Shown here piece by piece: positions 1 through 64,000 of a DNA stretch of 64,000 bases (within the stretch, counting starts at the first letter, position 1; the number at the start of each line of letters is the position of its first letter). Both the position numbers and the translations under genes were made by a program. The notes under the pieces are model-generated. The model had not been told where the DNA came from. It did no database searches and saw nothing but the letters and a program-made list of their open reading frames with translations. Origin of the DNA: Saccharopolyspora phatthalungensis (GTDB taxonomy: Bacteria > Actinomycetota > Actinomycetes > Mycobacteriales > Pseudonocardiaceae); contig NZ_JACHIW010000002.1 of NCBI RefSeq assembly GCF_014203395.1, positions 186,001 through 250,000 of the forward strand, read 5' to 3'.

Positions 1-516
1 CCCGATTTTATCCACGATGGCGCGAGAAAGCTGGGCGTCTGGGGAGTACTCATGCTTCGGGCCGCAAGCGCGGCCGTCCGCAACAAGAAGCCGGATCGTG
101 CGGAGGAATACCTGAGCCTCGCTCGCACCGCAGCGGCACGGATCGGCAGCGACCAGACGATCTGTTCGACACCGTTTGGCCCCACCAATGTCGGAATCGC
201 CAGCGTGAACGCCGCGGTCGAGAGCGAACGCTTCGAAAACGCCCTCACTCTTGCCCGCTCGGTCTCGCTTCCCGGTAACGATTCCCTCTCCCCGACGTGG
301 AAGGCTCGCTACCTGCTTGATCTGACCATCGCCTACAGCGGCCTGGACCGGGATCATGAGGCAACAGCGCAGCTTCTCAAGGCCGAGCGGTTGGCACCCG
401 AGTGGATGCGCTACCACACGCTGACGCGCCAGACCGTGTACGAGCTTGCCGAGCGTGCCAAACGACGCCGAACACCGATCCAGGAACTCGCCGACCGGCT
501 CGACATCCTCGACTGA
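1..516 (+). CDS. XRE-type regulator, C-terminal TPR part (5' truncated by window)
   Basis: The reading frame is open from base 1, so the gene starts upstream and only about 171 residues are visible. The visible part is helical and matches the C-terminal TPR-like half of large actinobacterial XRE regulators: it contains FGPTNVGIASVNAAVE, then LDLTIAYSGL, then a LLKAERLAPE repeat and a short LADRLDILD tail. In that family an N-terminal helix-turn-helix, outside this window, binds DNA and the TPR half senses a ligand or partner. Such regulators often sit beside small peptide or methyltransferase genes, as here. The assignment rests on this C-terminal pattern only. Confidence 0.75.
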   Translation, partial: PDFIHDGARKLGVWGVLMLRAASAAVRNKKPDRAEEYLSLARTAAARIGSDQTICSTPFGPTNVGIASVNAAVESERFENALTLARSVSLPGNDSLSPTWKARYLLDLTIAYSGLDRDHEATAQLLKAERLAPEWMRYHTLTRQTVYELAERAKRRRTPIQELADRLDILD

Positions 517-694
517 GCCTTTATCGCACGTTCTGGCCCAGCTTTGGCATATCAGCACCGCAGACTGGGACATCCTGTCCTTGTCGGGATGAAAGACCGC
601 GTAGATATCGCAATCGGCGTCGCTTCAGAGATTGCCTCTTGCCTGCCAAGGTCAAACTGCTCCTAAGAAAGCAACAGGTGAGGAGATCACAATC

Positions 695-1111
695 ATGCGG
701 TCGGGAGTCTTCAACGGCACCGAATCCTCTGTCATGGCCGGGGAAGCAATCAACATGACTGGTATTCCGGATCCTGGTGATCCAGGGCGGTGGTTGGTGC
801 GGCCCTGGCCGGCGAATGCCAGTTTTTGTGAGGTGGTGCGGCATTTTTTGAATGCCTACGTGTGGCGGCTTCTGCAGGACACCGATGTTCGCCGTCAGCT
901 TGACTATTTTTCAGGTTATCGGGCCGCGCTGGAAAACGCGCCGACGTACGAGCTGACGTGTGCTGCGGATTGGCAGTGGCGGGAGGAACTTCTGGCGGTG
1001 GTGGGGAGATGTGTGGATCTGTTTGAGGCGCAGCGTTGCGGCGAGCGGAAGGTGAATCTAGACCACCTGCGATTGCCGGAGCAGACCGCTCTGACGCTGG
1101 CTCCTGGGTGA
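695..1111 (+). CDS. hypothetical protein, 138 aa
   Basis: No family is recognised. ATG 695 is chosen because AGGTGAGGAG lies about 9 bases upstream. A second candidate, ATG 755, has its own GGGGAAG and would give a 118-residue protein starting MTGIPDPGDPG. The protein is soluble, rich in aromatic residues (WLVRPWPANASF, NAYVWRLLQD, ADWQWREELL) and mostly helical after residue 45. It has no signal peptide or membrane segment. The bases around 800-1000 are less GC-rich than the flanks, which may indicate acquired DNA. It lies between a TPR regulator and a peptide/methyltransferase pair on the same strand and may belong to that locus, but the sequence gives no function. Confidence 0.55.
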   Translation: MRSGVFNGTESSVMAGEAINMTGIPDPGDPGRWLVRPWPANASFCEVVRHFLNAYVWRLLQDTDVRRQLDYFSGYRAALENAPTYELTCAADWQWREELLAVVGRCVDLFEAQRCGERKVNLDHLRLPEQTALTLAPG

Positions 1112-1228
1112 ACTTCCACAGTGGCTAGTGGCATGGGGTTGGCCCGGCGGATTCCACTCGCGTGGAGGTACATGCCTGACCAGCGCACACCGATAGTTAT
1201 TTCGGAACCGCAAGGGAGACAGAGCAAG

Positions 1229-1351
1229 ATGGGTAAGCACGACACCAACGTCGAGCGTGACGGTCATGGCGACTACGACCACACCAAAACCAAGCCGGTT
1301 GAGGAGTCCTCGGAGGGAACACATTCCAGTGATGACAAGGGTGGCGAATGA
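1229..1351 (+). CDS. 40-aa polar peptide, candidate precursor for the adjacent methyltransferase
   Basis: ATG 1229 follows GGGAGA by about 9 bases. The product is 40 residues, begins MGKHDTNVERDGHGDYDH and ends in EGTHSSDDKGGE. It has no hydrophobic stretch and is very rich in Asp, Glu, His, Lys and Gly, including one Asp-Gly step. Its stop overlaps the methyltransferase start as ATGA (1348-1351), so the two are translationally coupled. PIMT-homologue methyltransferases paired with a short peptide are known to make aspartimide-containing RiPPs such as imiditides and fuscimiditide. A precursor role here is an inference from coupling and Asp content. An upstream in-frame ATG at 1172 would add 19 residues, but its GGAGG is only 3 bases away. 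Confidence 0.6.
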   Translation: MGKHDTNVERDGHGDYDHTKTKPVEESSEGTHSSDDKGGE

Positions 1352-2499
1352 GCTCCCGCAGGTACCTGCCCACAGACCCGTGGACGAGCGAGGTACCCCG
1401 GGAACCCTTCATCCCGGACCGGATCTGGGTTTACAGCGAGCCGAACGGTGGGCGCGACCTCATCGAGATCAATCGGGTCACTGACCCGGAGCGCTGGTCC
1501 GCCGAGGTCGCCGCGAACGTCCCGATCATCACCCAGGTCAACATGGGCAAGCCGATCGAGCCCGGCGAGACCCTGGTCCCCACGTCATCCTGCTCCATGC
1601 CGTCGCTCGTAACCGACATGTTGGATGCCCTCGGTCCTCAGCCCGGCGACGGCATACTGGAGATCGGGGCAGGAACTGGGTGGAACGCCGCGCGCCTCGC
1701 CGTGCGCGTCGGGGGAGGCGGCCACGTCGTCACCGTCGAGGTGGACCCGGAACTGGCTGAAACCGCGCTGAAAAATCTCGCCGAGTTCGGCTCCACGGCG
1801 TGCGTAGTCACCGCTGACGGGCTCCAGGGGTGCGCCGAGGACGCGCCGTATGAGCGGATCATCGCCACGTGCGCGATCCGGGAACGAATCCCGGTAGCTT
1901 GGCTCGACCAGCTCTCACCGGGCGGGCGGATCATCGCGCCGTGGGGAACGGAGTTTTTCACTGGTTGCATGCTGACAGCCGACGCCGACGACGAAGGCTG
2001 TGTGACGGGCCGGTTCTCGGGTGATCTTGCGTTCATGCGCGCTCGATCACAGTTGCACGCGTTCTACGACTACGAACCCGCTGTCGAGGTCAAACGCTCC
2101 GCGCCGTGGGAGACCACCAGCCACACCGGGACCGAGACGCTCGATGCAGTCCTCGATCCGAGCCGGGCGCGGTTCGCCATCTCCACCCGCGTGCCGGACC
2201 TCGGGCTCACCATCGCGTGGGACCTATTCGGCGACCGCCACCACTCGATCGAACTCGACGACTGGGCAACGAAGTCGTGGGCGCAGCTCGCCGCGCACAT
2301 GGACTCCGGCGAACCCTACGAGGTCCGACAGCATGGCCCCCGCCGGTTGTGGGATGAGATCGAGGCCGCGCTGACCTGGTGGCAGGACCATGACCAGCCG
2401 GGCATGGATCGCTTCGGGATCACCGCATGCCCGTCCGACGGTCGGCAATGGCTGTGGCTCGACGACCCGGATCACAGCATGCGGGTCCTTGTCCACTGA
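1348..2499 (+). CDS. PIMT-like SAM methyltransferase with C-terminal extension
   Basis: This is a 383-residue homologue of protein-L-isoaspartate O-methyltransferase. The SAM-binding motif LEIGAGTGWNAA lies near residue 110, preceded by the substrate-loop region VPTSSCSMPS and followed by the acidic strand VTVEVDPELAE and a GGRIIAPWG strand. Ordinary repair PIMTs are about 210-230 residues. This one has roughly 150 extra C-terminal residues, as in methyltransferases of actinobacterial peptide-maturation systems. Known relatives methylate Asp in ribosomal peptides and drive aspartimide formation. It overlaps the 40-aa peptide gene by four bases. No ATP-grasp, lanthionine synthetase or lasso cyclase gene is nearby, so the peptide and this enzyme would have to be self-sufficient or act with distant genes. 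Confidence 0.8.
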   Translation: MSSRRYLPTDPWTSEVPREPFIPDRIWVYSEPNGGRDLIEINRVTDPERWSAEVAANVPIITQVNMGKPIEPGETLVPTSSCSMPSLVTDMLDALGPQPGDGILEIGAGTGWNAARLAVRVGGGGHVVTVEVDPELAETALKNLAEFGSTACVVTADGLQGCAEDAPYERIIATCAIRERIPVAWLDQLSPGGRIIAPWGTEFFTGCMLTADADDEGCVTGRFSGDLAFMRARSQLHAFYDYEPAVEVKRSAPWETTSHTGTETLDAVLDPSRARFAISTRVPDLGLTIAWDLFGDRHHSIELDDWATKSWAQLAAHMDSGEPYEVRQHGPRRLWDEIEAALTWWQDHDQPGMDRFGITACPSDGRQWLWLDDPDHSMRVLVH

Positions 2500-2647
2500 G
2501 CACTGAGGTCTGATGTGGATGGGCGGTCGCGGGAGGAGCATCTGGGGCCGTTCCGGTGGCTGGCTCGCATTGGACCGGCCCCGCATTGAAAGGCGATAGT
2601 GCGGCGGCGTGGTGGAGTTCCGGACCCCACCACGCCGCGTGCGTGAG

Positions 2648-5452
<2,805 letters not shown>

Positions 5453-5572
5453 GTTCAACTCCATCTCGCGGACGGGCGCAAGTTCGGGAACGATTGCGAG
5501 TCTCGCGCACGTCGGCCGAGCATGCGCGGGAACCCGCTCTCTTCGCCGTTAACAGTACGCTTGTCCTGTATT

Positions 5573-5590
5573 GACCCTCAACTAAGGGTC
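5573..5590 (-). promoter_or_regulatory. inverted repeat in the acnA promoter region
   Basis: GACCCT and AGGGTC arms flank a 6-base spacer. On the minus strand a TTGAGG -35-like box overlaps the repeat, and TACTGT follows 18 bases later as a possible -10. The repeat is therefore placed to control acnA, about 120 bases before its start. The binding protein is unknown; acn genes in related organisms are controlled by TetR-type (AcnR) and iron-responsive regulators. Confidence 0.35.
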
Positions 5591-5714
5591 GGCAAACTCT
5601 CGATCACATGTATCACGGCGTGCAAAACGGCCGTTTTTCCGGCTTCCCGTGGATTAGGACGGTGGTACCGGAAGTCGCTTCAAGGCGGCTCGGGCGGCGT
5701 GTTTCGATGGGCGG

Positions 5715-6647
5715 GTGCGCAACCTGACCAACGACGCGAAGTCCGCGGGCGTGGCGTTCGCGATCGCCTCCGCGTTCTGCTTCGGCGGTTCCGGACCGTT
5801 CGCCAAGCCGCTGATCACCGCGGGGTTCACCCCGCTACAGGCGGCTTGGCTGAGACTGGCCGGAGGCGCGGCGCTGATGTTCCCGTTGGTATTCCGCTAT
5901 GCGTCGTCCGTGCGCCGGGCGCCGAAGTTGTTCGCCGGGTACGGGCTGTTCGCCATCGCCGGGGTGCAGGTCTGCTACTTCGCCTCGATCGCCACGGTGC
6001 CGGTCGGGGTGGCGCTGTTGATCGAGTTCCTGGGCCCGGTAATGGTGCTGGGCTGGATCCGGTTCGTCCGGCGCAGGCCGGTGAGCCGCTGGGCGGCCAT
6101 CGGCGTGGCGATCGCGATGGTCGGCCTGGCGTGCGTCGTGGAGCTGTGGACCGGGCTGAGCTTCGACCCGGTCGGCCTGCTGCTGGCGCTGGGCGCGGCG
6201 GGTTGCCAGGCCACCTACTTTCTGTTGCCGGAAAGCGGGCCCGAGGTCAACCCGTTCGCCCTCGCCGGTTTCGGGCTGCTGCTGGGTGCCGCGATCGTCA
6301 CGCCGCTCGCGAAGCCGTGGGAGCTGGACTGGGCGCTACTGCTCGGCCACGTCGAGCTGGCAGGGAAGGAGTTCCCAGCATTGCTAGCGGTCGGCTGGAT
6401 CGTCGTGCTGAGCACCGTGCTTGCGTACCTGACCGGGATCGTCGCGGTGCGCCGCCTCACGCCGCAGGTGGCCGGGGCGGTCGCGTTCCTGGAACCGGTG
6501 GTCGCCACGCTGCTGGCGTGGGTGATGCTCGCCGAGGCGCTCGGCCCGATCCAGTTGGTCGGCGGGGTCCTGATCCTCGCCGGCGCCTACATCGCACAGC
6601 GCGCAGCGCCGACGAAGACGCAGGCGTCCGAGTTGGCGGGGGTGTAG
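5715..6647 (+). CDS. EamA/RhaT-family transporter
   Basis: The protein is 310 residues with about ten hydrophobic segments arranged as two EamA repeats, the usual size and architecture of DMT-superfamily exporters. Hallmarks are FGGSGPFAKPLI in helix 1, the repeat-end signature VALLIEFLGPVMV, and its second copy QVAGAVAFLEPVVATLLAW. Members export amino acids or other small metabolites across the cytoplasmic membrane, and the substrate cannot be told here. The start is GTG 5715. It is divergent from acnA, with an AAAACGGCCGTTTT palindrome between them. Confidence 0.88.
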   Translation: MRNLTNDAKSAGVAFAIASAFCFGGSGPFAKPLITAGFTPLQAAWLRLAGGAALMFPLVFRYASSVRRAPKLFAGYGLFAIAGVQVCYFASIATVPVGVALLIEFLGPVMVLGWIRFVRRRPVSRWAAIGVAIAMVGLACVVELWTGLSFDPVGLLLALGAAGCQATYFLLPESGPEVNPFALAGFGLLLGAAIVTPLAKPWELDWALLLGHVELAGKEFPALLAVGWIVVLSTVLAYLTGIVAVRRLTPQVAGAVAFLEPVVATLLAWVMLAEALGPIQLVGGVLILAGAYIAQRAAPTKTQASELAGV

Positions 6648-6652
6648 GGAGG

Positions 6653-6748
6653 TCAGGCCGCGCGAAGCGCGGACTTGACCAGGTGGACAACGAGGGTCTC
6701 GACCAGGGCCATCGCGACGGCGGTGAGAACAGTGGTGAGGAACTGCAT
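6653..6748 (-). CDS. 31-aa single-helix membrane peptide
   Basis: The peptide starts at ATG 6748, with a weak GAAAG about 8 bases upstream, and ends five bases past the EamA stop on the other strand. It is a single hydrophobic helix, beginning MQFLTTVLTAVAMALVETLV, with a short basic tail HLVKSALRAA. That is a typical single-pass micropeptide layout. Nothing identifies a function. A longer in-frame reading from 6877 gives an arginine-rich N-terminus that looks non-coding. Confidence 0.4.
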   Translation of the reverse strand: MQFLTTVLTAVAMALVETLVVHLVKSALRAA

Positions 6749-6927
6749 CACGGTGCTTTCTGCGGGGTGGTTTGCCGGTACGCCACGACGGTGCGCTGAT
6801 CCGGTTAGGGCCCGGTGCGCGGCAGGTGACCGGCAGGTGAAGCGGTCGGGAACATCGCAATTCAGCGCCTGGACCACGGCACCGGCGAATTCAAATGGAA
6901 ATCCGCGCGTTCACCCGCCGATCGGCA

Positions 6928-7284
6928 TCAGCGCTTCTTCGTCCCCTGCTCGACGGTGCGCTGCACCAAGGCGTTGCCGACGCCGATGGCCAGCGCGACC
7001 GGCCATTCGATCATGCTGAAGGCGGTCAACGCGGCCAGTCCACCGTAGAACAACGCCTGATCAGGAGACGGAAGCCGATCACGTACCACTCCAGCCGCGG
7101 AGGTGATGTCCTCGCGCTTGGGCAACGGCACCTGGTAGGTGTGCATCTGCGCGCTGAACCGAGGCAGCGGAATCACCACGCCACCACTGCGCTGTTTGGT
7201 CCGGCTCGTGTCCGCCGGGCTCGTCGGCCGGCCTTGTTGCGTCCGGGGTGACCTCTTTTGCGCCGAGCTCGCCGCGGTAGCCAT
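6928..7284 (-). CDS. hypothetical membrane-associated protein, 118 aa
   Basis: ATG 7284 is preceded by GAGGGAG at 8 bases. The first 45 residues are polar and rich in Ser, Thr, Arg and Lys, probably disordered. A conserved-looking stretch VPLPKREDITSAAGVVRDRLP follows near residue 55. The C-terminal 40 residues carry one or two hydrophobic segments (ALFYGGLAALTAFSMIEWP, VALAIGVGNALVQ) and a KKR end. This suggests a small inner-membrane protein with a cytoplasmic N-terminus. No family is recognised. It follows the nitrate operon on the same strand, 77 bases beyond the chelatase stop, and could be read through from it. Confidence 0.6.
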   Translation of the reverse strand: MATAASSAQKRSPRTQQGRPTSPADTSRTKQRSGGVVIPLPRFSAQMHTYQVPLPKREDITSAAGVVRDRLPSPDQALFYGGLAALTAFSMIEWPVALAIGVGNALVQRTVEQGTKKR

Positions 7285-7361
7285 CTCGACCGCTCCCTCA
7301 CTTGTCCGCCGGCCGCACGCAGGCGACCGTCTCCCGGTGAACCATTGGGGGATACCCGGCC

Positions 7362-8051
7362 TCAGGCGGCGGAAACGTCCCCGCGCACCGCGAGCCGATA
7401 GCGGCGGATGATCAGGTCGATCACGCTCGGGTGCGCACCGATCGGCTCGGCGACACCGGACACCGGTAGGTCCGCAAGCCGTCGGTGGAACAACCCAGGG
7501 GCCAGCAGGTACGGCACGATGAAGTCGGCCGGGCCGCAGACGTCGGCGGTCGCGGGCGCGGCGGTGGTGACGTAGCTCGGCTGGAGCCACTGGCCGACGC
7601 GGCGGCCGAGCATCCGCGCCGCAGTGCTCACGTCGGCCAGCGCTCGCTCGTCCGACGAACCGGCCGCCGCGAACACGATCCGGTCCCTGGGCTGCCAGCC
7701 GACCGCGACCAGCCGTCCCAGCAGCGCCTCGGTGATCTCCGGTGCCGGGCCCAGCGGGGCGCAGACCGTCACGTCTTCGCGTCCGCTGGCCGCCAGCTGC
7801 TCCGGCAGGTCGGTGCGCACGTGGTAGCCGGCTGCCAGGAAAGCGGGCAGGGCCACCACGGGCCCTACGACCTCGCGCAGCGCCTCGTCGACGGTCGGGC
7901 CGATGACGTCGACGTATGCGATGTGCACCGGCACCCGTAGCCGGGTGGCCGCCGCGTCGGCGATGCGTTCGACCACGCGCGGTCCGGCGGGATTCCGAGT
8001 GCCGTGGGCCACCAGCAGCAACGGGGGAGTCAGGGGTGCGGATCGGCGCAT
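7362..8051 (-). CDS. sirohydrochlorin chelatase (CbiX/SirB-like)
   Basis: The protein (229 aa) inserts Fe2+ (or Co2+ in cobalamin pathways) into sirohydrochlorin. Class II chelatase features are visible: the metal-binding His in LLLVAHGTRNP (H16) and a second His in LAAGYHVRTDLP (H77). A weaker second half suggests an internally duplicated fold. The start ATG 8051 (GAGGGA upstream) lies inside the nnaR gene, giving a 22-base overlap. Its place at the end of the nitrite reductase operon fits a role in siroheme supply for NirB. SUMT and precorrin-2 dehydrogenase are not in the window and must be encoded elsewhere. Confidence 0.88.
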   Translation of the reverse strand: MRRSAPLTPPLLLVAHGTRNPAGPRVVERIADAAATRLRVPVHIAYVDVIGPTVDEALREVVGPVVALPAFLAAGYHVRTDLPEQLAASGREDVTVCAPLGPAPEITEALLGRLVAVGWQPRDRIVFAAAGSSDERALADVSTAARMLGRRVGQWLQPSYVTTAAPATADVCGPADFIVPYLLAPGLFHRRLADLPVSGVAEPIGAHPSVIDLIIRRYRLAVRGDVSAA

Positions 8052-9172
8052 CGCGGGGCGTCCCTCATCGGTTCCAGCGGAAGTCGGTATCCGCGCTTGA
8101 TCACGGTCTGGACGAGTTCGGGAGCTCCGAGGGCGGCCCGCAGCCGCGCCACGGCCTGTTCCACGGCATGCTCGTCGGCCGGGTTCCCGGCGCCGTTGAG
8201 CGCCTCGGCCAGGCTGCGCCGCGACACCACTCGACCGGGCCGCTCCGCGAGCGCCCGGAGCAAGGTTTTCCCTTGCGGCGAAAGCGGCTTCACCACGCCG
8301 TCGACGACCGCGGCATGTCCGCGCACCTGCAGTTCGCGCCCGCCCACCGGCAGCGTCGGCGCGCGGCTGGGCAACGCATCGCACAGCGACCGCACCAGGG
8401 CACCGATGCGGAACCGCTGCGGAATCACCGCAGGCACGCCGTGGTCGGCCAGCGGCGCGTGCGTCACCGGCCCCACGCAGGCCACCAGCACCGGCCCTCG
8501 CAGCACGTCGAGGAGCTCGTCCCGGCAGCGCCGCTCGGCCGCCAGCGACAGGAGACTGGCCGCGGCGGGCGCACTGGTGAACGTCACCGCGTCGATCTCC
8601 CGCGCGCAAACCGAGGCGAGCAGGTTCTCCAGCGCGGTGATGTCGGCGGGCGCGGTCCAGCGGTAGACCGGGATCTCGATGACCTTCGCGCCCGCGCAGT
8701 GCAGCGCCTCGACGAAGTCCGGCAGCGGCTGGCCGTGCAGCTGCACCGCGACCCGAACCCCCTCCAGCGACTGGTCGAGCAGGTGTTCCAGCAGTTCCGC
8801 GGAGGATTCCGAGGCCGGCGACCACGGGTCGGGCAGACCCGCGGCGCGCACCGCGCCGCGCGCCTTGGGCCCCCGAGCCAACAGCTGTGCGGGGCGCAGC
8901 GCGTCGAGAAGCTCGGTGCCCATGCCCCAGCCGTCGGCCGCTTCGATCCAGCCGCGGAAGCCGATGCCGGTGGTCGCCACGACCGCATCCGGTGGGTCTT
9001 CGACGCAGTCCTGGCTCGCCCGGCGCAGCTCGGTGTCGTCGGCCAGCGGGAGGATCCGCAGCGCGGGGCCGTGCACGACCCGCGCGCCGCGGCGCTCAAG
9101 CAGGGAACCAAGCTCGTCGGCCCGTCGCGCTGCGGTGACCGCGACGGTGTAACCAGCGAGTTCGTCGGTCAA
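8030..9172 (-). CDS. nnaR: NnaR-type regulator: uroporphyrinogen-III-synthase-like domain fused to winged helix
   Basis: Residues 1-265 follow the HemD (uroporphyrinogen-III synthase) fold, with VTAARRADELGSLLERRGA, VVATTGIGFRGW and TFTSAPAAASLL. Residues from about 285 onwards form an OmpR-type winged helix (LSPQGKTLLRALAERPGRVVS and VIKRGYRLP). This fusion is the architecture of Streptomyces NnaR, which acts with GlnR on nitrate/nitrite assimilation genes. The start is TTG 9172, overlapping the nirD stop as TTGA, with GGAGG 10 bases upstream. Whether it keeps HemD activity is unknown. Its position inside the operon suggests it controls its own expression. Confidence 0.85.
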   Translation of the reverse strand: MTDELAGYTVAVTAARRADELGSLLERRGARVVHGPALRILPLADDTELRRASQDCVEDPPDAVVATTGIGFRGWIEAADGWGMGTELLDALRPAQLLARGPKARGAVRAAGLPDPWSPASESSAELLEHLLDQSLEGVRVAVQLHGQPLPDFVEALHCAGAKVIEIPVYRWTAPADITALENLLASVCAREIDAVTFTSAPAAASLLSLAAERRCRDELLDVLRGPVLVACVGPVTHAPLADHGVPAVIPQRFRIGALVRSLCDALPSRAPTLPVGGRELQVRGHAAVVDGVVKPLSPQGKTLLRALAERPGRVVSRRSLAEALNGAGNPADEHAVEQAVARLRAALGAPELVQTVIKRGYRLPLEPMRDAPRCADPHP

Positions 9173-9492
9173 GGGACGGCAACCTCCACCACGTCGGCGC
9201 GGCGGCGCACCGGATAGACCGGTAGCCGCGCGTCCGGATCGTCCAGGCACTGCCCGGTGCGCAACGAGAACACCTGCTTGAGCATCGGCGAGGCGACCGT
9301 GGGCTCTCCGTCGCGATCGCCGACGATGCCGCGGCTCATCACCCCGGCGCCGCAGAACGGGTCCACGTTGCCGACCGCGAACAGCTCATCGTCGCGGGTG
9401 CGAAACAGCGCCACCGGATGGTTCTGCACCAGCGCGGGCACCCCGTATTCGGGCGCAAGCAGGTCGAGTTCGCAGATCTGTTGCCAGTTCAC
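9169..9492 (-). CDS. nirD: nitrite reductase small subunit NirD
   Basis: A 107-residue Rieske-like protein of the NirD family, the small subunit of NADH-dependent assimilatory nitrite reductase. It starts at GTG 9492, overlapping the nirB stop as GTGA, with GGAGGT 6 bases before it. The Rieske fold region reads NHPVALFRTRDDELFAVGNVD followed by FCGAGVMSRGIVG and SPMLKQVFSLRTGQC. As usual for NirD, the Cys/His set that would ligate a full Rieske [2Fe-2S] cluster is not present. It forms the nitrite reductase complex with NirB, which lies directly upstream. Confidence 0.95.
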   Translation of the reverse strand: MNWQQICELDLLAPEYGVPALVQNHPVALFRTRDDELFAVGNVDPFCGAGVMSRGIVGDRDGEPTVASPMLKQVFSLRTGQCLDDPDARLPVYPVRRRADVVEVAVP

Positions 9493-12002
9493 GCGCGCAC
9501 CTCCTGGTTCGAAATGACGGGCATCGGCAGGGCAACCGGGCCGGGCCGGATCTGGCCGCGCTCCTGGATGAAGCGGATCGTCGGGTCCGGTGCGTCGGGG
9601 GCGTTGACGAAGGACACGAAGCGGGCGAGCTTGCCGGGATCGGCCAGCACCCCGGCCCATTCGTCGCAGTAGTTCGCCACGTGGCGCCGCATCGCGGCCT
9701 CCAGCTCGTCGGCGATGCCGAGGGAATCCTCGACGATCACCTCGCGCAGGTGGTCGAGCCCACCCTCTAGCGCCTCCAGCCACGCGGAGGTGCGCTGCAG
9801 CCGGTCGGCGGTGCGCACGTAGAACATCAGGAACCGGTCGATGAGCCTGATCAGCTGCTCGTCGTCGAGGTCGGCGGCCAGCAGCTCGGCGTGGCGCGGG
9901 GTGAAGCCGCCATTGCCCCCGACGTAGAGGTTCCAGCCCTTGTCGGTGGCGATCACGCCGAAGTCCTTGCCGCGCGCCTCGGCGCATTCGCGGGCACAGC
10001 CGGACACTCCGGCCTTGATCTTGTGCGGCGCCCGCAGGCCCCGGTACCGCAGCTCCAGCCGGATGGCCATGCTCACCGAGTCCTGCACGCCGTAGCGGCA
10101 CCAGTCGTTGCCGACGCAGGACTTCACGGTGCGCAGCGCCTTGCCGTAGGCATGGCCGGATTCGAACCCGGCGTCGACCAGCCGCCGCCAGATCAGCGGC
10201 AGCTGCTCCACCCGCGCCCCGAACAGGTCGATGCGCTGCCCACCGGTGATCTTGGTGTAGAGCCCGAACTCCTTGGCTACCTCGCCGAGCACGATCAGCT
10301 TCTCCGGGGTGATCTCACCGCCGGGAACCCTCGGCACCACCGAATAGGTGCCGTTGCGTTGCATGTTGGCCAGGAACCGGTCGTTGGTGTCCTGCAATCC
10401 GGCCTGCTCGCCGTCCAGGATGTGGCCGTGGCCGAGGCTGGCCAGGATGGAGGCGACCGCGGGCTTGCAGATGTCGCAGCCGCGGCCGGTGCCGTGCTTG
10501 CCGATCAGCTCGGAGAACGAGCCGACCCCCGTCGCCTGGACGATCTCGAACAGCTCCGAGCGGGACTGCGGGAAGTGTTCGCAAAGCGCCTTGGAGGTGC
10601 TTACGCCGCACTCGGCGAGCAGGTTCTTCAACATCGGGACGCACGAGCCACAGCTGGTGCCGGCCTTGGTGCAGCGCTTGACGCCGGGCACATCGGTGAG
10701 CCCCTGCTCGGCGATCGCAGTGGTGATGTCCTGCTTGGTCACGTTGTTGCAGGAGCACACCGTGGCGTCGGCGGGCAGGGCGCCGGTGTCCAGGCCCGAT
10801 CCGGCGGGCAGCAGTAGTTGCTCCGGCGGCGCGGGCAGTTCGCGGCCGATCAGCGGGCGCAGCACCGAGTAGGCCCCAGCGTCGCCGACCAGCACGCCCC
10901 CGAGCAGGACCCGCGCGTCGTCGCTGAGGACGAGCTTGGCGTAGGTTCCGGCGGCGTTGTTGGCGTAGACGACCTCCAGAGCGCCTTCGGTCTGGCCGTG
11001 GGCGTCGCCGAAGCTGGCGACGTCGACACCCAGCAGCTTGAGCTTGGTGGACAGGTCCGCGCCGGGGAAGATCCCCTCGCCGAGGCCCAGCAGTTGCTCG
11101 GCGACGCCTTCGGCCATGCTGTAGCCGGGCGCGACCAGGCCGTAGCAGCGGCCCTGCACGGCGGCGCATTCGCCGATGGCCCAGATGTTTTCGTCGCTGG
11201 TGCGGCAGCTCTCGTCGACCAGGATGCCGCCGCGTTCGGCCCGCGCCAGCCCGGCGAGTACGGCGAGTTCGTCGCGGGGCCGGACGCCGGCGGAGAACAC
11301 CACGATGTCGGTGTCGATCACGGTGCCGTCGGCCAGCGTCACGCTCCGGACGCGATCTTCGCCGTCAACGGATTTCGTGGCTGCGCCGCAGTGGATCGCC
11401 AAGCCGAGGTCGCCGACCAGCCGGCTGAGCACCTGGCCGCCGCCTTCGTCGACCTGCAAGGGCATCAGCCGCGGGGCCATCTCCACGATGTGCGCCCGCA
11501 TGCCCAGCAGCCGCAGCGCGTTGGCGGCCTCCAGACCGAGCAGCCCGCCGCCGATGACGACACCGGGCTTGCCCTCGACCGAGGCGGCGCGGATCGCATC
11601 GAGGTCCTCGATGGTGCGGTAGACGAAGCAGCCGTCGAGGTCGTGGCCGGGCACCGGGGGCACGAACGGGCGCGAGCCGGTGGCCAGCACCAACGCGTCG
11701 TACCGCAGCTCCGCTCCGTCCGATGTGGACACCGTGTGGCCGGCCGGGTCGATGCCGGTCACGGCGGTGTTCAACCGCAGGTCGACCATCGGATCGTCCA
11801 GCAGCTCGTGGCTGGTCAGGCTGAGGTCCTCGGCGCTCTTGCCGTCCAGGTACGACGAGAGCGCGACCCGGTCGTAGGCGGGGCGGGGCTCCTCGCCGAG
11901 AACGGTGATCCGCCAGGTGTTGGCGGCGTCGCGTTCCCGGAGCGTTTCGACGAGCCGGTGTCCGACCATGCCGTGGCCGACGACGACGAGCGTGCGGGTC
12001 AT
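9489..12002 (-). CDS. nirB: NADH-dependent nitrite reductase large subunit NirB
   Basis: The protein (837 aa) reduces nitrite to ammonium. Domains in order: FAD/NAD(P)-binding disulfide-reductase fold (1-310, with VVVGHGMVGHR and VVIGGGLLGLEAANALR), a BFD-like [2Fe-2S] domain (C416, C418, C451, C454), then the ferredoxin-like half-domains and the siroheme/[4Fe-4S] domain (C629, C635, C669, C673 as CX5C and CX3C). A second Cys pair near 509-512 (GCDICKP) is usual in this family. The start is ATG 12002, overlapping the upstream stop as ATGA. An in-frame extension to 12143 is antisense-like arginine-rich sequence inside the previous gene and is rejected. Confidence 0.97.
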   Translation of the reverse strand: MTRTLVVVGHGMVGHRLVETLRERDAANTWRITVLGEEPRPAYDRVALSSYLDGKSAEDLSLTSHELLDDPMVDLRLNTAVTGIDPAGHTVSTSDGAELRYDALVLATGSRPFVPPVPGHDLDGCFVYRTIEDLDAIRAASVEGKPGVVIGGGLLGLEAANALRLLGMRAHIVEMAPRLMPLQVDEGGGQVLSRLVGDLGLAIHCGAATKSVDGEDRVRSVTLADGTVIDTDIVVFSAGVRPRDELAVLAGLARAERGGILVDESCRTSDENIWAIGECAAVQGRCYGLVAPGYSMAEGVAEQLLGLGEGIFPGADLSTKLKLLGVDVASFGDAHGQTEGALEVVYANNAAGTYAKLVLSDDARVLLGGVLVGDAGAYSVLRPLIGRELPAPPEQLLLPAGSGLDTGALPADATVCSCNNVTKQDITTAIAEQGLTDVPGVKRCTKAGTSCGSCVPMLKNLLAECGVSTSKALCEHFPQSRSELFEIVQATGVGSFSELIGKHGTGRGCDICKPAVASILASLGHGHILDGEQAGLQDTNDRFLANMQRNGTYSVVPRVPGGEITPEKLIVLGEVAKEFGLYTKITGGQRIDLFGARVEQLPLIWRRLVDAGFESGHAYGKALRTVKSCVGNDWCRYGVQDSVSMAIRLELRYRGLRAPHKIKAGVSGCARECAEARGKDFGVIATDKGWNLYVGGNGGFTPRHAELLAADLDDEQLIRLIDRFLMFYVRTADRLQRTSAWLEALEGGLDHLREVIVEDSLGIADELEAAMRRHVANYCDEWAGVLADPGKLARFVSFVNAPDAPDPTIRFIQERGQIRPGPVALPMPVISNQEVRA

Positions 12003-13384
12003 GCCGCGCCCTCCTTCTGGTGTTCGAGGCGGTTGGCCAGCGCGCCGCAGATGCGGCCGACATCGTCGACGCAGCCTCCGCAGCCGGTAGTCGCCCGCGT
12101 TGCCCTGGCCAGCTCGGGCACCGACCGGGCACCGCCCTGCCATGCGGTGGTCAGGGACTTCTTGGTGACGTTGTTGCAGCGGCAGATCACCGCGTCGTCA
12201 GGCAGTTCGACCGGCGTGCCGGGCACCGCGGCCGGGGTGCCCAGCAGCAGCGCGAGCCGGTCGGTGGGCACTGGCAGGTCGCGATCGTGCAGCTGGCTGA
12301 CCGACGCGATCGCCTCCGGGAAGCCGACGAGCACGGCACCAGTGATCCGCTCTTCGCGCAGCGCGAGCTTCGCGTAGCGGCCACGGGCGGGATCCGAGAG
12401 CGTCACGACCTCGGCTTCGGCGTTGTTGAGGCCGTCGACCGAGCCGATCGAGACGAGGTCGATACCGCGCGCCTTGAGCCGGGTCACGGTTCGGGTGCCG
12501 CAGTAGCGCGTGTCGGCGCCGGTGAGCAGCGCCGCCAGCGCGTCGGCCTGCTCCCAGGCCGAGGCGATCAGGCCGGGCGTGTCGCCGTCGTGCTCGGCGC
12601 AATCGCCGATGGCGTGGATGCGCGGATCGCTGGTGCGAAGTTGGTCATCGACGACGATGCCGCGCTGCACCGGCAACCCGGCCCGCGCCGCCAGACCGGT
12701 CTCGGGGGTAACCCCGGTACATGCCACGACCAGGTTCGCCGGGACCACGTCGCTGTTGTCCAGGAAGAGCCGGCCCGGCCGGTAGGCGACCGTTTTGCGC
12801 CCCAAGCGGAGTTCGACGCCGAGCTTGCCGAGCCGCTCGGCGAGCAATCGCCCGCCGGCGTCGTCGAGCTGCCGGTCCATCAGGTGCGGGTTCGGGTGCA
12901 CCAGCGTCACTTCGTGTCCGCGGGTGAGCAGCGCCCGCGCCGCCTCGACACCGAGGATTCCACCGCCCAGCACGGCAACCGGGCCCACGACGGAGTCGAT
13001 CCGCGCGCAGTCGGCGAGCGTGCGCAACGCCTGGAGGTGTTCGCCGTGCAGTCCGGTGACTTCGGGCATCCGCGGCCGCGAGCCGGTGGCCAGGACGAGC
13101 ACGTCGTACGGGTGCTCGTCGCCGGTGTCGGTGCGCACCACGCGCCGGGCGCGGTCGATGCCGGTGGCAGTGACCCGCAGCCGCACCTCGGCGTCCACAG
13201 TGGGCAAGGTGACCGTGGCGGGAGTCAGCGTCCGGTCCAGCACAGCGCCGAGCAGAACCCGGTTGTATGCGGGATGTTCCTCCCGGCCGAGCACCGTGAT
13301 CGGGCCGGTGTGATCTTGGGCACGAAGCCGCTCGACGAGTCGGTGCGCGGCGGGACCGTTGCCGACTATGACAATTCGGCTCAT
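11999..13384 (-). CDS. FAD/[2Fe-2S] electron-transfer protein of assimilatory nitrate reductase
   Basis: A 461-residue FAD-dependent oxidoreductase resembling the N-terminal half of NirB and the NasB/NasC electron-transfer subunits. The first dinucleotide-binding motif is VIVGNGPAAHRLVERL, the second VAVLGGGILGVEAARALL, and the FAD-closing motif HAIGDCAEHDG. A C-terminal BFD-like [2Fe-2S] domain has C401, C403, C435 and C438. It likely passes electrons from NADH to the molybdopterin enzyme encoded just upstream. It overlaps both neighbours by four bases (ATGA junctions), so the three proteins should be made in step. Confidence 0.9.
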   Translation of the reverse strand: MSRIVIVGNGPAAHRLVERLRAQDHTGPITVLGREEHPAYNRVLLGAVLDRTLTPATVTLPTVDAEVRLRVTATGIDRARRVVRTDTGDEHPYDVLVLATGSRPRMPEVTGLHGEHLQALRTLADCARIDSVVGPVAVLGGGILGVEAARALLTRGHEVTLVHPNPHLMDRQLDDAGGRLLAERLGKLGVELRLGRKTVAYRPGRLFLDNSDVVPANLVVACTGVTPETGLAARAGLPVQRGIVVDDQLRTSDPRIHAIGDCAEHDGDTPGLIASAWEQADALAALLTGADTRYCGTRTVTRLKARGIDLVSIGSVDGLNNAEAEVVTLSDPARGRYAKLALREERITGAVLVGFPEAIASVSQLHDRDLPVPTDRLALLLGTPAAVPGTPVELPDDAVICRCNNVTKKSLTTAWQGGARSVPELARATRATTGCGGCVDDVGRICGALANRLEHQKEGAA

Positions 13385-15456
13385 AGCACCACCGCCTCCT
13401 GGACTGGTTCGACGCGGACGACGCTGACCTTGAACTCCGGCATCCGGCTGCGCGGGTCCAGCGCGTCGCTGGTAAGCAGGTTGGCCCGCGCGCCGCCGGG
13501 AAAGTGAAACGGGAGGAACACGGTGTCGGTGCGCATCGTTGCGACCACCCGCACCCGTGCCAGCGCGCTGCCGCGCGGCGACGTAACCTTGGCCATGATT
13601 CCGTCGGCGAGCCCGGCACGGTAGGCGGTGTCCGGGTGAATCTCGACGAACGCTTCGGGAGATGCCTCGTTGAGTTCGGCCACCCGCCGGGTCTGCGCCC
13701 CGGATTGGTACTGGGCGAGCACGCGCCCGGTGGTAGCCGTCAGCGGGAACGTCCCATGTGGACTCTCGGCGGAATCACGGTGCTCCACGGGAACAAATCG
13801 GGCGAAACCGTCGGGATGGGCGAAACCGTCCAGGAACAACCGCGGTGTGCCGGGGTGCTCCGCGTCCGGGCAAGGCCAGTGCAGTGCCTCACCGGCGTCG
13901 AGGCGTTCGTAGGTGATACCGGCGTAATCGGCCTTGCCGCCGGCGGAGGCGCGGCACAGCTCCTCGAAAACCTCCCGCGGCGAGGTGGGGTAGCGGTGGC
14001 CGGGCTCCCCGAGCCGGACCGCCAGCCCGTGCAGGACCTCCAGGTCGCTGCGGGCGTGGCCGGGCGGTACCTGCAACCGGCGGCGCCGCAGGATGCGGCC
14101 TTCGAGGTTGGTCATGGTGCCCTCTTCCTCGGCCCACTGCGTCACCGGCAGCACCACGTCGGCCAGCTGCGCGGTCTCCGACGGCACGAAGTCGGCGACC
14201 ACCAGAAGGTCCAAAGAGGACAACCGGTCCACGATGTGGCCGGCGTTGGGCGCCGAAACCACCGGATTGGAACCGAAGACCAGCAGGGCCCGGGGGCCCT
14301 CGGTGGTACCCAGCGCGTCGAGCAGTTCGTAGGCGCTGCGGCCCGGACCCGGCAGCACGTCGGGCAGCACGCCCCAGGTCTCGGCCACGTGCGCCCGCGC
14401 GGCCGGATCGGTGATCATCCGGTAACCGGGCAGTTGGTCGGCTTTCTGGCCGTGCTCGCGCCCGCCCTGCCCGTTGCCTTGCCCCGTCAGGCATCCGTAG
14501 CCGCGTCCGGCGCGGCCCGGCAGGCCGAGCGCCAGGGCGAGGTTGATGAATCCGGACACGGTGTCGACGCCCTTGCTGTGCTGCTCGGCACCGCGACCGG
14601 TGAGCACATAAGCACTACTGGCCTCGGCAAGCATCCGAACCGCCTGCCGCTGGGCGGTCACCGGAACCCCGGTGACGCGCTCGACGCGCTCCGGCCACCA
14701 GGTCATCGCCCGCTGCCAGGCCGCGTCGAAACCCGTGGTGCGGGTCCGGATGTAGTCGGTGTCGGCCCAGCCGTCGACCACCGCGATGTGCAACAGCCCG
14801 AGCACCAGCGCCAAGTCTGTGCCGGGCGAGGGCTGTAGGTGCAGTGCGGCGCGCTCGGCGGTCGCGGTGCGCCGCGGGTCGATGACCACCAGCTGTGCCG
14901 TACGCAGGTGCTGCATCAGCGGCGGCATCGTCTCGGCCGGATTCGCCCCGGCCAGCAGCACGACATCGGCGCCACCGAGGTCGGTGACCGGGAACGGCAG
15001 CCCCCGGTCGACCCCGAAGGCGGCGTTGCCGGCGGCGGCCGCCGAGGACATGCAGAAGCGGCCGTTGTAGTCGATCTGGCTGGTGCCCAGCGCCAACCGG
15101 GCGAACTTACCGAGCAGGTAAGCCTTTTCGTTGGTCAATCCACCGCCGCCGAACACCCCGACCGCATCCGGGCCGTGGTCGCGCCGGATCCGGTCGATGC
15201 GGGTGGCGATGGTGTCCAGTGCGGTGTCCCAGTCGACCGGGGTGAGCCCGCCATCGCGGCGCACCAACGGGTTGCGCAGCCGGTCCGGGATGTCCAGCAG
15301 GGCCGGAGCGGTCCAGCCCTTCTGGCACAACCCGCCCCGGTTGACCGGGAAATCCGTTGGCCGCACCGACACCCCACGCCGCTCGCGCGTCAGCTGGGTG
15401 CCGCACTGCAAGGCGCAGTAGGGGCAGTGCGTGGCCACCGTCCGCACGTCAGGCAC
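13381..15456 (-). CDS. nasA: assimilatory nitrate reductase, molybdopterin catalytic subunit
   Basis: The enzyme (691 aa) reduces nitrate to nitrite in the cytoplasm with bis-MGD molybdenum. The N-terminal [4Fe-4S] ligands are C11, C14, C18 and C44 (HCPYCALQCGT and GGLCQKGW). Molybdopterin motifs include VFGGGGLTNEKAYLLGKFAR, DYNGRFCMSSA, GCLTGQGNGQGGREHGQKA and LPVTQWAEEEGTMTNLEGR. The C-terminal molydop-binding domain reads HGTFPLTATTGRVLAQYQSG. The length and the GREHGQK motif fit NasA/NasC-type enzymes without a fused flavin module. The start is GTG 15456, overlapping the narK stop by 8 bases. Confidence 0.95.
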   Translation of the reverse strand: MPDVRTVATHCPYCALQCGTQLTRERRGVSVRPTDFPVNRGGLCQKGWTAPALLDIPDRLRNPLVRRDGGLTPVDWDTALDTIATRIDRIRRDHGPDAVGVFGGGGLTNEKAYLLGKFARLALGTSQIDYNGRFCMSSAAAAGNAAFGVDRGLPFPVTDLGGADVVLLAGANPAETMPPLMQHLRTAQLVVIDPRRTATAERAALHLQPSPGTDLALVLGLLHIAVVDGWADTDYIRTRTTGFDAAWQRAMTWWPERVERVTGVPVTAQRQAVRMLAEASSAYVLTGRGAEQHSKGVDTVSGFINLALALGLPGRAGRGYGCLTGQGNGQGGREHGQKADQLPGYRMITDPAARAHVAETWGVLPDVLPGPGRSAYELLDALGTTEGPRALLVFGSNPVVSAPNAGHIVDRLSSLDLLVVADFVPSETAQLADVVLPVTQWAEEEGTMTNLEGRILRRRRLQVPPGHARSDLEVLHGLAVRLGEPGHRYPTSPREVFEELCRASAGGKADYAGITYERLDAGEALHWPCPDAEHPGTPRLFLDGFAHPDGFARFVPVEHRDSAESPHGTFPLTATTGRVLAQYQSGAQTRRVAELNEASPEAFVEIHPDTAYRAGLADGIMAKVTSPRGSALARVRVVATMRTDTVFLPFHFPGGARANLLTSDALDPRSRMPEFKVSVVRVEPVQEAVVL

Positions 15457-16849
15457 GACCGGCCTCCGCCTTCGACGGCGCCTGGGCCGGGTCCGGCCGC
15501 GGCGCGACGGAATTCTTGAACGCGCCGCGCAGGTAGACCGCCCACGTGACGAGCACGCAGAGCACGTAGTAGACGAGGAAGGAGGTCAGGGCCGCGTCGC
15601 CGTTCGCGGCCGCGCTGCCGTAGGAGGAACGGAAGGCGAGGTTGATGCCGACGCCGCCGAGGGCGCCGATCGCACCGGCGATGCCGATCACCGCGCCGGA
15701 CATCCGGCGGGCCCGGGCGAACGCCGCGACCGCCTCGCCGCCGTCGGTCACATCGTCCTCGGCCTCCTTGGCGAAGATCGCCGGGATCATCTTGTAGACC
15801 GAGCCGTTGCAGATGCCGGTCAGCACGAACAGCACCATGAACGCCGCGACGTAGAGCCCGAAGGAACCCCGCGATGCCGCGAACAGCAGCGCCCCGGTGC
15901 CCGCCGTCATGCCGACGAAGGTCCAGAGGCTGACTCGGGCGCCGCCCAGACGGTCGGACAGCCAACCGCCGAACGGCCGGGAGATCGAGCCCATCAGCGG
16001 GCCGAGGAAGGTCCAACTGGCGGCCTGCAGCGGGGTGAAGTGGAACTCGGTCTGCAGTACCAGGCCGAAAGCGAAGCTATAGCCGATGAACGAGCCGAAC
16101 GTTCCGATGTAGAGGAAGGAGATCCACCAGGTGTGCTTGTTCGCGGCGGCCTCGCGCAGCACGCCGGGCCGGGCCCGCACCGCGTCCACGTTGTCCATGA
16201 ACAGCGCCGCGCACAGGGTCGCCACCACGATCAGCGGCAGGTAGATCGCCGCCACGTAAGACGGGTGGGTGTTACCGGCCAGGGCGATCACCAGCAGGCC
16301 GACGACCTGGATCGTCGCCACGCCGATGTTGCCGCCGCCGGCGTTGAGCCCCAGCGCCCACCCCTGGTGGCGCTGCGGGAAGAAGGTCGTGATGTTCGTC
16401 ATCGACGAGGCGAAGTTGCCGCCGCCGACGCCGGTCGCGGCGCCGATCAGCATGAACACCCACAGCGGCGTGCCCGGTTGCTGGACGAAGAAGAAGGCCA
16501 GGCCGGTCGGCACCAGCAGGATCACCGAGCTGAAGATCGTCCAGTTGCGGCCGCCGAAGCGGGTCACCGCGGCGGCATAGGGCAGCCGCAGCACGGCGCC
16601 GACCAGGTTCGGGGTGATGACCAGCAGGAACTTCTCGGACGGGGTAAACGGCAGGCCGATGCTCGGGGACATGAACAGCACCAGCACCGACCAGATGCTC
16701 CAGATGGAGAAGCCGATGTGCTCAGACAGGATCGAGAAGATCAGGTTGCGCCGCGCCACGTGCTTGCCGCTGGACTCCCAGAACTCCTCGTTCTCGGGGT
16801 CCCAGCCCTCGATCCAGCGGCCTCTGCCGGCCAAGGCTCTCGTGGTCAA
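15449..16849 (-). CDS. narK: NarK-type nitrate/nitrite transporter
   Basis: A 466-residue MFS protein with about twelve membrane segments. It has the nitrate-porter signatures GVGGGNFASSMTNITTFFPQ (helix 4-5) and GLNAGGGNIGVATIQ, and in the second half MGSISRPFGGWLSDRLGGAR. A long cytoplasmic N-terminus (GWDPENEEFWESSGK) is typical of actinobacterial NarK. It imports nitrate or exchanges nitrate and nitrite. The start is TTG 16849 with GAGGAG 5 bases upstream. It is the first gene of the seven-gene nitrate/nitrite operon, and the promoter must lie in 16850-17020. Confidence 0.95.
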   Translation of the reverse strand: MTTRALAGRGRWIEGWDPENEEFWESSGKHVARRNLIFSILSEHIGFSIWSIWSVLVLFMSPSIGLPFTPSEKFLLVITPNLVGAVLRLPYAAAVTRFGGRNWTIFSSVILLVPTGLAFFFVQQPGTPLWVFMLIGAATGVGGGNFASSMTNITTFFPQRHQGWALGLNAGGGNIGVATIQVVGLLVIALAGNTHPSYVAAIYLPLIVVATLCAALFMDNVDAVRARPGVLREAAANKHTWWISFLYIGTFGSFIGYSFAFGLVLQTEFHFTPLQAASWTFLGPLMGSISRPFGGWLSDRLGGARVSLWTFVGMTAGTGALLFAASRGSFGLYVAAFMVLFVLTGICNGSVYKMIPAIFAKEAEDDVTDGGEAVAAFARARRMSGAVIGIAGAIGALGGVGINLAFRSSYGSAAANGDAALTSFLVYYVLCVLVTWAVYLRGAFKNSVAPRPDPAQAPSKAEAGRA

Positions 16850-16891
16850 CTCGGCTCCTCTCGTCGGTTAGTCCGAAGGTAGGAACCGGGT

Positions 16892-16918
16892 GTTTCACGC
16901 GGGCTCGCGGAGCGTTAC
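16892..16918 (-). promoter_or_regulatory. possible GlnR-type operator upstream of narK
   Basis: On the minus strand GTAAC (16918-16914) is followed, exactly 22 bases later, by GAAAC (16896-16892), ending 42 bases before the narK start. GlnR boxes consist of GTNAC- and GAAAC-like half-sites at 11-base steps. The middle half-site here (CGAGC) is poor, so this is a partial match. Nitrate genes of Streptomyces and Saccharopolyspora are known GlnR targets, which makes the location meaningful. Confidence 0.35.
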
Positions 16919-17023
16919 CGCGATGCAAAGCAGCCTTCACATGTCCAGGTCCAGGCGGTGTGAGCAGCGGAACGGTGCTCGACAACACTCCCGCCGGGCG
17001 TTTCGTGGCACGGTGGAGCCGTG

Positions 17024-17848
17024 ATGCGGCGAGGCGTGGACGGCGAGGACTGGCGACGGGCCCGCGAACTGTTCGGCGGTGCGCGCCGGATCACCGCCCT
17101 CACCGGTGCGGGAGTGTCGACGGCCTCCGGCATCCCGGACTTCCGGGGCCCGAACGGGGTGTGGACCAAGAACCCGGCCGCCCAGCGGCTCAGCGACATC
17201 GACAGCTACGTCTCCGATCCGCGGGTCCGCGAGCAGGCCTGGCGCAGCCGCGCCGAGCACCCGGCCTGGCGCGCCGAACCCAACGCCGCTCACCGCGCTT
17301 TCGTCGACCTCGACCGCTCCGGCCGGCTGGGCGCGCTGTTGACCCAGAACATCGACGAGTTGCACCAGCGCGCGGGCCTGGACCGGGACCGGGTGCTGGA
17401 GCTGCACGGGACGATCTTCCACACGGTGTGTCTGGACTGCGGCGCGACCGGCCCGATGAGCGCCGCGCTGGAGCGGGTCGCCGCCGGTGAGCCGGACCCG
17501 CCCTGCCGGTCCTGCGGCGGCATCCTGAAGTCGGCCACCGTCTCTTTCGGACAGTCCCTGGACGCCGACGTGCTCCGCGGTGCCCAGCGCGCGGCGCTGA
17601 ACTGCGATCTGTTCGTCGCGGCCGGCACCTCGCTGACGGTGCACCCGGCCGCGGGCCTCGCGGAGCTGGGCGTCAAGGCGGGCGCGCGGCTGATCATCTG
17701 CAACGCCGAGCCGACGCCTTATGACGAAGCGGCGGCCGCCGTGCTGCGCGAGCCGCTGGCTGAGGTGCTGCCGGACCTGGTCGCCGCCCCGGTGATCGAA
17801 TCACCGCGACCGCTGCGCACCTGGGGCGACCCCAGCACCTGGAGCTGA
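17024..17848 (+). CDS. NAD-dependent protein deacylase (Sir2 family)
   Basis: A sirtuin of 274 residues that removes acyl groups from lysine using NAD+. Visible motifs are TGAGVSTASGIPDFRGPNG (NAD binding), LLTQNIDELHQRAG, the catalytic His in LELHGTIFHTVC, and two zinc pairs, CLDCG and CRSCGG. The SVSFGQ-type segment reads ATVSFGQSLD, followed by AAGTSLTVHPAAGL. ATG 17024 is preferred over GTG 17021 because GGAG then has a 6-base spacing. It is divergent from narK. In actinobacteria such sirtuins act on acyl-CoA synthetases and other metabolic enzymes; no target is indicated here. Confidence 0.95.
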   Translation: MRRGVDGEDWRRARELFGGARRITALTGAGVSTASGIPDFRGPNGVWTKNPAAQRLSDIDSYVSDPRVREQAWRSRAEHPAWRAEPNAAHRAFVDLDRSGRLGALLTQNIDELHQRAGLDRDRVLELHGTIFHTVCLDCGATGPMSAALERVAAGEPDPPCRSCGGILKSATVSFGQSLDADVLRGAQRAALNCDLFVAAGTSLTVHPAAGLAELGVKAGARLIICNAEPTPYDEAAAAVLREPLAEVLPDLVAAPVIESPRPLRTWGDPSTWS

Positions 17849-17879
17849 TCCGGCCGCCTCTGGCCGAACTTCCATCCTG

Positions 17880-17969
17880 TCACACGAGTGACTGATGTTA
17901 GGCGTGTTTCGGATCGAGTCGGGTGGTGCAATCGGGGCAGGAGTGGCAGAGTTTGAGGCCGTCGTGTGA
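17880..17969 (+). other. leader region bounded by an 8-bp inverted repeat
   Basis: TCACACGA (17880-17887) and TCGTGTGA (17962-17969) are exact complements 74 bases apart in the leader of the NlpC/P60 gene, whose start is 57 bases beyond. They could close a structured 5' UTR or be two half-sites for a regulator. The conserved bases of the c-di-AMP (ydaO) riboswitch, which precedes many actinobacterial cell-wall hydrolase genes, are not seen. Confidence 0.25.
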
Positions 17970-18026
17970 CTCCATTCAGCCCATCGATTGACCTCTGATC
18001 GGGCGCATCTGCTGGAGGTGGCGGTC

Positions 18027-19325
18027 GTGTCGAGATTTCGTAGCGCGCTCCACGCGCGCGGCATTGCCACGATCACGCTGCTCGCGGCGGTCGGCCTGGC
18101 AGCGTCCGGCACCGGTATGGCGGTGCCACCTCCGCCGCCCAATCCCAGCGACGCCGAAATGGACGCCGGGCGCGCGTCCGCGCAGAACGCGGCCGGCCGG
18201 GTCGGGGAGCTGGCCAACCGGCTGGCCGAGGCCGAGTCGCAGCTGGTCGGCCTGCAGTCCCAGGTCGAGGTCAAGATGGAGGACGCGAACAAGGCGCGGG
18301 TCGACCTTGGGCACGCGGAGCGCGCCTACGCCGATGCCCGCCGGGCCGCCGAGGTAGCCGGTGCCGAGGCCGACGCCGCCGCGCGGGAGATCGAACAGCA
18401 GCGCACACGGCTCGACAAGTTCGCGGCGAGCAGCTACCGGCAGGGCAGCCGGCTCGGTTCGATCACCGCCTTCGTCGGCTCGAAGGATCCGCAGGACGTG
18501 CTGAACCGGGCGGTGTTCCTGAACGCGATCAGCGAATCCCAGCTCAACGTCCTGGATGACCTCCAACGGGCGCGGGTCGAGAAGGTCAACAAGGACTCGC
18601 TGACCCAAGCGGCGCTGCGGGAGGCCGAAGCGAAGCGCATCGAGGCAGACCAGGCGCGCCGCGTTGCGGAGGCCGCGGAGCAGGACGCCATCACGGCGCA
18701 GTCGACGCAGGCGGAGCAGGCGCGTCGGCTGGAAGCCGACAAGGCCGGTGTCGAGGCGCAGCTCGCCGAGGCGCGTTCGCACGTGGCGGGCTTGGAAGCG
18801 CAGCGCGATCGGTACGAGAGCTGGCAGGAGGCGAGGCGACGGGAGGAGGAGACCGCCGCGAAGCCCCCGGCGAGCGGCGAAGTCGCGGACGCGCTGCCGG
18901 GCGGCCGGGCGGTGGAGATGGTGATCGGGCGGGCGCTGTCCCAGCTCGGCGTGCAGTACGCCTGGGGCGGCGGCACCTCGAGTGGCCCCTCGCGGGGCAT
19001 CCGGGATGGGGGAGTGGCCGATGCCAACGGCGACTTCGCCAAGGTCGGATTCGACTGCTCGGGCCTGATGATCTACGCCTTCGCCGGCGCCGGGATCGAA
19101 CTCGACCACTACAGCGGTTATCAGTACCAGTCCGGCCGCCAGGTGCCCCTGTCGCAAATGCGGCGTGGCGACATGCTGTTCTGGCAGGACAGCGGCCGCG
19201 TCCACCACGTGGCGCTCTACCTCGGCAACGGCAAGATGATCGAAGCCCCGTACTCGGGTTCGAGGGTCCGCGTCGCGGCGGTCCGCTACGGCGGCATCGC
19301 GCCGTACGCGGTGCGGATGCTCTGA
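18027..19325 (+). CDS. secreted NlpC/P60 peptidoglycan endopeptidase (RipA-like)
   Basis: A 432-residue secreted cell-wall hydrolase. GTG 18027 has GGAGG 7 bases upstream and begins a signal peptide (RFRSALHARG, then ITLLAAVGLAASGTGMA). Residues 50-275 form a long Ala/Glu/Arg-rich coiled coil, as in RipA where it restrains the enzyme. The C-terminal NlpC/P60 domain has the catalytic Cys in GFDCSGLMIYAF (about C344), the His in VHHVALYLG (about H394), and a polar residue in GKMIEAP. Such enzymes cut the D-iGlu-mDAP bond during septation. Its place before moxR mirrors M. tuberculosis ripA-ripB-moxR1, though only one hydrolase is present here. Confidence 0.92.
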   Translation: MSRFRSALHARGIATITLLAAVGLAASGTGMAVPPPPPNPSDAEMDAGRASAQNAAGRVGELANRLAEAESQLVGLQSQVEVKMEDANKARVDLGHAERAYADARRAAEVAGAEADAAAREIEQQRTRLDKFAASSYRQGSRLGSITAFVGSKDPQDVLNRAVFLNAISESQLNVLDDLQRARVEKVNKDSLTQAALREAEAKRIEADQARRVAEAAEQDAITAQSTQAEQARRLEADKAGVEAQLAEARSHVAGLEAQRDRYESWQEARRREEETAAKPPASGEVADALPGGRAVEMVIGRALSQLGVQYAWGGGTSSGPSRGIRDGGVADANGDFAKVGFDCSGLMIYAFAGAGIELDHYSGYQYQSGRQVPLSQMRRGDMLFWQDSGRVHHVALYLGNGKMIEAPYSGSRVRVAAVRYGGIAPYAVRML

Positions 19326-19391
19326 CGTCCTGACCCGCCGGACGAGGACCGGCTGGCGGCGCGGCCCGGTCGGCTGGAAGCATTGCTGAGC

Positions 19392-19976
19392 GTGGCAGCG
19401 GATTTCGCGGCAGTAGTGCTCGCCGGTGGCCGGGCGCGGCGGCTCGGCGGCGTGGACAAGATCTTGCTACCGATCGGCGGCCGCTCCCTGTTGGACCGCA
19501 CTCTCGATGCCGCGGCGGACGCGGAACCGGTGATCGCGGTCGGGCCACCACGCGCGACGGCCCGGGCGGTCGAGTGGACCTCCGAGGACCCGCCGGGCGG
19601 GGGGCCGCTGGCCGGTGTGCACGCCGGGCTGCTGAAAGTGCCTGCGTCGATATCGCTGGTCGCGGTGCTGGCCGGAGACCATCCGCACCTGACGCCGGCG
19701 ACGATCTCGCGTCTGCTGGAGGCGTTGCGCGCCGAGCCCGAGGTTCCGGGTGCGGTGCTGGTAGATGCCGACGGCGAACGGCAGTGGCTGGTGGGGATGT
19801 GGCGGATCCCCGCGCTCCACAAGGCGATGCCCGCGGCGGTTCGGAACCGCTCGATCCGCTCCTGCTTCGCGCCGCTCGACCCGCTGCCGGTCCCCGCCAC
19901 CGACGCAGAGGTGTCCGATGTGGACACCCCGGATGACCTTCGCCGAGCTCGGAACCCGCACCTCCCGAAGGCGTGA
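19392..19976 (+). CDS. mobA: molybdenum cofactor guanylyltransferase MobA
   Basis: MobA attaches GMP to molybdopterin to make MGD, the cofactor needed by bis-MGD enzymes such as the nitrate reductase encoded 4 kb away. The nucleotidyltransferase motif FAAVVLAGGRARRLGGVDK is at the very N-terminus, followed by GPLAGVHAGL and VLAGDHPHLTPATI (the metal-binding Asp), and DVDTPDDL near the end. It is 194 residues, normal for MobA. The start is uncertain: GTG 19392 is used here, while TTG 19383 in the same frame has GGAAG too close. Confidence 0.85.
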   Translation: MAADFAAVVLAGGRARRLGGVDKILLPIGGRSLLDRTLDAAADAEPVIAVGPPRATARAVEWTSEDPPGGGPLAGVHAGLLKVPASISLVAVLAGDHPHLTPATISRLLEALRAEPEVPGAVLVDADGERQWLVGMWRIPALHKAMPAAVRNRSIRSCFAPLDPLPVPATDAEVSDVDTPDDLRRARNPHLPKA

Positions 19977-20237
19977 GGGGCGAGAGGTAGCCGACGCGGC
20001 AGCTCGGCCAGTCCCTAAGTCAGTGTGCAGGGCGTACCTGATCTCAGCCGGTTTCGTTGCATCTGTGGCTTCAGTGATGAGTGAAACGAATGCCCGTCGG
20101 TGGGGCTTTACAGGGGTCATACCGGTGGTGCGGTTGGGTGTGCGTGGGGCATCGCCCCCGCGCGAGCGTGCGACAGGCGCGTGTCAGGATCTTGATCGGC
20201 CGGAAACGGCCGGATCGACAACAGGAGGCTGGGAGAA

Positions 20238-21356
20238 GTGACCGAGGCCGGCAACGGTGAGAGCGGGGGCCCCGGAGCCGCGGCGGCGCGCCCGGCGGAA
20301 CAGGTGAGCACCCCGGCGCGGGACGCGCAGTTGCTGGAACGCACCGTCTTCGAAGTCAAGCGGGTGATCGTCGGCCAGGACCGGCTCGTCGAACGGATGC
20401 TGACCGGGCTACTGGCCAAGGGACACATCCTGCTGGAAGGCGTGCCCGGGGTCGCCAAGACGCTGGCCGTCGAGACCTTCGCGCAGGTGGTCGGCGGCTC
20501 GTTCTCCCGTTTGCAGTTCACCCCGGACCTGGTGCCCGCCGACATCCTCGGCACCCGGATCTACCGGCAGGGCAGCGAACGCTTCGATGTCGAACTGGGC
20601 CCGGTGCTGGCCAACTTCGTGCTCGCCGACGAGATCAACCGCGCCCCCGCGAAGGTCCAGTCGGCGCTGCTGGAGGTGATGGCCGAGCGGCACGTCTCCA
20701 TCGGCGGCCAGAGCTTCCCGATGCCCGCCCCGTTCTTGGTGCTGGCCACCCAGAACCCGATCGAGAACGAGGGCGTCTACCCGCTGCCGGAGGCGCAGCG
20801 CGACCGGTTCCTGTTCAAGCTGCCCGTCGAGTACCCCTCGGCGGAGGAGGAGCGGGAGATCATCTACCGGATGGGCGTGACCGCGCCGGAGCCCGGCCCG
20901 GTGCTCAATCCCGACGAACTGATCCGCCTGCAGAAGGTGGCCGCCAGCGTGTTCGTGCACCATGCGCTGGTCGACTACGTCGTGCGGCTGGTGGTGGCCA
21001 CCCGGATACCCAATGACCACGGCCTTTCCGACATCGCCGGTTGGGTGTCCTACGGCGCCTCGCCGCGGGCGAGCCTGGGCATCGTCGCCGCCGCGCGGGC
21101 GTTGGCGCTGGTGCGCGGCCGCGACTACGTGCTGCCGCAGGACGTGGTTGATGTCGTGCCTGACGTGTTGCGGCATCGTCTGGTGCTGTCCTATGACGCG
21201 CTGGCCGATGGAATCCCGGTCGAGCACATCGTCAGCCGGGTGCTGCAGACCGTGCCACTGCCGCAGGTGTCGGCGCGGCCGCAGGCCGGTCCGCCCGCGC
21301 CGGTCGGGCCGGGCGGTTACGGGCAGCCGCACCCCGGTCCCACCCCGCACCAGTGA
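20238..21356 (+). CDS. moxR: MoxR-family AAA+ ATPase
   Basis: A 372-residue AAA+ chaperone-like ATPase of the MoxR family. Walker A is GVPGVAKT, Walker B is VLADEINRAPAK, sensor 1 lies in LATQNPIENEG, and the arginine-finger region is YPLPEAQRDRF. The C-terminus is a Pro/Gly-rich tail. MoxR proteins act with VWA-domain partners to assemble or activate other complexes, and the next two genes encode a DUF58 protein and a VWA membrane protein, so the standard trio is complete. The start is GTG 20238, after AGGAGG and GGGAGAA. The stop overlaps the next start as GTGA. Confidence 0.95.
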   Translation: MTEAGNGESGGPGAAAARPAEQVSTPARDAQLLERTVFEVKRVIVGQDRLVERMLTGLLAKGHILLEGVPGVAKTLAVETFAQVVGGSFSRLQFTPDLVPADILGTRIYRQGSERFDVELGPVLANFVLADEINRAPAKVQSALLEVMAERHVSIGGQSFPMPAPFLVLATQNPIENEGVYPLPEAQRDRFLFKLPVEYPSAEEEREIIYRMGVTAPEPGPVLNPDELIRLQKVAASVFVHHALVDYVVRLVVATRIPNDHGLSDIAGWVSYGASPRASLGIVAAARALALVRGRDYVLPQDVVDVVPDVLRHRLVLSYDALADGIPVEHIVSRVLQTVPLPQVSARPQAGPPAPVGPGGYGQPHPGPTPHQ

Positions 21357-22324
21357 GGAGCGACGCAGCGGTGTCGGCAGCATCCCACTCGGGAAGCGGC
21401 GAGCGCCCGCCCTGGGCACCGCCGGCACTGGAGACCGGCCGGATGGAGGTGGCCCTGCGGGCGTTGGAGCTGAGCGTGCGCGGTCGGCTCGACGGCCTTT
21501 TGCAGGGCAATCATCAGGGCTTGGTGCCCGGTCCGGGAACCGAGCCGGGCGAGGCGCGGATCTACCAGCCCGGCGACGACGTGCGGCGGATGGACTGGGC
21601 GGTCACTGCGCGCACCGCCGAGCCGCACATCCGGCAGACGGTGGCCGACCGGGAGCTGGAGACCTGGGTCGCGATGGACCTGTCGCCGAGTTTGGACTTC
21701 GGTTCGGCGGCATGCGACAAGCGGGAGTTGGCCATCGCCGCGCTCGCCGCGGTGATGTTCCTGACCAGCGGCGGCGGCAACCGGATCGGCGCGGTGGTGG
21801 ACAACGGCACCGGCCAGCGGCGGCTACCGGCGCGGGGTGGTGCCGCGTATGCGCGGGCTCTGCTGACGAAGGTGGCCGAAACACCGCGGGCCGAGGAAGG
21901 CACGCGCGGTGATCTCGCGAAGCTCCTGGAGTCGCTGCGCCGACCGCCGCGGCGGCGCGGCCTGGCGGTGGTGATTTCGGACTTTCTTGGGTCGGCGGAT
22001 TGGCAGCGTGCGCTGCGCGGCCTGGGGGCACGCCATTCGTTGCTGGCGATCGAGGTGCTGGATCCGCGCGACCTGGAACTGCCCGATGTCGGCACGGTCT
22101 TGCTGTCGGATCCGGAAACGGGCAAGCGGCGGGAGGTGCACACGACTCCGGTGCTGCGTAAGGAGTTCGCCGCCGCCGCGGCGGCGCACCGCGACCAGGT
22201 CGCGGCCGTGCTGCGGCGCGCCGGGTGCGCGCACCTCGTGCTGCGGACGGATTCGGACTGGATCGCCGACGTGGTGCGGTTCGTGGTGGCCCGCAAGCGG
22301 GGTTGGTCCGGAGGAGCTTCTTGA
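21353..22324 (+). CDS. DUF58 protein of the MoxR-VWA operon
   Basis: A 323-residue DUF58 protein. The conserved signature IYQPGDDVRRMDWAVTART (about residues 69-88) is clear, followed by the acidic strand WVAMDLSPSLDFG, which resembles a MIDAS-type VWA strand. Later GLAVVISDFLG matches the second strand of that fold. Members are found only with MoxR and VWA proteins, and in M. tuberculosis the equivalent is Rv1480. The start GTG 21353 overlaps moxR; GTG 21371, with GAGGAG 10 bases upstream, is an equally good alternative. The stop overlaps the next ATG (TGATG). Confidence 0.92.
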   Translation: MRSDAAVSAASHSGSGERPPWAPPALETGRMEVALRALELSVRGRLDGLLQGNHQGLVPGPGTEPGEARIYQPGDDVRRMDWAVTARTAEPHIRQTVADRELETWVAMDLSPSLDFGSAACDKRELAIAALAAVMFLTSGGGNRIGAVVDNGTGQRRLPARGGAAYARALLTKVAETPRAEEGTRGDLAKLLESLRRPPRRRGLAVVISDFLGSADWQRALRGLGARHSLLAIEVLDPRDLELPDVGTVLLSDPETGKRREVHTTPVLRKEFAAAAAAHRDQVAAVLRRAGCAHLVLRTDSDWIADVVRFVVARKRGWSGGAS

Positions 22325-23307
22325 TGTTGAGTTTGTCGGGATTCACCGCGCCGTGGTGGTTCCTGCTGCTGTTCGTGGTCGCCGCGTTGATCGTCGGCTA
22401 CCTCTGGGCGCTGGGGCGCCGACGCCGGGACACGTTGCGGTTCAGCAACCTGGAGGTGCTCGACCGGGTCGCTTCCCGGCGGCAGGGCTGGTGGAAGCAC
22501 GTGCCGCCGGCGCTGCTCGGTGTGGCGCTGATCCTGCTGACCGTGGCGCTGACCGGACCGACCGCCGAGCAGCGGATCCCGCGCAACCGGGCCACCGTGA
22601 TGCTCACGATCGACGTGTCGCTGTCGATGAAGGCCACCGACGTCGAGCCAAGCCGGCTGGAGGCTGCGAAGGTCGCGGCGAAGGAGTTCGCGGACAAGCT
22701 GACGCCGGGGATCAACCTGGGGTTGGTGTCTTTCGCGGGCACCGCGACGGTGCTGGTCATGCCGACGACCGACCGGGCCGGCGTCAAGCAGGCCATCGAC
22801 AGCCTGAAGCTGGCGGAGGCGACGGCCACCGGTGACGGGATCAACGCCTCGATGCAGGCGATCGACTCGTTCGGCAAGATGGTCGGCGGCCCGGCCGGGG
22901 CTCCGCCGGCGCGGATCGTGCTGATGGCCGACGGCGGGCAGACGATCCCGCGCGAGATGGACGCCCCGCGCGGCGCCTATACCAAGGCCAAGGAAGCCAA
23001 GCGGGCCGGCATCCCGATCTCCACGATTTCCTTCGGCACCAAGCACGGCAGCATCGAGATCGAGGGCGAGCAGGAGTGGGTGGAGGTCGACGACGAGGCG
23101 ATGCAGGAGATCGCCCGGCTCTCCGGCGGGGAGTTCCACAAGGCGGCCAGCGCCGAGCAATTGCGCGAGGTGTACGCGACGCTCGGTGAACAGATCGGCT
23201 ACGAGACCAAGCACACAGATGCCAGCAAACCGTGGCTGGTGCTGGGTACGCTCGCCGCGATCATCGCGGCCGGAATTTCGCTGTTCGCCGGCCGCCGACT
23301 GCCGTAG
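22324..23307 (+). CDS. membrane-anchored VWA-domain protein (BatA/Rv1481-like)
   Basis: A 327-residue membrane protein with two N-terminal membrane segments (WWFLLLFVVAALIVGYLWAL and a second at about 60-78), a VWA domain, and a C-terminal membrane helix ending in GRRLP. The MIDAS metal site is intact: DVSLSMKATD (DxSxS), the Thr in TATGDGINAS, and the Asp in VLMADGGQT. It is the third member of the MoxR-DUF58-VWA operon and equivalent to M. tuberculosis Rv1481, a family linked to cell-envelope integrity and stress. Its ATG overlaps the DUF58 stop by one base. Confidence 0.93.
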   Translation: MLSLSGFTAPWWFLLLFVVAALIVGYLWALGRRRRDTLRFSNLEVLDRVASRRQGWWKHVPPALLGVALILLTVALTGPTAEQRIPRNRATVMLTIDVSLSMKATDVEPSRLEAAKVAAKEFADKLTPGINLGLVSFAGTATVLVMPTTDRAGVKQAIDSLKLAEATATGDGINASMQAIDSFGKMVGGPAGAPPARIVLMADGGQTIPREMDAPRGAYTKAKEAKRAGIPISTISFGTKHGSIEIEGEQEWVEVDDEAMQEIARLSGGEFHKAASAEQLREVYATLGEQIGYETKHTDASKPWLVLGTLAAIIAAGISLFAGRRLP

Positions 23308-23321
23308 CGACGGGAGCGCCG

Positions 23322-23912
23322 GTGGGCACAGCCGCGGGTTTTCTGTGGGAGTTCGTCAAATCGCCGACCACGACCGCCGCGGTCGGGCCCAGCTCGCGGT
23401 CACTGGCCGAGCAGATGGTGGCGCCCATCGCGCATCGCGGTGATCCGGTCGTGGTCGAGCTGGGGCCCGGTACCGGTGCGTTCACCGAGGTGATCCAGCG
23501 TCGGCTCGGCGGCCGCGGTCGGCACCTGACGCTGGAACTCAACTCGCGGTGGGCGGCGCGGTTGGGGGAGCGGTTTCCCGCGGTGGAGTCGCTGTGCGCG
23601 GATGCCCGGGAGCTGCCGGAGCTATTGCGGCAGCGCGGCTTGCGAGCCGATGTCGTGGTCAGCGGACTGCCGTGGGTGGCGCACGCGCCGGTGGACGGGG
23701 TGCCGCTGATCCGGCTGATCGCCGAGTCGCTGGCGCCGGAGGGCGCGTTCACCCAATTCGCCTACACCTGGACGCGGTGGGCCCCGCCGGCCCGACGCCA
23801 GCTCGCGGACTTGCGCGCGGAGTTCGAGGAAACGGTGATCAGCAGGACGGTCTGGCGCAACCTGCCGCCTGCCGTGGCCTACCTGGCGCGACGGCCGCAG
23901 CAGGCGTCCTGA
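23322..23912 (+). CDS. class I SAM-dependent methyltransferase (phospholipid/rRNA-adenine type)
   Basis: A 196-residue methyltransferase. GTG 23322 has GGAG 6 bases upstream and is 14 bases past the VWA stop. The SAM motif VVVELGPGTGAFTEVI is near residue 42, followed by LTLELNSRW (acidic ribose-binding strand) and the motif VVVSGLPWVAHAP. The order and the N-terminal FLWEFVKSPTTTAAVGPSSR resemble bacterial phosphatidylethanolamine N-methyltransferase-like and KsgA-like enzymes. There is no membrane segment. It follows the MoxR trio closely and may be read through from it. The substrate is not known. Confidence 0.8.
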   Translation: MGTAAGFLWEFVKSPTTTAAVGPSSRSLAEQMVAPIAHRGDPVVVELGPGTGAFTEVIQRRLGGRGRHLTLELNSRWAARLGERFPAVESLCADARELPELLRQRGLRADVVVSGLPWVAHAPVDGVPLIRLIAESLAPEGAFTQFAYTWTRWAPPARRQLADLRAEFEETVISRTVWRNLPPAVAYLARRPQQAS

Positions 23913-23922
23913 GGGCGTAATG

Positions 23923-23968
23923 GGCGATTTCAATGGAAATGCGCGTTGAGTTCCATGGAAATCGCCCG
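23923..23968 (+). terminator. strong hairpin after the methyltransferase gene
   Basis: Arms 23923-23939 and 23952-23968 pair over 17 positions with one mismatch and a 12-base loop (outer arms GGGCGATTTC and GAAATCGCCC). It starts 11 bases after the methyltransferase stop and ends before the MgtC gene. No T-run follows, as is common for actinobacterial terminators. It probably ends the MoxR operon. Confidence 0.6.
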
Positions 23969-24003
23969 CGAAATGAGGTCGTCGACACTCTGATCGTGAC
24001 CCT

Positions 24004-24753
24004 GTGCGGTTGATGCGTTACGTTCCACGGGTGTCTGATGCGGTGGTAGCCGGGCTGGGTGAAATTCCGCTGCTCGTCGAGTTGGGCACCGCGCTGCTGT
24101 TTTCCAGCCTGATCGGCCTGGAACGGGAGATCCGGGCCAAGAGCGCCGGGCTCCGCACCCACGCCCTGGTGGGCGTCGGCGCGGCGCTGTTCATGCTGGT
24201 GTCCAAGTACGGCTTCGGTGATCTGCTGGCCTTCGACCGGGTTTCGTTCGACCCGTCGCGGGTGGCGGCGCAGGTCGTCTCGGGTATCGGCTTCATCGGC
24301 GGTGGATTGATCTTCGTCCGGCGGGACGCGGTCCGCGGCCTGACCACGGCGGCCACGGTGTGGATGGTGGCCGCGGTCGGCATGGCATGCGGTAGCGGGC
24401 TGGTGTTGCTGGCCGCCGCGACGACGGCGGTGCACTACCTCGTGGTGATGGGATATCCGCGGTTGTTGCGGATGATGCGCAAGTCGTTGCGGGAACCGCA
24501 GGTGATGCGCATCGGCTACCTCGACGGATATGGCGTGCTGCGCAGTGTGCTGACGCTGTGCACCAGTCGTGGTTGGACCGTGATGGACCTGCAGGTCGAG
24601 CGCGAGGACACCGACGACCAACAGCAGCGCACCGCCGTGGTAGCGCTGCGGTTGCAAGGGAAAGTCCCGGTAGCGGCACTGGTCGAGGAGATCAGCGCGC
24701 TACCGGGTGTCCTGCATGCGGCAGTCGGGGAAGCGGTCGAACCGGGCTTCTGA
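24004..24753 (+). CDS. MgtC/SapB-family membrane protein
   Basis: A 249-residue protein with an N-terminal MgtC domain of four to five membrane helices. Signatures are LLFSSLIGLEREIRAKSAGL, RTHALVGVGAALFMLVS, VSGIGFIGGGLIFV and GLTTAATVWMVAAVGMACG. The C-terminal 100 residues are soluble and ACT-like. MgtC proteins modulate ATP synthase or magnesium homeostasis under low Mg2+ or acid stress in pathogens; in soil actinomycetes the role is less defined. The start is uncertain (GTG 24004, ATG 24013 or GTG 24031), without a strong ribosome-binding site. The gene converges on trxA, with one base between the stops. Confidence 0.88.
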   Translation: MRLMRYVPRVSDAVVAGLGEIPLLVELGTALLFSSLIGLEREIRAKSAGLRTHALVGVGAALFMLVSKYGFGDLLAFDRVSFDPSRVAAQVVSGIGFIGGGLIFVRRDAVRGLTTAATVWMVAAVGMACGSGLVLLAAATTAVHYLVVMGYPRLLRMMRKSLREPQVMRIGYLDGYGVLRSVLTLCTSRGWTVMDLQVEREDTDDQQQRTAVVALRLQGKVPVAALVEEISALPGVLHAAVGEAVEPGF

Positions 24754-24754
24754 C

Positions 24755-25105
24755 TCAATCCGCGTTGTTGCGGACCTCGTCCATGTCCAGCTCGCGGGCC
24801 TGGCGGATGAGGTCTTCGAAGACGTTCTCCGGTAGGGCGCCGGGCTGCTGGAACACCAGGACGTTGTCCCGGACGATCGCCAGCGTCGGAATAGAGCGGA
24901 TTTCGAAGGCACTGGCCAGTTTCGGCTGGGCCTCGGTGTCGACCTTGGCGAAGACGATGTCCTCATGGGTCTCGGCGCTGCGCTCGAAGACCGGCGCGAA
25001 CATCTTGCATGGGCCGCACCAGTCGGCCCAGAAGTCGATGATGACGAAGTCGTTGCCTGCGACGACCTCGTCGAAGTTGTCCGTGGTCAGCTCGACCGTT
25101 GCCAT
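24755..25105 (-). CDS. trxA: thioredoxin
   Basis: A 116-residue thioredoxin with the active site DFWADWCGPCKMF (C30, C33) and the cis-Pro in IRSIPTLAIV. ATG 25105 is preceded by GAGGAGGGAGA. The C-terminus is acidic (ELDMDEVRNNAD) and slightly longer than in minimal thioredoxins. It reduces disulfides in the cytoplasm. The gene lies downstream of, and on the same strand as, the large FAD/Fe-S oxidoreductase gene, 90 bases away, but no thioredoxin reductase is adjacent. Confidence 0.95.
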   Translation of the reverse strand: MATVELTTDNFDEVVAGNDFVIIDFWADWCGPCKMFAPVFERSAETHEDIVFAKVDTEAQPKLASAFEIRSIPTLAIVRDNVLVFQQPGALPENVFEDLIRQARELDMDEVRNNAD

Positions 25106-25195
25106 CTTGTCTCCCTCCTCGCTGCCTGCGTAACCGGGCAACGCGGGGCACCGGCCCGGCATTCCTCGGCGCACTGTCGCATCCGCCACTTTGCC

Positions 25196-28063
25196 TTACG
25201 AACCGCTGAGGTCAAGGGCGCGGGCGACGAGGGTGGCGAGGTGGACGGGTTCGGCGTCGGTGGTCTGTCGGAGTTGGGTTCGGCAGCTGAAGCCGTCGGC
25301 GACGATCTCGGTGTCCGGGGCGGCCCCGCGGACGGCCGGGAGCAGGGCCTGTTCGGCGCAGGCGATCGAGACGTCGTAGTGCCCTCGTTCGAAGCCGAAG
25401 TTGCCTGCCAGGCCGCAACAGCCCGAATCCAGCACCCGCGCCCGGGTCCCGGTGGCGTCCAATGTGGCCTGATCGGCGGCGAATCCCAGTTCGGCGTATT
25501 GATGGCAGTGGACCTGAACCAGCGCCTGCGGGCCGGTTTCAATGCGCTGCCACTGAGTTCGGGTCGGTTCGATCCATTCGGCGAAGGTCTTGGTCGCTGC
25601 CGCCAGTGCCTGCACGTCGGGGTCGTGCGGTGCGAGTTCCAGGGCGTCGTTGCGCAGGAATGCGGTGCAACTCGGCTCTAGACCGACCACGGGCATGCCT
25701 TGGTCCAGTTGGGGGCGCAGCAGCCGAGCGGTGCGGCGGGCCATCGTGCGCGCGATGCCGAGCTGTCCGGTCGAATGCCATGTCAGTCCACAGCAGACCG
25801 GTTCGCGCGGTATTCGCACGGCGTGGCCGAGCGCTTCCAGCGCCGCCACCGCATCCCGGCCGATGTGCGTATCGAAGTGGTTGGTGAAGGTGTCCGGGAA
25901 CAGCACCACGCGTGCGCCAGCGGCGGTGCCGGTGGTCGGCCGCCGATCAGACCACCACGCCTGTAGTGTCTGCGCGGCCAGTTTCGGCACGTCCCGTCGC
26001 GTGTCGATGCCGCCGAGGCGTTTGAGCGCGGGAGCCAGCGGTCCGGAGAGCACTCGGTTGGCCAGCCTGGGGGCGTGTTTGCCCACTGCCAGCCACAACG
26101 GCAGGAAACCCATCGAGTAGTGCGCGGCCGGGCGGATGCGGCGCCGGTAGTGGTGGTGCAGGAATTCGGCCTTGTAGGTCGCCATGTCGACATCGACCGG
26201 GCAGTCGGACTTGCAGCCCTTGCACGACAGGCACAGGTCGAGCGCGTCGCGGACCTCCGGTGAGCGCCAGCCGCGGCGGACGAGGCGACCGGCCAGCATC
26301 TCGAACAGCAGGTGCGCCCTACCCCGGGTGGAGTGTTTCTCCTCCTTCGTCGCCCGGTAGCTCGGGCACATCACCCCGCCCGTGGTGTTCAGGCACTTGC
26401 CCATCCCGACGCAGCGGCGGGTCGCGGCGGCGAGATCGCCGTCGTCGGCGTGCAGCGCCAGCGTGGTCCGGCTCGGCAGCCGGGGCGGTGCCACCAGGAG
26501 CCGAAGGTCCGTGTCGACCGGCCGCGGGCGCACGATCTGACCGGGGTTGAACAGGTCGTCGGGGTCGAAGGCGGCTTTGAACCGTTCGAAGGCCTTGATC
26601 ACCTCGGGCGGGTACATCCGGGTCAGCAGCGCCGACCGCGCCTGACCGTCGCCGTGCTCGCCGGAGACCGAACCGCCGTGCGCGACCACGAGGTCCGCGG
26701 CAGCCTCCAGGAAGGCCCGGTAGTCGGTCGCGCCTGGCGCGGACAGCAGGTCGAAGTCGATGCGGACGTGGATGCAGCCGTCCCCGTAGTGGCCGTAGGT
26801 CACCCCGCGCCGCCCGAACCTGGCCAGCAGGGCGTCGAATTCCCGGAGGTAGGCGCCCAGTCGCTCGGGTGGCACGGCGGCATCTTCCCAACCGGACCAC
26901 CGCTCGGAACCGGCCATTCGCGTTGAGTACCCGGAGCCTTCCTCGCGGATCTTCCACAGCGCCGCCATCCGCGCCGGGGCGGTGTGGATCACGTGCTCCG
27001 CGCGCTCACCCATGGCCGCCGCGATGCGCTGCGCCGCGGCTTCGGCCTCCGCCTGGTCGGTGCCACCGCATTCCACCAGCAGCCAGCTCCGGCCCCCCGG
27101 CAGCAGGGGCAACGCGGGTGACGCGGGGTTGCGGCGGCGCACGACGTCCACCAGCTCGGCGCTGAGCCCCTCGATGGCCAGCGCGCCCAACCCGCGCAGT
27201 CGGGGCACCTCGTCGGCGGCGGCATAGGTATCGGAGAACCCGAGGACCGTCATCGACCTCACCGGCGGCGAGGGCACCAGTTCGACGGTCGCGCCGAGGA
27301 CCGCGGCGCAGCTCCCCTCGGTGCCCACCAATGCCCTGGCCAGGTGGAACCCGTTCTCCGGCAGCAGTTGGTCCAGGTTGTAGCCGGATACCCGGCGGGT
27401 CAGGTCCGGGAACGAGCGGCGGACCAGGTCGCCGACGTCATCGCGCAGCGTTCGGAGCTCCTGGTAGAGCCGCCCGGTCCGGTCGCCGCGCGCGCACAAC
27501 CGGTCGAGCTCGGTCGGCGATGTCGCGCCCACCTCCAGGCGCGTGCCGTCGGAGAGCAGCACGTCCAGCGAATGCACGTTGTCGACGGTCTTGCCCCAGG
27601 CCACCGAGTGCGTGCCGCAGGCATTGTTGCCGATCATGCCGCCGAGCGTGCAGCGGCTGTGCGTGGACGGATCCGGCCCGAAGGTCAGGCCGTGGTCGGC
27701 GACCGCGGCGCGCAGCGAGTCCAGCACGACGCCGGGCTGCACCCGGGCCAGCCGGCGGTCCGGGTCGATGTCCACGATCCGGTTGAGATAGCGGGCGAAT
27801 TCCAGCACCAGGCCGGGCCCGACGGCGTTGCCGGCGATGCTGGTGCCCGCGCCACGGCCGGTGATCGGCACCCCGTGCCGCCGTGCGATCGCGACCGCCG
27901 CAGCCACATCGTCCTCGGTGCGGGGGTACACCACGCCGACCGGAACCTGGCGGTAGTTCGACGCATCGGTGGAGTACAGCGCGCGAGTACCGGGGTCGAA
28001 ACGAGCCGGGCCGGACAGCGCGCCGCGCAGTTCAGCGGCGAGTTCGTCGGACGAGACGGGCAT
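25196..28063 (-). CDS. FAD-linked oxidase with Fe-S domain (D-lactate/glycolate dehydrogenase type)
   Basis: A 955-residue fusion. The N-terminal half is a PCMH-type FAD domain (VGVVYPRTEDDVAAAVAIAR, GRGAGTSIAGNAVGPGLVL, GGMIGNNACGTHSV) and an FAD-oxidase C domain (YGHYGDGCIHVRIDF). The C-terminal third has a [4Fe-4S] motif (CLSCKGCKSDCPVDVD) and two CCG-type cysteine-rich domains (EPVCCGLTWHSTG and VLDSGCCGLAGNFGFERG). This matches quinone- or cytochrome-linked D-2-hydroxyacid dehydrogenases, e.g. D-lactate dehydrogenase. ATG 28063 with GGGAGG upstream gives the right N-terminus; the in-frame extension to 28246 does not look coding. It is divergent from fabG1. Confidence 0.9.
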   Translation of the reverse strand: MPVSSDELAAELRGALSGPARFDPGTRALYSTDASNYRQVPVGVVYPRTEDDVAAAVAIARRHGVPITGRGAGTSIAGNAVGPGLVLEFARYLNRIVDIDPDRRLARVQPGVVLDSLRAAVADHGLTFGPDPSTHSRCTLGGMIGNNACGTHSVAWGKTVDNVHSLDVLLSDGTRLEVGATSPTELDRLCARGDRTGRLYQELRTLRDDVGDLVRRSFPDLTRRVSGYNLDQLLPENGFHLARALVGTEGSCAAVLGATVELVPSPPVRSMTVLGFSDTYAAADEVPRLRGLGALAIEGLSAELVDVVRRRNPASPALPLLPGGRSWLLVECGGTDQAEAEAAAQRIAAAMGERAEHVIHTAPARMAALWKIREEGSGYSTRMAGSERWSGWEDAAVPPERLGAYLREFDALLARFGRRGVTYGHYGDGCIHVRIDFDLLSAPGATDYRAFLEAAADLVVAHGGSVSGEHGDGQARSALLTRMYPPEVIKAFERFKAAFDPDDLFNPGQIVRPRPVDTDLRLLVAPPRLPSRTTLALHADDGDLAAATRRCVGMGKCLNTTGGVMCPSYRATKEEKHSTRGRAHLLFEMLAGRLVRRGWRSPEVRDALDLCLSCKGCKSDCPVDVDMATYKAEFLHHHYRRRIRPAAHYSMGFLPLWLAVGKHAPRLANRVLSGPLAPALKRLGGIDTRRDVPKLAAQTLQAWWSDRRPTTGTAAGARVVLFPDTFTNHFDTHIGRDAVAALEALGHAVRIPREPVCCGLTWHSTGQLGIARTMARRTARLLRPQLDQGMPVVGLEPSCTAFLRNDALELAPHDPDVQALAAATKTFAEWIEPTRTQWQRIETGPQALVQVHCHQYAELGFAADQATLDATGTRARVLDSGCCGLAGNFGFERGHYDVSIACAEQALLPAVRGAAPDTEIVADGFSCRTQLRQTTDAEPVHLATLVARALDLSGS

Positions 28064-28086
28064 GCAAGCGCCTCCCGGGTCGATGA

Positions 28087-28944
<858 letters not shown>

Positions 28945-29063
28945 CATCGTCCGAATGGGACGGACGCAGTGGACGATTCGTCTTGGCGCGCTCGGCAATG
29001 GCGAGGGCGTGGCGGTAGTCGCAGGTGCCTAGGCGCCTCAAAGAAGCACAGCGGAGGAAATAC

Positions 29064-29831
29064 GTGAGCGGATTGCTCGAAGGCAAGCGGATTCTGGTCA
29101 CCGGCGTGATCACCGATGCGTCGATCGCGTTCCATGCGGCCAAGGTCGCGCAGGAGCAGGGGGCCGAGGTGGTGCTCACCGGGTTCGGCCGGATGAGCCT
29201 GGTGGAGCGCATCGCGGGCCGGCTGCCCAAGCCCGCCCCGGTGCTGGAGCTGGACGTGACCAACAGCGAGCACCTCGACAGCCTCGCCGACCGGGTGCGC
29301 GAACACGTCGGCGGGCTCGACGGTGTGCTGCACTCCATCGCCTTCGCCCCGGCTTCCTGCCTGGGCGCGGACTTCCTGGCCGCGCCGTGGGAGGACATCT
29401 CGACGGCGTTGGAGGTTTCGGCCTACTCGTTCAAGTCGCTGAGTACCGCGGTGCTGCCGCTGCTGGGCGAGAGCGCTTCGATCGTGGGCATGGACTTCGA
29501 TGCCCGCGTCGCCTGGCCCGCTTACGACTGGATGGGCGTGGCCAAGGCCGCGCTGGAGTCGACCTCCCGCTACCTGGCCCGGGAGCTGGGCCCGAAGGGC
29601 GTCCGGGTCAACCTGGTGGCGGCGGGGCCGGTGCGCACGATGGCGGCCAAGTCGATCCCGGGCTTCAGTGACCTGGAGGCAGGTTGGGGCGACCGGGCCC
29701 CGCTGGGCTGGGACGTCAACGACCCGACTCCGGTGGCCAAGTCGGTGTGCGCGGTGTTGTCGGACTGGCTGCCCAAGACCACCGGTTCGATGATCATGGT
29801 CGACGGCGGCGTGCACGCCCTCGGCGTCTGA
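29064..29831 (+). CDS. inhA: enoyl-ACP reductase InhA/FabI
   Basis: An NADH-dependent enoyl-ACP reductase of 255 residues that completes the FAS-II cycle. It follows the InhA pattern from [20 protein letters not shown] to the C-terminus. The catalytic Tyr is Y154 (PAYDWM) and the Lys K161, equivalent to Y158 and K165 of M. tuberculosis InhA. The residue equivalent to InhA S94, a site of isoniazid resistance changes, is conserved as Ser (LHSIAFAP). The substrate loop is about a dozen residues shorter than in InhA ([16 protein letters not shown]). GTG 29064 has GGAGG 6 bases upstream. Confidence 0.95.
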
Positions 29832-29899
29832 GCATGCGGGTGGCCCGCAGCCGCTGCCCCGGCTGCGGGCGTCCCGTTGCGCAGCGTCATCATGGTTCG

Positions 29900-30934
29900 G
29901 TGAGCTTTGATGCGTTGCTTTTCCTGTCGTTCGGGGGGCCAGAGGGCCCGGATGAAGTCCGGCCGTTCTTGGAGAACGTGACCAGAGGCAGGGGAGTGCC
30001 GCCGGAACGTCTCGACGAGGTCGCCGAGCATTACCACCATTTCGGCGGGGTGTCGCCGATCAACCGGCTCAACAAGGACCTGCTGGCCGCCCTCGCGGCC
30101 GAGCTGGCCGAGCAGGGCCGGGAAATGCCGATCTACTTCGGCAACCGAAACTGGCACCCGATGGTCGAGGACACCGTCGCGAAGATGGCCGACGATGGGG
30201 TGCGACGGGCGCTGGTGTTCGCCACCTCCGCCTGGGGCGGCTACTCGGGTTGCAAGCAGTACCACGAGGACATCGCGCGGGCGCGGGCCGCCATCGGCGA
30301 CCGGGCCCCGGATCTGGTGAAACTGCGGCAGTTCTTCGACCACCCGCTGTTCGTCGAGGCCAACGCCGACGCGGTGCGCCGTGCGTTTGCTGAGCTGGAC
30401 CCGGCGCGGCGCGACCAAGCGCGGCTGGTGTTCACCGCGCATTCGATCCCGCTGAAGGCCGATGCGCAGGACGGGCCGGACGGCCGCCCGCAGTGGTATT
30501 CCCGGCAGGTCGCCGAGGCGTCCAGGTTGGTCGCCGAGGCGGTCGGGGTGGACGGCTACGACGTGGTGTGGCAATCGCGATCGGGGCCGCCGCAGGTGCC
30601 GTGGCTGGAGCCGGACATCTGCGACCACCTCGACGACCTGCACGCCAAGGGCGTCGAGTCGGTCGTGGTCAGCCCGATCGGTTTCGTCTCCGATCACCTC
30701 GAGGTGATCTGGGATCTGGACAACGAGGCCAAGGACAAGGCCGCCGAGCTGGGCATGGGATTCGCCCGGGCGGCCACGGCGGGTCCGGACCCGCGCTTCG
30801 CGAAGCTCATCGCCGAGCTGATCGCCGAGCACACCGACGACTTGGAGCCGCGCAAGCTCTCGGTCCTACCCGCCGCGGGCTGCGCCACCAACGGAGCGCC
30901 CTGCGCCGTCGGCTGCTGTTCCAGTTCGAAGTAA
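29900..30934 (+). CDS. hemH: ferrochelatase (coproporphyrin-type in Actinobacteria)
   Basis: A 344-residue ferrochelatase inserting Fe2+ into a porphyrin. It has [20 protein letters not shown] at the N-terminus, the metal-binding His in [11 protein letters not shown], and TAHSIPLKA. Four Cys near the C-terminus ([16 protein letters not shown]) fit the [2Fe-2S] site known from actinobacterial ferrochelatases. In these bacteria the enzyme usually works on coproporphyrin III (CpfC). GTG 29900 gives the family N-terminus but has no good ribosome-binding site. ATG 29834, two bases after the inhA stop, would add 22 residues with a CPGC pair. Confidence 0.93.
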
Positions 30935-30948
30935 GTGGTCATTGCCGG

Positions 30949-30985
30949 GAGGGTGGCGTGCATCGTGCTGATGCCCGCCACCCTC
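30949..30985. terminator. bidirectional terminator between hemH and the convergent gene
   Basis: Arms GAGGGTGGCG (30949-30958) and CGCCACCCTC (30976-30985) are perfect, and the stem continues inward as GCAT/ATGC after one mismatch. It lies between the stops of two converging genes, so it could end transcription from both sides. Confidence 0.65.
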
Positions 30986-31002
30986 ACCCGGCTCGGGTGG
31001 TT

Positions 31003-31776
31003 TCAGGGTTTGCTGGCGCGGTCGGCCAGGACGCGGACCATCTCGGCGACCGACGCCCGGCGCGCGGCGCGGACCGCGTCGAACAGCGGGCGCAGGGCCT
31101 CGGTGCGGCCGCGGATCGCCGAGGCGGACATGGCGCCGCCGGGCGAGTCGTCGGTGGCCACCCACAGGATCGCCTCGACCTCGGTGGCCCGCTGCAGGAT
31201 TCGCAAGGTGCGCTGTGGTACGCCCTCCGGCCACGGCGGCGTCGGGCGCGACGAGACCGTTTCGGCGATCTCCTCCCGTACCCCGGGCCGGTGCTTGGCG
31301 ACACCGAGATCGATCAACGCGCTGGCGGCTTCCCGCATCGCCGAGGCCATGCCGTGTTCGGCCTCCCCGATCGGCAGGTGTTCGAGCGGCGGCAGATCCC
31401 CGAGGCCGAACACGGTCCACCGCAGGATCCCTTCGGCGATGGGCTGCGGTACTAGTCCGAGGCCGGTTTCCGGCAGCACGACGGCTTCGCCGACGCGCAT
31501 CGCCGCCTTCGCGAAGGGATTCGTCCCGCCGAGACCGCGGGCGTCGCCGGGGACCGGCAGCACCAGCGCACCATCGGCCGCCCCGGCTTTGCGCAGCGAG
31601 GCCAGCAACAGCGCGGGACCGGCCGGGGTTTCCTGTGGTCCGGGTAGGTCCAGCCGGGCGGCAAGTTCCGCGTCGGCGGCACACACTTCCTGCGACTCGG
31701 CCCAGTTCTGCAGGGCATCGAGCACGTCGTCCGAGGCGGCTGCACCGTGCAGCCAGGCGGACGTCCAGACAACCAT
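31003..31776 (-). CDS. hypothetical protein, Rv1486c-like by position
   Basis: A 257-residue soluble protein without recognised domains. It begins MVVWTSAWLHGAAASDDVLDAL at ATG 31776. GTG 31797 would add seven residues, and neither start has a clear ribosome-binding site. It has the segments GALVLPVPGDARGLGG, AVVLPETGLGLVPQ and ILWVATDDSPGG, which look like alternating strands. Orientation and position, convergent with hemH and before the NfeD/SPFH genes, are those of M. tuberculosis Rv1486c. No function is known to me for that family. Confidence 0.8.
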   Translation of the reverse strand: MVVWTSAWLHGAAASDDVLDALQNWAESQEVCAADAELAARLDLPGPQETPAGPALLLASLRKAGAADGALVLPVPGDARGLGGTNPFAKAAMRVGEAVVLPETGLGLVPQPIAEGILRWTVFGLGDLPPLEHLPIGEAEHGMASAMREAASALIDLGVAKHRPGVREEIAETVSSRPTPPWPEGVPQRTLRILQRATEVEAILWVATDDSPGGAMSASAIRGRTEALRPLFDAVRAARRASVAEMVRVLADRASKP

Positions 31777-31904
31777 CGTGGCGCTTGGGCAAGGCACGTC
31801 GAGAGAGGGTACGGAATGGGACTCCGCCGTGCCGTCGGGGGTCTTGCGACTGTGATCTACGCGGTGGCGGCGCGCCGCGCCCCACGTTGGCCACGATCGG
31901 ATTA

Positions 31905-32726
31905 ATGTGGCGCCTCGTGCGTTCGGTCAACTACGGCAAGGACATCCTCGCGGGCCCGCGTCGGCGGAAGGTGCCCGAGGTGCCCGCCGAGCCCGGCCTG
32001 GTGGTCGAAGACCCGGCCAGCGGGTTCTGCGGCGCGGTGGTGCGGGTGGACAAGGACACCGTCGTGCTGGAGGACCGGCACGGCAAGCAGCGGTTGTTTC
32101 CGATGCGACCGGCCGCCTTCCTGTTCGAGGGCGCACCGGCGACCCTCGTGCCCGTGCGCGGCAGCGCCCGGGCCGCCAAGCCCGCGCACTCGGCCTCCGG
32201 TTCGGTGCGCGTCGAGGGCCTGCGGGCCCGCACCGCGCGGGGCAGCCGGATCTGGGTGGAGGGCCAGCACGACGCCGAGTTGGTCGAGCGGATCTGGGGG
32301 CACGACCTGCGGGTCGAAGGGGTGGTCGTGGAGCCGCTGCACGGCGTCGATGACCTGCCCGCCCTGCTGGCCGAGTTCGGCCCGGAGCCGGGGCGGCGAA
32401 TCGGCGTGCTGGTGGACCACCTGGTGCCCGGAAGCAAGGAGTACCGCCTGGTCGAGGGAATCGACCACCCGCATGTGCTGATCACCGGTCATCCGTTCGT
32501 TGACATCTGGGAAGCGGTCCAGCCGCGGGCGGTGGGCATTCCCGGCTGGCCCCGGGTGCCGCGCGGAACGGACTGGAAGCAGGGGGTTTGCGCCGAGCTG
32601 GGCTGGGGAGAGCCCGCCGATGGTTGGCGACGGGTGCTCTCGGCCGTGTCGAGCTTCCGGGACGTCGAGGCCCCGCTGCTGTCCGCGGTCGAGCGGCTGA
32701 TCGACTTCGTCACCGAGGAGTGCTGA
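31905..32726 (+). CDS. DUF3097 family protein
   Basis: A 273-residue cytoplasmic protein of a family confined to actinobacteria. It has the N-terminal pattern SVNYGKDILAGPRRRKVPEV, then a beta-rich middle (VVEDPASGFCGAVVRV). The core motif SRIWVEGQHDAELVERIWG and GVLVDHLVPGSKE resembles a TOPRIM-like nuclease/primase fold (Glu in WVEGQHDAE, Asp in LVDH); that fold assignment is my inference. ATG 31905 is used, and GTG 31917 is possible. It lies between the Rv1486c-like gene and the NfeD/SPFH pair. Confidence 0.82.
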   Translation: MWRLVRSVNYGKDILAGPRRRKVPEVPAEPGLVVEDPASGFCGAVVRVDKDTVVLEDRHGKQRLFPMRPAAFLFEGAPATLVPVRGSARAAKPAHSASGSVRVEGLRARTARGSRIWVEGQHDAELVERIWGHDLRVEGVVVEPLHGVDDLPALLAEFGPEPGRRIGVLVDHLVPGSKEYRLVEGIDHPHVLITGHPFVDIWEAVQPRAVGIPGWPRVPRGTDWKQGVCAELGWGEPADGWRRVLSAVSSFRDVEAPLLSAVERLIDFVTEEC

Positions 32727-32828
32727 CGGGCCGGGCCGGCTGCGGAAGGGCGGCGCGACATCACGCGTTGATCACGTCGGGCCGAATCGATCCGCCGAGC
32801 CCGCTCGGTGTCTGTCACCATGGGAAAT

Positions 32829-33260
32829 ATGACTCCCGCGCTGCTCTGGCTGATCGCCGGGGTGCTGCTGGTCGCCGCGGAATTGCTCTCCGGCGACTTC
32901 GTCCTGGTGATGCTCGGTGCCGCGGCACTGGGCGCCGCCGGGACTTCGGCGCTCGGCGCGCCGCTGCCGGTCGACGCTGCGGTGTTCGCGGTGCTGGGAC
33001 TGGGGTTGATCTTCCTGGCACGGCCGGCACTGAAGCGGCGGATGCAGCTGCCGGGCGAGCTCAAGACCAATGTGGACGCCCTGGTCGGTAAGCGTGCCAA
33101 GGTGGAATCCACAGTAGATGCGCACAGTGGTCAGGTACGCATCGACGGCGCGCTGTGGTCGGCGCGGGCGTTCGACGAGACCCAGGTTATCGAGGCCGGC
33201 CAGACGGTCACCGTGATGGAGATCGCGGGTGCGACCGCCGTCGTGTGGGCCGAGCCGTGA
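32829..33260 (+). CDS. NfeD-family membrane protein
   Basis: A 143-residue short NfeD protein with membrane helices at about 2-20 and 25-60 (LLWLIAGVLLVAAELLSGDF, AAVFAVLGLGLIFLARPAL). A C-terminal OB-fold follows (LVGKRAKVESTVDAHSGQVR, GALWSARAF, GQTVTVMEI). NfeD and SPFH/stomatin proteins are encoded together and work as a membrane quality-control or microdomain pair. ATG 32829 aligns with the M. tuberculosis Rv1487 start; ATG 32820 and GTG 32808 are in frame. The next gene is its SPFH partner, 10 bases away. Confidence 0.9.
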   Translation: MTPALLWLIAGVLLVAAELLSGDFVLVMLGAAALGAAGTSALGAPLPVDAAVFAVLGLGLIFLARPALKRRMQLPGELKTNVDALVGKRAKVESTVDAHSGQVRIDGALWSARAFDETQVIEAGQTVTVMEIAGATAVVWAEP

Positions 33261-33270
33261 GGAGATGGAT

Positions 33271-34434
33271 GTGGGCGTGACCGAACTGATCGTGCTGGTG
33301 GTCGTGGTGCTGCTGGTGCTCATCATCGCGGTGAAGTCGGTGATGGTGGTGCCACAGGCCCAGTCGGCGGTGATCGAGCGGCTGGGCAAGTTCCGCTCGG
33401 TTGCCGAACCCGGGCTGAACTTCCTGGCGCCGTTCCTGGACCGGGTGCGGGCCCGCATCGACCTGCGCGAGCAGGTGGTGTCGTTCCCGCCGCAACCGGT
33501 GATCACCCAGGACAACCTGACGGTGTCCATCGACACCGTGGTGTACTTCCAGGTCACCGATTCGCGCTCGGCGGTGTACGAGATCTCCAACTACATCATC
33601 GCGGTGGAGCAGTTGACCACCACCACGCTGCGCAACGTGGTCGGGGCGATGAGCCTGGAGGAGACTCTGACCTCGCGGGATGCGATCAACACGCAGCTGC
33701 GGGGGGTGCTGGACCAGGAGACCGGGCGCTGGGGCATCCGGGTCGCGCGGGTGGAGCTCAAGGCCATCGACCCGCCGCCGTCCATCCAGGACTCGATGGA
33801 GAAGCAGATGCGTGCCGACCGGGAGAAGCGCGCGATGATCCTCAACGCCGAGGGCGCGCGGGAGTCGGCGATCAAGACCGCCGAGGGCCAGAAGCAGGCC
33901 TCGATCCTCGCGGCCGAGGGCCAGAAGCAGGCGGCGATCCTGGCCGCCGAGGCCGACCGGCAGTCCAGCATCCTGCGCGCGCAGGGTGAGCGGGCCAGCC
34001 GGTACCTGCAGGCGCAGGGGCAGGCCAAGGCGATCGAGAAGGTCTTCGCGGCGGTCAAGCGCGGCAAGCCGACCCCGGAACTGCTGGCTTACCAGTACTT
34101 GCAGACGCTGCCGCAGATGGCGCAGGGCGACGCGAACAAGGTCTGGGTGGTGCCCAGCGACTTCGGCAAGTCCCTGGAGGGCTTCGCGCGGATGCTCGGC
34201 GCGCCCGGCGAGGACGGCGTGTTCCGCTACGAGCCGCCGACGGAGGAGCCGCCGACCACCGCACCGGAAGAGGAAGAGGAGTCCGTGAAGGCCTGGTTCG
34301 ACACGTCCACGACACCGGAGGTCGCGGAGGCGGTCCGGGCGGCCGAGGCGGTGGCCCGCAAGGAGGTGCCGAGCCCGACGAACTTCGGTAGGGGTGCGCT
34401 GCCCGAGTCGCCACAGGAGCCGGAGCGCGGCTGA
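33271..34434 (+). CDS. SPFH/stomatin-like membrane protein (QmcA type)
   Basis: A 387-residue protein with one N-terminal membrane helix, an SPFH/band-7 domain (VPQAQSAVIERLGKFRSVAEPG, DNLTVSIDTVVYFQVTDS, LEETLTSRDAIN) and a long Ala/Glu/Gln coiled coil. The coil carries repeated AEGQKQA(A/S)ILAAE units, typical of stomatins that assemble into rings. The C-terminus is an acidic and Pro-rich tail beyond the usual core. GTG 33271 is chosen because AGGAG lies 6 bases upstream; ATG 33265 would have the Shine-Dalgarno touching it. Equivalent to M. tuberculosis Rv1488. Confidence 0.93.
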   Translation: MGVTELIVLVVVVLLVLIIAVKSVMVVPQAQSAVIERLGKFRSVAEPGLNFLAPFLDRVRARIDLREQVVSFPPQPVITQDNLTVSIDTVVYFQVTDSRSAVYEISNYIIAVEQLTTTTLRNVVGAMSLEETLTSRDAINTQLRGVLDQETGRWGIRVARVELKAIDPPPSIQDSMEKQMRADREKRAMILNAEGARESAIKTAEGQKQASILAAEGQKQAAILAAEADRQSSILRAQGERASRYLQAQGQAKAIEKVFAAVKRGKPTPELLAYQYLQTLPQMAQGDANKVWVVPSDFGKSLEGFARMLGAPGEDGVFRYEPPTEEPPTTAPEEEEESVKAWFDTSTTPEVAEAVRAAEAVARKEVPSPTNFGRGALPESPQEPERG

Positions 34435-34448
34435 GCGAGGGAGTTCGA

Positions 34449-34490
34449 GGCTCGGCGGGACATTCGCGTCCCGCCGAGCCTTTTCGTTTT
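34449..34490 (+). terminator. Rho-independent terminator after the SPFH gene
   Basis: GGCTCGGCGGGAC (34449-34461) and GTCCCGCCGAGCC (34468-34480) form a perfect 13-bp stem with a 6-base loop, followed by TTTTCGTTTT. It starts 14 bases after the SPFH stop and closes the NfeD-SPFH unit. Confidence 0.92.
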
Positions 34491-34528
34491 CGGGCCGCAC
34501 CCGCGATGCTTCCCGGGTGCGGCAAGCG

Positions 34529-34909
34529 TCAGCGCGATGGGATCGGTGCGAAGGGTCGTTCGTCGCCGGTTCGTTCGGTGTAGGTCGCGGCCGCTCCGAC
34601 GAATGTCCCGTATGGATCGCGCAGCAGCGTGAACCGACCGGGAAAGGCCCGCACCCGGCCGTCGTGGCAGCGCACCGGAAGGCACGTCGTCGCGCCGTCG
34701 AGGTGGGCCTCGCCGGTGTCCATCGCCTTGCGGAAACCGGCCCAGTGCCGTTGCCGGTACTCCTCGGGGACGATCAGGTCCAGAGTGGACCCCACGGCGG
34801 TGTCCACTCGGTGGCCGAACAGTTCTTCGGCGCCGGGGCTCCAGTGCACGATCACGCCGTCGCGGTCGGCGACGACTACCGCCGACCGCAGCGCACGGTG
34901 GGCGGTCAT
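34529..34909 (-). CDS. stand-alone PAS-domain protein
   Basis: A 126-residue protein that is essentially a single PAS domain: SAVVVADRDGVIVHWSPGAEELFGH, then LIVPEEYRQRHWAGFRKAM, then the C-terminal strands VRAFPGRFTLLRDPYGTFVGAAA. There is no kinase, GGDEF or DNA-binding domain. It follows the VOC gene after two bases, so the two are co-transcribed. It could sense a small ligand or redox state and act on a partner in trans. Confidence 0.82.
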   Translation of the reverse strand: MTAHRALRSAVVVADRDGVIVHWSPGAEELFGHRVDTAVGSTLDLIVPEEYRQRHWAGFRKAMDTGEAHLDGATTCLPVRCHDGRVRAFPGRFTLLRDPYGTFVGAAATYTERTGDERPFAPIPSR

Positions 34910-34911
34910 GG

Positions 34912-35307
34912 TCAGCTGCCCGCGTAAGTCCCGAAGCTCCAGGTGTTGCCTTCCGGGTCCCGGACGGCGAATTCGCGGGAACCGTAATCCTGGTCCTGGG
35001 GCTTTCGGAGGACCTCCGCGCCGGCGGCGACGGCTCGCTCAAACAGCGCGTCGGGCTCGCCGGTGACCACGTAGGCGGCACCGGAGCCCTTGGGCTTGGC
35101 GAACGGATTGCCGGTGTCGCAGGTGCCGATCATGATGCCGCCGCCGTTCGGCCAGCGGAGTTCGGCGTGCACGATCCCGCCGTCGTCGCCGGGCACGATC
35201 AGGGATTCTTCGAAGCCGAATGCCTCGACCAGGAAGCGGATGCCCGCCTTCTTGTCGGCGTAGGGGATCAGCGGCCAGATTCCGGTGTGTGGTGCGTTCG
35301 TCGTCAT
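34912..35307 (-). CDS. VOC (glyoxalase/bleomycin-resistance) superfamily protein
   Basis: A 131-residue protein with the VOC fold. It starts at ATG 35307 with IWPLIPYADKKAGIRFLVEAFGFEE and has HAELRWPNGGGIMIG in the middle. The C-terminal metal-ligand region reads VRDPEGNTWSFGTY. Proteins of this PhnB-like branch include glyoxalases and drug-binding proteins, and the ligand cannot be assigned. It is upstream of, and tightly coupled to, the PAS gene. Its promoter must lie in the AT-richer 35310-35470. Confidence 0.88.
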   Translation of the reverse strand: MTTNAPHTGIWPLIPYADKKAGIRFLVEAFGFEESLIVPGDDGGIVHAELRWPNGGGIMIGTCDTGNPFAKPKGSGAAYVVTGEPDALFERAVAAGAEVLRKPQDQDYGSREFAVRDPEGNTWSFGTYAGS

Positions 35308-35478
35308 GCCCTCAGCATGCGTCGGCGAGGTGCGTCGCGCCTTGGAGGAATGCAAGCTCGTCGGCCGTCCAGCGCGACGGCGCCACTCCACGTGGATTTT
35401 GTAATCCTTATTGTTTCAGTGTTGGCCAAAATCAATGTCCTTGGAGCAACCTACCGCCAGGTCACGAAGCGAATCACT

Positions 35479-36189
35479 TCAGAGCTCCGCGATTGGCTCA
35501 AGGTAGGGGCCGCCTGCGACACCGAGGGCGCGGACGGTCCCGAGAAGGTGTTCGCGCAGCCGGTCCTTGGCCAATTCCGGGTCGCCGACGCGGATCGCTG
35601 CCGCCAGTTGGGCGTGCTGGTGGGTTATCCGGGGGCGCACGGCGTGGGTGCGGGCCGTGGCGGTGATCCGCATCTGCTTGTCGCGCAAGGCGTTGTAGAG
35701 GTCGGCGACCACGGGGTTTCCAGCCGCGGCGACCAGCGTCGCGTGGAAGGCGCGGTCGGTCACGTGTATCTCAGCGTCACTGAGTCCGGCACCGTGGCAT
35801 GCCGGGTGCGCGGTGAGCTGCTCGCCGATGGCGACCATCGCCTCGCGGCCCTGCGAGGCGAGCTTGTCGATGGCGAAGCTCTCCAGCGCCAGCCGGGCCT
35901 CCATGACGGCGCGGGCCTCCGTGGGGGTCACCGGCACGACCAGCGCGCCCCGTTTCGGGTAGAGCCGCAGGAATCCTTCGGTCTGTAGGCGCAGGAAAGC
36001 CTCGCGCACCGGGGTGCGCGACATCTGCAGCGCGTTCGCCACTTCGCCCTCCGAAAGCAGATCGCCGTCGAGGTAGCTGCCGTCCAGCAGTCCGGACTTG
36101 ACGTGGTGGTACGCGCGGTCCGCGGCGGGCGGCCCGGCAGCGCCGGCAGTGGCGGAGGACACGGTTTCGCGTGGTGTTGCGCTCGACAC
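35479..36189 (-). CDS. GntR-family regulator, FCD (FadR) subfamily
   Basis: A 236-residue repressor-type protein with an N-terminal winged helix (LLSEGEVANALQMSRTPVREAFLRLQTEGFL) and an all-helical FCD ligand domain. The FCD metal-binding histidines are visible in DRAFHATLVAAAGNP, THQHAQLAAAI and REHLLGTV. It is divergent from an MFS transporter, with a palindromic site between the two genes (36211-36237), so it very likely controls that transporter and itself. FCD regulators usually respond to small carboxylic acids. Confidence 0.92.
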   Translation of the reverse strand: MSSATPRETVSSATAGAAGPPAADRAYHHVKSGLLDGSYLDGDLLSEGEVANALQMSRTPVREAFLRLQTEGFLRLYPKRGALVVPVTPTEARAVMEARLALESFAIDKLASQGREAMVAIGEQLTAHPACHGAGLSDAEIHVTDRAFHATLVAAAGNPVVADLYNALRDKQMRITATARTHAVRPRITHQHAQLAAAIRVGDPELAKDRLREHLLGTVRALGVAGGPYLEPIAEL

Positions 36190-36210
36190 GTGGTCATCGT
36201 ACTTCCGCCC

Positions 36211-36237
36211 ATCTTGTATCTATTGTGAATACAAGAT
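36211..36237. promoter_or_regulatory. palindromic operator in the GntR/MFS divergent region
   Basis: ATCTTGTAT (36211-36219) and ATACAAGAT (36229-36237) are perfect 9-bp arms around a 9-base spacer. The TTGTAT...ATACAA core resembles operators of FCD-type GntR proteins. The site lies 22 bases before the GntR start and 20 bases before the MFS start, so it would cover both promoters. Confidence 0.75.
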
Positions 36238-36256
36238 TTTCCAGGAGGAGGTGCCG

Positions 36257-37534
36257 GTGTCCGGGACAGCCAAGACCGCGCTGCCTACCGGGGAGCAAGA
36301 TGGTCGCCGGCAGGCAGCGCGGTCCGCGTGGCTGGTGTGGGGCATCGGCGCGGTCTGCTACTGCGCGGCGCTGTTTCACCGCGCCAGCCTGGGCGTGGCT
36401 GCACCGGAGGCGATGCGGCGCTTCGACACCGGCCCGGCGGTCCTCGCACTGTTCTCCGCGCTGCAACTGGGCGTCTACCTGATCTTGCAGGTGCCGTCGG
36501 GGCTGCTGGCCGACCGGCTTGGCCCGCGGAAGGTGATCACGGGTGGGGCGGTGGCGATGGCGCTGGGGTCGGCGGTCTTCGCGCTCACCGGTTCGATCGT
36601 CGGCGGGATCGCGGGCCGGATGCTCATCGGGTTCGGTGACGCGTTCATGTTCACCAACGTGCTGCGGCTGGCCGCGCACTGGTTCCCGCCGCAGCGGTTC
36701 GGCAAGGTCGCGTCCCTGACCGGGCTGGCCGGCGGCCTGGGGCAGGTGATCTCGACGCTGCCGCTGGGTCTGTCGCTGCACGATCTGGGCTGGGTGCCGA
36801 CGTTTTTGGGTGCGGCGGTGCTCACCGTCGGGCTCGCGGTGGTCGCGGCGGTGGCGATCCGGGACCAGCCCGCGCACGCTCGGCTGGAGCACGAGACATC
36901 TCAGCCACGGGAGCGGATCAGGCACACCTTGCGGCACGTGATTTCGCAGCGCGGCACGAAGCATTCGTTCTGGGTGCATTTCGTGCTGATGGCGCAGTTC
37001 CTGGCGGTGACGACGTTGTGGGGCGCGCCCTGGCTGACCAAGTCGCAGGGGCATGGTCAGTCCGAGGTCGGTTCGCTGCTGATGCTCGGCGTGCTCGGCT
37101 TCATCGGCGGTTCGTGGATCGCGGCCCACCACATCTCCGGACGGCCGAAGCGGCGTGACCGGTTCACCTTCGGCCTCTCCTGCGTCGTGGCGCTGGTGTG
37201 GACGGTGCTCGTCGGCTGGCCGGGGGCGCTGCCGATGCCCGTGCTGGTGGTGGCGTTGGTGCTGATCGGCGCCGGTGGCGGCGGGGCCACGCTGGCCTTC
37301 GACGGGGCACGGATGGCCAATGCGACGCACCGCTCCGGGACCGCCTCGGGTGTGGTGAACATGGGCGGGTTCACCGCCGCGGTGCTGATCCAGCTCCTGG
37401 TGGGCGCGGTGTTGCAGGCCGTGTCGTTTATGCCGGCCGGGCAGGCGTACCGCTGGGCGTTCGCACCGGTGCTGCTGCTGTTGGCGGTGGGCACCCTGGC
37501 GCAGTGGTGGCTGCGGCAGCCGAAGGCGAGCTGA
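36257..37534 (+). CDS. MFS transporter controlled by the adjacent GntR
   Basis: A 425-residue, twelve-helix MFS protein. GTG 36257 follows AGGAGGAGGTG. Motifs include FHRASLGVAAPEAMRRFDTG after helix 1, the loop 2-3 motif GLLADRLGPRKVI (MFS motif A), and the second-half loop HHISGRPKRRDRF. The overall pattern is like bacterial organic-acid or sugar-acid porters, which fits the FCD-GntR neighbour, but the substrate is not known. Confidence 0.88.
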   Translation: MSGTAKTALPTGEQDGRRQAARSAWLVWGIGAVCYCAALFHRASLGVAAPEAMRRFDTGPAVLALFSALQLGVYLILQVPSGLLADRLGPRKVITGGAVAMALGSAVFALTGSIVGGIAGRMLIGFGDAFMFTNVLRLAAHWFPPQRFGKVASLTGLAGGLGQVISTLPLGLSLHDLGWVPTFLGAAVLTVGLAVVAAVAIRDQPAHARLEHETSQPRERIRHTLRHVISQRGTKHSFWVHFVLMAQFLAVTTLWGAPWLTKSQGHGQSEVGSLLMLGVLGFIGGSWIAAHHISGRPKRRDRFTFGLSCVVALVWTVLVGWPGALPMPVLVVALVLIGAGGGGATLAFDGARMANATHRSGTASGVVNMGGFTAAVLIQLLVGAVLQAVSFMPAGQAYRWAFAPVLLLLAVGTLAQWWLRQPKAS

Positions 37535-37637
37535 CTCGGCGAGCCGCCTTCACACGTCGGGGCGTGCGGATAGGGTCGGTTGGCAGACGCGGCACCCGGT
37601 CGGCCAATGGCGGTCGGCTCACCGATGGAGGCTCTTT

Positions 37638-39077
37638 TTGACCACGGCGCTGGAACTGCACAACTTCGTCGGCGGCGAGCACGCCGACACCCTGGCGGGC
37701 GAGACGCTACCGCTGGTGGATCCGAGCACCGGCGAGGAGTACGGCACGTCGCCGTTGACGCGTTGGATGGACGTGGATGCGGTGATGGCGGTGGCCGCGA
37801 CTGCGTTCGAGTCCTGGTCGCAGACGACGCCCCGGCAGCGGCAGCGGGTGTTGCTGGACGTCGCCGACGCCGTCGAGGAGCGGGCCGATGAGCTGGTGGT
37901 GGCGGAGTGCCGCAACACCGGCAAGCCGTGGTCGGTGGTGCGCGACGACGAGCTGCCGATGGCGGTGGATCTGATCCGGTTCTATGCCGGTGCGGCGCGG
38001 GTTCAGGAGGACGGTGCCGGCGGCGAGTATCAACCGGGGCATACGTCGTTCTCGCGGCGGGAACCGATCGGGGTGTGCGCGCAGGTCACCTCGTGGACGC
38101 ATCCGTTGTTGCTAGCGGCTGCGAAGTTCGCCCCGGCGCTGGCGGCGGGGAACACGGTGGTGCTCAAGCCCGCCGAGACGACACCGGTCAGCACCGCGTT
38201 GCTGGTGGAGATCGCGGGTCAGTTCCTGCCGGCGGGTGCCTTGAACCTGATCTGCGGTGACCGCGACAGCGGGCGGGCGATGGTGGCCCACGAGGTGCCC
38301 GGGATGTTCTCGATCACCGGCACGGTGCGTTCCGGGATGGAGGTCGCGGGTTCGGCGGCGGCCGATCTCAAGCGGGTGCACCTGCAGTTGGGCGGCAAGG
38401 CCCCGGCGGTGGTCTTCGATGACGCGGATGTGGCGCTGGCCGCGCGGCGGATCGCGGCGGCGGCCTTCGGGAACGCGGGGCAGAGCTGTACGGCGGCGAG
38501 CCGGGTGCTGGCGGGTCCGGCGGTGTTCGACGAGCTGGTCGCGGCGTTGGCGGCCTGGGCCGAGGCGATGCGGCCGGGGCCGCCGCAGGATCTGGACGCG
38601 GCGTTCGGGCCGTTGAACAGCCACGGCCAGTTGGAGATCGTGCAGGCACACCTGGAGCGGCTGCCGGAGCACGCGAGGATCGTGACCGGTGGGCGGCGCA
38701 AGGGGGAGCGCGGGTTCTTCCACGAGGCGACGGTGGTGGCCGGGGTGGAGCAGGACGACGAGCTGGTGCAGAACGAGGTGCTGGGGCCGGTGCTGACGGT
38801 TCAGCGCTTCGACAGTGAGCAGGAGGCGTTGGAGCTGGCCAACGGCGTGCGCTACGGGCTCGTGTCGAGCATTTGGACGCGTGAGCATTCGCGGGCGATG
38901 CGGGTGTCGCGGCAGTTGCAGGCGGGCACGGTGTGGATCAACACCCACCATCCGTTGACGGCGGAGATGCCGCACAGCGGGTTCAAGCACTCGGCGTCGG
39001 CCCGCGATTTCGGCCGCTACGGCCTGGAGGAGTACAGCCGGATCAAGCACGTGATGTCGGCCTGGGACGAGGAATGA
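37638..39077 (+). CDS. aldehyde dehydrogenase-family protein with altered active site
   Basis: A 479-residue protein resembling gamma-aminobutyraldehyde/betaine-aldehyde dehydrogenases, including the C-terminal EMPHSGFKHSASARDFGRYG region. TTG 37638 has GGAGG 6 bases upstream. The nucleophile is present (GNAGQSCTAASR, C284). The usual PWN motif, whose Asn forms the oxyanion hole, reads SWTHP (T154), and the general-base Glu of LELGGK is Gln (LQLGGK, Q250). These two positions are normally invariant in active NAD(P)-dependent aldehyde dehydrogenases. It may be inactive, have changed chemistry or act as an esterase; calling it a true dehydrogenase would be unsafe. Confidence 0.85.
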   Translation: MTTALELHNFVGGEHADTLAGETLPLVDPSTGEEYGTSPLTRWMDVDAVMAVAATAFESWSQTTPRQRQRVLLDVADAVEERADELVVAECRNTGKPWSVVRDDELPMAVDLIRFYAGAARVQEDGAGGEYQPGHTSFSRREPIGVCAQVTSWTHPLLLAAAKFAPALAAGNTVVLKPAETTPVSTALLVEIAGQFLPAGALNLICGDRDSGRAMVAHEVPGMFSITGTVRSGMEVAGSAAADLKRVHLQLGGKAPAVVFDDADVALAARRIAAAAFGNAGQSCTAASRVLAGPAVFDELVAALAAWAEAMRPGPPQDLDAAFGPLNSHGQLEIVQAHLERLPEHARIVTGGRRKGERGFFHEATVVAGVEQDDELVQNEVLGPVLTVQRFDSEQEALELANGVRYGLVSSIWTREHSRAMRVSRQLQAGTVWINTHHPLTAEMPHSGFKHSASARDFGRYGLEEYSRIKHVMSAWDEE

Positions 39078-39122
39078 CGGGGTTGTTTCCGCGTAGCGTC
39101 GCGGGTGGTTGAGCCCCTTCGT

Positions 39123-40031
39123 TCAGGCGCGTAGCTCAGGGGTGCGCATGGCGATGGCCAGCAGCGCCGCAGCCGAGCCGGTGAGCTGGAGGCCGGAGCG
39201 CCAGACTGCGTGCAGCGGTCGGCGCAGGTCGAGTGCCGCGACGGGGACGTCGACGAGGCGCTTTTCGGTGAGGTCGGTGGCCACCGCGAGGACGCTGAGG
39301 ACCGCGGGCCCGGCGCCGGCGACGACGGAGTTGCGCACGGCCGTGGTGGAGCGCAGTTCGAGCAGCGGGGTGACCGGGTCGGCACCTAGTTCGGAGAGCG
39401 CGCGGTAGAGGGTTTCGCGGGTGCCGGAGCCGTGTTCGCGGACGATCAGCGGTGTCGCGGCGAGTTCGGTGGCGGTCAGCGGTCGGTGCAGCCGGGCCCA
39501 GGGGTGTTCGGGCGGGGCGACGACGACCATGCGGTCCCGGGTCACGAACCGCACCGAGACGCCTTCAGGTGGCACGGGGGTCTCGATGAAGCCGAGGTCG
39601 GCGTGGCCGTGCCGGACGGCTTCGGCCACGGCCACGGAGTTGGCCACGTCGAGTTCGAGGTGGACGTCGGGCAGGGCGACGCGCAGCTGGCTGATCCAGC
39701 GGGGCACCAGGTATTCGGCGACGGTCATGCTGGCGGCGATGCGCAGCTTGGCCTGGTGCTGGGCGCGCAGGGCGCGGACGCCGTTCATCAGGCCGTCGAC
39801 GTGGGCGAGGACCTGTTTGGCCCAGTCGCAGACCATGATCCCGGCCGGGGTGAGGGTGCAGCCCTGGCGGGTGCGTTCCACCAGCGGCAGGCCGAGTCGG
39901 CGTTCCAGGCTGCTGAGCCGCTTGCTCGCCGAGGGCTGGCTGACTCGCAGCTCGGCCGCGGCGGCGCCGATGCTGCCCAGTTCGCCCACTAGGACCAGCA
40001 AGCGGAGGGATTCGGGGTCGGGCGGGGTCAT
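39123..40031 (-). CDS. LysR-family transcriptional regulator (CysB/YeiE-like)
   Basis: A 302-residue LysR protein. The N-terminal winged helix reads LLVLVGELGSIGAAAAELRVSQPSASKRLSSLERRLG, followed by an effector domain (LRIAASMTVAEYLVPRWISQL). ATG 40031 is used. It is divergent from the YeiH-type transporter 136 bases away, the usual LysR-YeiH arrangement, so it probably activates that gene. Sulfur compounds are plausible effectors by analogy with that arrangement only. Confidence 0.92.
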   Translation of the reverse strand: MTPPDPESLRLLVLVGELGSIGAAAAELRVSQPSASKRLSSLERRLGLPLVERTRQGCTLTPAGIMVCDWAKQVLAHVDGLMNGVRALRAQHQAKLRIAASMTVAEYLVPRWISQLRVALPDVHLELDVANSVAVAEAVRHGHADLGFIETPVPPEGVSVRFVTRDRMVVVAPPEHPWARLHRPLTATELAATPLIVREHGSGTRETLYRALSELGADPVTPLLELRSTTAVRNSVVAGAGPAVLSVLAVATDLTEKRLVDVPVAALDLRRPLHAVWRSGLQLTGSAAALLAIAMRTPELRA

Positions 40032-40167
40032 GCCGTCAGGATAGGTCGGCGCCCTGGTGAACTCGGCGCGCTGGCGGTCGGCCTCTGGTCGGACATGCAC
40101 TTCGGCTATGACGTCCTGTGCAGATCACGGCTACTGCGTGGGTGCTGGCGAGGCGAGTCTTGGCTTC

Positions 40168-41178
40168 GTGACGAAGACGGTGAATTCGCAGCGAACCGAT
40201 GCAGGTAACGCGGTGTTGTGGCCCGGGCTTGCGGTGACGGCCGTGGCGATCGTGGTGTCGATGGTGATTTCTGGGCTGGTTCCGGCGGTGAGCGCGCTGA
40301 CCGCCGCGGTGGTTCTGGGCATCGTGATCGGCAACGTGCCGGGTTTTCCGGCGGCGGCGCGGCCGGGCATCGCGTGGTCGACGAAGAAGCTGCTGCGCGT
40401 CGGGGTGGTGCTGCTGGGTTTGCAGCTGTCGGTGACGCAGGTGCTGGGCCTCGGTGCGGGCACGGTGGTGGCGGTGCTGCTGATCGTGGGCCTGACATTT
40501 CTGGGGACGCTGTTGATCGGTCGGCTGATGGGAGTCCCGCGCGGGTTGTCGATGCTGGTGGCGACCGGGTTCTCGATTTGCGGGGCGTCGGCGGTGGCGG
40601 CGATGGAAAGCGTCGTGGAGCGTGATGACGAGGACGTGGCCACCGGCGTGGCGATGGTGACGGTCTTCGGGACGATCTCGATGTTGGCGCTGCCGGCGGT
40701 GCTGGTCGGACTGGGCTTGTCGGGTGGCGAGATCGGTCGGATCGCCGGGGGCAGCGTGCATGAGGTGGCGCAGGTCGTGGCGGCCGCGTCACCGGCGGGC
40801 GCGGCGGCGGTGGCGATCGCGGTCGTGGTCAAGCTCAGCCGCGTGGTGCTGCTGGCGCCGATGGTGACGGCGGTGAGCCTCGTGGAGCGGCGGCGGAGTA
40901 GTGCTGGCAGCGGCAAGCGGCCGCCGATCATGCCGTTGTTCGTGCTCGGGTTCCTGGTCGCCGTGGCGGTGCGCAGCACGGGTGTGCTGCCGGAAGCCGT
41001 GCTGGACGGTGCCAAGCAGCTGACGACCCTGCTGTTGACGGGTGCGTTGTTTGCCTTGGGTTTCGCGGTGCGGATCAAGATCCTGCTGCGCAACGGCCCC
41101 AAGGCATTCGCCCTCGGTGCGTGTTCCACCCTGCTGGTGACTGTTCTCGGCTGCACCACCATGCTGACGCTGACGTGA
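40168..41178 (+). CDS. YeiH/UPF0324 putative sulfate exporter family membrane protein
   Basis: A 336-residue membrane protein with about ten helices. Family signatures are AAVVLGIVIGNVPGF, KKLLRVGVVLLGLQLSVTQV, GFSICGASAVAAMESV and GGSVHEVAQVVAAASPAG. Members of UPF0324 (YeiH) are thought to export sulfite or sulfate-like anions, e.g. during taurine or cysteate breakdown, but evidence is limited. The start is GTG 40168. It faces a LysR gene and converges with the amidase gene. Confidence 0.9.
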   Translation: MTKTVNSQRTDAGNAVLWPGLAVTAVAIVVSMVISGLVPAVSALTAAVVLGIVIGNVPGFPAAARPGIAWSTKKLLRVGVVLLGLQLSVTQVLGLGAGTVVAVLLIVGLTFLGTLLIGRLMGVPRGLSMLVATGFSICGASAVAAMESVVERDDEDVATGVAMVTVFGTISMLALPAVLVGLGLSGGEIGRIAGGSVHEVAQVVAAASPAGAAAVAIAVVVKLSRVVLLAPMVTAVSLVERRRSSAGSGKRPPIMPLFVLGFLVAVAVRSTGVLPEAVLDGAKQLTTLLLTGALFALGFAVRIKILLRNGPKAFALGACSTLLVTVLGCTTMLTLT

Positions 41179-41255
41179 TCGAGGTGAAAGGCGCCCTGGC
41201 CCGGGCAGTTTGGTTCAATTTACGCGAAAAGATCACGCCGATCGTGGTGGTTCGG

Positions 41256-42674
41256 TTAGGGGGCTTCGGGACGGCGCCAGGGGTTGGTCTGTTCGTAGGC
41301 GCGTGCCGCGCGAAGAATCTTCGCGTCCGCGTGGCGGGGGCCGACGAGCTGCAGGCCGATCGGCAGGCCGTCGGCGGTGTGCCCGCAGGGGATGCTGGCG
41401 GCGGGCTGCTGAGTCATGTTGAACGGATAGGTGAACGGGGTCCAGCTCGTCCAGCGCGGGCTGGGGGAACCGGCCGGGACTTCGCGGCCCGCCTCGAACG
41501 CGGGGATCGGCACGGTCGGGGTCAGCAGCAGGTCGTAGGCCTGGTGGAAGGCGCCCATGCGTTGTCCTAGGAGCATCCGGGTGTTGGTGGCCTCCAGGTA
41601 GTCCTGGGCGGAGTAGGTCAGGCCCTGCCGGCAGATCTCGTGCAGTCCCGGATCCAGCAGCTCGCGTTGGTCGGCGGTGAGGTGTTCGACGGACTTGGCG
41701 GCACCGGCGAACCACAGCACGTGGAAGTCCTCGACCGGGTCGGTGATGCCCGGGTCGACCTGTTCGACGACCGCACCGAGTTCCTCGAAGACTTGCGCGG
41801 CCGCGGTGACCGCGCGGGCCACCTCCGGGTCGACGTAGGTGCCGAAGCCGAGATCGATGCTGAGCGCGATGCGCAGGCCCTGCACTCCGGAATTGAGGCC
41901 GTCCCTGAAGGATTCTCTCGGCGGTTGCAGCGCGGACCAGTCGCGACTGTCCGGTTCGGACAGTACGTCGAGCATCAGCGCGGTCTCGGTGACCGTGGTG
42001 GTCATCGGTCCGGCGTGGGCGAGCGTGCCGTATGGGCTGGCGGGGTAGTGCGGGATCCGGCCGTAGGTGGCCTTGAGCGCGACGATGCCGCAGAACGCCG
42101 CCGGGATGCGCACCGAACCGCCGCCGTCGGTGCCGATGGCCAGTGGAGCCATGCCCAGTGCGACTGCCGCGGCGGCACCGCCGCTGGACCCACCGGCGGT
42201 GCGCGTGGGGTCCCAAGGGTTGCGGGTGATGCCGTGCAGCGGGCTGTCGGTGACGCCCTTCCATGCCAGTTCCGGCGTGGTGGTCTTGCCGACGAACACC
42301 GCGTTGTGCTCGCGCAGCCGGGCCACTGACGGGGCGTCGACGCTCCACTGCTGGTGCGGGTCGATAGTGCGGGAGCCGCGCAGCGTCGGCCAGTGCTGGG
42401 TGAGGAAGATGTCCTTGATCGAGGTCGGCACGCCGTCCAGCCGCCCGGCGGGGGCGCCGCGCTGCCATCGTTGCTCGGAGGCCCTGGCCTGCTCCAACGC
42501 CCGATCGGCGTCGACCAGGCAATAGGCGTTGACCGCCGAGTCGGCATCGGCGATGCGGCGTAGCGCTGCCTCGGTGGCCTCCACCGGGGACAGCTCACCG
42601 GCGGCGTAGCCGGTGAGTAGTTCGGTGGCGGTGAGGTCGGCGGCCGTTCGTTCGGCCGGCTGGGTGTTGGCCAT
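41256..42674 (-). CDS. amidase-signature hydrolase
   Basis: A 472-residue amidase of the AS family. The Ser-cisSer-Lys triad is complete: K87 in PTSIKDIFL, S163 in TAGGSSGGAAAAV and S187 in GTDGGGSVRIPA. It hydrolyses an amide to acid and ammonia; the specificity is unknown. Its ATG overlaps the upstream 2-hydroxyacid dehydrogenase stop by one base (TGATG), so the two form one unit. That unit diverges from the DUF3830 gene at a shared control region with the ATTGTCAACAAT site, linking the amidase to the catabolic island. Confidence 0.92.
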   Translation of the reverse strand: MANTQPAERTAADLTATELLTGYAAGELSPVEATEAALRRIADADSAVNAYCLVDADRALEQARASEQRWQRGAPAGRLDGVPTSIKDIFLTQHWPTLRGSRTIDPHQQWSVDAPSVARLREHNAVFVGKTTTPELAWKGVTDSPLHGITRNPWDPTRTAGGSSGGAAAAVALGMAPLAIGTDGGGSVRIPAAFCGIVALKATYGRIPHYPASPYGTLAHAGPMTTTVTETALMLDVLSEPDSRDWSALQPPRESFRDGLNSGVQGLRIALSIDLGFGTYVDPEVARAVTAAAQVFEELGAVVEQVDPGITDPVEDFHVLWFAGAAKSVEHLTADQRELLDPGLHEICRQGLTYSAQDYLEATNTRMLLGQRMGAFHQAYDLLLTPTVPIPAFEAGREVPAGSPSPRWTSWTPFTYPFNMTQQPAASIPCGHTADGLPIGLQLVGPRHADAKILRAARAYEQTNPWRRPEAP

Positions 42675-43651
42675 CAGTGCTCCGTTCCGCTGACATAACC
42701 CCGTTGCTTGTCAACCACGTTGCGCAGCTGTGTGCCCTCGGTGTAGCTGCGCAGATTGTCGAGGAACAGGTCGACGAGTTCGTCGACCCAGCCGACGGTG
42801 TCGCCGGACATGTGCGGGGAGACGAGCACGTTGGGCATCTCCCACAGTGGCGAGGTCTGCGGCAGCGGCTCGGTCTCGAAGACGTCCAGCGCCGCACCGG
42901 CCAGCTGCTCGGCTCGCAGCGCGTCGACTAGGTCGTTTTCAACGACGAGTTCGCCGCGGCCCACGTTGATCAGCCGTGCGGTGGCACGGAAGTGGGCGAG
43001 GATTTCGGCGTCGATGAGCCCCTTGGTCTGGTCGGTCAGCGGGGCGGCGAGCACGACGTAGTCGAAGGCGCCGATGACGTGGACGAGGTCGCCGGAGGCG
43101 TGCACGTCGCCGAAGTCGGGGTCGCCGCTTCGTCCTACGCGGCCGACGCCGGCCACCGACAGCCCGGCGGCCGAGAGCTGGCGGGCGATGGCCCGGCCGA
43201 TCGGTCCGGTGCCCACGACCAGTGCGTTCTTGCCCGCGACGCGTTCGGTCACGCGGTGCCGCCACTGCTTGCGGTCCTGTAGCCGCAGCGTGGTGTGCAT
43301 GTCCTTGGCGAAGGTGAGTACGGTGCCGAGGACGTACTCGGCCATCGGCCGGTCGAAGACCCCGCGGGAGTTGGTCAGCAGCACCTGGGATTCCTGCAAC
43401 GCGGGGAATAGCAACCGGTCCACGCCGGCGCTGGCGGCGTGCACCCAGCGCAGCGCGTCGGCGTACGGCCACGCGTCGGCGACCGCTTCGGTGCGGAAGT
43501 CCCAGACGAACAGCACATCGGTGCCGGGCAGGGCGGCGGGCAGCTCGTCGTCGGCGGCGTAGCGGAGGCTGGCGTGGGCTTCGATGCGGGCCATTTCCGC
43601 CGGTGGTTTGCCACCGTGCAGTACGACGACCGTGGGATTGCGGTTGATCAT
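42674..43651 (-). CDS. D-isomer-specific 2-hydroxyacid dehydrogenase
   Basis: A 325-residue NAD(P)-dependent dehydrogenase. The nucleotide site is ALVVGTGPIGRAIARQL (GxGxxG), and the catalytic Arg-Glu-His are in INVGRGELV, VFETEPLP and VSPHMSGD. The N-terminal domain carries VHAASAGVDRLLFPAL. It interconverts a 2-oxoacid and a D-2-hydroxyacid, in the cytoplasm. It is translationally coupled to the amidase and divergent from DUF3830. Together with the aminotransferase further on, it suggests that a 2-oxoacid occurs in the pathway. Confidence 0.92.
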   Translation of the reverse strand: MINRNPTVVVLHGGKPPAEMARIEAHASLRYAADDELPAALPGTDVLFVWDFRTEAVADAWPYADALRWVHAASAGVDRLLFPALQESQVLLTNSRGVFDRPMAEYVLGTVLTFAKDMHTTLRLQDRKQWRHRVTERVAGKNALVVGTGPIGRAIARQLSAAGLSVAGVGRVGRSGDPDFGDVHASGDLVHVIGAFDYVVLAAPLTDQTKGLIDAEILAHFRATARLINVGRGELVVENDLVDALRAEQLAGAALDVFETEPLPQTSPLWEMPNVLVSPHMSGDTVGWVDELVDLFLDNLRSYTEGTQLRNVVDKQRGYVSGTEH

Positions 43652-43727
43652 GACCTGACCTTAGGTGCTGGTGGGCATCGGGTCCGGACAGTGGCGATCG
43701 TCGGGCGTGCCGGTTAAAAGTGTGTTT

Positions 43728-43764
43728 CCTGGCCGCTGAACGCCGAAAGTGCGTTCAGGCCAGG
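43728..43764. other. imperfect hairpin in the divergent control region
   Basis: CCTGGCC + TGAACGC (43728-43743, split by a 2-base GC bulge) pairs with GCGTTCA + GGCCAGG (43751-43764), leaving a 7-base loop. It lies just upstream of the TTGACA box of the DUF3830 promoter and about 80 bases before the dehydrogenase start on the other strand. It may be a second regulator site or an attenuating structure in the minus-strand leader. Confidence 0.4.
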
Positions 43765-43767
43765 GCA

Positions 43768-43807
43768 TTGACACGCTATGAAGCGTTCGTAGGATTGTCA
43801 ACAATCC
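43768..43807 (+). promoter_or_regulatory. promoter with operator copy 1 (DUF3830 side of the catabolic island)
   Basis: TTGACA (43768-43773) and TAGGAT (43790-43795) are separated by 16 bases. The palindrome GGATTGT-CA-ACAATCC (43792-43807; core ATTGTCAACAAT at 43794-43805) overlaps the -10 and the expected transcription start. That is the classical position for repression. The same core occurs at two other control regions of this island. Confidence 0.75.
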
Positions 43808-43920
43808 ACGGGTACCCTCGCCTACTAGGCGTATCCCAACCTCGCGCGGCCGGACCGGGCGGGGGCGGGACCGGCGGAGATGAGCCCAACCTTCCCCACT
43901 CCTGCGAACGGAAGATCACG

Positions 43921-44415
43921 ATGCCCAGGTATCTGTCGATCACGCTGGAAAAGCGCGGTGTGTCCTGCGTGGCCGAACTGCTCGACAAGGACGCACCCCG
44001 GACCTGCGAGGCGGTGTGGCAAGCGCTGCCCCAGGTCGGGCCGGTACACCACGCCAAGTACGCGCGTAACGAGATCTACACGATGGTGCCGCGCTTTGCG
44101 GCAGAGGAACCCGGGCAGGAAAACCCGACGGTCACGCCGATCCCGGGCGATGTCGTGTACTTCTCCTTCCACGGCGGCATGCTCGACCGGGAGTTCAAAG
44201 AGGAGAAGAACATCCACGAGCTGCCCGGCGTGATCGACCTGGCCATTTTCTACGGGCGCAACAACCTGCTGCTCAACGGCGATGTGGGCTGGGTGCCGGG
44301 CAACGTGTACGCGAGCATCGTCGAGGGGCTGGACCGGATGGCCGAGGCGTGCAACGACGTCTGGCGATCCGGCAGCGTTGGCGAGACCCTCCGCTACGAC
44401 CGCTACCAGGGCTGA
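43921..44415 (+). CDS. DUF3830 family protein
   Basis: A 164-residue cytoplasmic protein of the DUF3830 family, predicted to be cyclophilin-like. It begins MPRYLSITLEKRGVSCVAELLD and contains HHAKYARNEIYTMVP, PIPGDVVYFSFHGGML and FYGRNNLLLNGDVGWVPGN. The function is unknown. It occurs with Asp/Glu-racemase-like and amidase genes in soil bacteria, as here. ATG 43921 has GGAAG 8 bases upstream. The promoter is about 115 bases away with operator copy 1. Confidence 0.85.
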   Translation: MPRYLSITLEKRGVSCVAELLDKDAPRTCEAVWQALPQVGPVHHAKYARNEIYTMVPRFAAEEPGQENPTVTPIPGDVVYFSFHGGMLDREFKEEKNIHELPGVIDLAIFYGRNNLLLNGDVGWVPGNVYASIVEGLDRMAEACNDVWRSGSVGETLRYDRYQG

Positions 44416-44426
44416 CGGGGGGACAC

Positions 44427-45185
44427 ATGCCGCCTGACTTCCTCGGGGCGGTATCGGGCCCGGAGCCGCAACGCGGCGTGGGAGTGATCGCCCCGTTCGA
44501 CTTGGCGCTGGACCGCGAATTGTGGCGGTGGACCCCGGCGACTGTCTCGCTGTATGTGACGCGCACGGCATTCGTGCCGGTGCCCGTGACCGTCGAGCAG
44601 GCCAGCCTGGTCAGCGATGAGGCGTCGGTGCACGGCGCGACCCGTGACCTGCTGGTCCCGGAGCCGGAGGTGGTGGCCTATGCGTGCACCTCCGGCAGCT
44701 TCGTCAACGGGGCGACCGGGGAGCGCGGGTTGGTCGAGGTGATGCTGCAGGCAGGTGCGCCCGCCGCGGTGACCGCCTCCGGTGCGCTGGTGCAGGCCCT
44801 GCACATGCTGGACATCGACCGGATCTCGATCGCCACGCCGTATGTGGAGAGCGTGACCGAGCGGCTGCACGGCTTCCTCGGCGAGCACGGCATCGACGTG
44901 GTCACCAGTGTCGGTCTGGGCCTGCTCGGCCAGATCTGGAAGGTCAACTACCGGCAGGTGGTGGACATCGTGCGTTCGGCCGACCGTCCGGAGGCCGAGG
45001 CGATGTTCATCAGCTGCACCAACCTGCCGACCTACGACATCATCGGACCGTTGGAGCGGGAGCTGGGCAAGCCGGTGTTGACGGCCAACCAGGTCACGAT
45101 CTGGGCGGCACTGCGGGAGATGGGCCTGCAGGCGGTGGCCCCGGAGCAGCGGTTGATGCAGGTAGTGGACGCACCGGCGGCGTGA
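44427..45185 (+). CDS. Asp/Glu racemase superfamily enzyme (maleate isomerase/AMDase type), two-cysteine paralogue
   Basis: A 252-residue enzyme with both catalytic cysteines of the racemase/maleate-isomerase fold: C87 in VAYACTSGSF and C197 in FISCTNLPTYD. The N-terminus (GVGVIAPFDLALDRELWRW) matches the maleate cis-trans isomerase branch. Such enzymes racemise, isomerise or decarboxylate small dicarboxylates through a cysteine-stabilised intermediate. ATG 44427 follows GGGGGGAC and is 11 bases after the DUF3830 stop, so the two are co-transcribed. Confidence 0.88.
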   Translation: MPPDFLGAVSGPEPQRGVGVIAPFDLALDRELWRWTPATVSLYVTRTAFVPVPVTVEQASLVSDEASVHGATRDLLVPEPEVVAYACTSGSFVNGATGERGLVEVMLQAGAPAAVTASGALVQALHMLDIDRISIATPYVESVTERLHGFLGEHGIDVVTSVGLGLLGQIWKVNYRQVVDIVRSADRPEAEAMFISCTNLPTYDIIGPLERELGKPVLTANQVTIWAALREMGLQAVAPEQRLMQVVDAPAA

Positions 45186-45230
45186 CGATCACAGCACAAC
45201 CGGAATGGCCGCGGCGGAACGTGCGGTAAC

Positions 45231-45242
45231 ATTGTCAACAAT
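45231..45242 (+). promoter_or_regulatory. operator copy 2 (ATTGTCAACAAT)
   Basis: A perfect 12-bp palindrome upstream of the second racemase-like gene and of the GntR gene co-transcribed with it. TAACAT (45227-45232) just before it could be a -10 box. It is identical to the cores of the sites at 43794 and 48464, so the GntR gene would be autoregulated. Confidence 0.75.
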
Positions 45243-45322
45243 CGACCGGTCGTCCGGTGTTGGCATCCGGATCCGCCGCGGTGGTGTCGCAAACCGACGT
45301 CGACGAAGGATGGAGCTCCCGG

Positions 45323-46072
45323 GTGTCGTACACCGCAGGAATTCTCTACCCCGGCTACAGCGCCGAAGACGACTACCCCGCCCTTGAAGGATTGCTCGGT
45401 GCGGGCATCCGGCTGCCGCTGGTGCACACCCTGATGCGCGAGGACGCGCACCGGGTCGACGCGCTGCTGGACATCGGTTCGGATGACGTCCTCGCCGACG
45501 GCGCCCGGCAGTTGCTGGAGCACCGCGTGCAGTCGGTGATCTGGGCATGCACCAGTGGCAGTTTCGTCTTCGGCTGGCAGGGCGCGCGCGACCAGGTGGA
45601 GAAGTTGCAGGCGGTCACCGGCCTGCCGACCTCCAGCACGTCGTTCGCTTTCGTGCACGCCGCGGCCCGGCTGGGACTGCGGCGGGTGGCGGTGGCCGCG
45701 ACCTACCCCACCGACGTGGCCGCGAAGTTCGTGGAGTTTCTGCAGTCGGCCGACCTGGAGGTGGTCCGGTTGTCCAGCCGGGGCATCATCACCGCCGCCG
45801 AGGTGGGCACGCTGGAGCGCGCCGAGGTGCTGGACTTCGCCGCGGCCAACGACGACGACCACGCGGATGCGCTGCTGATGCCGGACACCGCCCTGCACAC
45901 CGCGGCGTGGCTGGGCGACCTGGAAGATCGGCTCGGCAAGCCGGTGCTCACGGCCAACCAGGTCAGCGCCTGGGAGGCGCTGCGGTTGGCCGGCGACCGC
46001 GAGGCGCACGACGGATTGGGAACGCTGTTCCGCAACGGAACAGGAGGGGAGCGCGGTGTATCCCCGGAATGA
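45323..46072 (+). CDS. Asp/Glu racemase superfamily enzyme, one-cysteine paralogue
   Basis: A 249-residue paralogue of the previous enzyme. GTG 45323 has GGAG 7 bases upstream. The first cysteine is kept (C76, IWACTSGSF), but the second is lost: the matching stretch reads LMPDTALHT, with Asp at about 188. A single catalytic cysteine is the state of arylmalonate decarboxylases and some isomerase-like relatives, so racemisation by the two-base mechanism is unlikely. The gene is read with GntR, whose ATG overlaps this stop. Confidence 0.85.
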   Translation: MSYTAGILYPGYSAEDDYPALEGLLGAGIRLPLVHTLMREDAHRVDALLDIGSDDVLADGARQLLEHRVQSVIWACTSGSFVFGWQGARDQVEKLQAVTGLPTSSTSFAFVHAAARLGLRRVAVAATYPTDVAAKFVEFLQSADLEVVRLSSRGIITAAEVGTLERAEVLDFAAANDDDHADALLMPDTALHTAAWLGDLEDRLGKPVLTANQVSAWEALRLAGDREAHDGLGTLFRNGTGGERGVSPE

Positions 46073-46779
46073 GGAGATGGTGTCAGGTGCTCGGGACCGA
46101 GGAGCAGTACCAGCAGCCGGGTGAGTTAGAGCCGGTGCAGCGCAAGTCGACCGCGGCGATCGTGGCCGATCAGCTGCGGGCGGCGATCATGTACGGGTCG
46201 CTGCCGCCGGGCGGTCAGCTCGGCGAGGCCGAACTCGCCGCCCGGCTGGGGGTCAGCCGGGGCCCGCTGCGGGAGGCCATGCAGCGGCTGGTCGCCGAGG
46301 GCCTGCTGCGCAGCGAACCGCATCGCGGGCTGTTCGTGATGACCCTGGACGCCGCCGACGTCCACGACATCTACCTGGCCCGGCTGGCGGTGGAGCGTGC
46401 CGCGTGCGAGCAGATCGTCCGCCACCACCGGGTGGAGGCGGTGGCGGAGCTGACCGCGGCGCAGAGCCGGATGGTCGCTGCCGCCGGCAAGGGCGATCCG
46501 ATCGAGTTGGCCGACGCCGACCAGGAGTTCCACGAGACCCTGGTGCGCGTGTCGGGCAGCCCGCGGTTGCAGCGGATGGCGCAGACGTTGCTGGTCGAGA
46601 AGCGGATGTGCCTGACGGCCCTACAGGACAAGTACCACGCGGATGTGCAGGCGCTGGTCGATGAGCACAAAGGACTGGTCGACGCGATCGAGTCGGGCGA
46701 CGAGAAGCTGCTGCTGGATCGGCTCACGGCGCACATGAACGACGCGTTGAACCGCCTCAACGGCTCCATGACGAGCTGA
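46069..46779 (+). CDS. GntR-family regulator, FCD subfamily, of the catabolic island
   Basis: A 236-residue regulator. The winged helix is LGEAELAARLGVSRGPLREAMQRLVAEGLL, and the FCD domain carries its metal-binding residues in DADQEFHETLVR, DEHKGLVDAI and RLTAHMNDAL. ATG 46069 overlaps the preceding stop (ATGA). GTG 46087, ten bases after AGGAGA, is the alternative. It is the only regulator gene within the island, so it is the natural reader of the three ATTGTCAACAAT sites. FCD ligands are usually carboxylic acids, consistent with the dicarboxylate enzymes around it. Confidence 0.92.
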   Translation: MRRWCQVLGTEEQYQQPGELEPVQRKSTAAIVADQLRAAIMYGSLPPGGQLGEAELAARLGVSRGPLREAMQRLVAEGLLRSEPHRGLFVMTLDAADVHDIYLARLAVERAACEQIVRHHRVEAVAELTAAQSRMVAAAGKGDPIELADADQEFHETLVRVSGSPRLQRMAQTLLVEKRMCLTALQDKYHADVQALVDEHKGLVDAIESGDEKLLLDRLTAHMNDALNRLNGSMTS

Positions 46780-46859
46780 CCTTCTCCAGCGGCATAAGCC
46801 CGCTCTTGAAGCATCGGAAACCGCTGGGGTGCGGGACTTAGCCGTCACCGCGGCGGTTT

Positions 46860-46895
46860 CTCGGGGCGCTTTCCCGGCCGGGAAAGCGCCCCGAG
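46860..46895. terminator. 36-bp perfect palindrome between converging genes
   Basis: Bases 46860-46877 (CTCGGGGCGCTTTCCCGG) are exactly complementary to 46878-46895, so the whole 36 bp is one palindrome. It lies between the GntR stop and the stop of the converging gabD-like gene and probably terminates both. A short T-rich stretch follows on the minus strand as GAAACC and on the plus strand as GTGTTT. Confidence 0.7.
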
Positions 46896-46913
46896 GTGTT
46901 TCGGTCCGTGTCG

Positions 46914-48395
46914 TCACAGGCCGCCGACTGCGACGTACTTGACTTCAAGGAACTCATCGATGCCGAACTTGCCGCCCTCGCGGCCCAGTCCGGAGTGCTT
47001 GACGCCGCCGAAGGGTGCCGCCGGGTTGGACACGATGCCCTGGTTGAGCCCGACCATGCCGCTCTCCAGCGCCTCCGACACCCGCAGGCCGCGTTGCAGG
47101 TCACGGGTGTAGAGGTAGCTGACCAGGCCGTACTCGGTGTCGTTGGCCTGGGCGAGCACGGTGCGCTCGTCGGTGAAGGTGGTGATCGGCGCGACCGGCC
47201 CGAAGATCTCCTCCCGGCCCATCCGGGCTTGCGGCGGCACGTTCGTCAGCACGGTCGGCTGGTAGAAGTAGCCTTCGCCGTCGCGGGGGGCGCCACCGGT
47301 GACGACCTCGGCGCCGCGCTGCACCGCGTCGGCGACCAGTTCGGTGACCTTGCCCAGCTGGGCGTCGTCGATCAGCGGGCCTACCTGGACCTCGTCGGTG
47401 ACGCCGCGGCCCACCCGCAGGCCGCTCATCCGCTCGGCCAGCCGCCGGGCGAACTCCTCGGCCACGTCGGCGTGCACGTAGAACCGGTTGGCGGCGGTGC
47501 ATGCCTCGCCGACGTTGCGCATCTTGGCCAGCATCGCGCCGTCGACCGCGGCGTCGAGGTCGGCGTCGTCGAAGATCAGGAACGGCGCGTTGCCGCCCAG
47601 CTCCAGCGATACCTTGAGCACCTGGTCGGCGGATTGCTCGATGAGCTTGCGGCCCACTGCGGTGGAGCCGGTGAACGAGAGCTTGCGGGCGCGGCCATCG
47701 CGGATCATCGGCTCCATCAGCTTGCCCGCGCTGCGCGAGGTCACCACGTTGAGGACGCCGTCGGGCAGCCCGGCCTCGATGAGGATCTCGGCCAGTGCCA
47801 GCATCGACAACGGTGTCTGGTGCGCCGGCTTGATCACCGAGGTGCAGCCGGCCGCGATGGCCGGGCCGATCTTGCGGGTGCCCATCGCCATCGGGAAGTT
47901 CCACGGCGTGATCAGCAGCGATGGGCCGACCGGCTGGCGCGTCACCAGGAACCGGCCGCTGCCGTTGGGCGCCACCGCATAGTCGCCGCCGATGCGCACG
48001 GCCTCCTCGGAGAACCAGCGGAAGAACTCCGCGGCGTAGGTGACCTCGGCGCGCGACTCGGCCAGCGGCTTGCCCATCTCCAAGGTCATCAACAGCGCGA
48101 GGTCCTCACGCCGCTGCATGATCAGCTCGAAGGCGCGGCGCAGGATCTCGCCGCGTTCGCGGGGTGGGTGCTTGGCCCACTGCGGCTGGGTGTCGGCCGC
48201 GGCCGCCAGCGCGGCCAGGCCATCCTGCGGGGAGGCGTCCGCGACCGAGCACAGCGCCCGGCCGGTGGAGGGGTCTTCGACCTCGTAGCTGCGGTCCCCA
48301 TCGGCATCGCGCCATTTGCCGCCGATGAGCAGCTGTTTGGGCGCGGCGTCGACGACGAGGGCTTCTCTGGGGTGCTGTTCGGTTGAGATTGTCAT
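46914..48395 (-). CDS. gabD: succinate-semialdehyde dehydrogenase-type aldehyde dehydrogenase
   Basis: A 493-residue aldehyde dehydrogenase with the full active site: Asn in ITPWNFPMAM, Glu in VSLELGGNAPF, and Cys in NVGEACTAANR. The sequence fits NAD(P)-dependent succinate-semialdehyde dehydrogenases (EMGKPLAESRAEV, SFTGSTAVGRKL, PFGGVKHSGLGREGG). It would oxidise a semialdehyde to succinate or a similar acid. It is divergent from the aminotransferase gene, sharing operator copy 3, so amino-group removal and aldehyde oxidation are controlled together. Confidence 0.9.
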   Translation of the reverse strand: MTISTEQHPREALVVDAAPKQLLIGGKWRDADGDRSYEVEDPSTGRALCSVADASPQDGLAALAAAADTQPQWAKHPPRERGEILRRAFELIMQRREDLALLMTLEMGKPLAESRAEVTYAAEFFRWFSEEAVRIGGDYAVAPNGSGRFLVTRQPVGPSLLITPWNFPMAMGTRKIGPAIAAGCTSVIKPAHQTPLSMLALAEILIEAGLPDGVLNVVTSRSAGKLMEPMIRDGRARKLSFTGSTAVGRKLIEQSADQVLKVSLELGGNAPFLIFDDADLDAAVDGAMLAKMRNVGEACTAANRFYVHADVAEEFARRLAERMSGLRVGRGVTDEVQVGPLIDDAQLGKVTELVADAVQRGAEVVTGGAPRDGEGYFYQPTVLTNVPPQARMGREEIFGPVAPITTFTDERTVLAQANDTEYGLVSYLYTRDLQRGLRVSEALESGMVGLNQGIVSNPAAPFGGVKHSGLGREGGKFGIDEFLEVKYVAVGGL

Positions 48396-48462
48396 GGCTA
48401 CGGCGAACCCTTCTGCCTCTGTGGTGGACAGCGACGCTCGGTGATGGTTGCATGTCAGCGGA

Positions 48463-48476
48463 GATTGTCAACAATC
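48463..48476. promoter_or_regulatory. operator copy 3 (GATTGTCAACAATC) between gabD and the aminotransferase
   Basis: A 14-bp palindrome with the same ATTGTCAACAAT core (48464-48475) as the sites at 43794 and 45231. It lies 68 bases before the gabD start and 36 bases before the chosen aminotransferase start, in the shared promoter region. Confidence 0.75.
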
Positions 48477-48511
48477 CTACATTCCGCATGCCTCACAGCT
48501 TGGAGTCGATC

Positions 48512-49768
48512 ATGGCTGAGCTCTCGCCGGTGCTGAAGCAGGCCACGCCGGTCCTGGCCGCTCGCGGCGAAGGTGTCTACCTCTACGACGAGCAGGACCG
48601 CCGTTACCTGGACTTCACCGCCGGGATCGGGGTCACCAGCACGGGTCACTGCCACCCGCGCGTGGTCGAGGCGGCCCAGCATCAGGTGGGTACCCTCATC
48701 CACGGCCAGTACACGACCGTGATGCACCGGCCGCTGCTGCGGTTGACCGAACGCCTCGGCGAGGTGCTGCCGGCGGGCCTGGACCGCCTGTTCTACGTCA
48801 ACTCCGGCAGCGAAGCGGTGGAAGCGTCGGTGCGCCTGGCCCGCCAGGCCACCGGGCGGCAGAGCATCGTGGCCTTCCAGGGCGGCTTCCACGGCCGCAC
48901 GATGGGCGCCGGGTCGCTGACCAGCTCCGGGGTCAAGGTGCGGGCCGGAATCGGCCCGATGATGCCTGGCGTGGTGTTCACCCCGTTCCCGGAGGCATAC
49001 CGGCACCGCAGCAGTGAGGCCGAGGCGGTGCGCTTCGCGCTGGCCGAGTTCGACCAGATGCTGGTCACCGTCAGCTCGCCGCGCGATACGGCGGCGATCA
49101 TCGTCGAACCGGTACTCGGTGAGGGCGGCTACATCCCGGCCCCGCCGGAGTTCCTCACCGGCCTGCGCGAACGCGCCGACCGCCACGGCATCCTGCTGAT
49201 CGTCGACGAGGTACAGACCGGCGTCGGCCGCACCGGCCGGTTCTGGGGCCACGACCACGCCGGGATCCGTCCCGACATCCTGATCACCGCCAAGGGCCTG
49301 GCCAGCGGCTTCCCGCTATCGGCCATCGCCGCGCCCGAGGAGTTGATGAGCAAGGCCTGGCCGGGCTCGCAGGGCGGCACCTACGGCGGCAACGCGGTGG
49401 CCGCCGCCGCGGCGCTGGCCACCCTCGATGTGGTGCGCGACGAGCGGCTCGTCGAGAACGCCGCCGAGCAGGGTGCCCGGTTGCAGGAGGGCCTGCGCAA
49501 GGTGGCCGCCGAGCACCCGGTCATCGGCGACGTGCGCGGGCTGGGACTGATGGTCGGCAATGAGTTCAGCACCTCCGACGGCGCGCCGGACACCGAGACG
49601 GCGACCCGCGCCCACCAGGCGGCCGCCAAGCGCGGTTTGCTGCTGCTGACCTGCGGCCCATACGGCAATGTGGTGCGGATGATCCCGCCGCTGATCGTCA
49701 CCGCCGAGCAGGTCGACGACGCGGTCGCGCTGTGGGCCGAAGCGGTGCAGGACGCCGTCAGCAACTGA
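48512..49768 (+). CDS. gabT: class III aminotransferase (4-aminobutyrate aminotransferase-like)
   Basis: A 418-residue PLP-dependent aminotransferase. Motifs: YVNSGSEAVEASVRLAR (phosphate binding), FHGRTMGAGSLT, IIVEPVLGEGG, LLIVDEVQTGVGRTG, and the PLP Lys in ILITAKGLASGFPL. The family includes GABA, ornithine and beta-amino-acid aminotransferases. Beside the semialdehyde dehydrogenase it would make a two-step amine-to-acid module. ATG 48512 with GGAG 7 bases upstream is preferred. ATG 48452 would put the operator inside the coding region, and ATG 48488 has no ribosome-binding site. Confidence 0.9.
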   Translation: MAELSPVLKQATPVLAARGEGVYLYDEQDRRYLDFTAGIGVTSTGHCHPRVVEAAQHQVGTLIHGQYTTVMHRPLLRLTERLGEVLPAGLDRLFYVNSGSEAVEASVRLARQATGRQSIVAFQGGFHGRTMGAGSLTSSGVKVRAGIGPMMPGVVFTPFPEAYRHRSSEAEAVRFALAEFDQMLVTVSSPRDTAAIIVEPVLGEGGYIPAPPEFLTGLRERADRHGILLIVDEVQTGVGRTGRFWGHDHAGIRPDILITAKGLASGFPLSAIAAPEELMSKAWPGSQGGTYGGNAVAAAAALATLDVVRDERLVENAAEQGARLQEGLRKVAAEHPVIGDVRGLGLMVGNEFSTSDGAPDTETATRAHQAAAKRGLLLLTCGPYGNVVRMIPPLIVTAEQVDDAVALWAEAVQDAVSN

Positions 49769-49943
49769 CCACCCCGGCTGTGGTAGTGGTTGTGAGTTGG
49801 CACTCGTGCCCACCACCAGCCGAAACGGGTGGTCGTCTATCACCGTTCGGTAGCGGTGGGTGCTTCCGGCAGGGCCGTCTGGAATGCTGCACGCAACCCG
49901 GCGCGTGCGGGACGCGCTGGATCGGACCGACGCAGGTGTGTGC

Positions 49944-51074
49944 ATGAGCGACTGGTCGGCGGGGCAGCCGCCAAGGAGCCGGCGGCCGCAAGGCGGCGGC
50001 GACAGGTACGACTACTACCGCGGCGCACGGGGCGGGCCGCCCCCGCAACGGCGCCCGCCGCCCCCGCCCCACCGCGGCCCGCGGCGGCCGGTGGACGAGC
50101 CACCGCCCCCGCGCCGGACGAAGAAACGGTGGGGGCGGCGCATCGGCATCGCGCTGGCCGTCCTGGTTCTGTTGCTGGCCGCGCTGGTGATCTACTTCGA
50201 CAGCACGCTCCAGCGCACCAACGCACTGTCCTTCGACGGGCAGGCCCCGGACTCGGAGGGCACCAACTGGCTGCTGGTCGGGTCCGACAGCCGCGAAGGA
50301 CTCGACCAAGCGCAGCGGGAGCAACTGTCGGCCGGTGATGCCGCCGGCCGTCGCACCGACACCATGATGCTGGTGCACATCCCCAGCAGCGGTGGCCAGC
50401 CGGCCATGATCAGCCTGCCTCGTGACTCCTATGTCTCCATCCCCGGCCACGGCAGGACCAAGCTCAACTCGGCGTTCTCCTTCGGCGGTCCGCAGCTGCT
50501 GGCGCAGACCGTCGAGCAAGCCACCGGGGTGCACATCGACCACTACGCCGAGATCGGTTTCGGCGGGTTCTCCGACCTGGTCGATGCCGTCGGCGGGGTG
50601 GAGATGTGCCTGGACCAGCCGATGAACGACGACATGGCCAACGTGCATCTGCCGCCCGGTTGCCAGGAGCTGGACGGGCCGCAGGCGCTGGGCTTCGTCC
50701 GGGCCCGCTACTCGCTCAAGGGCGGTGACCTCGAACGGGCGGAGAACCAGCGCAAACTGCTGGGCGCGCTGGTCCACAAGGCCACCAGCCCGGCGACGCT
50801 GGTCAACCCGTTCCGGCTGTTCCCGCTGGCCTCCGGTGCCAGCAAGACGTTCCTGGTCAACGACGACGACCATCTGTGGCACCTGGCGTCGCTGGCGCTG
50901 GCGATGGGTGACATCAGCGGTGGCCAGGGCGTGACCACCAGCGTGCCCTTCGGCCGCTTCGGCCAGGACTCCGATGGCGGCTCGGTGATCATCTGGGACA
51001 AGGACGGCGCCAGCCGGATGTTCGAGGCGATCGCCAAGGACCAACCGATCCCACCGGACCTGCTCAAAAAGTAG
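49944..51074 (+). CDS. LytR-CpsA-Psr (LCP) family cell-wall glycopolymer ligase
   Basis: A 376-residue membrane protein: a Pro/Arg/Gly-rich cytoplasmic N-terminus of about 70 residues, one membrane helix (IGIALAVLVLLLAALVIYF), and an extracellular LCP domain. LCP hallmarks are WLLVGSDSREGL, GRRTDTMMLVHI, MISLPRDSYVSIPG and QALGFVRARYS, whose Asp and Arg residues bind the lipid pyrophosphate. LCP proteins attach polymers such as arabinogalactan or teichoic acids to peptidoglycan. ATG 49944 is the start. The next gene is a convergent lysozyme, so the pair is wall-related. Confidence 0.92.
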   Translation: MSDWSAGQPPRSRRPQGGGDRYDYYRGARGGPPPQRRPPPPPHRGPRRPVDEPPPPRRTKKRWGRRIGIALAVLVLLLAALVIYFDSTLQRTNALSFDGQAPDSEGTNWLLVGSDSREGLDQAQREQLSAGDAAGRRTDTMMLVHIPSSGGQPAMISLPRDSYVSIPGHGRTKLNSAFSFGGPQLLAQTVEQATGVHIDHYAEIGFGGFSDLVDAVGGVEMCLDQPMNDDMANVHLPPGCQELDGPQALGFVRARYSLKGGDLERAENQRKLLGALVHKATSPATLVNPFRLFPLASGASKTFLVNDDDHLWHLASLALAMGDISGGQGVTTSVPFGRFGQDSDGGSVIIWDKDGASRMFEAIAKDQPIPPDLLKK

Positions 51075-51087
51075 CGCACGCGCAAAC

Positions 51088-51125
51088 GATGCGGGCCGCC
51101 CCGGAAAGCCGGGGCGGCCCGCATC
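51088..51125. terminator. bidirectional terminator between LCP and lysozyme genes
   Basis: GATGCGGGCCGCCCCGG (51088-51104) and CCGGGGCGGCCCGCATC (51109-51125) form a perfect 17-bp stem with loop AAAG. It lies between two converging stop codons, and no long T-run follows on either strand. Confidence 0.85.
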
Positions 51126-51142
51126 GCCGTTGGGAGGGACGG

Positions 51143-52027
51143 TCAGGAGATGAATCGCGTGAGCTGCTTGGTGTTGCCGTTGAAGACGTCCTGCCCACCG
51201 GGCAGCGGGCCGTTATTGCTGTTCTGCCAGATGGTGTGGAAAGCCCAGCCGGCCGGCAGCGCGCCGATGTCCGGACCGTAGCGGGCGATCCACAGCGGAT
51301 TGTTGCGCGCGAAGTCCGGATTGGACGCGGTGCAGCGGTTCCACCAGTCGGTGGTGGTGTAGATGACCGGGAAGCGCCCGGTCCGGGCGTGGTATGTGTT
51401 GCTGAACTCGGCGATCCAGCGCGACATCGCGGCCGCGTCCAGCCCGTAGCAGCCGTCACCGTAGGGGTTGTACTCGATATCGAGCGCTCCCGGCAGGGTG
51501 CGGCCGCCGGCGCCCCAGTCACCGCCGTTGTCGACGAAGAAGTTGGCCTGGTCAATACCGTTGGAGCGATCCGGTAGCCCGAAATGGTAGGCGCCGCGGA
51601 CCATGCCGACGTCGTGGGAGCCGTTGTACTGCTGGGCAAACCGGTTGTTGCGGAACCCGGTGCCCTCGGTGGCCTTGATGTAGGCGAACCGGGCCCCGGC
51701 GGCCCAGGCCTTGGGCCAGTCGATATCGCCTTGGTGGCCGCTGACGTCCATTCCGGACAGCGCGCCCGCAGGCCGGCCGCGTTGCTGGCCGCCGTCGCCT
51801 TCCACGCTGTAACCCGCCCACGCGCCGTTGGGGTCCTTGGGGTTGAGCAGCGGCGCGCTGCGCGGCTCGCCGCGTGGTTGGTCGGCGTGGGCGGTGCCGC
51901 CGAACAGGGTCACCGTGGTGATCAACGCGGCCAGCAACGTCGGCGTCCTACGTGGACGGCGAGAAACGTTGCGGGTTCGGCGTCGCCGGTGGTCGCTGTC
52001 GACGGGACCGCCGAATTTGCAGAGCAC
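51143..52027 (-). CDS. secreted GH25 lysozyme
   Basis: A 294-residue secreted muramidase. GTG 52027 follows GAGGAGG. The basic N-terminus and hydrophobic stretch (TLLAALITTVTLFGGTAHA) form a signal peptide with cleavage near ADQ. The GH25 domain starts at about residue 90 with GMDVSGHQGDIDW. It has FAYIKATEGTGFRN, GMVRGAYHFGLP, the catalytic DxE in GALDIEYNPYG, and VIYTTTDWWNRC. GH25 enzymes cleave the MurNAc-GlcNAc beta-1,4 bond. There is no separate wall-binding domain. Confidence 0.95.
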   Translation of the reverse strand: MLCKFGGPVDSDHRRRRTRNVSRRPRRTPTLLAALITTVTLFGGTAHADQPRGEPRSAPLLNPKDPNGAWAGYSVEGDGGQQRGRPAGALSGMDVSGHQGDIDWPKAWAAGARFAYIKATEGTGFRNNRFAQQYNGSHDVGMVRGAYHFGLPDRSNGIDQANFFVDNGGDWGAGGRTLPGALDIEYNPYGDGCYGLDAAAMSRWIAEFSNTYHARTGRFPVIYTTTDWWNRCTASNPDFARNNPLWIARYGPDIGALPAGWAFHTIWQNSNNGPLPGGQDVFNGNTKQLTRFIS

Positions 52028-52276
52028 TGCACTCGCCTCCTCACCAACATGGGCATCGTCGTCGAGTGGGCCCGGGCCGTCCGGGTATCGGACCGGGTGG
52101 TGCCGCGGATCTTGGCGTTCGGAGGATAACCCGCTAAGTGGGGGCGCGCTGTGTTCTGCCGCGGCGTTTCGCCGGGTTCGACCCGTGCGGGCAAAGTGCC
52201 ACCCTCCACTGTGGTGACGCGCGTGATCCAGATCTCACGATTGGAGAATCCGCGGCCGGTCGGGTAGTTCTCGGGC

Positions 52277-54034
52277 ATGGCGAAGCGAACAGGCGATTCC
52301 GGAGCGGGGCGGTACCGGCATCGGCGGCCGGGTGATCGCGGGCGCGACGACCGGCCGGGCGGTGATCGCGGCGATGAGCAGACGCTGCGGCAGGAACTGC
52401 GTGCCATGCACGGCGCGAGTTACGGCCGCTACAAGTCGTTGAGCGGCCGCTGGTCCTTCGGCGGGTTCACCCTGGAGGTCCAGCGTGTGCAGCCCGACCC
52501 CTACGCGCCGGCCAGCCGCTGCGAGGTCCGGGTGGATCCGGCGGTCGCGGGTTTCCCCGAGCACCTGTGGTCGACTCCGGTACGGGCGCGGGCGCTGGCC
52601 GGCTACCTGGTGCGAGCGGCGCACCGCAGGCTCGGCGACAGCCGGTTGCGGGTGGACGCCGGCAGGCAGGAGGTGCTGGACCGAAGTGCCTGCCAACTGG
52701 TGGACGGCGTGGTGGTGCTCCGGCTGGGCATCGATCTGCCGGGCCGGGGCCGCACCATCGACGGCAGGCAGGCCGAGCAGGCGTTGTGCGATGAGTTGCC
52801 GGACGCGGTGCAAGCGGCGTTGCGATGGGCGACCGCCGAGCAGGGGCGGTTGCAGGAGTTCGTGCACTCCATTGAGGACACTGATGCGCTGCGCCGGATG
52901 CTCCCGCAACTGGGACTGGTGGCCTTCGTCGCCGACGGCGCGATGCTGCCCCGGCGCAGCGGGGTCGACGAGCGTCCCCTGGTCGACGGGGTGCCGTTCG
53001 CCTCCCCGGAGTCGATGCGGGTCGAGGTCGAGCTGCCCAACCGGGGCCGGGTGAGCGGCATGGGGGTGCCCGAGGGGATCATGCTGATCGTCGGCGGCGG
53101 TTTCCACGGCAAGTCGACGCTGCTGCGGGCTTTGGAGTTCGGCGTGTACGACCACGTGCCCGGGGACGGCCGGGAGCTGGTGGTGTGCCGGGAGGACACG
53201 GTCAAGGTGCGTGCTGAGGACGGGCGGCGGGTCCACCGGGTGGATGTCAGCCCGTTCGTCAGCCATCTGCCCACCGGGGCGGACACCTCGGATTTCTCAA
53301 CCGACAACGCCTCCGGCTCCACCTCGCAGGCAGCGGCGATCGTGGAAGCGGTAGAGGCCGGCGCGAAGGTGCTGCTGGTCGACGAGGACACCGCGGCGAC
53401 GAACCTGATGATCCGGGATGCCCGGATGCAGGCGCTGGTGGCCAAGGAGGCCGAGCCGCTGACGCCGTTCGTGGACCTGATCCGGCCATTGCGGGCGGTG
53501 CATGGTGTGTCGACGGTGCTGGTGATGGGTGGCTCGGGGGACTACATGGACGTCGCCGACACGGTGCTGATGCTCGACGCCTACCACGCCCGCGACGTCA
53601 CCGCTCGCGCCAAGGAGCTGGCCGCGGCTCCCACCGGCCGTCATTCCGAGGCTGAGACGTTCCCGTCGTTGCGCCACCGCGTGGCGGATCCGCGTTCGAT
53701 CCCCACCGAGCGGCCGAAGGTCCGCGCTCGCGGGGTGGACGCGCTGACCCTGGGGGAGTCCACTGTGGAGCTTCGTGGGGTGGAGCAGTTGGTGGACCCG
53801 GCCCAGGTCACCGGGATCGGGCTGGCGCTGGTCAGCTGTGCGCGGCGCGGGGTGCTGGACGGCGCCCGCACCGTCGCGGAGGTGCTCGACGCATTCGCCG
53901 CCGACGTGCGCAGGCGCGGAATCGCCGCGGTCGACGAGCATTACGTGGGCGACTTCGCGGTGCCGCGGCGTTTCGAGCTGGCTGCGGCGCTGAACCGGCT
54001 CCGGGTGCTGCGGGTCGCCGGCTTTCGCACGTGA
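52277..54034 (+). CDS. ABC-class ATPase (predicted, soluble)
   Basis: A 585-residue protein of the predicted ABC-class ATPase family. The first 35 residues are Arg/Gly-rich and probably disordered. The P-loop is MLIVGGGFHGKSTLLRALE (about residue 270), an unusual GGGFHGKST form that is normal for this family. The signature region reads DNASGSTSQAAAIVEAVEAG, and Walker B is VLLVDEDTAATNLMIRD. There are no membrane segments and no permease gene, so it is not a transporter; its partner is unknown. ATG 52277 has no obvious ribosome-binding site and may be a near-leaderless start. Confidence 0.88.
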   Translation: MAKRTGDSGAGRYRHRRPGDRGRDDRPGGDRGDEQTLRQELRAMHGASYGRYKSLSGRWSFGGFTLEVQRVQPDPYAPASRCEVRVDPAVAGFPEHLWSTPVRARALAGYLVRAAHRRLGDSRLRVDAGRQEVLDRSACQLVDGVVVLRLGIDLPGRGRTIDGRQAEQALCDELPDAVQAALRWATAEQGRLQEFVHSIEDTDALRRMLPQLGLVAFVADGAMLPRRSGVDERPLVDGVPFASPESMRVEVELPNRGRVSGMGVPEGIMLIVGGGFHGKSTLLRALEFGVYDHVPGDGRELVVCREDTVKVRAEDGRRVHRVDVSPFVSHLPTGADTSDFSTDNASGSTSQAAAIVEAVEAGAKVLLVDEDTAATNLMIRDARMQALVAKEAEPLTPFVDLIRPLRAVHGVSTVLVMGGSGDYMDVADTVLMLDAYHARDVTARAKELAAAPTGRHSEAETFPSLRHRVADPRSIPTERPKVRARGVDALTLGESTVELRGVEQLVDPAQVTGIGLALVSCARRGVLDGARTVAEVLDAFAADVRRRGIAAVDEHYVGDFAVPRRFELAAALNRLRVLRVAGFRT

Positions 54035-54130
54035 GGAGGTTTGCCCACCGGTGCCGGGCGGGCATCATCGGGACGAGTGGTTTCCTCCGATGTGCTGCCG
54101 CGTGCATGCGCGGCGGACGGGAGGCGGGCG

Positions 54131-54793
54131 ATGCCTCGGATGAGTTTCCCGGAACGGACCACCGCCGGTTATGCCGACCGCAGGCACGCCGGGCGGGTCT
54201 TGGCCCAGCGGATGACCGGCCTGGATCTGGTCGATCCCGTGGTGTTCGGACTGGCCAGGGGTGGGGTGCCGGTGGCCGCCGAGGTGGCGCGGTCGCTGGC
54301 GGCACCACTGCGGGTGTGCGTGGCCCGCAAGATCGGTGCGCCGAGCCAGCCGGAGTTGGCGGTCGGCGCGGTGACCGCCGACGGCCCGGCCAGCTACGAC
54401 CCGCGGCTGGTGCGCTCGTTCCACCTCGACGAGCAGACCCTGCAGGCCGCCTGCGAGCGGGAGCGCGCTGAGGCGCGACGCCGGGAGCGGTTGTTCCAGC
54501 GCGGCCAGCCGCTGCCGCTGGCCGGGCGCGATGTGGTGCTGGTCGACGACGGTCTGGCCACCGGTGCGACGGCCCGCGCTGCGGTGCGGATGCTGCGTGA
54601 GGCAGCGCCGCGCAGCGTGGTGCTGGCCGTTCCGGTGGGCTCACCGGAAGCGGTCACCGCGTTGCGCAAGGAAGCCGATGTGGTGGTGTGCATCCTGCAA
54701 CCGGTCGGCTTCGCCGCCGTGGGGCAGTGGTACCGGGACTTCAGCGCCACGACTGACGAGGAGATCTACGAGATCCTGCGCGACTTCGACTGA
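54131..54793 (+). CDS. phosphoribosyltransferase-family protein
   Basis: A 220-residue PRTase-fold protein. The PRPP-binding motif is DVVLVDDGLATGATARAA (about residues 135-152). The N-terminal part has VVFGLARGGVPVAAEVARSLA, as in stand-alone actinobacterial PRTases similar to the Rv0571c N-terminal domain. Base specificity is not evident, and many such proteins have unknown substrates. ATG 54131 has GAGG 6 bases upstream. It follows the ABC-class ATPase by 96 bases on the same strand, possibly in one unit. Confidence 0.85.
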   Translation: MPRMSFPERTTAGYADRRHAGRVLAQRMTGLDLVDPVVFGLARGGVPVAAEVARSLAAPLRVCVARKIGAPSQPELAVGAVTADGPASYDPRLVRSFHLDEQTLQAACERERAEARRRERLFQRGQPLPLAGRDVVLVDDGLATGATARAAVRMLREAAPRSVVLAVPVGSPEAVTALRKEADVVVCILQPVGFAAVGQWYRDFSATTDEEIYEILRDFD

Positions 54794-55029
54794 CCGGGCT
54801 CCCCAGTTGGCGGCGGGCTGGGAGCATGGGTTTTGATAAATCTCGTCATTTCAGTGTGAACTAAAGTCAGTACACCAGGACAACCCTCACCAACCGAAGG
54901 CCGGGACACGATAGCCTCGGCAGGACCTCCTCCTGCGCTGGAATTTCGGGTGGTGTTGTGCCACCGGTTGGGGGGCTTCGGGCGCGCCGGGGTGGAGGTA
55001 GGTGTCCGTCTCGGGTTGATTGGTTCGTT

Positions 55030-55434
55030 ATGACTGCCGCTGGACATTCCGACAACACGCCGACGCAGGCGGGTAGGCACACGCCACCTAGGCGGTCGGG
55101 GACGAGACGGAGTGCCGATTCCGGCGAGTCGGGCTATTCGGCCGAGGTGGCCTGGCAGGTGGGCGAGGCGACATCGGCGCTGGGTGATCGGCTGCGGGAC
55201 CCGGCGGTGCCGCACACCGTCGAGGAGATCGAGAAGGTCGTGCGCGGGTTCTCGATGACGGTCGAGGGCATGGCCACCGGTGTCGGCGGGGTGACCGAGT
55301 GGTTGCGGGCGGCCGGGCACGCCGGCCCGCTGTCGGGGTACGCCAGCGTGATGACGGAGCGGTTGTCGCACATCGGCAAGGAACTGGCCCGGTTGGCCGA
55401 GGCGATCGAGCAGGCGCAGAAGCGCGCGAGCTGA
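55030..55434 (+). CDS. hypothetical protein, 134 aa
   Basis: No family is recognised. The first 35 residues are Ser/Thr/Arg-rich and probably disordered (MTAAGHSDNTPTQAGRHTPP). The rest is helical, with an amphipathic C-terminus (VMTERLSHIGKELARLAEAI) that could form a coiled coil. There is no signal peptide or membrane segment. ATG 55030 lacks a good ribosome-binding site. The 237 bases before it contain a short AT-rich patch (54835-54875) that may hold the promoter. Confidence 0.6.
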   Translation: MTAAGHSDNTPTQAGRHTPPRRSGTRRSADSGESGYSAEVAWQVGEATSALGDRLRDPAVPHTVEEIEKVVRGFSMTVEGMATGVGGVTEWLRAAGHAGPLSGYASVMTERLSHIGKELARLAEAIEQAQKRAS

Positions 55435-55455
55435 GTCCGGATTGCGGCCAGACCT

Positions 55456-55485
55456 TTGAAGTTAGTTACGCTAACAACTTAGACT
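55456..55485 (+). promoter_or_regulatory. leaderless promoter with embedded inverted repeat
   Basis: TTGAAG (55456-55461), then 18 bases, then TAGACT (55480-55485), which ends 6 bases before the GTG at 55492. Transcription would therefore start at or next to the start codon, giving a leaderless mRNA. GTTAG (55461-55465) and CTAAC (55471-55475) flank five bases in the spacer, a likely repressor site. No ribosome-binding site exists before the gene. Confidence 0.6.
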
Positions 55486-55491
55486 GGCGGG

Positions 55492-56904
55492 GTGACCGCC
55501 GCCGATCTTTCCCGCGTTGAGACCAGTGAGCTGGTCGGAACGGGTGAACGGCGGTTGTCGCGGGCGCTGGTGCTCACGATCGCTTTCGGGGCCGTGCTGC
55601 AGGCGCTGAACGCTTCGACGATGGCGGTGGCGCTGGTCGACATCCGCGATCAGTTCGACGCCGGTGCGGCGGCCTCGTGGATGATCTCTGGGCTGTACCT
55701 GGCGACGGCCGTGGGCTCGCCCACCGCGGGCCGGTTGGCCGATCTGTTCGGGTCCCGTCGGGTCTTTCTAGCGTCGCTGGCGTTGACCCTGGTCGCGTCG
55801 GCGGCCGCGCCGTTGGCGCCGAACCTGGGCTGGTTGATCGCGTTCCGGGTGTTGTTGGGCATCGGTACGTGTGCGGCGTTCCCGGCCGGGGTGGCGATGT
55901 TGCGGGCGGAAGCCGACCGGCTGGGGGTGGAGCTGCCGACGGCGGCGCTGAGTGTGCTGGCCATCGGCGGCCAGGTGATGGTCGCGTTCGGTCCGGTCGT
56001 CGGCGGGGTGCTGGTGCAGTACTGGGGCTGGCGGTCGATCTTCCTGATGAACCTGCCGCTGGCCGCTGTGGTGATCGTCATGGCGCTGGTGTGGCTGCCC
56101 CGGGACCGCGGGGTGGACAAGCGCGCTTCGGTGTGGGGCCGGCTGGATCTGGTGGGGGCGGGGTTGTTCGCGGCCACGGTCGCCGTGTTGATGTTGTTTC
56201 TGCTGTCGCTGTCGGAGCGACCACAGTGGTGGTGGTTACCGGTGCTGGCGGTGGTCGCGGCGGCGTTCGTTGCCTTCGAGTTGCGGGCGCGGGAGCCCTT
56301 CGTGGACGTTCGGATGCTGGCGGGCAATCGGGCGTTGAGCGGTACCTATCTGCGGACCGCGTTGACGTATGTGGCGTTCTACATGGTGTTTTTCGGTTTT
56401 CCCATGTGGTTGCAGAGCGCGCGGGGGTTGCCGCCGGGGCAGGTCGGGTTGGTGGTGTTGCCGATTGCGTTGCTGGCGATGGCGTCGGTGGCCGTGGCAG
56501 GGCGGGTGCTTCCGCGGATGGGGCATTGGCCGGTGCTGGTGGCGGGTTCGGCGATGCTGCTGGCCGGCGGGGTGGGGTTGATCTTGCTGGATGCCACGGC
56601 TGTGGTGGGGGCGTTGGTGGCCGTGGCCGCGGTGCTGGGGGTGCCCAACGGGTTCAACAACATCGGCAACCAGTCGGCGCTGTACCGGCAGGCGGCGGCG
56701 CGTGATGCCGGGATCGCTGCAGGGCTGTTCCGGACCTCTCAGTATGTTGGTGCCAACATCGCGGCTGCGATGATCGAGTTGTGCTTCGCGGGTCCGGTCA
56801 GTGATCCGGGGCTGCACCGGCTCGGTGGCGTGGTCGCGGGGATCAGTGCGGTGCTGCTGGTGGGCGCCCTGGTGGGGTTGGTGGTCGGGCGCCGGTTCCG
56901 CTGA
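55492..56904 (+). CDS. DHA2-type MFS drug/metabolite exporter
   Basis: A 470-residue MFS protein with about fourteen hydrophobic segments, as in the DHA2 branch. It has LNASTMAVALVDIRDQF in helix 1 (DHA2 motif D1 region), the loop 2-3 motif GRLADLFGSRRVF, and VVGGVLVQYWGWRSIFLMNLP (antiporter motif C followed by the WRWIFxxNxP-type motif). It would export hydrophobic compounds using the proton gradient. It is probably translated from a leaderless mRNA. The Clp gene begins 6 bases after its stop. Confidence 0.9.
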   Translation: MTAADLSRVETSELVGTGERRLSRALVLTIAFGAVLQALNASTMAVALVDIRDQFDAGAAASWMISGLYLATAVGSPTAGRLADLFGSRRVFLASLALTLVASAAAPLAPNLGWLIAFRVLLGIGTCAAFPAGVAMLRAEADRLGVELPTAALSVLAIGGQVMVAFGPVVGGVLVQYWGWRSIFLMNLPLAAVVIVMALVWLPRDRGVDKRASVWGRLDLVGAGLFAATVAVLMLFLLSLSERPQWWWLPVLAVVAAAFVAFELRAREPFVDVRMLAGNRALSGTYLRTALTYVAFYMVFFGFPMWLQSARGLPPGQVGLVVLPIALLAMASVAVAGRVLPRMGHWPVLVAGSAMLLAGGVGLILLDATAVVGALVAVAAVLGVPNGFNNIGNQSALYRQAAARDAGIAAGLFRTSQYVGANIAAAMIELCFAGPVSDPGLHRLGGVVAGISAVLLVGALVGLVVGRRFR

Positions 56905-56910
56905 GCGGGG

Positions 56911-59379
56911 GTGCTGCGCACTGGTCTGCTGCTGGAGTCCGGTTGCAGGCGGGGCCTGCGTGTGCTTGTGGAGGTGGCCCCTTTGGTTCGCGGCAGTGTC
57001 GGTGATTCCTCTGCCGCCTTTGATTCGCTGTTCAGCGACGTGTTCTCGGGGACGTCGGAGGGCGCTTCGGCTTCGGAGCGCGGTCTGGCGTTGGGCACGT
57101 TGCTGGATGCGCAGGCGCATGAGGTGGTGTCGAAGGCGGTTCGGGCCACTGTGGACTGGGGCAGTCGGGAGTTGGACGGGGCGCATCTGCTGTGGGCGGT
57201 GACGCAGGTGCCTGCGACGGCCGAGTTGCTGGTGTCCTCCGGGGTGCGGGTGGCGGAGTTGTCGTCGGCGGTGCGGTCGGCTGTGGTGGCGGCGCAGGAT
57301 CCGGGGGTGGCGGGGTGGCCGCCGGTGTTGTCGTCGGCGGCGCGGCGGGCGTTGTTGGGGGCGTATCAGCAGGCGTTGGGGGAGGGCGCCGATGTGGTGG
57401 GTGCGCGGCATCTGGTGTTGGGGTTGGCCGCGGATGCCGATTCGGTGACCGGTCGGGCGTTGGCGAGGGCGATTGAGTTGGGTGATCGGGGTGGGGCTCG
57501 GTCGGTGTTGAGCGTGACGCCGCGGCTGGACGAGTTCGGGCTGGATCTGACGGAGTTGGCGCGGGCCGGGAAGTTGGATCCGGTGGTGGGGCGGGACGCG
57601 GAGATCGAGCAGGCCATCGAGGTGCTGGGGCGGCGGTCGAAGAACAATCCGGTGTTCGTGGGTGATCCCGGGGTGGGCAAGACCGCGATCGTGGAGGGGT
57701 TGGCGCGGCGGATCGTGGCGGGGGCGGTGCCGTGGTCGTTGGCTGATGTGCGCGTGGTGTCGTTGGATCTGGCCGGGATGGTGGCGGGGGCGAAGTACCG
57801 GGGCGAGTTCGAGCAGCGGTTCCGGGACGTGCTGGCGGAGATCCGGGCGCATCGCGAGGACTTGCTGGTGTTCATCGATGAGGTGCACAGCATCGTGGGT
57901 GCTGGTGCGGGTGAGGGGTCGATGGATGCGGGCACGATGCTCAAGCCGGCGTTGGCGCGTGGTGAGGTGCGGTTGATCGGGGCGACGACGGTGGAGGAGT
58001 ACCGGCGGCACGTGGGCAAGGATCCGGCGCTGGAGCGGCGGTTCGCGCCGATCATGGTCTCGGAGCCGTCGGTGGCCGACACGGTGGTGGTGTTGGAGGG
58101 GTTGCGGGAGCGGCTCCAGCGGCATCATCGGGTGCGCATCGATGATTCGGCGTTGTCGGCGGCGGCGGAGTTGTCGCAGCGCTATATCGCGGACCGGTTT
58201 TTGCCGGACAAGGCGGTGGATCTGCTGGATCAGGCTTGTTCGCGGGTGCGGTTGCGGCGTGGTGGCGAGGTGCGGGAGTCGGCGGTGTTCGAGCCGACGG
58301 TGGTCGCCGATGATGTGGCGGGTGTGGTGGCGTCGCGGACCGGGATTCCGGTGGCGGATGTGAGCGCGCAGGATGTGCAGCGGTTGTTGGGGTTGGAGCA
58401 GCAGTTGCGGTCGCGGGTGGTCGGGCAGGATGCGGCGGTGGCGGCGGTGGCCGAGGCGGTGCGCCGGGCGCGCGCGGGGTTGGCGGATCCGGATCGTCCG
58501 ATCGGGAGTTTCTTGTTCCTGGGGCCCACCGGGGTGGGTAAGACGGAGTTGGCGCGGGCGTTGGCGCATGCGCTTTTCGGGGATGTGCAGCGGCTGTTGC
58601 GGTTGGACATGGGGGAGTTTCAGGAGAAGCACACGGTGTCGCGGCTGGTGGGGGCGCCGCCGGGGTATGTGGGTTATGGCGAGGCCGGGCAGTTGACGGA
58701 TCGGGTGCGGCGGCAGCCGTATTCGGTGGTGTTGCTGGATGAGGTGGAGAAGGCGCACCCGGATGTGTTCAACACGTTGTTGCAGGTGCTGGATGCGGGG
58801 CGGTTGACCGATTCGCAGGGTCGGCTGGTGGATTTCCGGAATGTGGTGGTGATCATGACCTCGAATATCGGGGCGGATCGGATCATGGATGCGGGGGTGG
58901 ATGCCGGGCAGTCTGCGCTGGTGGTGTTGGAGGAGTTGCGGGCGTTTTTCCGGCCGGAGTTCATTAACCGGATCGATGATGTGGTGGTGTTCCGGCCGTT
59001 GGGTGCGGAGCAGTTGCGGGGGATCGCGTCGTTGTTGTTGGAGCGGACCCGGGAGCAGTTGGCGGCCAAGGGGGTTCGGTTGGTGGTCAGTGATGCTGGG
59101 TTGGGATGGTTGGTGGAGCGGGGGTACCAGCCGGAGTTCGGGGCGCGGCCGTTGCGGCGGGTGATCGCGCGGGAGTTGGATAACCGGTTGGCGTCGATGG
59201 TGCTGTCGGGCGTGGTGTCGGCGGGTGATCAGGTGTCGGTGGATGTGGTGGATGGGGAGTTGTCGCTGGTGGTGACGTCGGTGTGGGAGCCGGTGTCGAG
59301 TGGTCGGCACGCGGCGCCGGCGGACCCTGTCGAGTCGCCGCGTTCGCGGGCGGTTCAGCGGCACAGTGTGTTGGGGTGA
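56911..59379 (+). CDS. Clp/Hsp100 AAA+ ATPase without middle domain or ClpP loop
   Basis: An 822-residue double-AAA+ unfoldase. An N-terminal Clp_N-like region (about 55-190) is followed by AAA1 (Walker A GDPGVGKT 251-258, Walker B D323-E324, pore loop AKYRGEF) and AAA2 (Walker A GPTGVGKT 538-545, Walker B D610-E611, pore loop PPGYVGYGE). Between them, SRVRLRRGGEVRES leads straight into the next segment. There is no ClpB-type coiled-coil and no ClpC-type short middle domain. The AAA2 region where ClpA, ClpC and ClpX carry an (I/L)GF tripeptide is short and lacks it, so ClpP docking is unlikely. GTG 56911 is the first start, but the true start may be further in. Confidence 0.9.
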   Translation: MLRTGLLLESGCRRGLRVLVEVAPLVRGSVGDSSAAFDSLFSDVFSGTSEGASASERGLALGTLLDAQAHEVVSKAVRATVDWGSRELDGAHLLWAVTQVPATAELLVSSGVRVAELSSAVRSAVVAAQDPGVAGWPPVLSSAARRALLGAYQQALGEGADVVGARHLVLGLAADADSVTGRALARAIELGDRGGARSVLSVTPRLDEFGLDLTELARAGKLDPVVGRDAEIEQAIEVLGRRSKNNPVFVGDPGVGKTAIVEGLARRIVAGAVPWSLADVRVVSLDLAGMVAGAKYRGEFEQRFRDVLAEIRAHREDLLVFIDEVHSIVGAGAGEGSMDAGTMLKPALARGEVRLIGATTVEEYRRHVGKDPALERRFAPIMVSEPSVADTVVVLEGLRERLQRHHRVRIDDSALSAAAELSQRYIADRFLPDKAVDLLDQACSRVRLRRGGEVRESAVFEPTVVADDVAGVVASRTGIPVADVSAQDVQRLLGLEQQLRSRVVGQDAAVAAVAEAVRRARAGLADPDRPIGSFLFLGPTGVGKTELARALAHALFGDVQRLLRLDMGEFQEKHTVSRLVGAPPGYVGYGEAGQLTDRVRRQPYSVVLLDEVEKAHPDVFNTLLQVLDAGRLTDSQGRLVDFRNVVVIMTSNIGADRIMDAGVDAGQSALVVLEELRAFFRPEFINRIDDVVVFRPLGAEQLRGIASLLLERTREQLAAKGVRLVVSDAGLGWLVERGYQPEFGARPLRRVIARELDNRLASMVLSGVVSAGDQVSVDVVDGELSLVVTSVWEPVSSGRHAAPADPVESPRSRAVQRHSVLG

Positions 59380-59395
59380 CAGTGTGTTGGGGTGA
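59364..59395 (+). repeat. tandem 16-bp duplication across the Clp stop codon
   Basis: CAGTGTGTTGGGGTGA occurs at 59364-59379 and again at 59380-59395. The first copy encodes the last residues and stop of the Clp gene; the second copy repeats them after the stop. Replication slippage is the simple explanation. Confidence 0.9.
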
Positions 59396-59631
59396 CGGGG
59401 CTGTGCGTTGGCGGTGGATGGGGTATTACGGCTGAGTAGTCATCGGCCTGTTGTGGTCTGAACGGATCGTGCGGCAGAGGCGGGAAACCGGTAGCCCGCC
59501 CCCACCGGGCCGCCTGTGACGTGGGGTTTGGTCGCGGACTGCGGTAGCGGTTGATTCTGGTAGCTGATCATGCTGTCGTGGGCGGCGAGTTGCGGGGCGG
59601 CTTCGCGCTGCCGGGTGTGAGCGGGGTGATC

Positions 59632-60210
59632 ATGTCGGATCTGCGTCGGCGGGCCGCTGAACGTCGCGAAGCCGCGGGTGGGGTGCTGGCTGAGCTTGGG
59701 ATTTTCGAGCGGTGGGCGCCTCACGGGCGTCCTTGCCTGGTGGGTTCGGTGGCGTTGGACCTGGTGGAGGAGCCAGACATCGACGTGGAGGTTTACTGCC
59801 CGGTGCCGCGAGTGGCCGCGGGGTTCGAGGTGGTCTCCGGGCTGGCCGGGCTTCCAGGTGTGCGGCGGGTGAAGTTCACCAATGCGCTGGATCTGCCGGA
59901 TGCGGGCCTGTATTTCCAGGTGCAGTACGAGCGGGCGGGCCTGACCTGGAAGGTCGACATGTGGGTGCTGGGCGAGCAGCATCCGGGCCCGCGTGGATGT
60001 GATCTGGTGGCGCCGTTACGGGCGGCGTTGACCGATGAGTCGCGTGATCGTGTGCTGGCGGTGAAGGAGGCGGCTTACGCGCGGGGTGCGGCGTTGGGCG
60101 GTATCTGGGTTTACCGGGCGGTGCTGGAGGCCGGGGTGTGCGACTACGCGCAGTTCCGGGACTGGGTGGCGGACATGCCGACTGGTGAGCTGACTTTCTG
60201 GCGTCCCTGA
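59632..60210 (+). CDS. small nucleotidyltransferase-fold protein
   Basis: A 192-residue soluble protein. The motif LVGSVALDLVEEPDIDVEVYC (about residues 36-56) fits the GS...D-x-D core of the nucleotidyltransferase fold, with a later strand (WKVDMWVLG) offering the third Asp. ATG 59632 follows GGTGAT and is used; GTG 59617 is in frame. The 253 bases before it hold no recognisable gene. It sits next to a decayed transposase and could be cargo. A toxin-antitoxin or resistance role is possible, but no partner gene is seen. Confidence 0.7.
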   Translation: MSDLRRRAAERREAAGGVLAELGIFERWAPHGRPCLVGSVALDLVEEPDIDVEVYCPVPRVAAGFEVVSGLAGLPGVRRVKFTNALDLPDAGLYFQVQYERAGLTWKVDMWVLGEQHPGPRGCDLVAPLRAALTDESRDRVLAVKEAAYARGAALGGIWVYRAVLEAGVCDYAQFRDWVADMPTGELTFWRP

Positions 60211-60323
60211 GGCCTGGGTGGTCCGACCGCCCAGGGTGAAAGGCGATCGCGTGACCTTGGTCGGCTGCGGGGCGCGGTGCGGCTCTTCCGGTCGGGCGGG
60301 GAGGCGGTGCTGGCCCGGCTCTG

Positions 60324-62016
60324 ATGCCGGGCCGGGACGATGACGCCCTGGACCTGCTGGACGTGCTGATCGCCTCGAAACTGCTGGCCCGCGCGGAGCG
60401 AGAATCGGCCAAGGAGAAACGCTGGAGGTGTTACTGGAGATCACCGGCGCACACGATGACCACGCTGAACAGGCCGCTGACGACGGCGACACCGTGGAGC
60501 CGGTCAGTTTGGCGCAGGTGTGGGCCGAGATCGAGGCCGTGGTGCCCCGCGCCGAGCTCGCCGACGCGCTGACTGCGGTGGTGGAGCTGGCCGGCCCGCC
60601 GGACTCCGACCCTGACGAGGCGTGGCGGGCGGAGCTGGTCAAGCGGTTCGCCACGGTCCGGCCGTTGTTGTGCGAGGTGATCCGCTTCGGCGCCGACCCG
60701 ACGGGCAGCGGGTGCTGGCGGCGTTGCGGGATCTGCCGACGTTGTGGGGCGAAGGACACAACAAGGTCGACCGCTCGGAGATCGACGAACAGCTGCTCAT
60801 CGGCTCGTGGCGCCGTCTGGTGCTGCACGCCCCGGAACTGGAGCCGGGCACGATCGACTGGCGGGCCTACACCTTCTGCGTGCTGGAGCAGTTCCACCGC
60901 TGTTTGCGGCGCCGGGACATCTTCGCGGTCAACTCCAGCAAGTGGGGCGACCCGCGCGCGAAACTGCTGGCAGGCAAGGCATGGATCACGGCGAAGCCGG
61001 TGGTGCTGTCCAGTCTCGGCCTGCCACCGGACCCCGACGATCATCTCGATGAGCGTGCCGAGCTGCTGGACGCCACCTTCCGCGGGGTCGCCGGCCGGGT
61101 GCCGGATAACACCGCGGTGCACTTCGACGACGCCGGGCGTCTGCACCTGGCGGCGCTCCCGGCGGAGGCGGAACCGCCGAGCCTGGAGAACCTGCGGGTG
61201 CTGACCAACCGGATGCTGCCCCGCGTGGATCCGCCTGAGGTGCTGCTGGAGGTGTTCTCCTGGACCGGCGCCGACCAGGCGTTCACTCCGGTCACCGGCG
61301 GCGAGGCCCGGCTGGCCGACCCGCATGACTGGGGCCAGAAACGGGGTGCGACGTGGCTGAACATGGTCAACGACCAGGCCGCCGGGCTCGCGGGCAAGGT
61401 TGTGGCGGGAACCCCGCGCGACTCCCTGCACGTCCTGGACGTGCTCTACGACCGCGACGGCGGACAGCGCCCGCAGATGATCGTGACCGACACCGCCTCG
61501 TAATCCGACATCGTCTTCGGACTCCTCACCTTGGCGGGGTTCTCTTACGCACCGCAGCTGGCGGACCTGCCGGATCAGAAACTGTGGCGCATCGACACCA
61601 AGGCGGACTACGGGCCGTTCGGCACCGCCGCCCGCGGCCGCATCGACCTGGAGCGGGTGCGGAGAAACTGGGAGGACATCCCGCGGGTCACCGCCTCCAT
61701 CCACACCGGCGCCGTCCGAGCGCACGATGTGATCCGGATGCTCTCCCGCGACGGCCACCCCACCCCACTCGGCGAGGCCATCGCGCACTACGGGCGCATC
61801 CACAAGACCCTCCACGTGCTGCACCTGGTCGACGACACCGGCTATCGCCGCGACATCAAAGCCCAGGCCAACCTCCAGGAAGGCCGCCACGCCCTGGCCC
61901 GGCGGATCTTCCACGGCCAGCGCGGCGGCCGCTACTCGTTCCTGGCCCCTGAACTCGCGGGCGGGCTGCGCCCACTGCGCGACCCGTCGGGCCCCGACGA
62001 GGTTGAGATCGATTAG
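60324..62016 (+). pseudogene. decayed Tn3-family transposase (frameshifts, nonsense, 5' loss)
   Basis: Fragments in three frames together match the middle and C-terminus of a Tn3-family transposase. They are DALDLLDVLIASKLLARAE (frame of 60324), LEVLLEITGAHD onwards (frame of 60428, after a small deletion near 60420), and GEGHNKVDRSEIDEQLL onwards (frame of 60622, after a shift near 60705). The last frame holds LYDRDGGQRPQMIVTDTAS, then an in-frame TAA at 61501 where Tyr is expected. Beyond it is GFSYAPQLADLPDQKLWRID and a C-terminal EGRHALARRIFHGQRGG. The N-terminal domain is missing. No terminal repeats or resolvase were found, so the element is dead. Confidence 0.9.
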
Positions 62017-62020
62017 AAGC

Positions 62021-62066
62021 CCGTACGGGTGTGCCCCTGCCAGAAGGCGCGGGCACACCCGTACGG
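62021..62066. terminator. 16-bp perfect hairpin after the transposase relic
   Basis: CCGTACGGGTGTGCCC (62021-62036) and GGGCACACCCGTACGG (62051-62066) are exact complements with a 14-base loop, followed by AAAT. It begins 4 bases after the transposase stop and faces the converging SDR gene, so a bidirectional terminator is likely. It does not resemble a 38-bp Tn3 terminal repeat. Confidence 0.65.
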
Positions 62067-62163
62067 AAATTAGGCGATCTCTCGTGGATCTGTTCGACGA
62101 TCAGTCCCACGGAGGAGCTTCGGCTAGCCGGATCGTTTCACTGGGGGTGGGGTCCTCGCGCGT

Positions 62164-62997
62164 TCACGCGGCGTGGGCGGTGGCAGCGGACTTCTCCCGC
62201 CAGGGTGCCAGGTCGTCGTGCAGCTGGTCGATCTTGACGTGCAGCCGTTCGATGGCGTCCCGTCCCAGGGGCAGGTGCGTGGGCAGCTTGTCCTGGCTGG
62301 TGACCTCGTAGATCAGGGCCGCGCCCTTGATCGGGTCGCCGAGCTGGGTGTGGTTGGCCTCGCCGACCCAGTCCAGGGTGGTGTGCGCGGGGGTGCCGTC
62401 GTAGGCGGCGATGCGATTCGCCGGCAGAGACAGCGAGGTCTGGTCGAGGAAGTCGGTGCGGAACACGCCGGGCTCGACCACCATGCTCTGCACCCCGAAC
62501 GGAGCCATCTCCACCGACAGGGCCTCGCTGATACCCGCAACGGCGAACTTCGACGCGCTGTACATGCTCACGCCGGGCTCGCCCTCGTAGCCGGAGCGGG
62601 AACCGATGTGCACCAGCTTGCCGCTGCCCTGGGCCCGCATGACCGGCAGCACCGCGCGGGTGACGTTGATCAGACCGAAGACGTTGAGGTCGAACAGCGA
62701 CCGGGCCTCGGCGTCGGTGATCTCCTCCAGTGCGCCGAGCAGGCCTCGGCCTGCGTTGTTCACCAGCACGTCGATGCCACCGAAACGGTCGACCACGGAC
62801 TGCACCGCGGCCGGGATGTCCTCGGTGCGGGTCACATCCAGCGCGACGGCGAACACGCGCTCGGAGTTTCGAAGATCGTCCGGGATGCGGTCCGGGTTGC
62901 GTACCGCGACCGCGACGTTGTCGCCGCCGGCCAGCGCCGTGCGAGCGATTTCCGCGCCGAAGCCGCGGGCGGCGCCGGTGATGAACCAAGTCGACAT
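62164..62997 (-). CDS. short-chain dehydrogenase/reductase
   Basis: A 277-residue classical SDR. It has the NAD(P) motif WFITGAARGFGAEIART (residues 4-20), LVNNAGRGLLG, the catalytic Ser in LVHIGSRSGY and Tyr-Lys in MYSASKFAVAG. After VVEPGVFRTDFL a longer C-terminal part follows, as in NADP-dependent SDRs acting on hydrophobic carbonyls. ATG 62997 has AAAGGA 6 bases upstream; the extension to 63051 has none. It lies downstream of a regulator gene on the same strand, separated by a terminator. Its substrate is unknown. Confidence 0.9.
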   Translation of the reverse strand: MSTWFITGAARGFGAEIARTALAGGDNVAVAVRNPDRIPDDLRNSERVFAVALDVTRTEDIPAAVQSVVDRFGGIDVLVNNAGRGLLGALEEITDAEARSLFDLNVFGLINVTRAVLPVMRAQGSGKLVHIGSRSGYEGEPGVSMYSASKFAVAGISEALSVEMAPFGVQSMVVEPGVFRTDFLDQTSLSLPANRIAAYDGTPAHTTLDWVGEANHTQLGDPIKGAALIYEVTSQDKLPTHLPLGRDAIERLHVKIDQLHDDLAPWREKSAATAHAA

Positions 62998-63141
62998 GAC
63001 AGTCCTTTCTGGATTTCCGTGTGAGCTGTTTTCGCCGCTCACCTCTGTCACTCAACCAACCGATGGCCAGGAAATGGGGGCCGAAGAAGGCCTTGGTTAT
63101 CGGGGGACAGACAGGGCCACCCTCGGTGCTCACACAGCAAA

Positions 63142-63173
63142 GGGCCCGCTCCGTCTGGGGGGAGCGGGCCCTG
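63142..63173 (-). terminator. Rho-independent terminator of the XRE/MmyB regulator
   Basis: AGGGCCCGCTCC (63142-63153) and GGAGCGGGCCCT (63162-63173) form a perfect 12-bp stem with an 8-base loop. On the minus strand it is followed by TTTGCTGTG. It starts 9 bases after the regulator stop. Confidence 0.85.
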
Positions 63174-63181
63174 GTGGGGTG

Positions 63182-64000
63182 TCAGTGGGTTTCGATCGGG
63201 ATGTCGGGCCGTTCTTGGTCGTGCCAGTGGGCCAGCAGCCGCAACGAGGTTTCCGAGGCCGAGCCCGGTTGCGTGGTGTAGACGAACAGGATCTGATCCG
63301 CATCGCCGGCGGGATGCAGGGCCTGGTATTCGACGGTGAGGTCACCGACCAGCGGGTGGCGGTAGGCCTTCGTTCCAGTCGTGCGTTGGTGCACCTTATG
63401 GTCCGACCACCACCTGCGGAACTCCTCGGAGTGGATCGACAGCTCTCCGATCAGGGCGGACAGCTGCGGGTCGTCCGGGTAACGTCCGGCGTCCAGCCGG
63501 AGCATCGCCACCGTGTCCGCCGCGACGGTCGCCCAGTCGGCGTAGAGCTCGCGGGCGTGCGGGTCGAAGAATACAAACCGGGCCTGGTTGCGTTGCGGTG
63601 CGGGCAGCGCGCGGAACTCGGTGATCAACGCGCCGGCCAGCCGATTGTGCGCCAGCACGTCCAGCCGCCGGCCCAGCACGAAAGCCGGGCAGTACACCTC
63701 ATCCAGCGTCTCGATCAGCCGCAGGGTTGCGGGGTCCACCCGCTGCGGGCGGGCGCGGCGTTTGCGCTTCGCGGGTTCAGGACGGGCGAGGTTGAACAGG
63801 TGCTGACGCTCGGCCTCGTCAAGCCGCAGCGCCACCGCCAGCGCATCCAGCACCTCGGCTGAGGCACTGCGGCTGCGGCCCTGCTCCAGCCGCGTGTAGT
63901 AGTCCACGCTGACCCCTGCCAGCCGCGCCAGCTCCTCCCGCCGCAGACCCGGCACACGGCGGCGTGCGGATTCCGGCTCCAGACCGACCTGGTCCGGGCT
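63182..64000 (-). CDS. XRE-family regulator with MmyB-like ligand domain (5' end outside window)
   Basis: The frame runs off the window at base 64000, leaving about 272 residues. The visible N-terminus (SPDQVGLEPESARRRVPGLRR onwards) is the helix-turn-helix of the family, continuing LARLAGVSVDYYTRLEQGRS. Residues after about 95 match the MmyB-like ligand-binding domain (LIETLDEVYCPAFVLGRRLDVLAHN, ARFVFFDPHARELYADW, EEFRRWWSDHKV). Such regulators commonly sit beside, and control, SDR oxidoreductase genes, as here. Only a few N-terminal residues should be missing. Confidence 0.92.
   Translation of the reverse strand, partial: SPDQVGLEPESARRRVPGLRREELARLAGVSVDYYTRLEQGRSRSASAEVLDALAVALRLDEAERQHLFNLARPEPAKRKRRARPQRVDPATLRLIETLDEVYCPAFVLGRRLDVLAHNRLAGALITEFRALPAPQRNQARFVFFDPHARELYADWATVAADTVAMLRLDAGRYPDDPQLSALIGELSIHSEEFRRWWSDHKVHQRTTGTKAYRHPLVGDLTVEYQALHPAGDADQILFVYTTQPGSASETSLRLLAHWHDQERPDIPIETH

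Follow-up and report, generated by a model that had tools for sequence, protein, structure and literature searches.

At least three two-gene pairs have been reported in which a PIMT-type methyltransferase modifies a partner peptide: SpaM/SpaA and FcaM/FcaA, in the portions of PMC10787088 drawn on here, and NmaM/NmaA, in those of PMC13001092. Type I pamtides, or imiditides (SpaA/SpaM, NmaA/NmaM), comprise two genes without a primary enzyme of another RiPP class. Their precursors are about 45 aa long, have conserved charged residues at both ends and a conserved Asp near Gly or Pro, and are rich in Gly, Pro and Asp, with a mean composition given in part of PMC10787088 as Gly 17.3, Pro 16.8 and Asp 10.2%. 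The enzymes exceed 300 aa and carry a C-terminal domain of more than 100 aa that contains the motif WXXXGXP. A review, in the portion drawn on here, describes imiditides as strongly positively charged, invokes charge-charge recognition and suggests that they are cationic membrane peptides (PMC13001092). Type II pamtides, or cysimiditides (FcaA/FcaM), follow the same two-gene logic with the same type of enzyme, and their precursors bear two CxxCxGxG zinc motifs.

Here we describe a pair of this kind in a window of 64,000 nucleotides from Saccharopolyspora phatthalungensis, a soil-type actinomycete with a genome of 8.5 Mb. The locus is probably a type I pamtide/imiditide-type pair belonging to a distinct acidic branch, in which one Asp of the peptide (D11 or D17) would be converted to aspartimide and isoaspartate, a chemistry that we infer from the enzyme family and from published pairs. 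It offers a small, two-gene system in which to study how a relative of PIMT selects a single Asp within an unfolded peptide.

A short acidic peptide gene overlaps an extended PIMT gene

The locus consists of two overlapping open reading frames on the + strand. The first (1229..1351) encodes a 40-aa peptide, MGKHDTNVERDGHGDYDHTKTKPVEESSEGTHSSDDKGGE, which contains six Asp and five Glu, lacks Cys and has a net charge of -6 (K+R-D-E). We regard it as the putative precursor, that is, the substrate of the enzyme, on the basis of the reading frame, profile matches, alignment and dN/dS. A probable ribosome-binding site read from the sequence, AAGGGAG (1212..1218, +), lies 10 nt 5' of its ATG. The second frame (1348..2499) encodes a 383-aa PIMT-type O-methyltransferase (PAMT) with a C-terminal extension, identified by its reading frame, domain models, alignment and tree. 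An earlier note on this DNA had described a 40-aa Asp-rich peptide with an Asp-Gly step overlapping, at ATGA, a 383-aa extended PIMT homologue, and the reading frames bear out that description, including some 150 residues beyond the catalytic core.

Comparison of intact loci points to translational coupling at the ATGA overlap (1348..1351, +). Seven of nine distinct intact loci, the window's included, show an ATGA or GTGA overlap, provided that the ATG or GTG is the enzyme start; the genes abut in one of the remaining two and are separated by a short gap in the other. Such an overlap would suit a short frame that is a mere translational leader, delivering ribosomes to the methyltransferase start with amino acids that are irrelevant. 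The substitution pattern contradicts this. In the closest pair, window versus S. pogona, the peptide has dN 0.094 and dS 1.97 (dN/dS about 0.05), with dS saturated and only 38 codons compared, and its differences fall 1/5/18 across the three codon positions, 18 of 24 at the third. Moreover, amino-acid motifs are kept across the 68 peptides described below. For the enzymes of the same two loci, dN is 0.22 and dS 1.29 over 236 codons. The 40-aa peptide is a real gene under purifying selection, and we give the leader reading almost no credence.

The surroundings of the pair are sparse. Among the adjoining genes we found no further maturase, protease or transporter and met no lanthionine or other primary RiPP enzyme, in keeping with the earlier note, which had reported no other maturase, and with the gene content of type I loci. 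Directly 5' of the pair is a 138-aa ORF (window 695-1111) without a Pfam or NCBIfam family, as scanned in a 159-aa version with an earlier start; at E <= 1e-4 it is matched in 5 of 150 genomes of the family, its own counted. Also on the 5' side is a 409-aa helix-turn-helix regulator that ends at 516 and has a sub-threshold TPR match, and the 3' neighbour, on the opposite strand, is the aconitase AcnA. No promoter-like site was found at the locus, and terminator-like sites there were no different from shuffles.

We compared the ORFs of ten loci, three of them with flanks limited to 1.5 kb, with those in the window's first 9 kb, and found no protease or transporter common to them. Leaving aside the pair and any frames that overlap it, the common neighbours were helix-turn-helix regulators in L023, L025 and L104 (two identified), weakly shared also by L022 and L024, together with a short-chain dehydrogenase and one family-less ORF shared by L019 and L020. 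The regulator 5' of the pair in the window is of like kind. Such helix-turn-helix regulators are very common in actinomycetes, and for this reason we claim no role for them. Far downstream, window positions 56911-59379 encode a Clp-type AAA ATPase that scores below the cut-offs of the ClpB/ClpA models; the DNA there is strongly strand-skewed (GC skew 0.33-0.35, AT skew -0.3 to -0.4).

A conserved peptide family tracks one enzyme clade

The peptide alone, used as a query, matched only its own cluster, and we therefore built a profile from nine distinct upstream peptides, aligned. This profile matched 68 proteins at E <= 10, namely the window's own, 66 others at E <= 0.02 and one at 1.1. The matches include some of the queries: at least three of the 66 are query peptides, and the full set of 68 holds at least four of the nine, the window's among them.

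The 68-row alignment reveals several conserved elements. T21 is invariant (68/68), D36, K22 and G30 occur in 67 rows, H32 in 66, and D17 and G12 in 65. T21 and K22 form, with the less strict K20 (51/68), a class-marking K20-T21-K22 motif (1286..1294, +), and H32 and D36 anchor a C-terminal element, H32..D35-D36-K37 (1322..1339, +). Two Asp positions are candidate modification sites. At D11-G12 (1259..1264, +) the first residue is D in 59 of 68 peptides and N in 5 (DG 57, NG 5); at D17-H18 (1277..1282, +) D is found in 65 of 68 and is followed by H in 50. These positions fit the pattern of a conserved Asp near Gly or Pro in type I precursors, and the charged, conserved ends of the family, GKHE/D at the start and KH.kDDK at the end, likewise recall that type.

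In composition the family departs from type I. Its median length is 43 aa (window 40), close to the published size, and its mean Gly (14.7%) and Asp (19.9%) contents fit, with Lys at 14.6 and His at 6.7%. Pro, in contrast, stands at 1.8% against 16.8% in type I pamtides, and because of this misfit we call the locus a variant rather than a plain type I member. The lack of Cys separates the window peptide from type II precursors with their paired zinc motifs.

The reading in the earlier note depended on the peptide being conserved next to methyltransferases of this family, and the linkage holds. We ran both the peptide profile and the enzyme on 297 genomes of the host's family. The profile found 15 places in 13 genomes (16 rows, because one frame-broken copy is split into two), and 13 of the 15 lie directly upstream of such an enzyme. 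Of the other two, one is beside enzyme fragments (G154) and one is a shortened peptide without an enzyme (G089). The 13 linked places are not all whole: the enzyme is short in G007, and the peptide is partial or frames are broken in G095 and at the second places of G193 and G275. Among 298 genomes sampled more widely across the order, 2 had the peptide at E <= 0.001, both already counted.

Peptide and enzyme are also co-inherited. A contig scan with the single enzyme protein found no relative; alignment A1, used as the query, then found relatives. We classed 117 loci (9 + 80 + 28, several being the same place reached twice) by their peptide, using a pattern and hand inspection. A polar upstream peptide is present at 107 and absent at 10, three of which are far paralogues from the window's own genome. 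In a quick tree of 115 enzymes, the window peptide type occupies one clade of 16 rows and 13 distinct enzymes (SH-aLRT 98), and peptide type changes once on the tree against a mean of 15.2 for shuffled labels; the tree program flagged long branches in other parts of the tree. Within the clade, L021 (= L125) and L111 were labelled from peptide remnants or interrupted frames, the reading frame of L126 is broken, and the label of P0072 derives from its fused peptide. That one peptide type tracks one enzyme clade strengthens the pairing of peptide and PIMT homologue that the earlier note had claimed. Most of the next relatives have peptides of the MGKRDADRDGQG..PDKWENWG..KDDGNKHEGDD type, and L025, at the clade base, has an intermediate peptide type. 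In L025:2803-3957, an apparently shortened helix-turn-helix/DUF5753 regulator shares one open frame with this intermediate-type precursor peptide.

Some loci count against our main reading, that of a type I-like pair. In S. pogona (L009/L018, G007) an intact peptide sits beside a 237-aa methyltransferase without the C-terminal domain, which suggests a decaying copy that has lost this domain and retained the peptide. By eye, a transposase-like gene is seen about 0.9 kb downstream in that locus. Conversely, an intact enzyme (L021 = L125) is accompanied by only the second half of the peptide, and frames are broken in L126 and L111.

P0072 (Amycolatopsis sp. NPDC059090, 447 aa) holds peptide and methyltransferase in one frame, with N-G replacing D-G, and from its sequence may be either a genuine fusion between substrate and enzyme or an error in the sequence. 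Its peptide-like N-terminal extension prompted the search upstream of other enzyme homologues.

The enzyme differs from repair and graspetide methyltransferases

The window enzyme shares its catalytic domain with the canonical PIMT (Pcm): PCMT (PF01135) matches residues 80-202 at 97 bits. The EIGAGTG stretch (residues 105-111; 1660..1680, +), in which E105, I106, G107, T110 and G111 are invariant in 18 rows, is the SAM-binding motif. Beyond the core lies the C-terminal extension domain (residues 234-383; 2047..2496, +), whose boundary was set by a motif and which is seen as a domain in a structure model of P0072; both its size and that of the whole protein agree with type I enzymes. The extension departs from type I in one respect, carrying WQDHDQP (2380..2400, +), a variant of WXXXGXP with D for G. 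In an alignment of 44 rows, that Gly is kept in 27, replaced by another residue in 14, and without a match to the pattern used in 3. The window enzyme is 95% identical to P0001 of Saccharopolyspora hattusasensis.

For the P0072 model, the top PDB match is the T. maritima PIMT 1DL5, an extended-PIMT fold that likewise has a C-terminal extension. The TM-score is 0.58 by target length and the rmsd 8.5, so the domains superpose only loosely. A PADLOC match to mad2 was set aside as reflecting a shared methyltransferase fold.

The enzyme appears dispensable for ordinary protein repair. The substrate of repair PIMTs is isoAsp in aged proteins, and the window enzyme scores 81 on the repair model TIGR00080, under its cut-off of 159.05. 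The genome has a separate canonical PIMT elsewhere (L017, 162 against the same cut-off), and the window enzyme is therefore not needed for this task.

The closest curated model, and best NCBIfam match, is instead TIGR04188, the methyltransferase of ATP-grasp (graspetide) systems. On that ground the enzyme could be a tailoring methyltransferase of a graspetide or FxLD lanthipeptide whose primary enzyme is encoded elsewhere, with the peptide as its precursor. Its score of 256.4 bits, however, is well under the cut-off of 380, whereas L010 of the same genome is the one methyltransferase to pass (382.5). Furthermore, the four best ATP-grasp (TIGR04187) places of the genome adjoin other PIMT homologues (L012, L006, L008 and L010), are likely graspetide-type loci, and are nowhere near the window locus; the Cys-free peptide, too, argues against a tailoring role, which we consider very improbable. 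The ATP-grasp places are at C1:4574127, C2:1799343, C1:68690 and C2:2004532, one of them above cut-off, and two methyltransferases of the genome exceed the FxLD cut-off.

The peptide ends match those of Pro-rich peptides

The peptide family aligns with Pro-rich peptides encoded beside PIMT homologues in Actinomadura, Nocardiopsis and other Streptosporangiales, such as MGKHEDNSTSDGHKPDRPIPPPTPDDGGSGDGKHERDDK in L038. The hhalign probability is 96.6 and the score 46.6; the best of 150 column shuffles reached 16.0, and the reversed profile gave 9.7. The 17 Pro-rich peptides in this comparison were picked by hand, and we therefore scored 48 candidates without picking: 21 passed the 99th percentile of scores from 2400 shuffles, and 15 scored higher than any shuffle. 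In the same unpicked scoring, the Streptomyces DKLPGEPWPGP type showed no match to the family. D11-G12 is present in all 17 of the hand-picked relatives.

Judged from these sequence comparisons, the ends of the window peptide are homologous to those of the Pro-rich peptides, and the middle differs, the window core being Pro-free. The Pro-rich relatives themselves look like published type I pamtide/imiditide precursors as described in parts of PMC10787088, PMC13001092 and PMC11048544. The window peptide would then represent an unusual branch of a known kind, set apart from published type I members by their descriptions. This gives substance to the earlier guess of a distinct branch, since low Pro, mostly acidic net charge and a core unlike that of the Pro-rich relatives are combined with homologous ends. 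Comparing the Pro-free acidic core with Pro-rich relatives that have the same ends would separate end recognition from the modified core, and would test the need for charge pairing or for a Pro-rich turn.

Peptide and enzyme are both acidic

Type I imiditides are described as strongly positive, yet at this locus both partners are net acidic, the peptide at -6 and the enzyme at about -28. Net charge across the 68 family peptides ranges from -9 to +2 and is mostly acidic. Among 80 distinct candidate peptides upstream of the nearest enzymes, a sample drawn from relatives of the window enzyme, 73 are net negative, 3 zero and 4 positive; counted over the 100 loci that carry them, the figures are 93, 3 and 4. 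The 27 Streptosporangiales candidates are mixed, with 13 negative, 4 zero and 10 positive. Start codons in both samples were picked by a composition rule. These counts narrow the generalisation that imiditides are strongly cationic and membrane-acting.

Peptide charge does not follow enzyme charge. Across the 100 loci we found no correlation between the two (Spearman -0.003). Whole enzymes entered this correlation because the domain boundary motif was missing in 22 loci; in the first charge comparison, one enzyme was also too short. In terms of net charge, the published charge-charge recognition has no counterpart here; local charge pairing is possible.

A proposed route to aspartimide

In our model, the peptide would be translated first and the enzyme next, from the overlapping start. 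The enzyme would recognise the conserved ends of a disordered peptide and, as its family suggests, carry out SAM-dependent methylation of one Asp side chain. The resulting methyl ester (+14 Da) would close on the next backbone nitrogen to give an aspartimide (-18 Da), which would open mostly to isoaspartate. The loci compared showed no protease, transporter or further maturase accompanying the pair, and the product may therefore function intracellularly or rely on general export.

The likely target is D11, whose D-G step is common to the Pro-rich relatives, or D17, which is almost invariant within the branch and usually precedes His. Published systems offer a precedent for each. According to parts of PMC10787088, FcaA is modified at D-G, a step that also forms part of the lanthipeptide motif TxDGC; parts of PMC13001092 report NmaA to be modified at an Asp followed by His. 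NmaA also remains partly active when its first 20 residues are removed (PMC13001092, same portion); if the layouts correspond, this argues against D11, whose equivalent in NmaA could belong to a leader. We place D17 and D11 about level.

Within the acidic Pro-free branch, a more specific version of events deserves mention, tentatively and as a minor possibility. The enzyme might dock on the two ends rather than through opposite net charge, and the D-G/N-G step might serve as a succinimide switch, enzymatic at Asp and spontaneous at Asn. Asn-Gly can cyclise by itself, and the N-G of 5 of the 68 peptides could do so. If this were true, the product would be an intracellular reactive or conformational tag, not a cationic membrane peptide.

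Alternatively, the enzyme could be an extended PIMT acting on other proteins, to repair or mark them, with the peptide as its small protein partner (a chaperone, an inhibitor or a subunit for targeting). A partner would account for conservation at both ends and not solely near Asp, and it agrees with the lack of a protease or transporter gene common to the compared loci. In the P0072 fusion model, residues 1-46 have pLDDT under 50, which is compatible with a disordered partner; at such values the model gives no docking information on the peptide region. Opposing this are the published pairs, at least three, reported in the portions of PMC10787088 and PMC13001092 cited above to modify their peptides, the placement of D17 and D36 among the most conserved residues, with D or N at position 11 in 64 of 68 peptides, and the separate canonical repair PIMT in the genome. 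We consider a partner role improbable, and favour modification of the peptide by its own enzyme.

Related loci

The S. phatthalungensis genome (G000) contains four other extended PIMT homologues, L002, L003, L004 and L005 (C1:3536011, C2:985179, C1:4811662 and C2:1163724), each preceded by a small polar peptide. The peptides of L004 and L005 are of one type, GKDKND...QTGKT..DP..Y, and the two enzymes pair in the tree. A type II-like candidate precursor in another genome (L156, G541), CPSCNGTG...HDG...CPVCNGTG, begins GKHD like type I peptides, hinting in its sequence at an N-terminal element common to types I and II.
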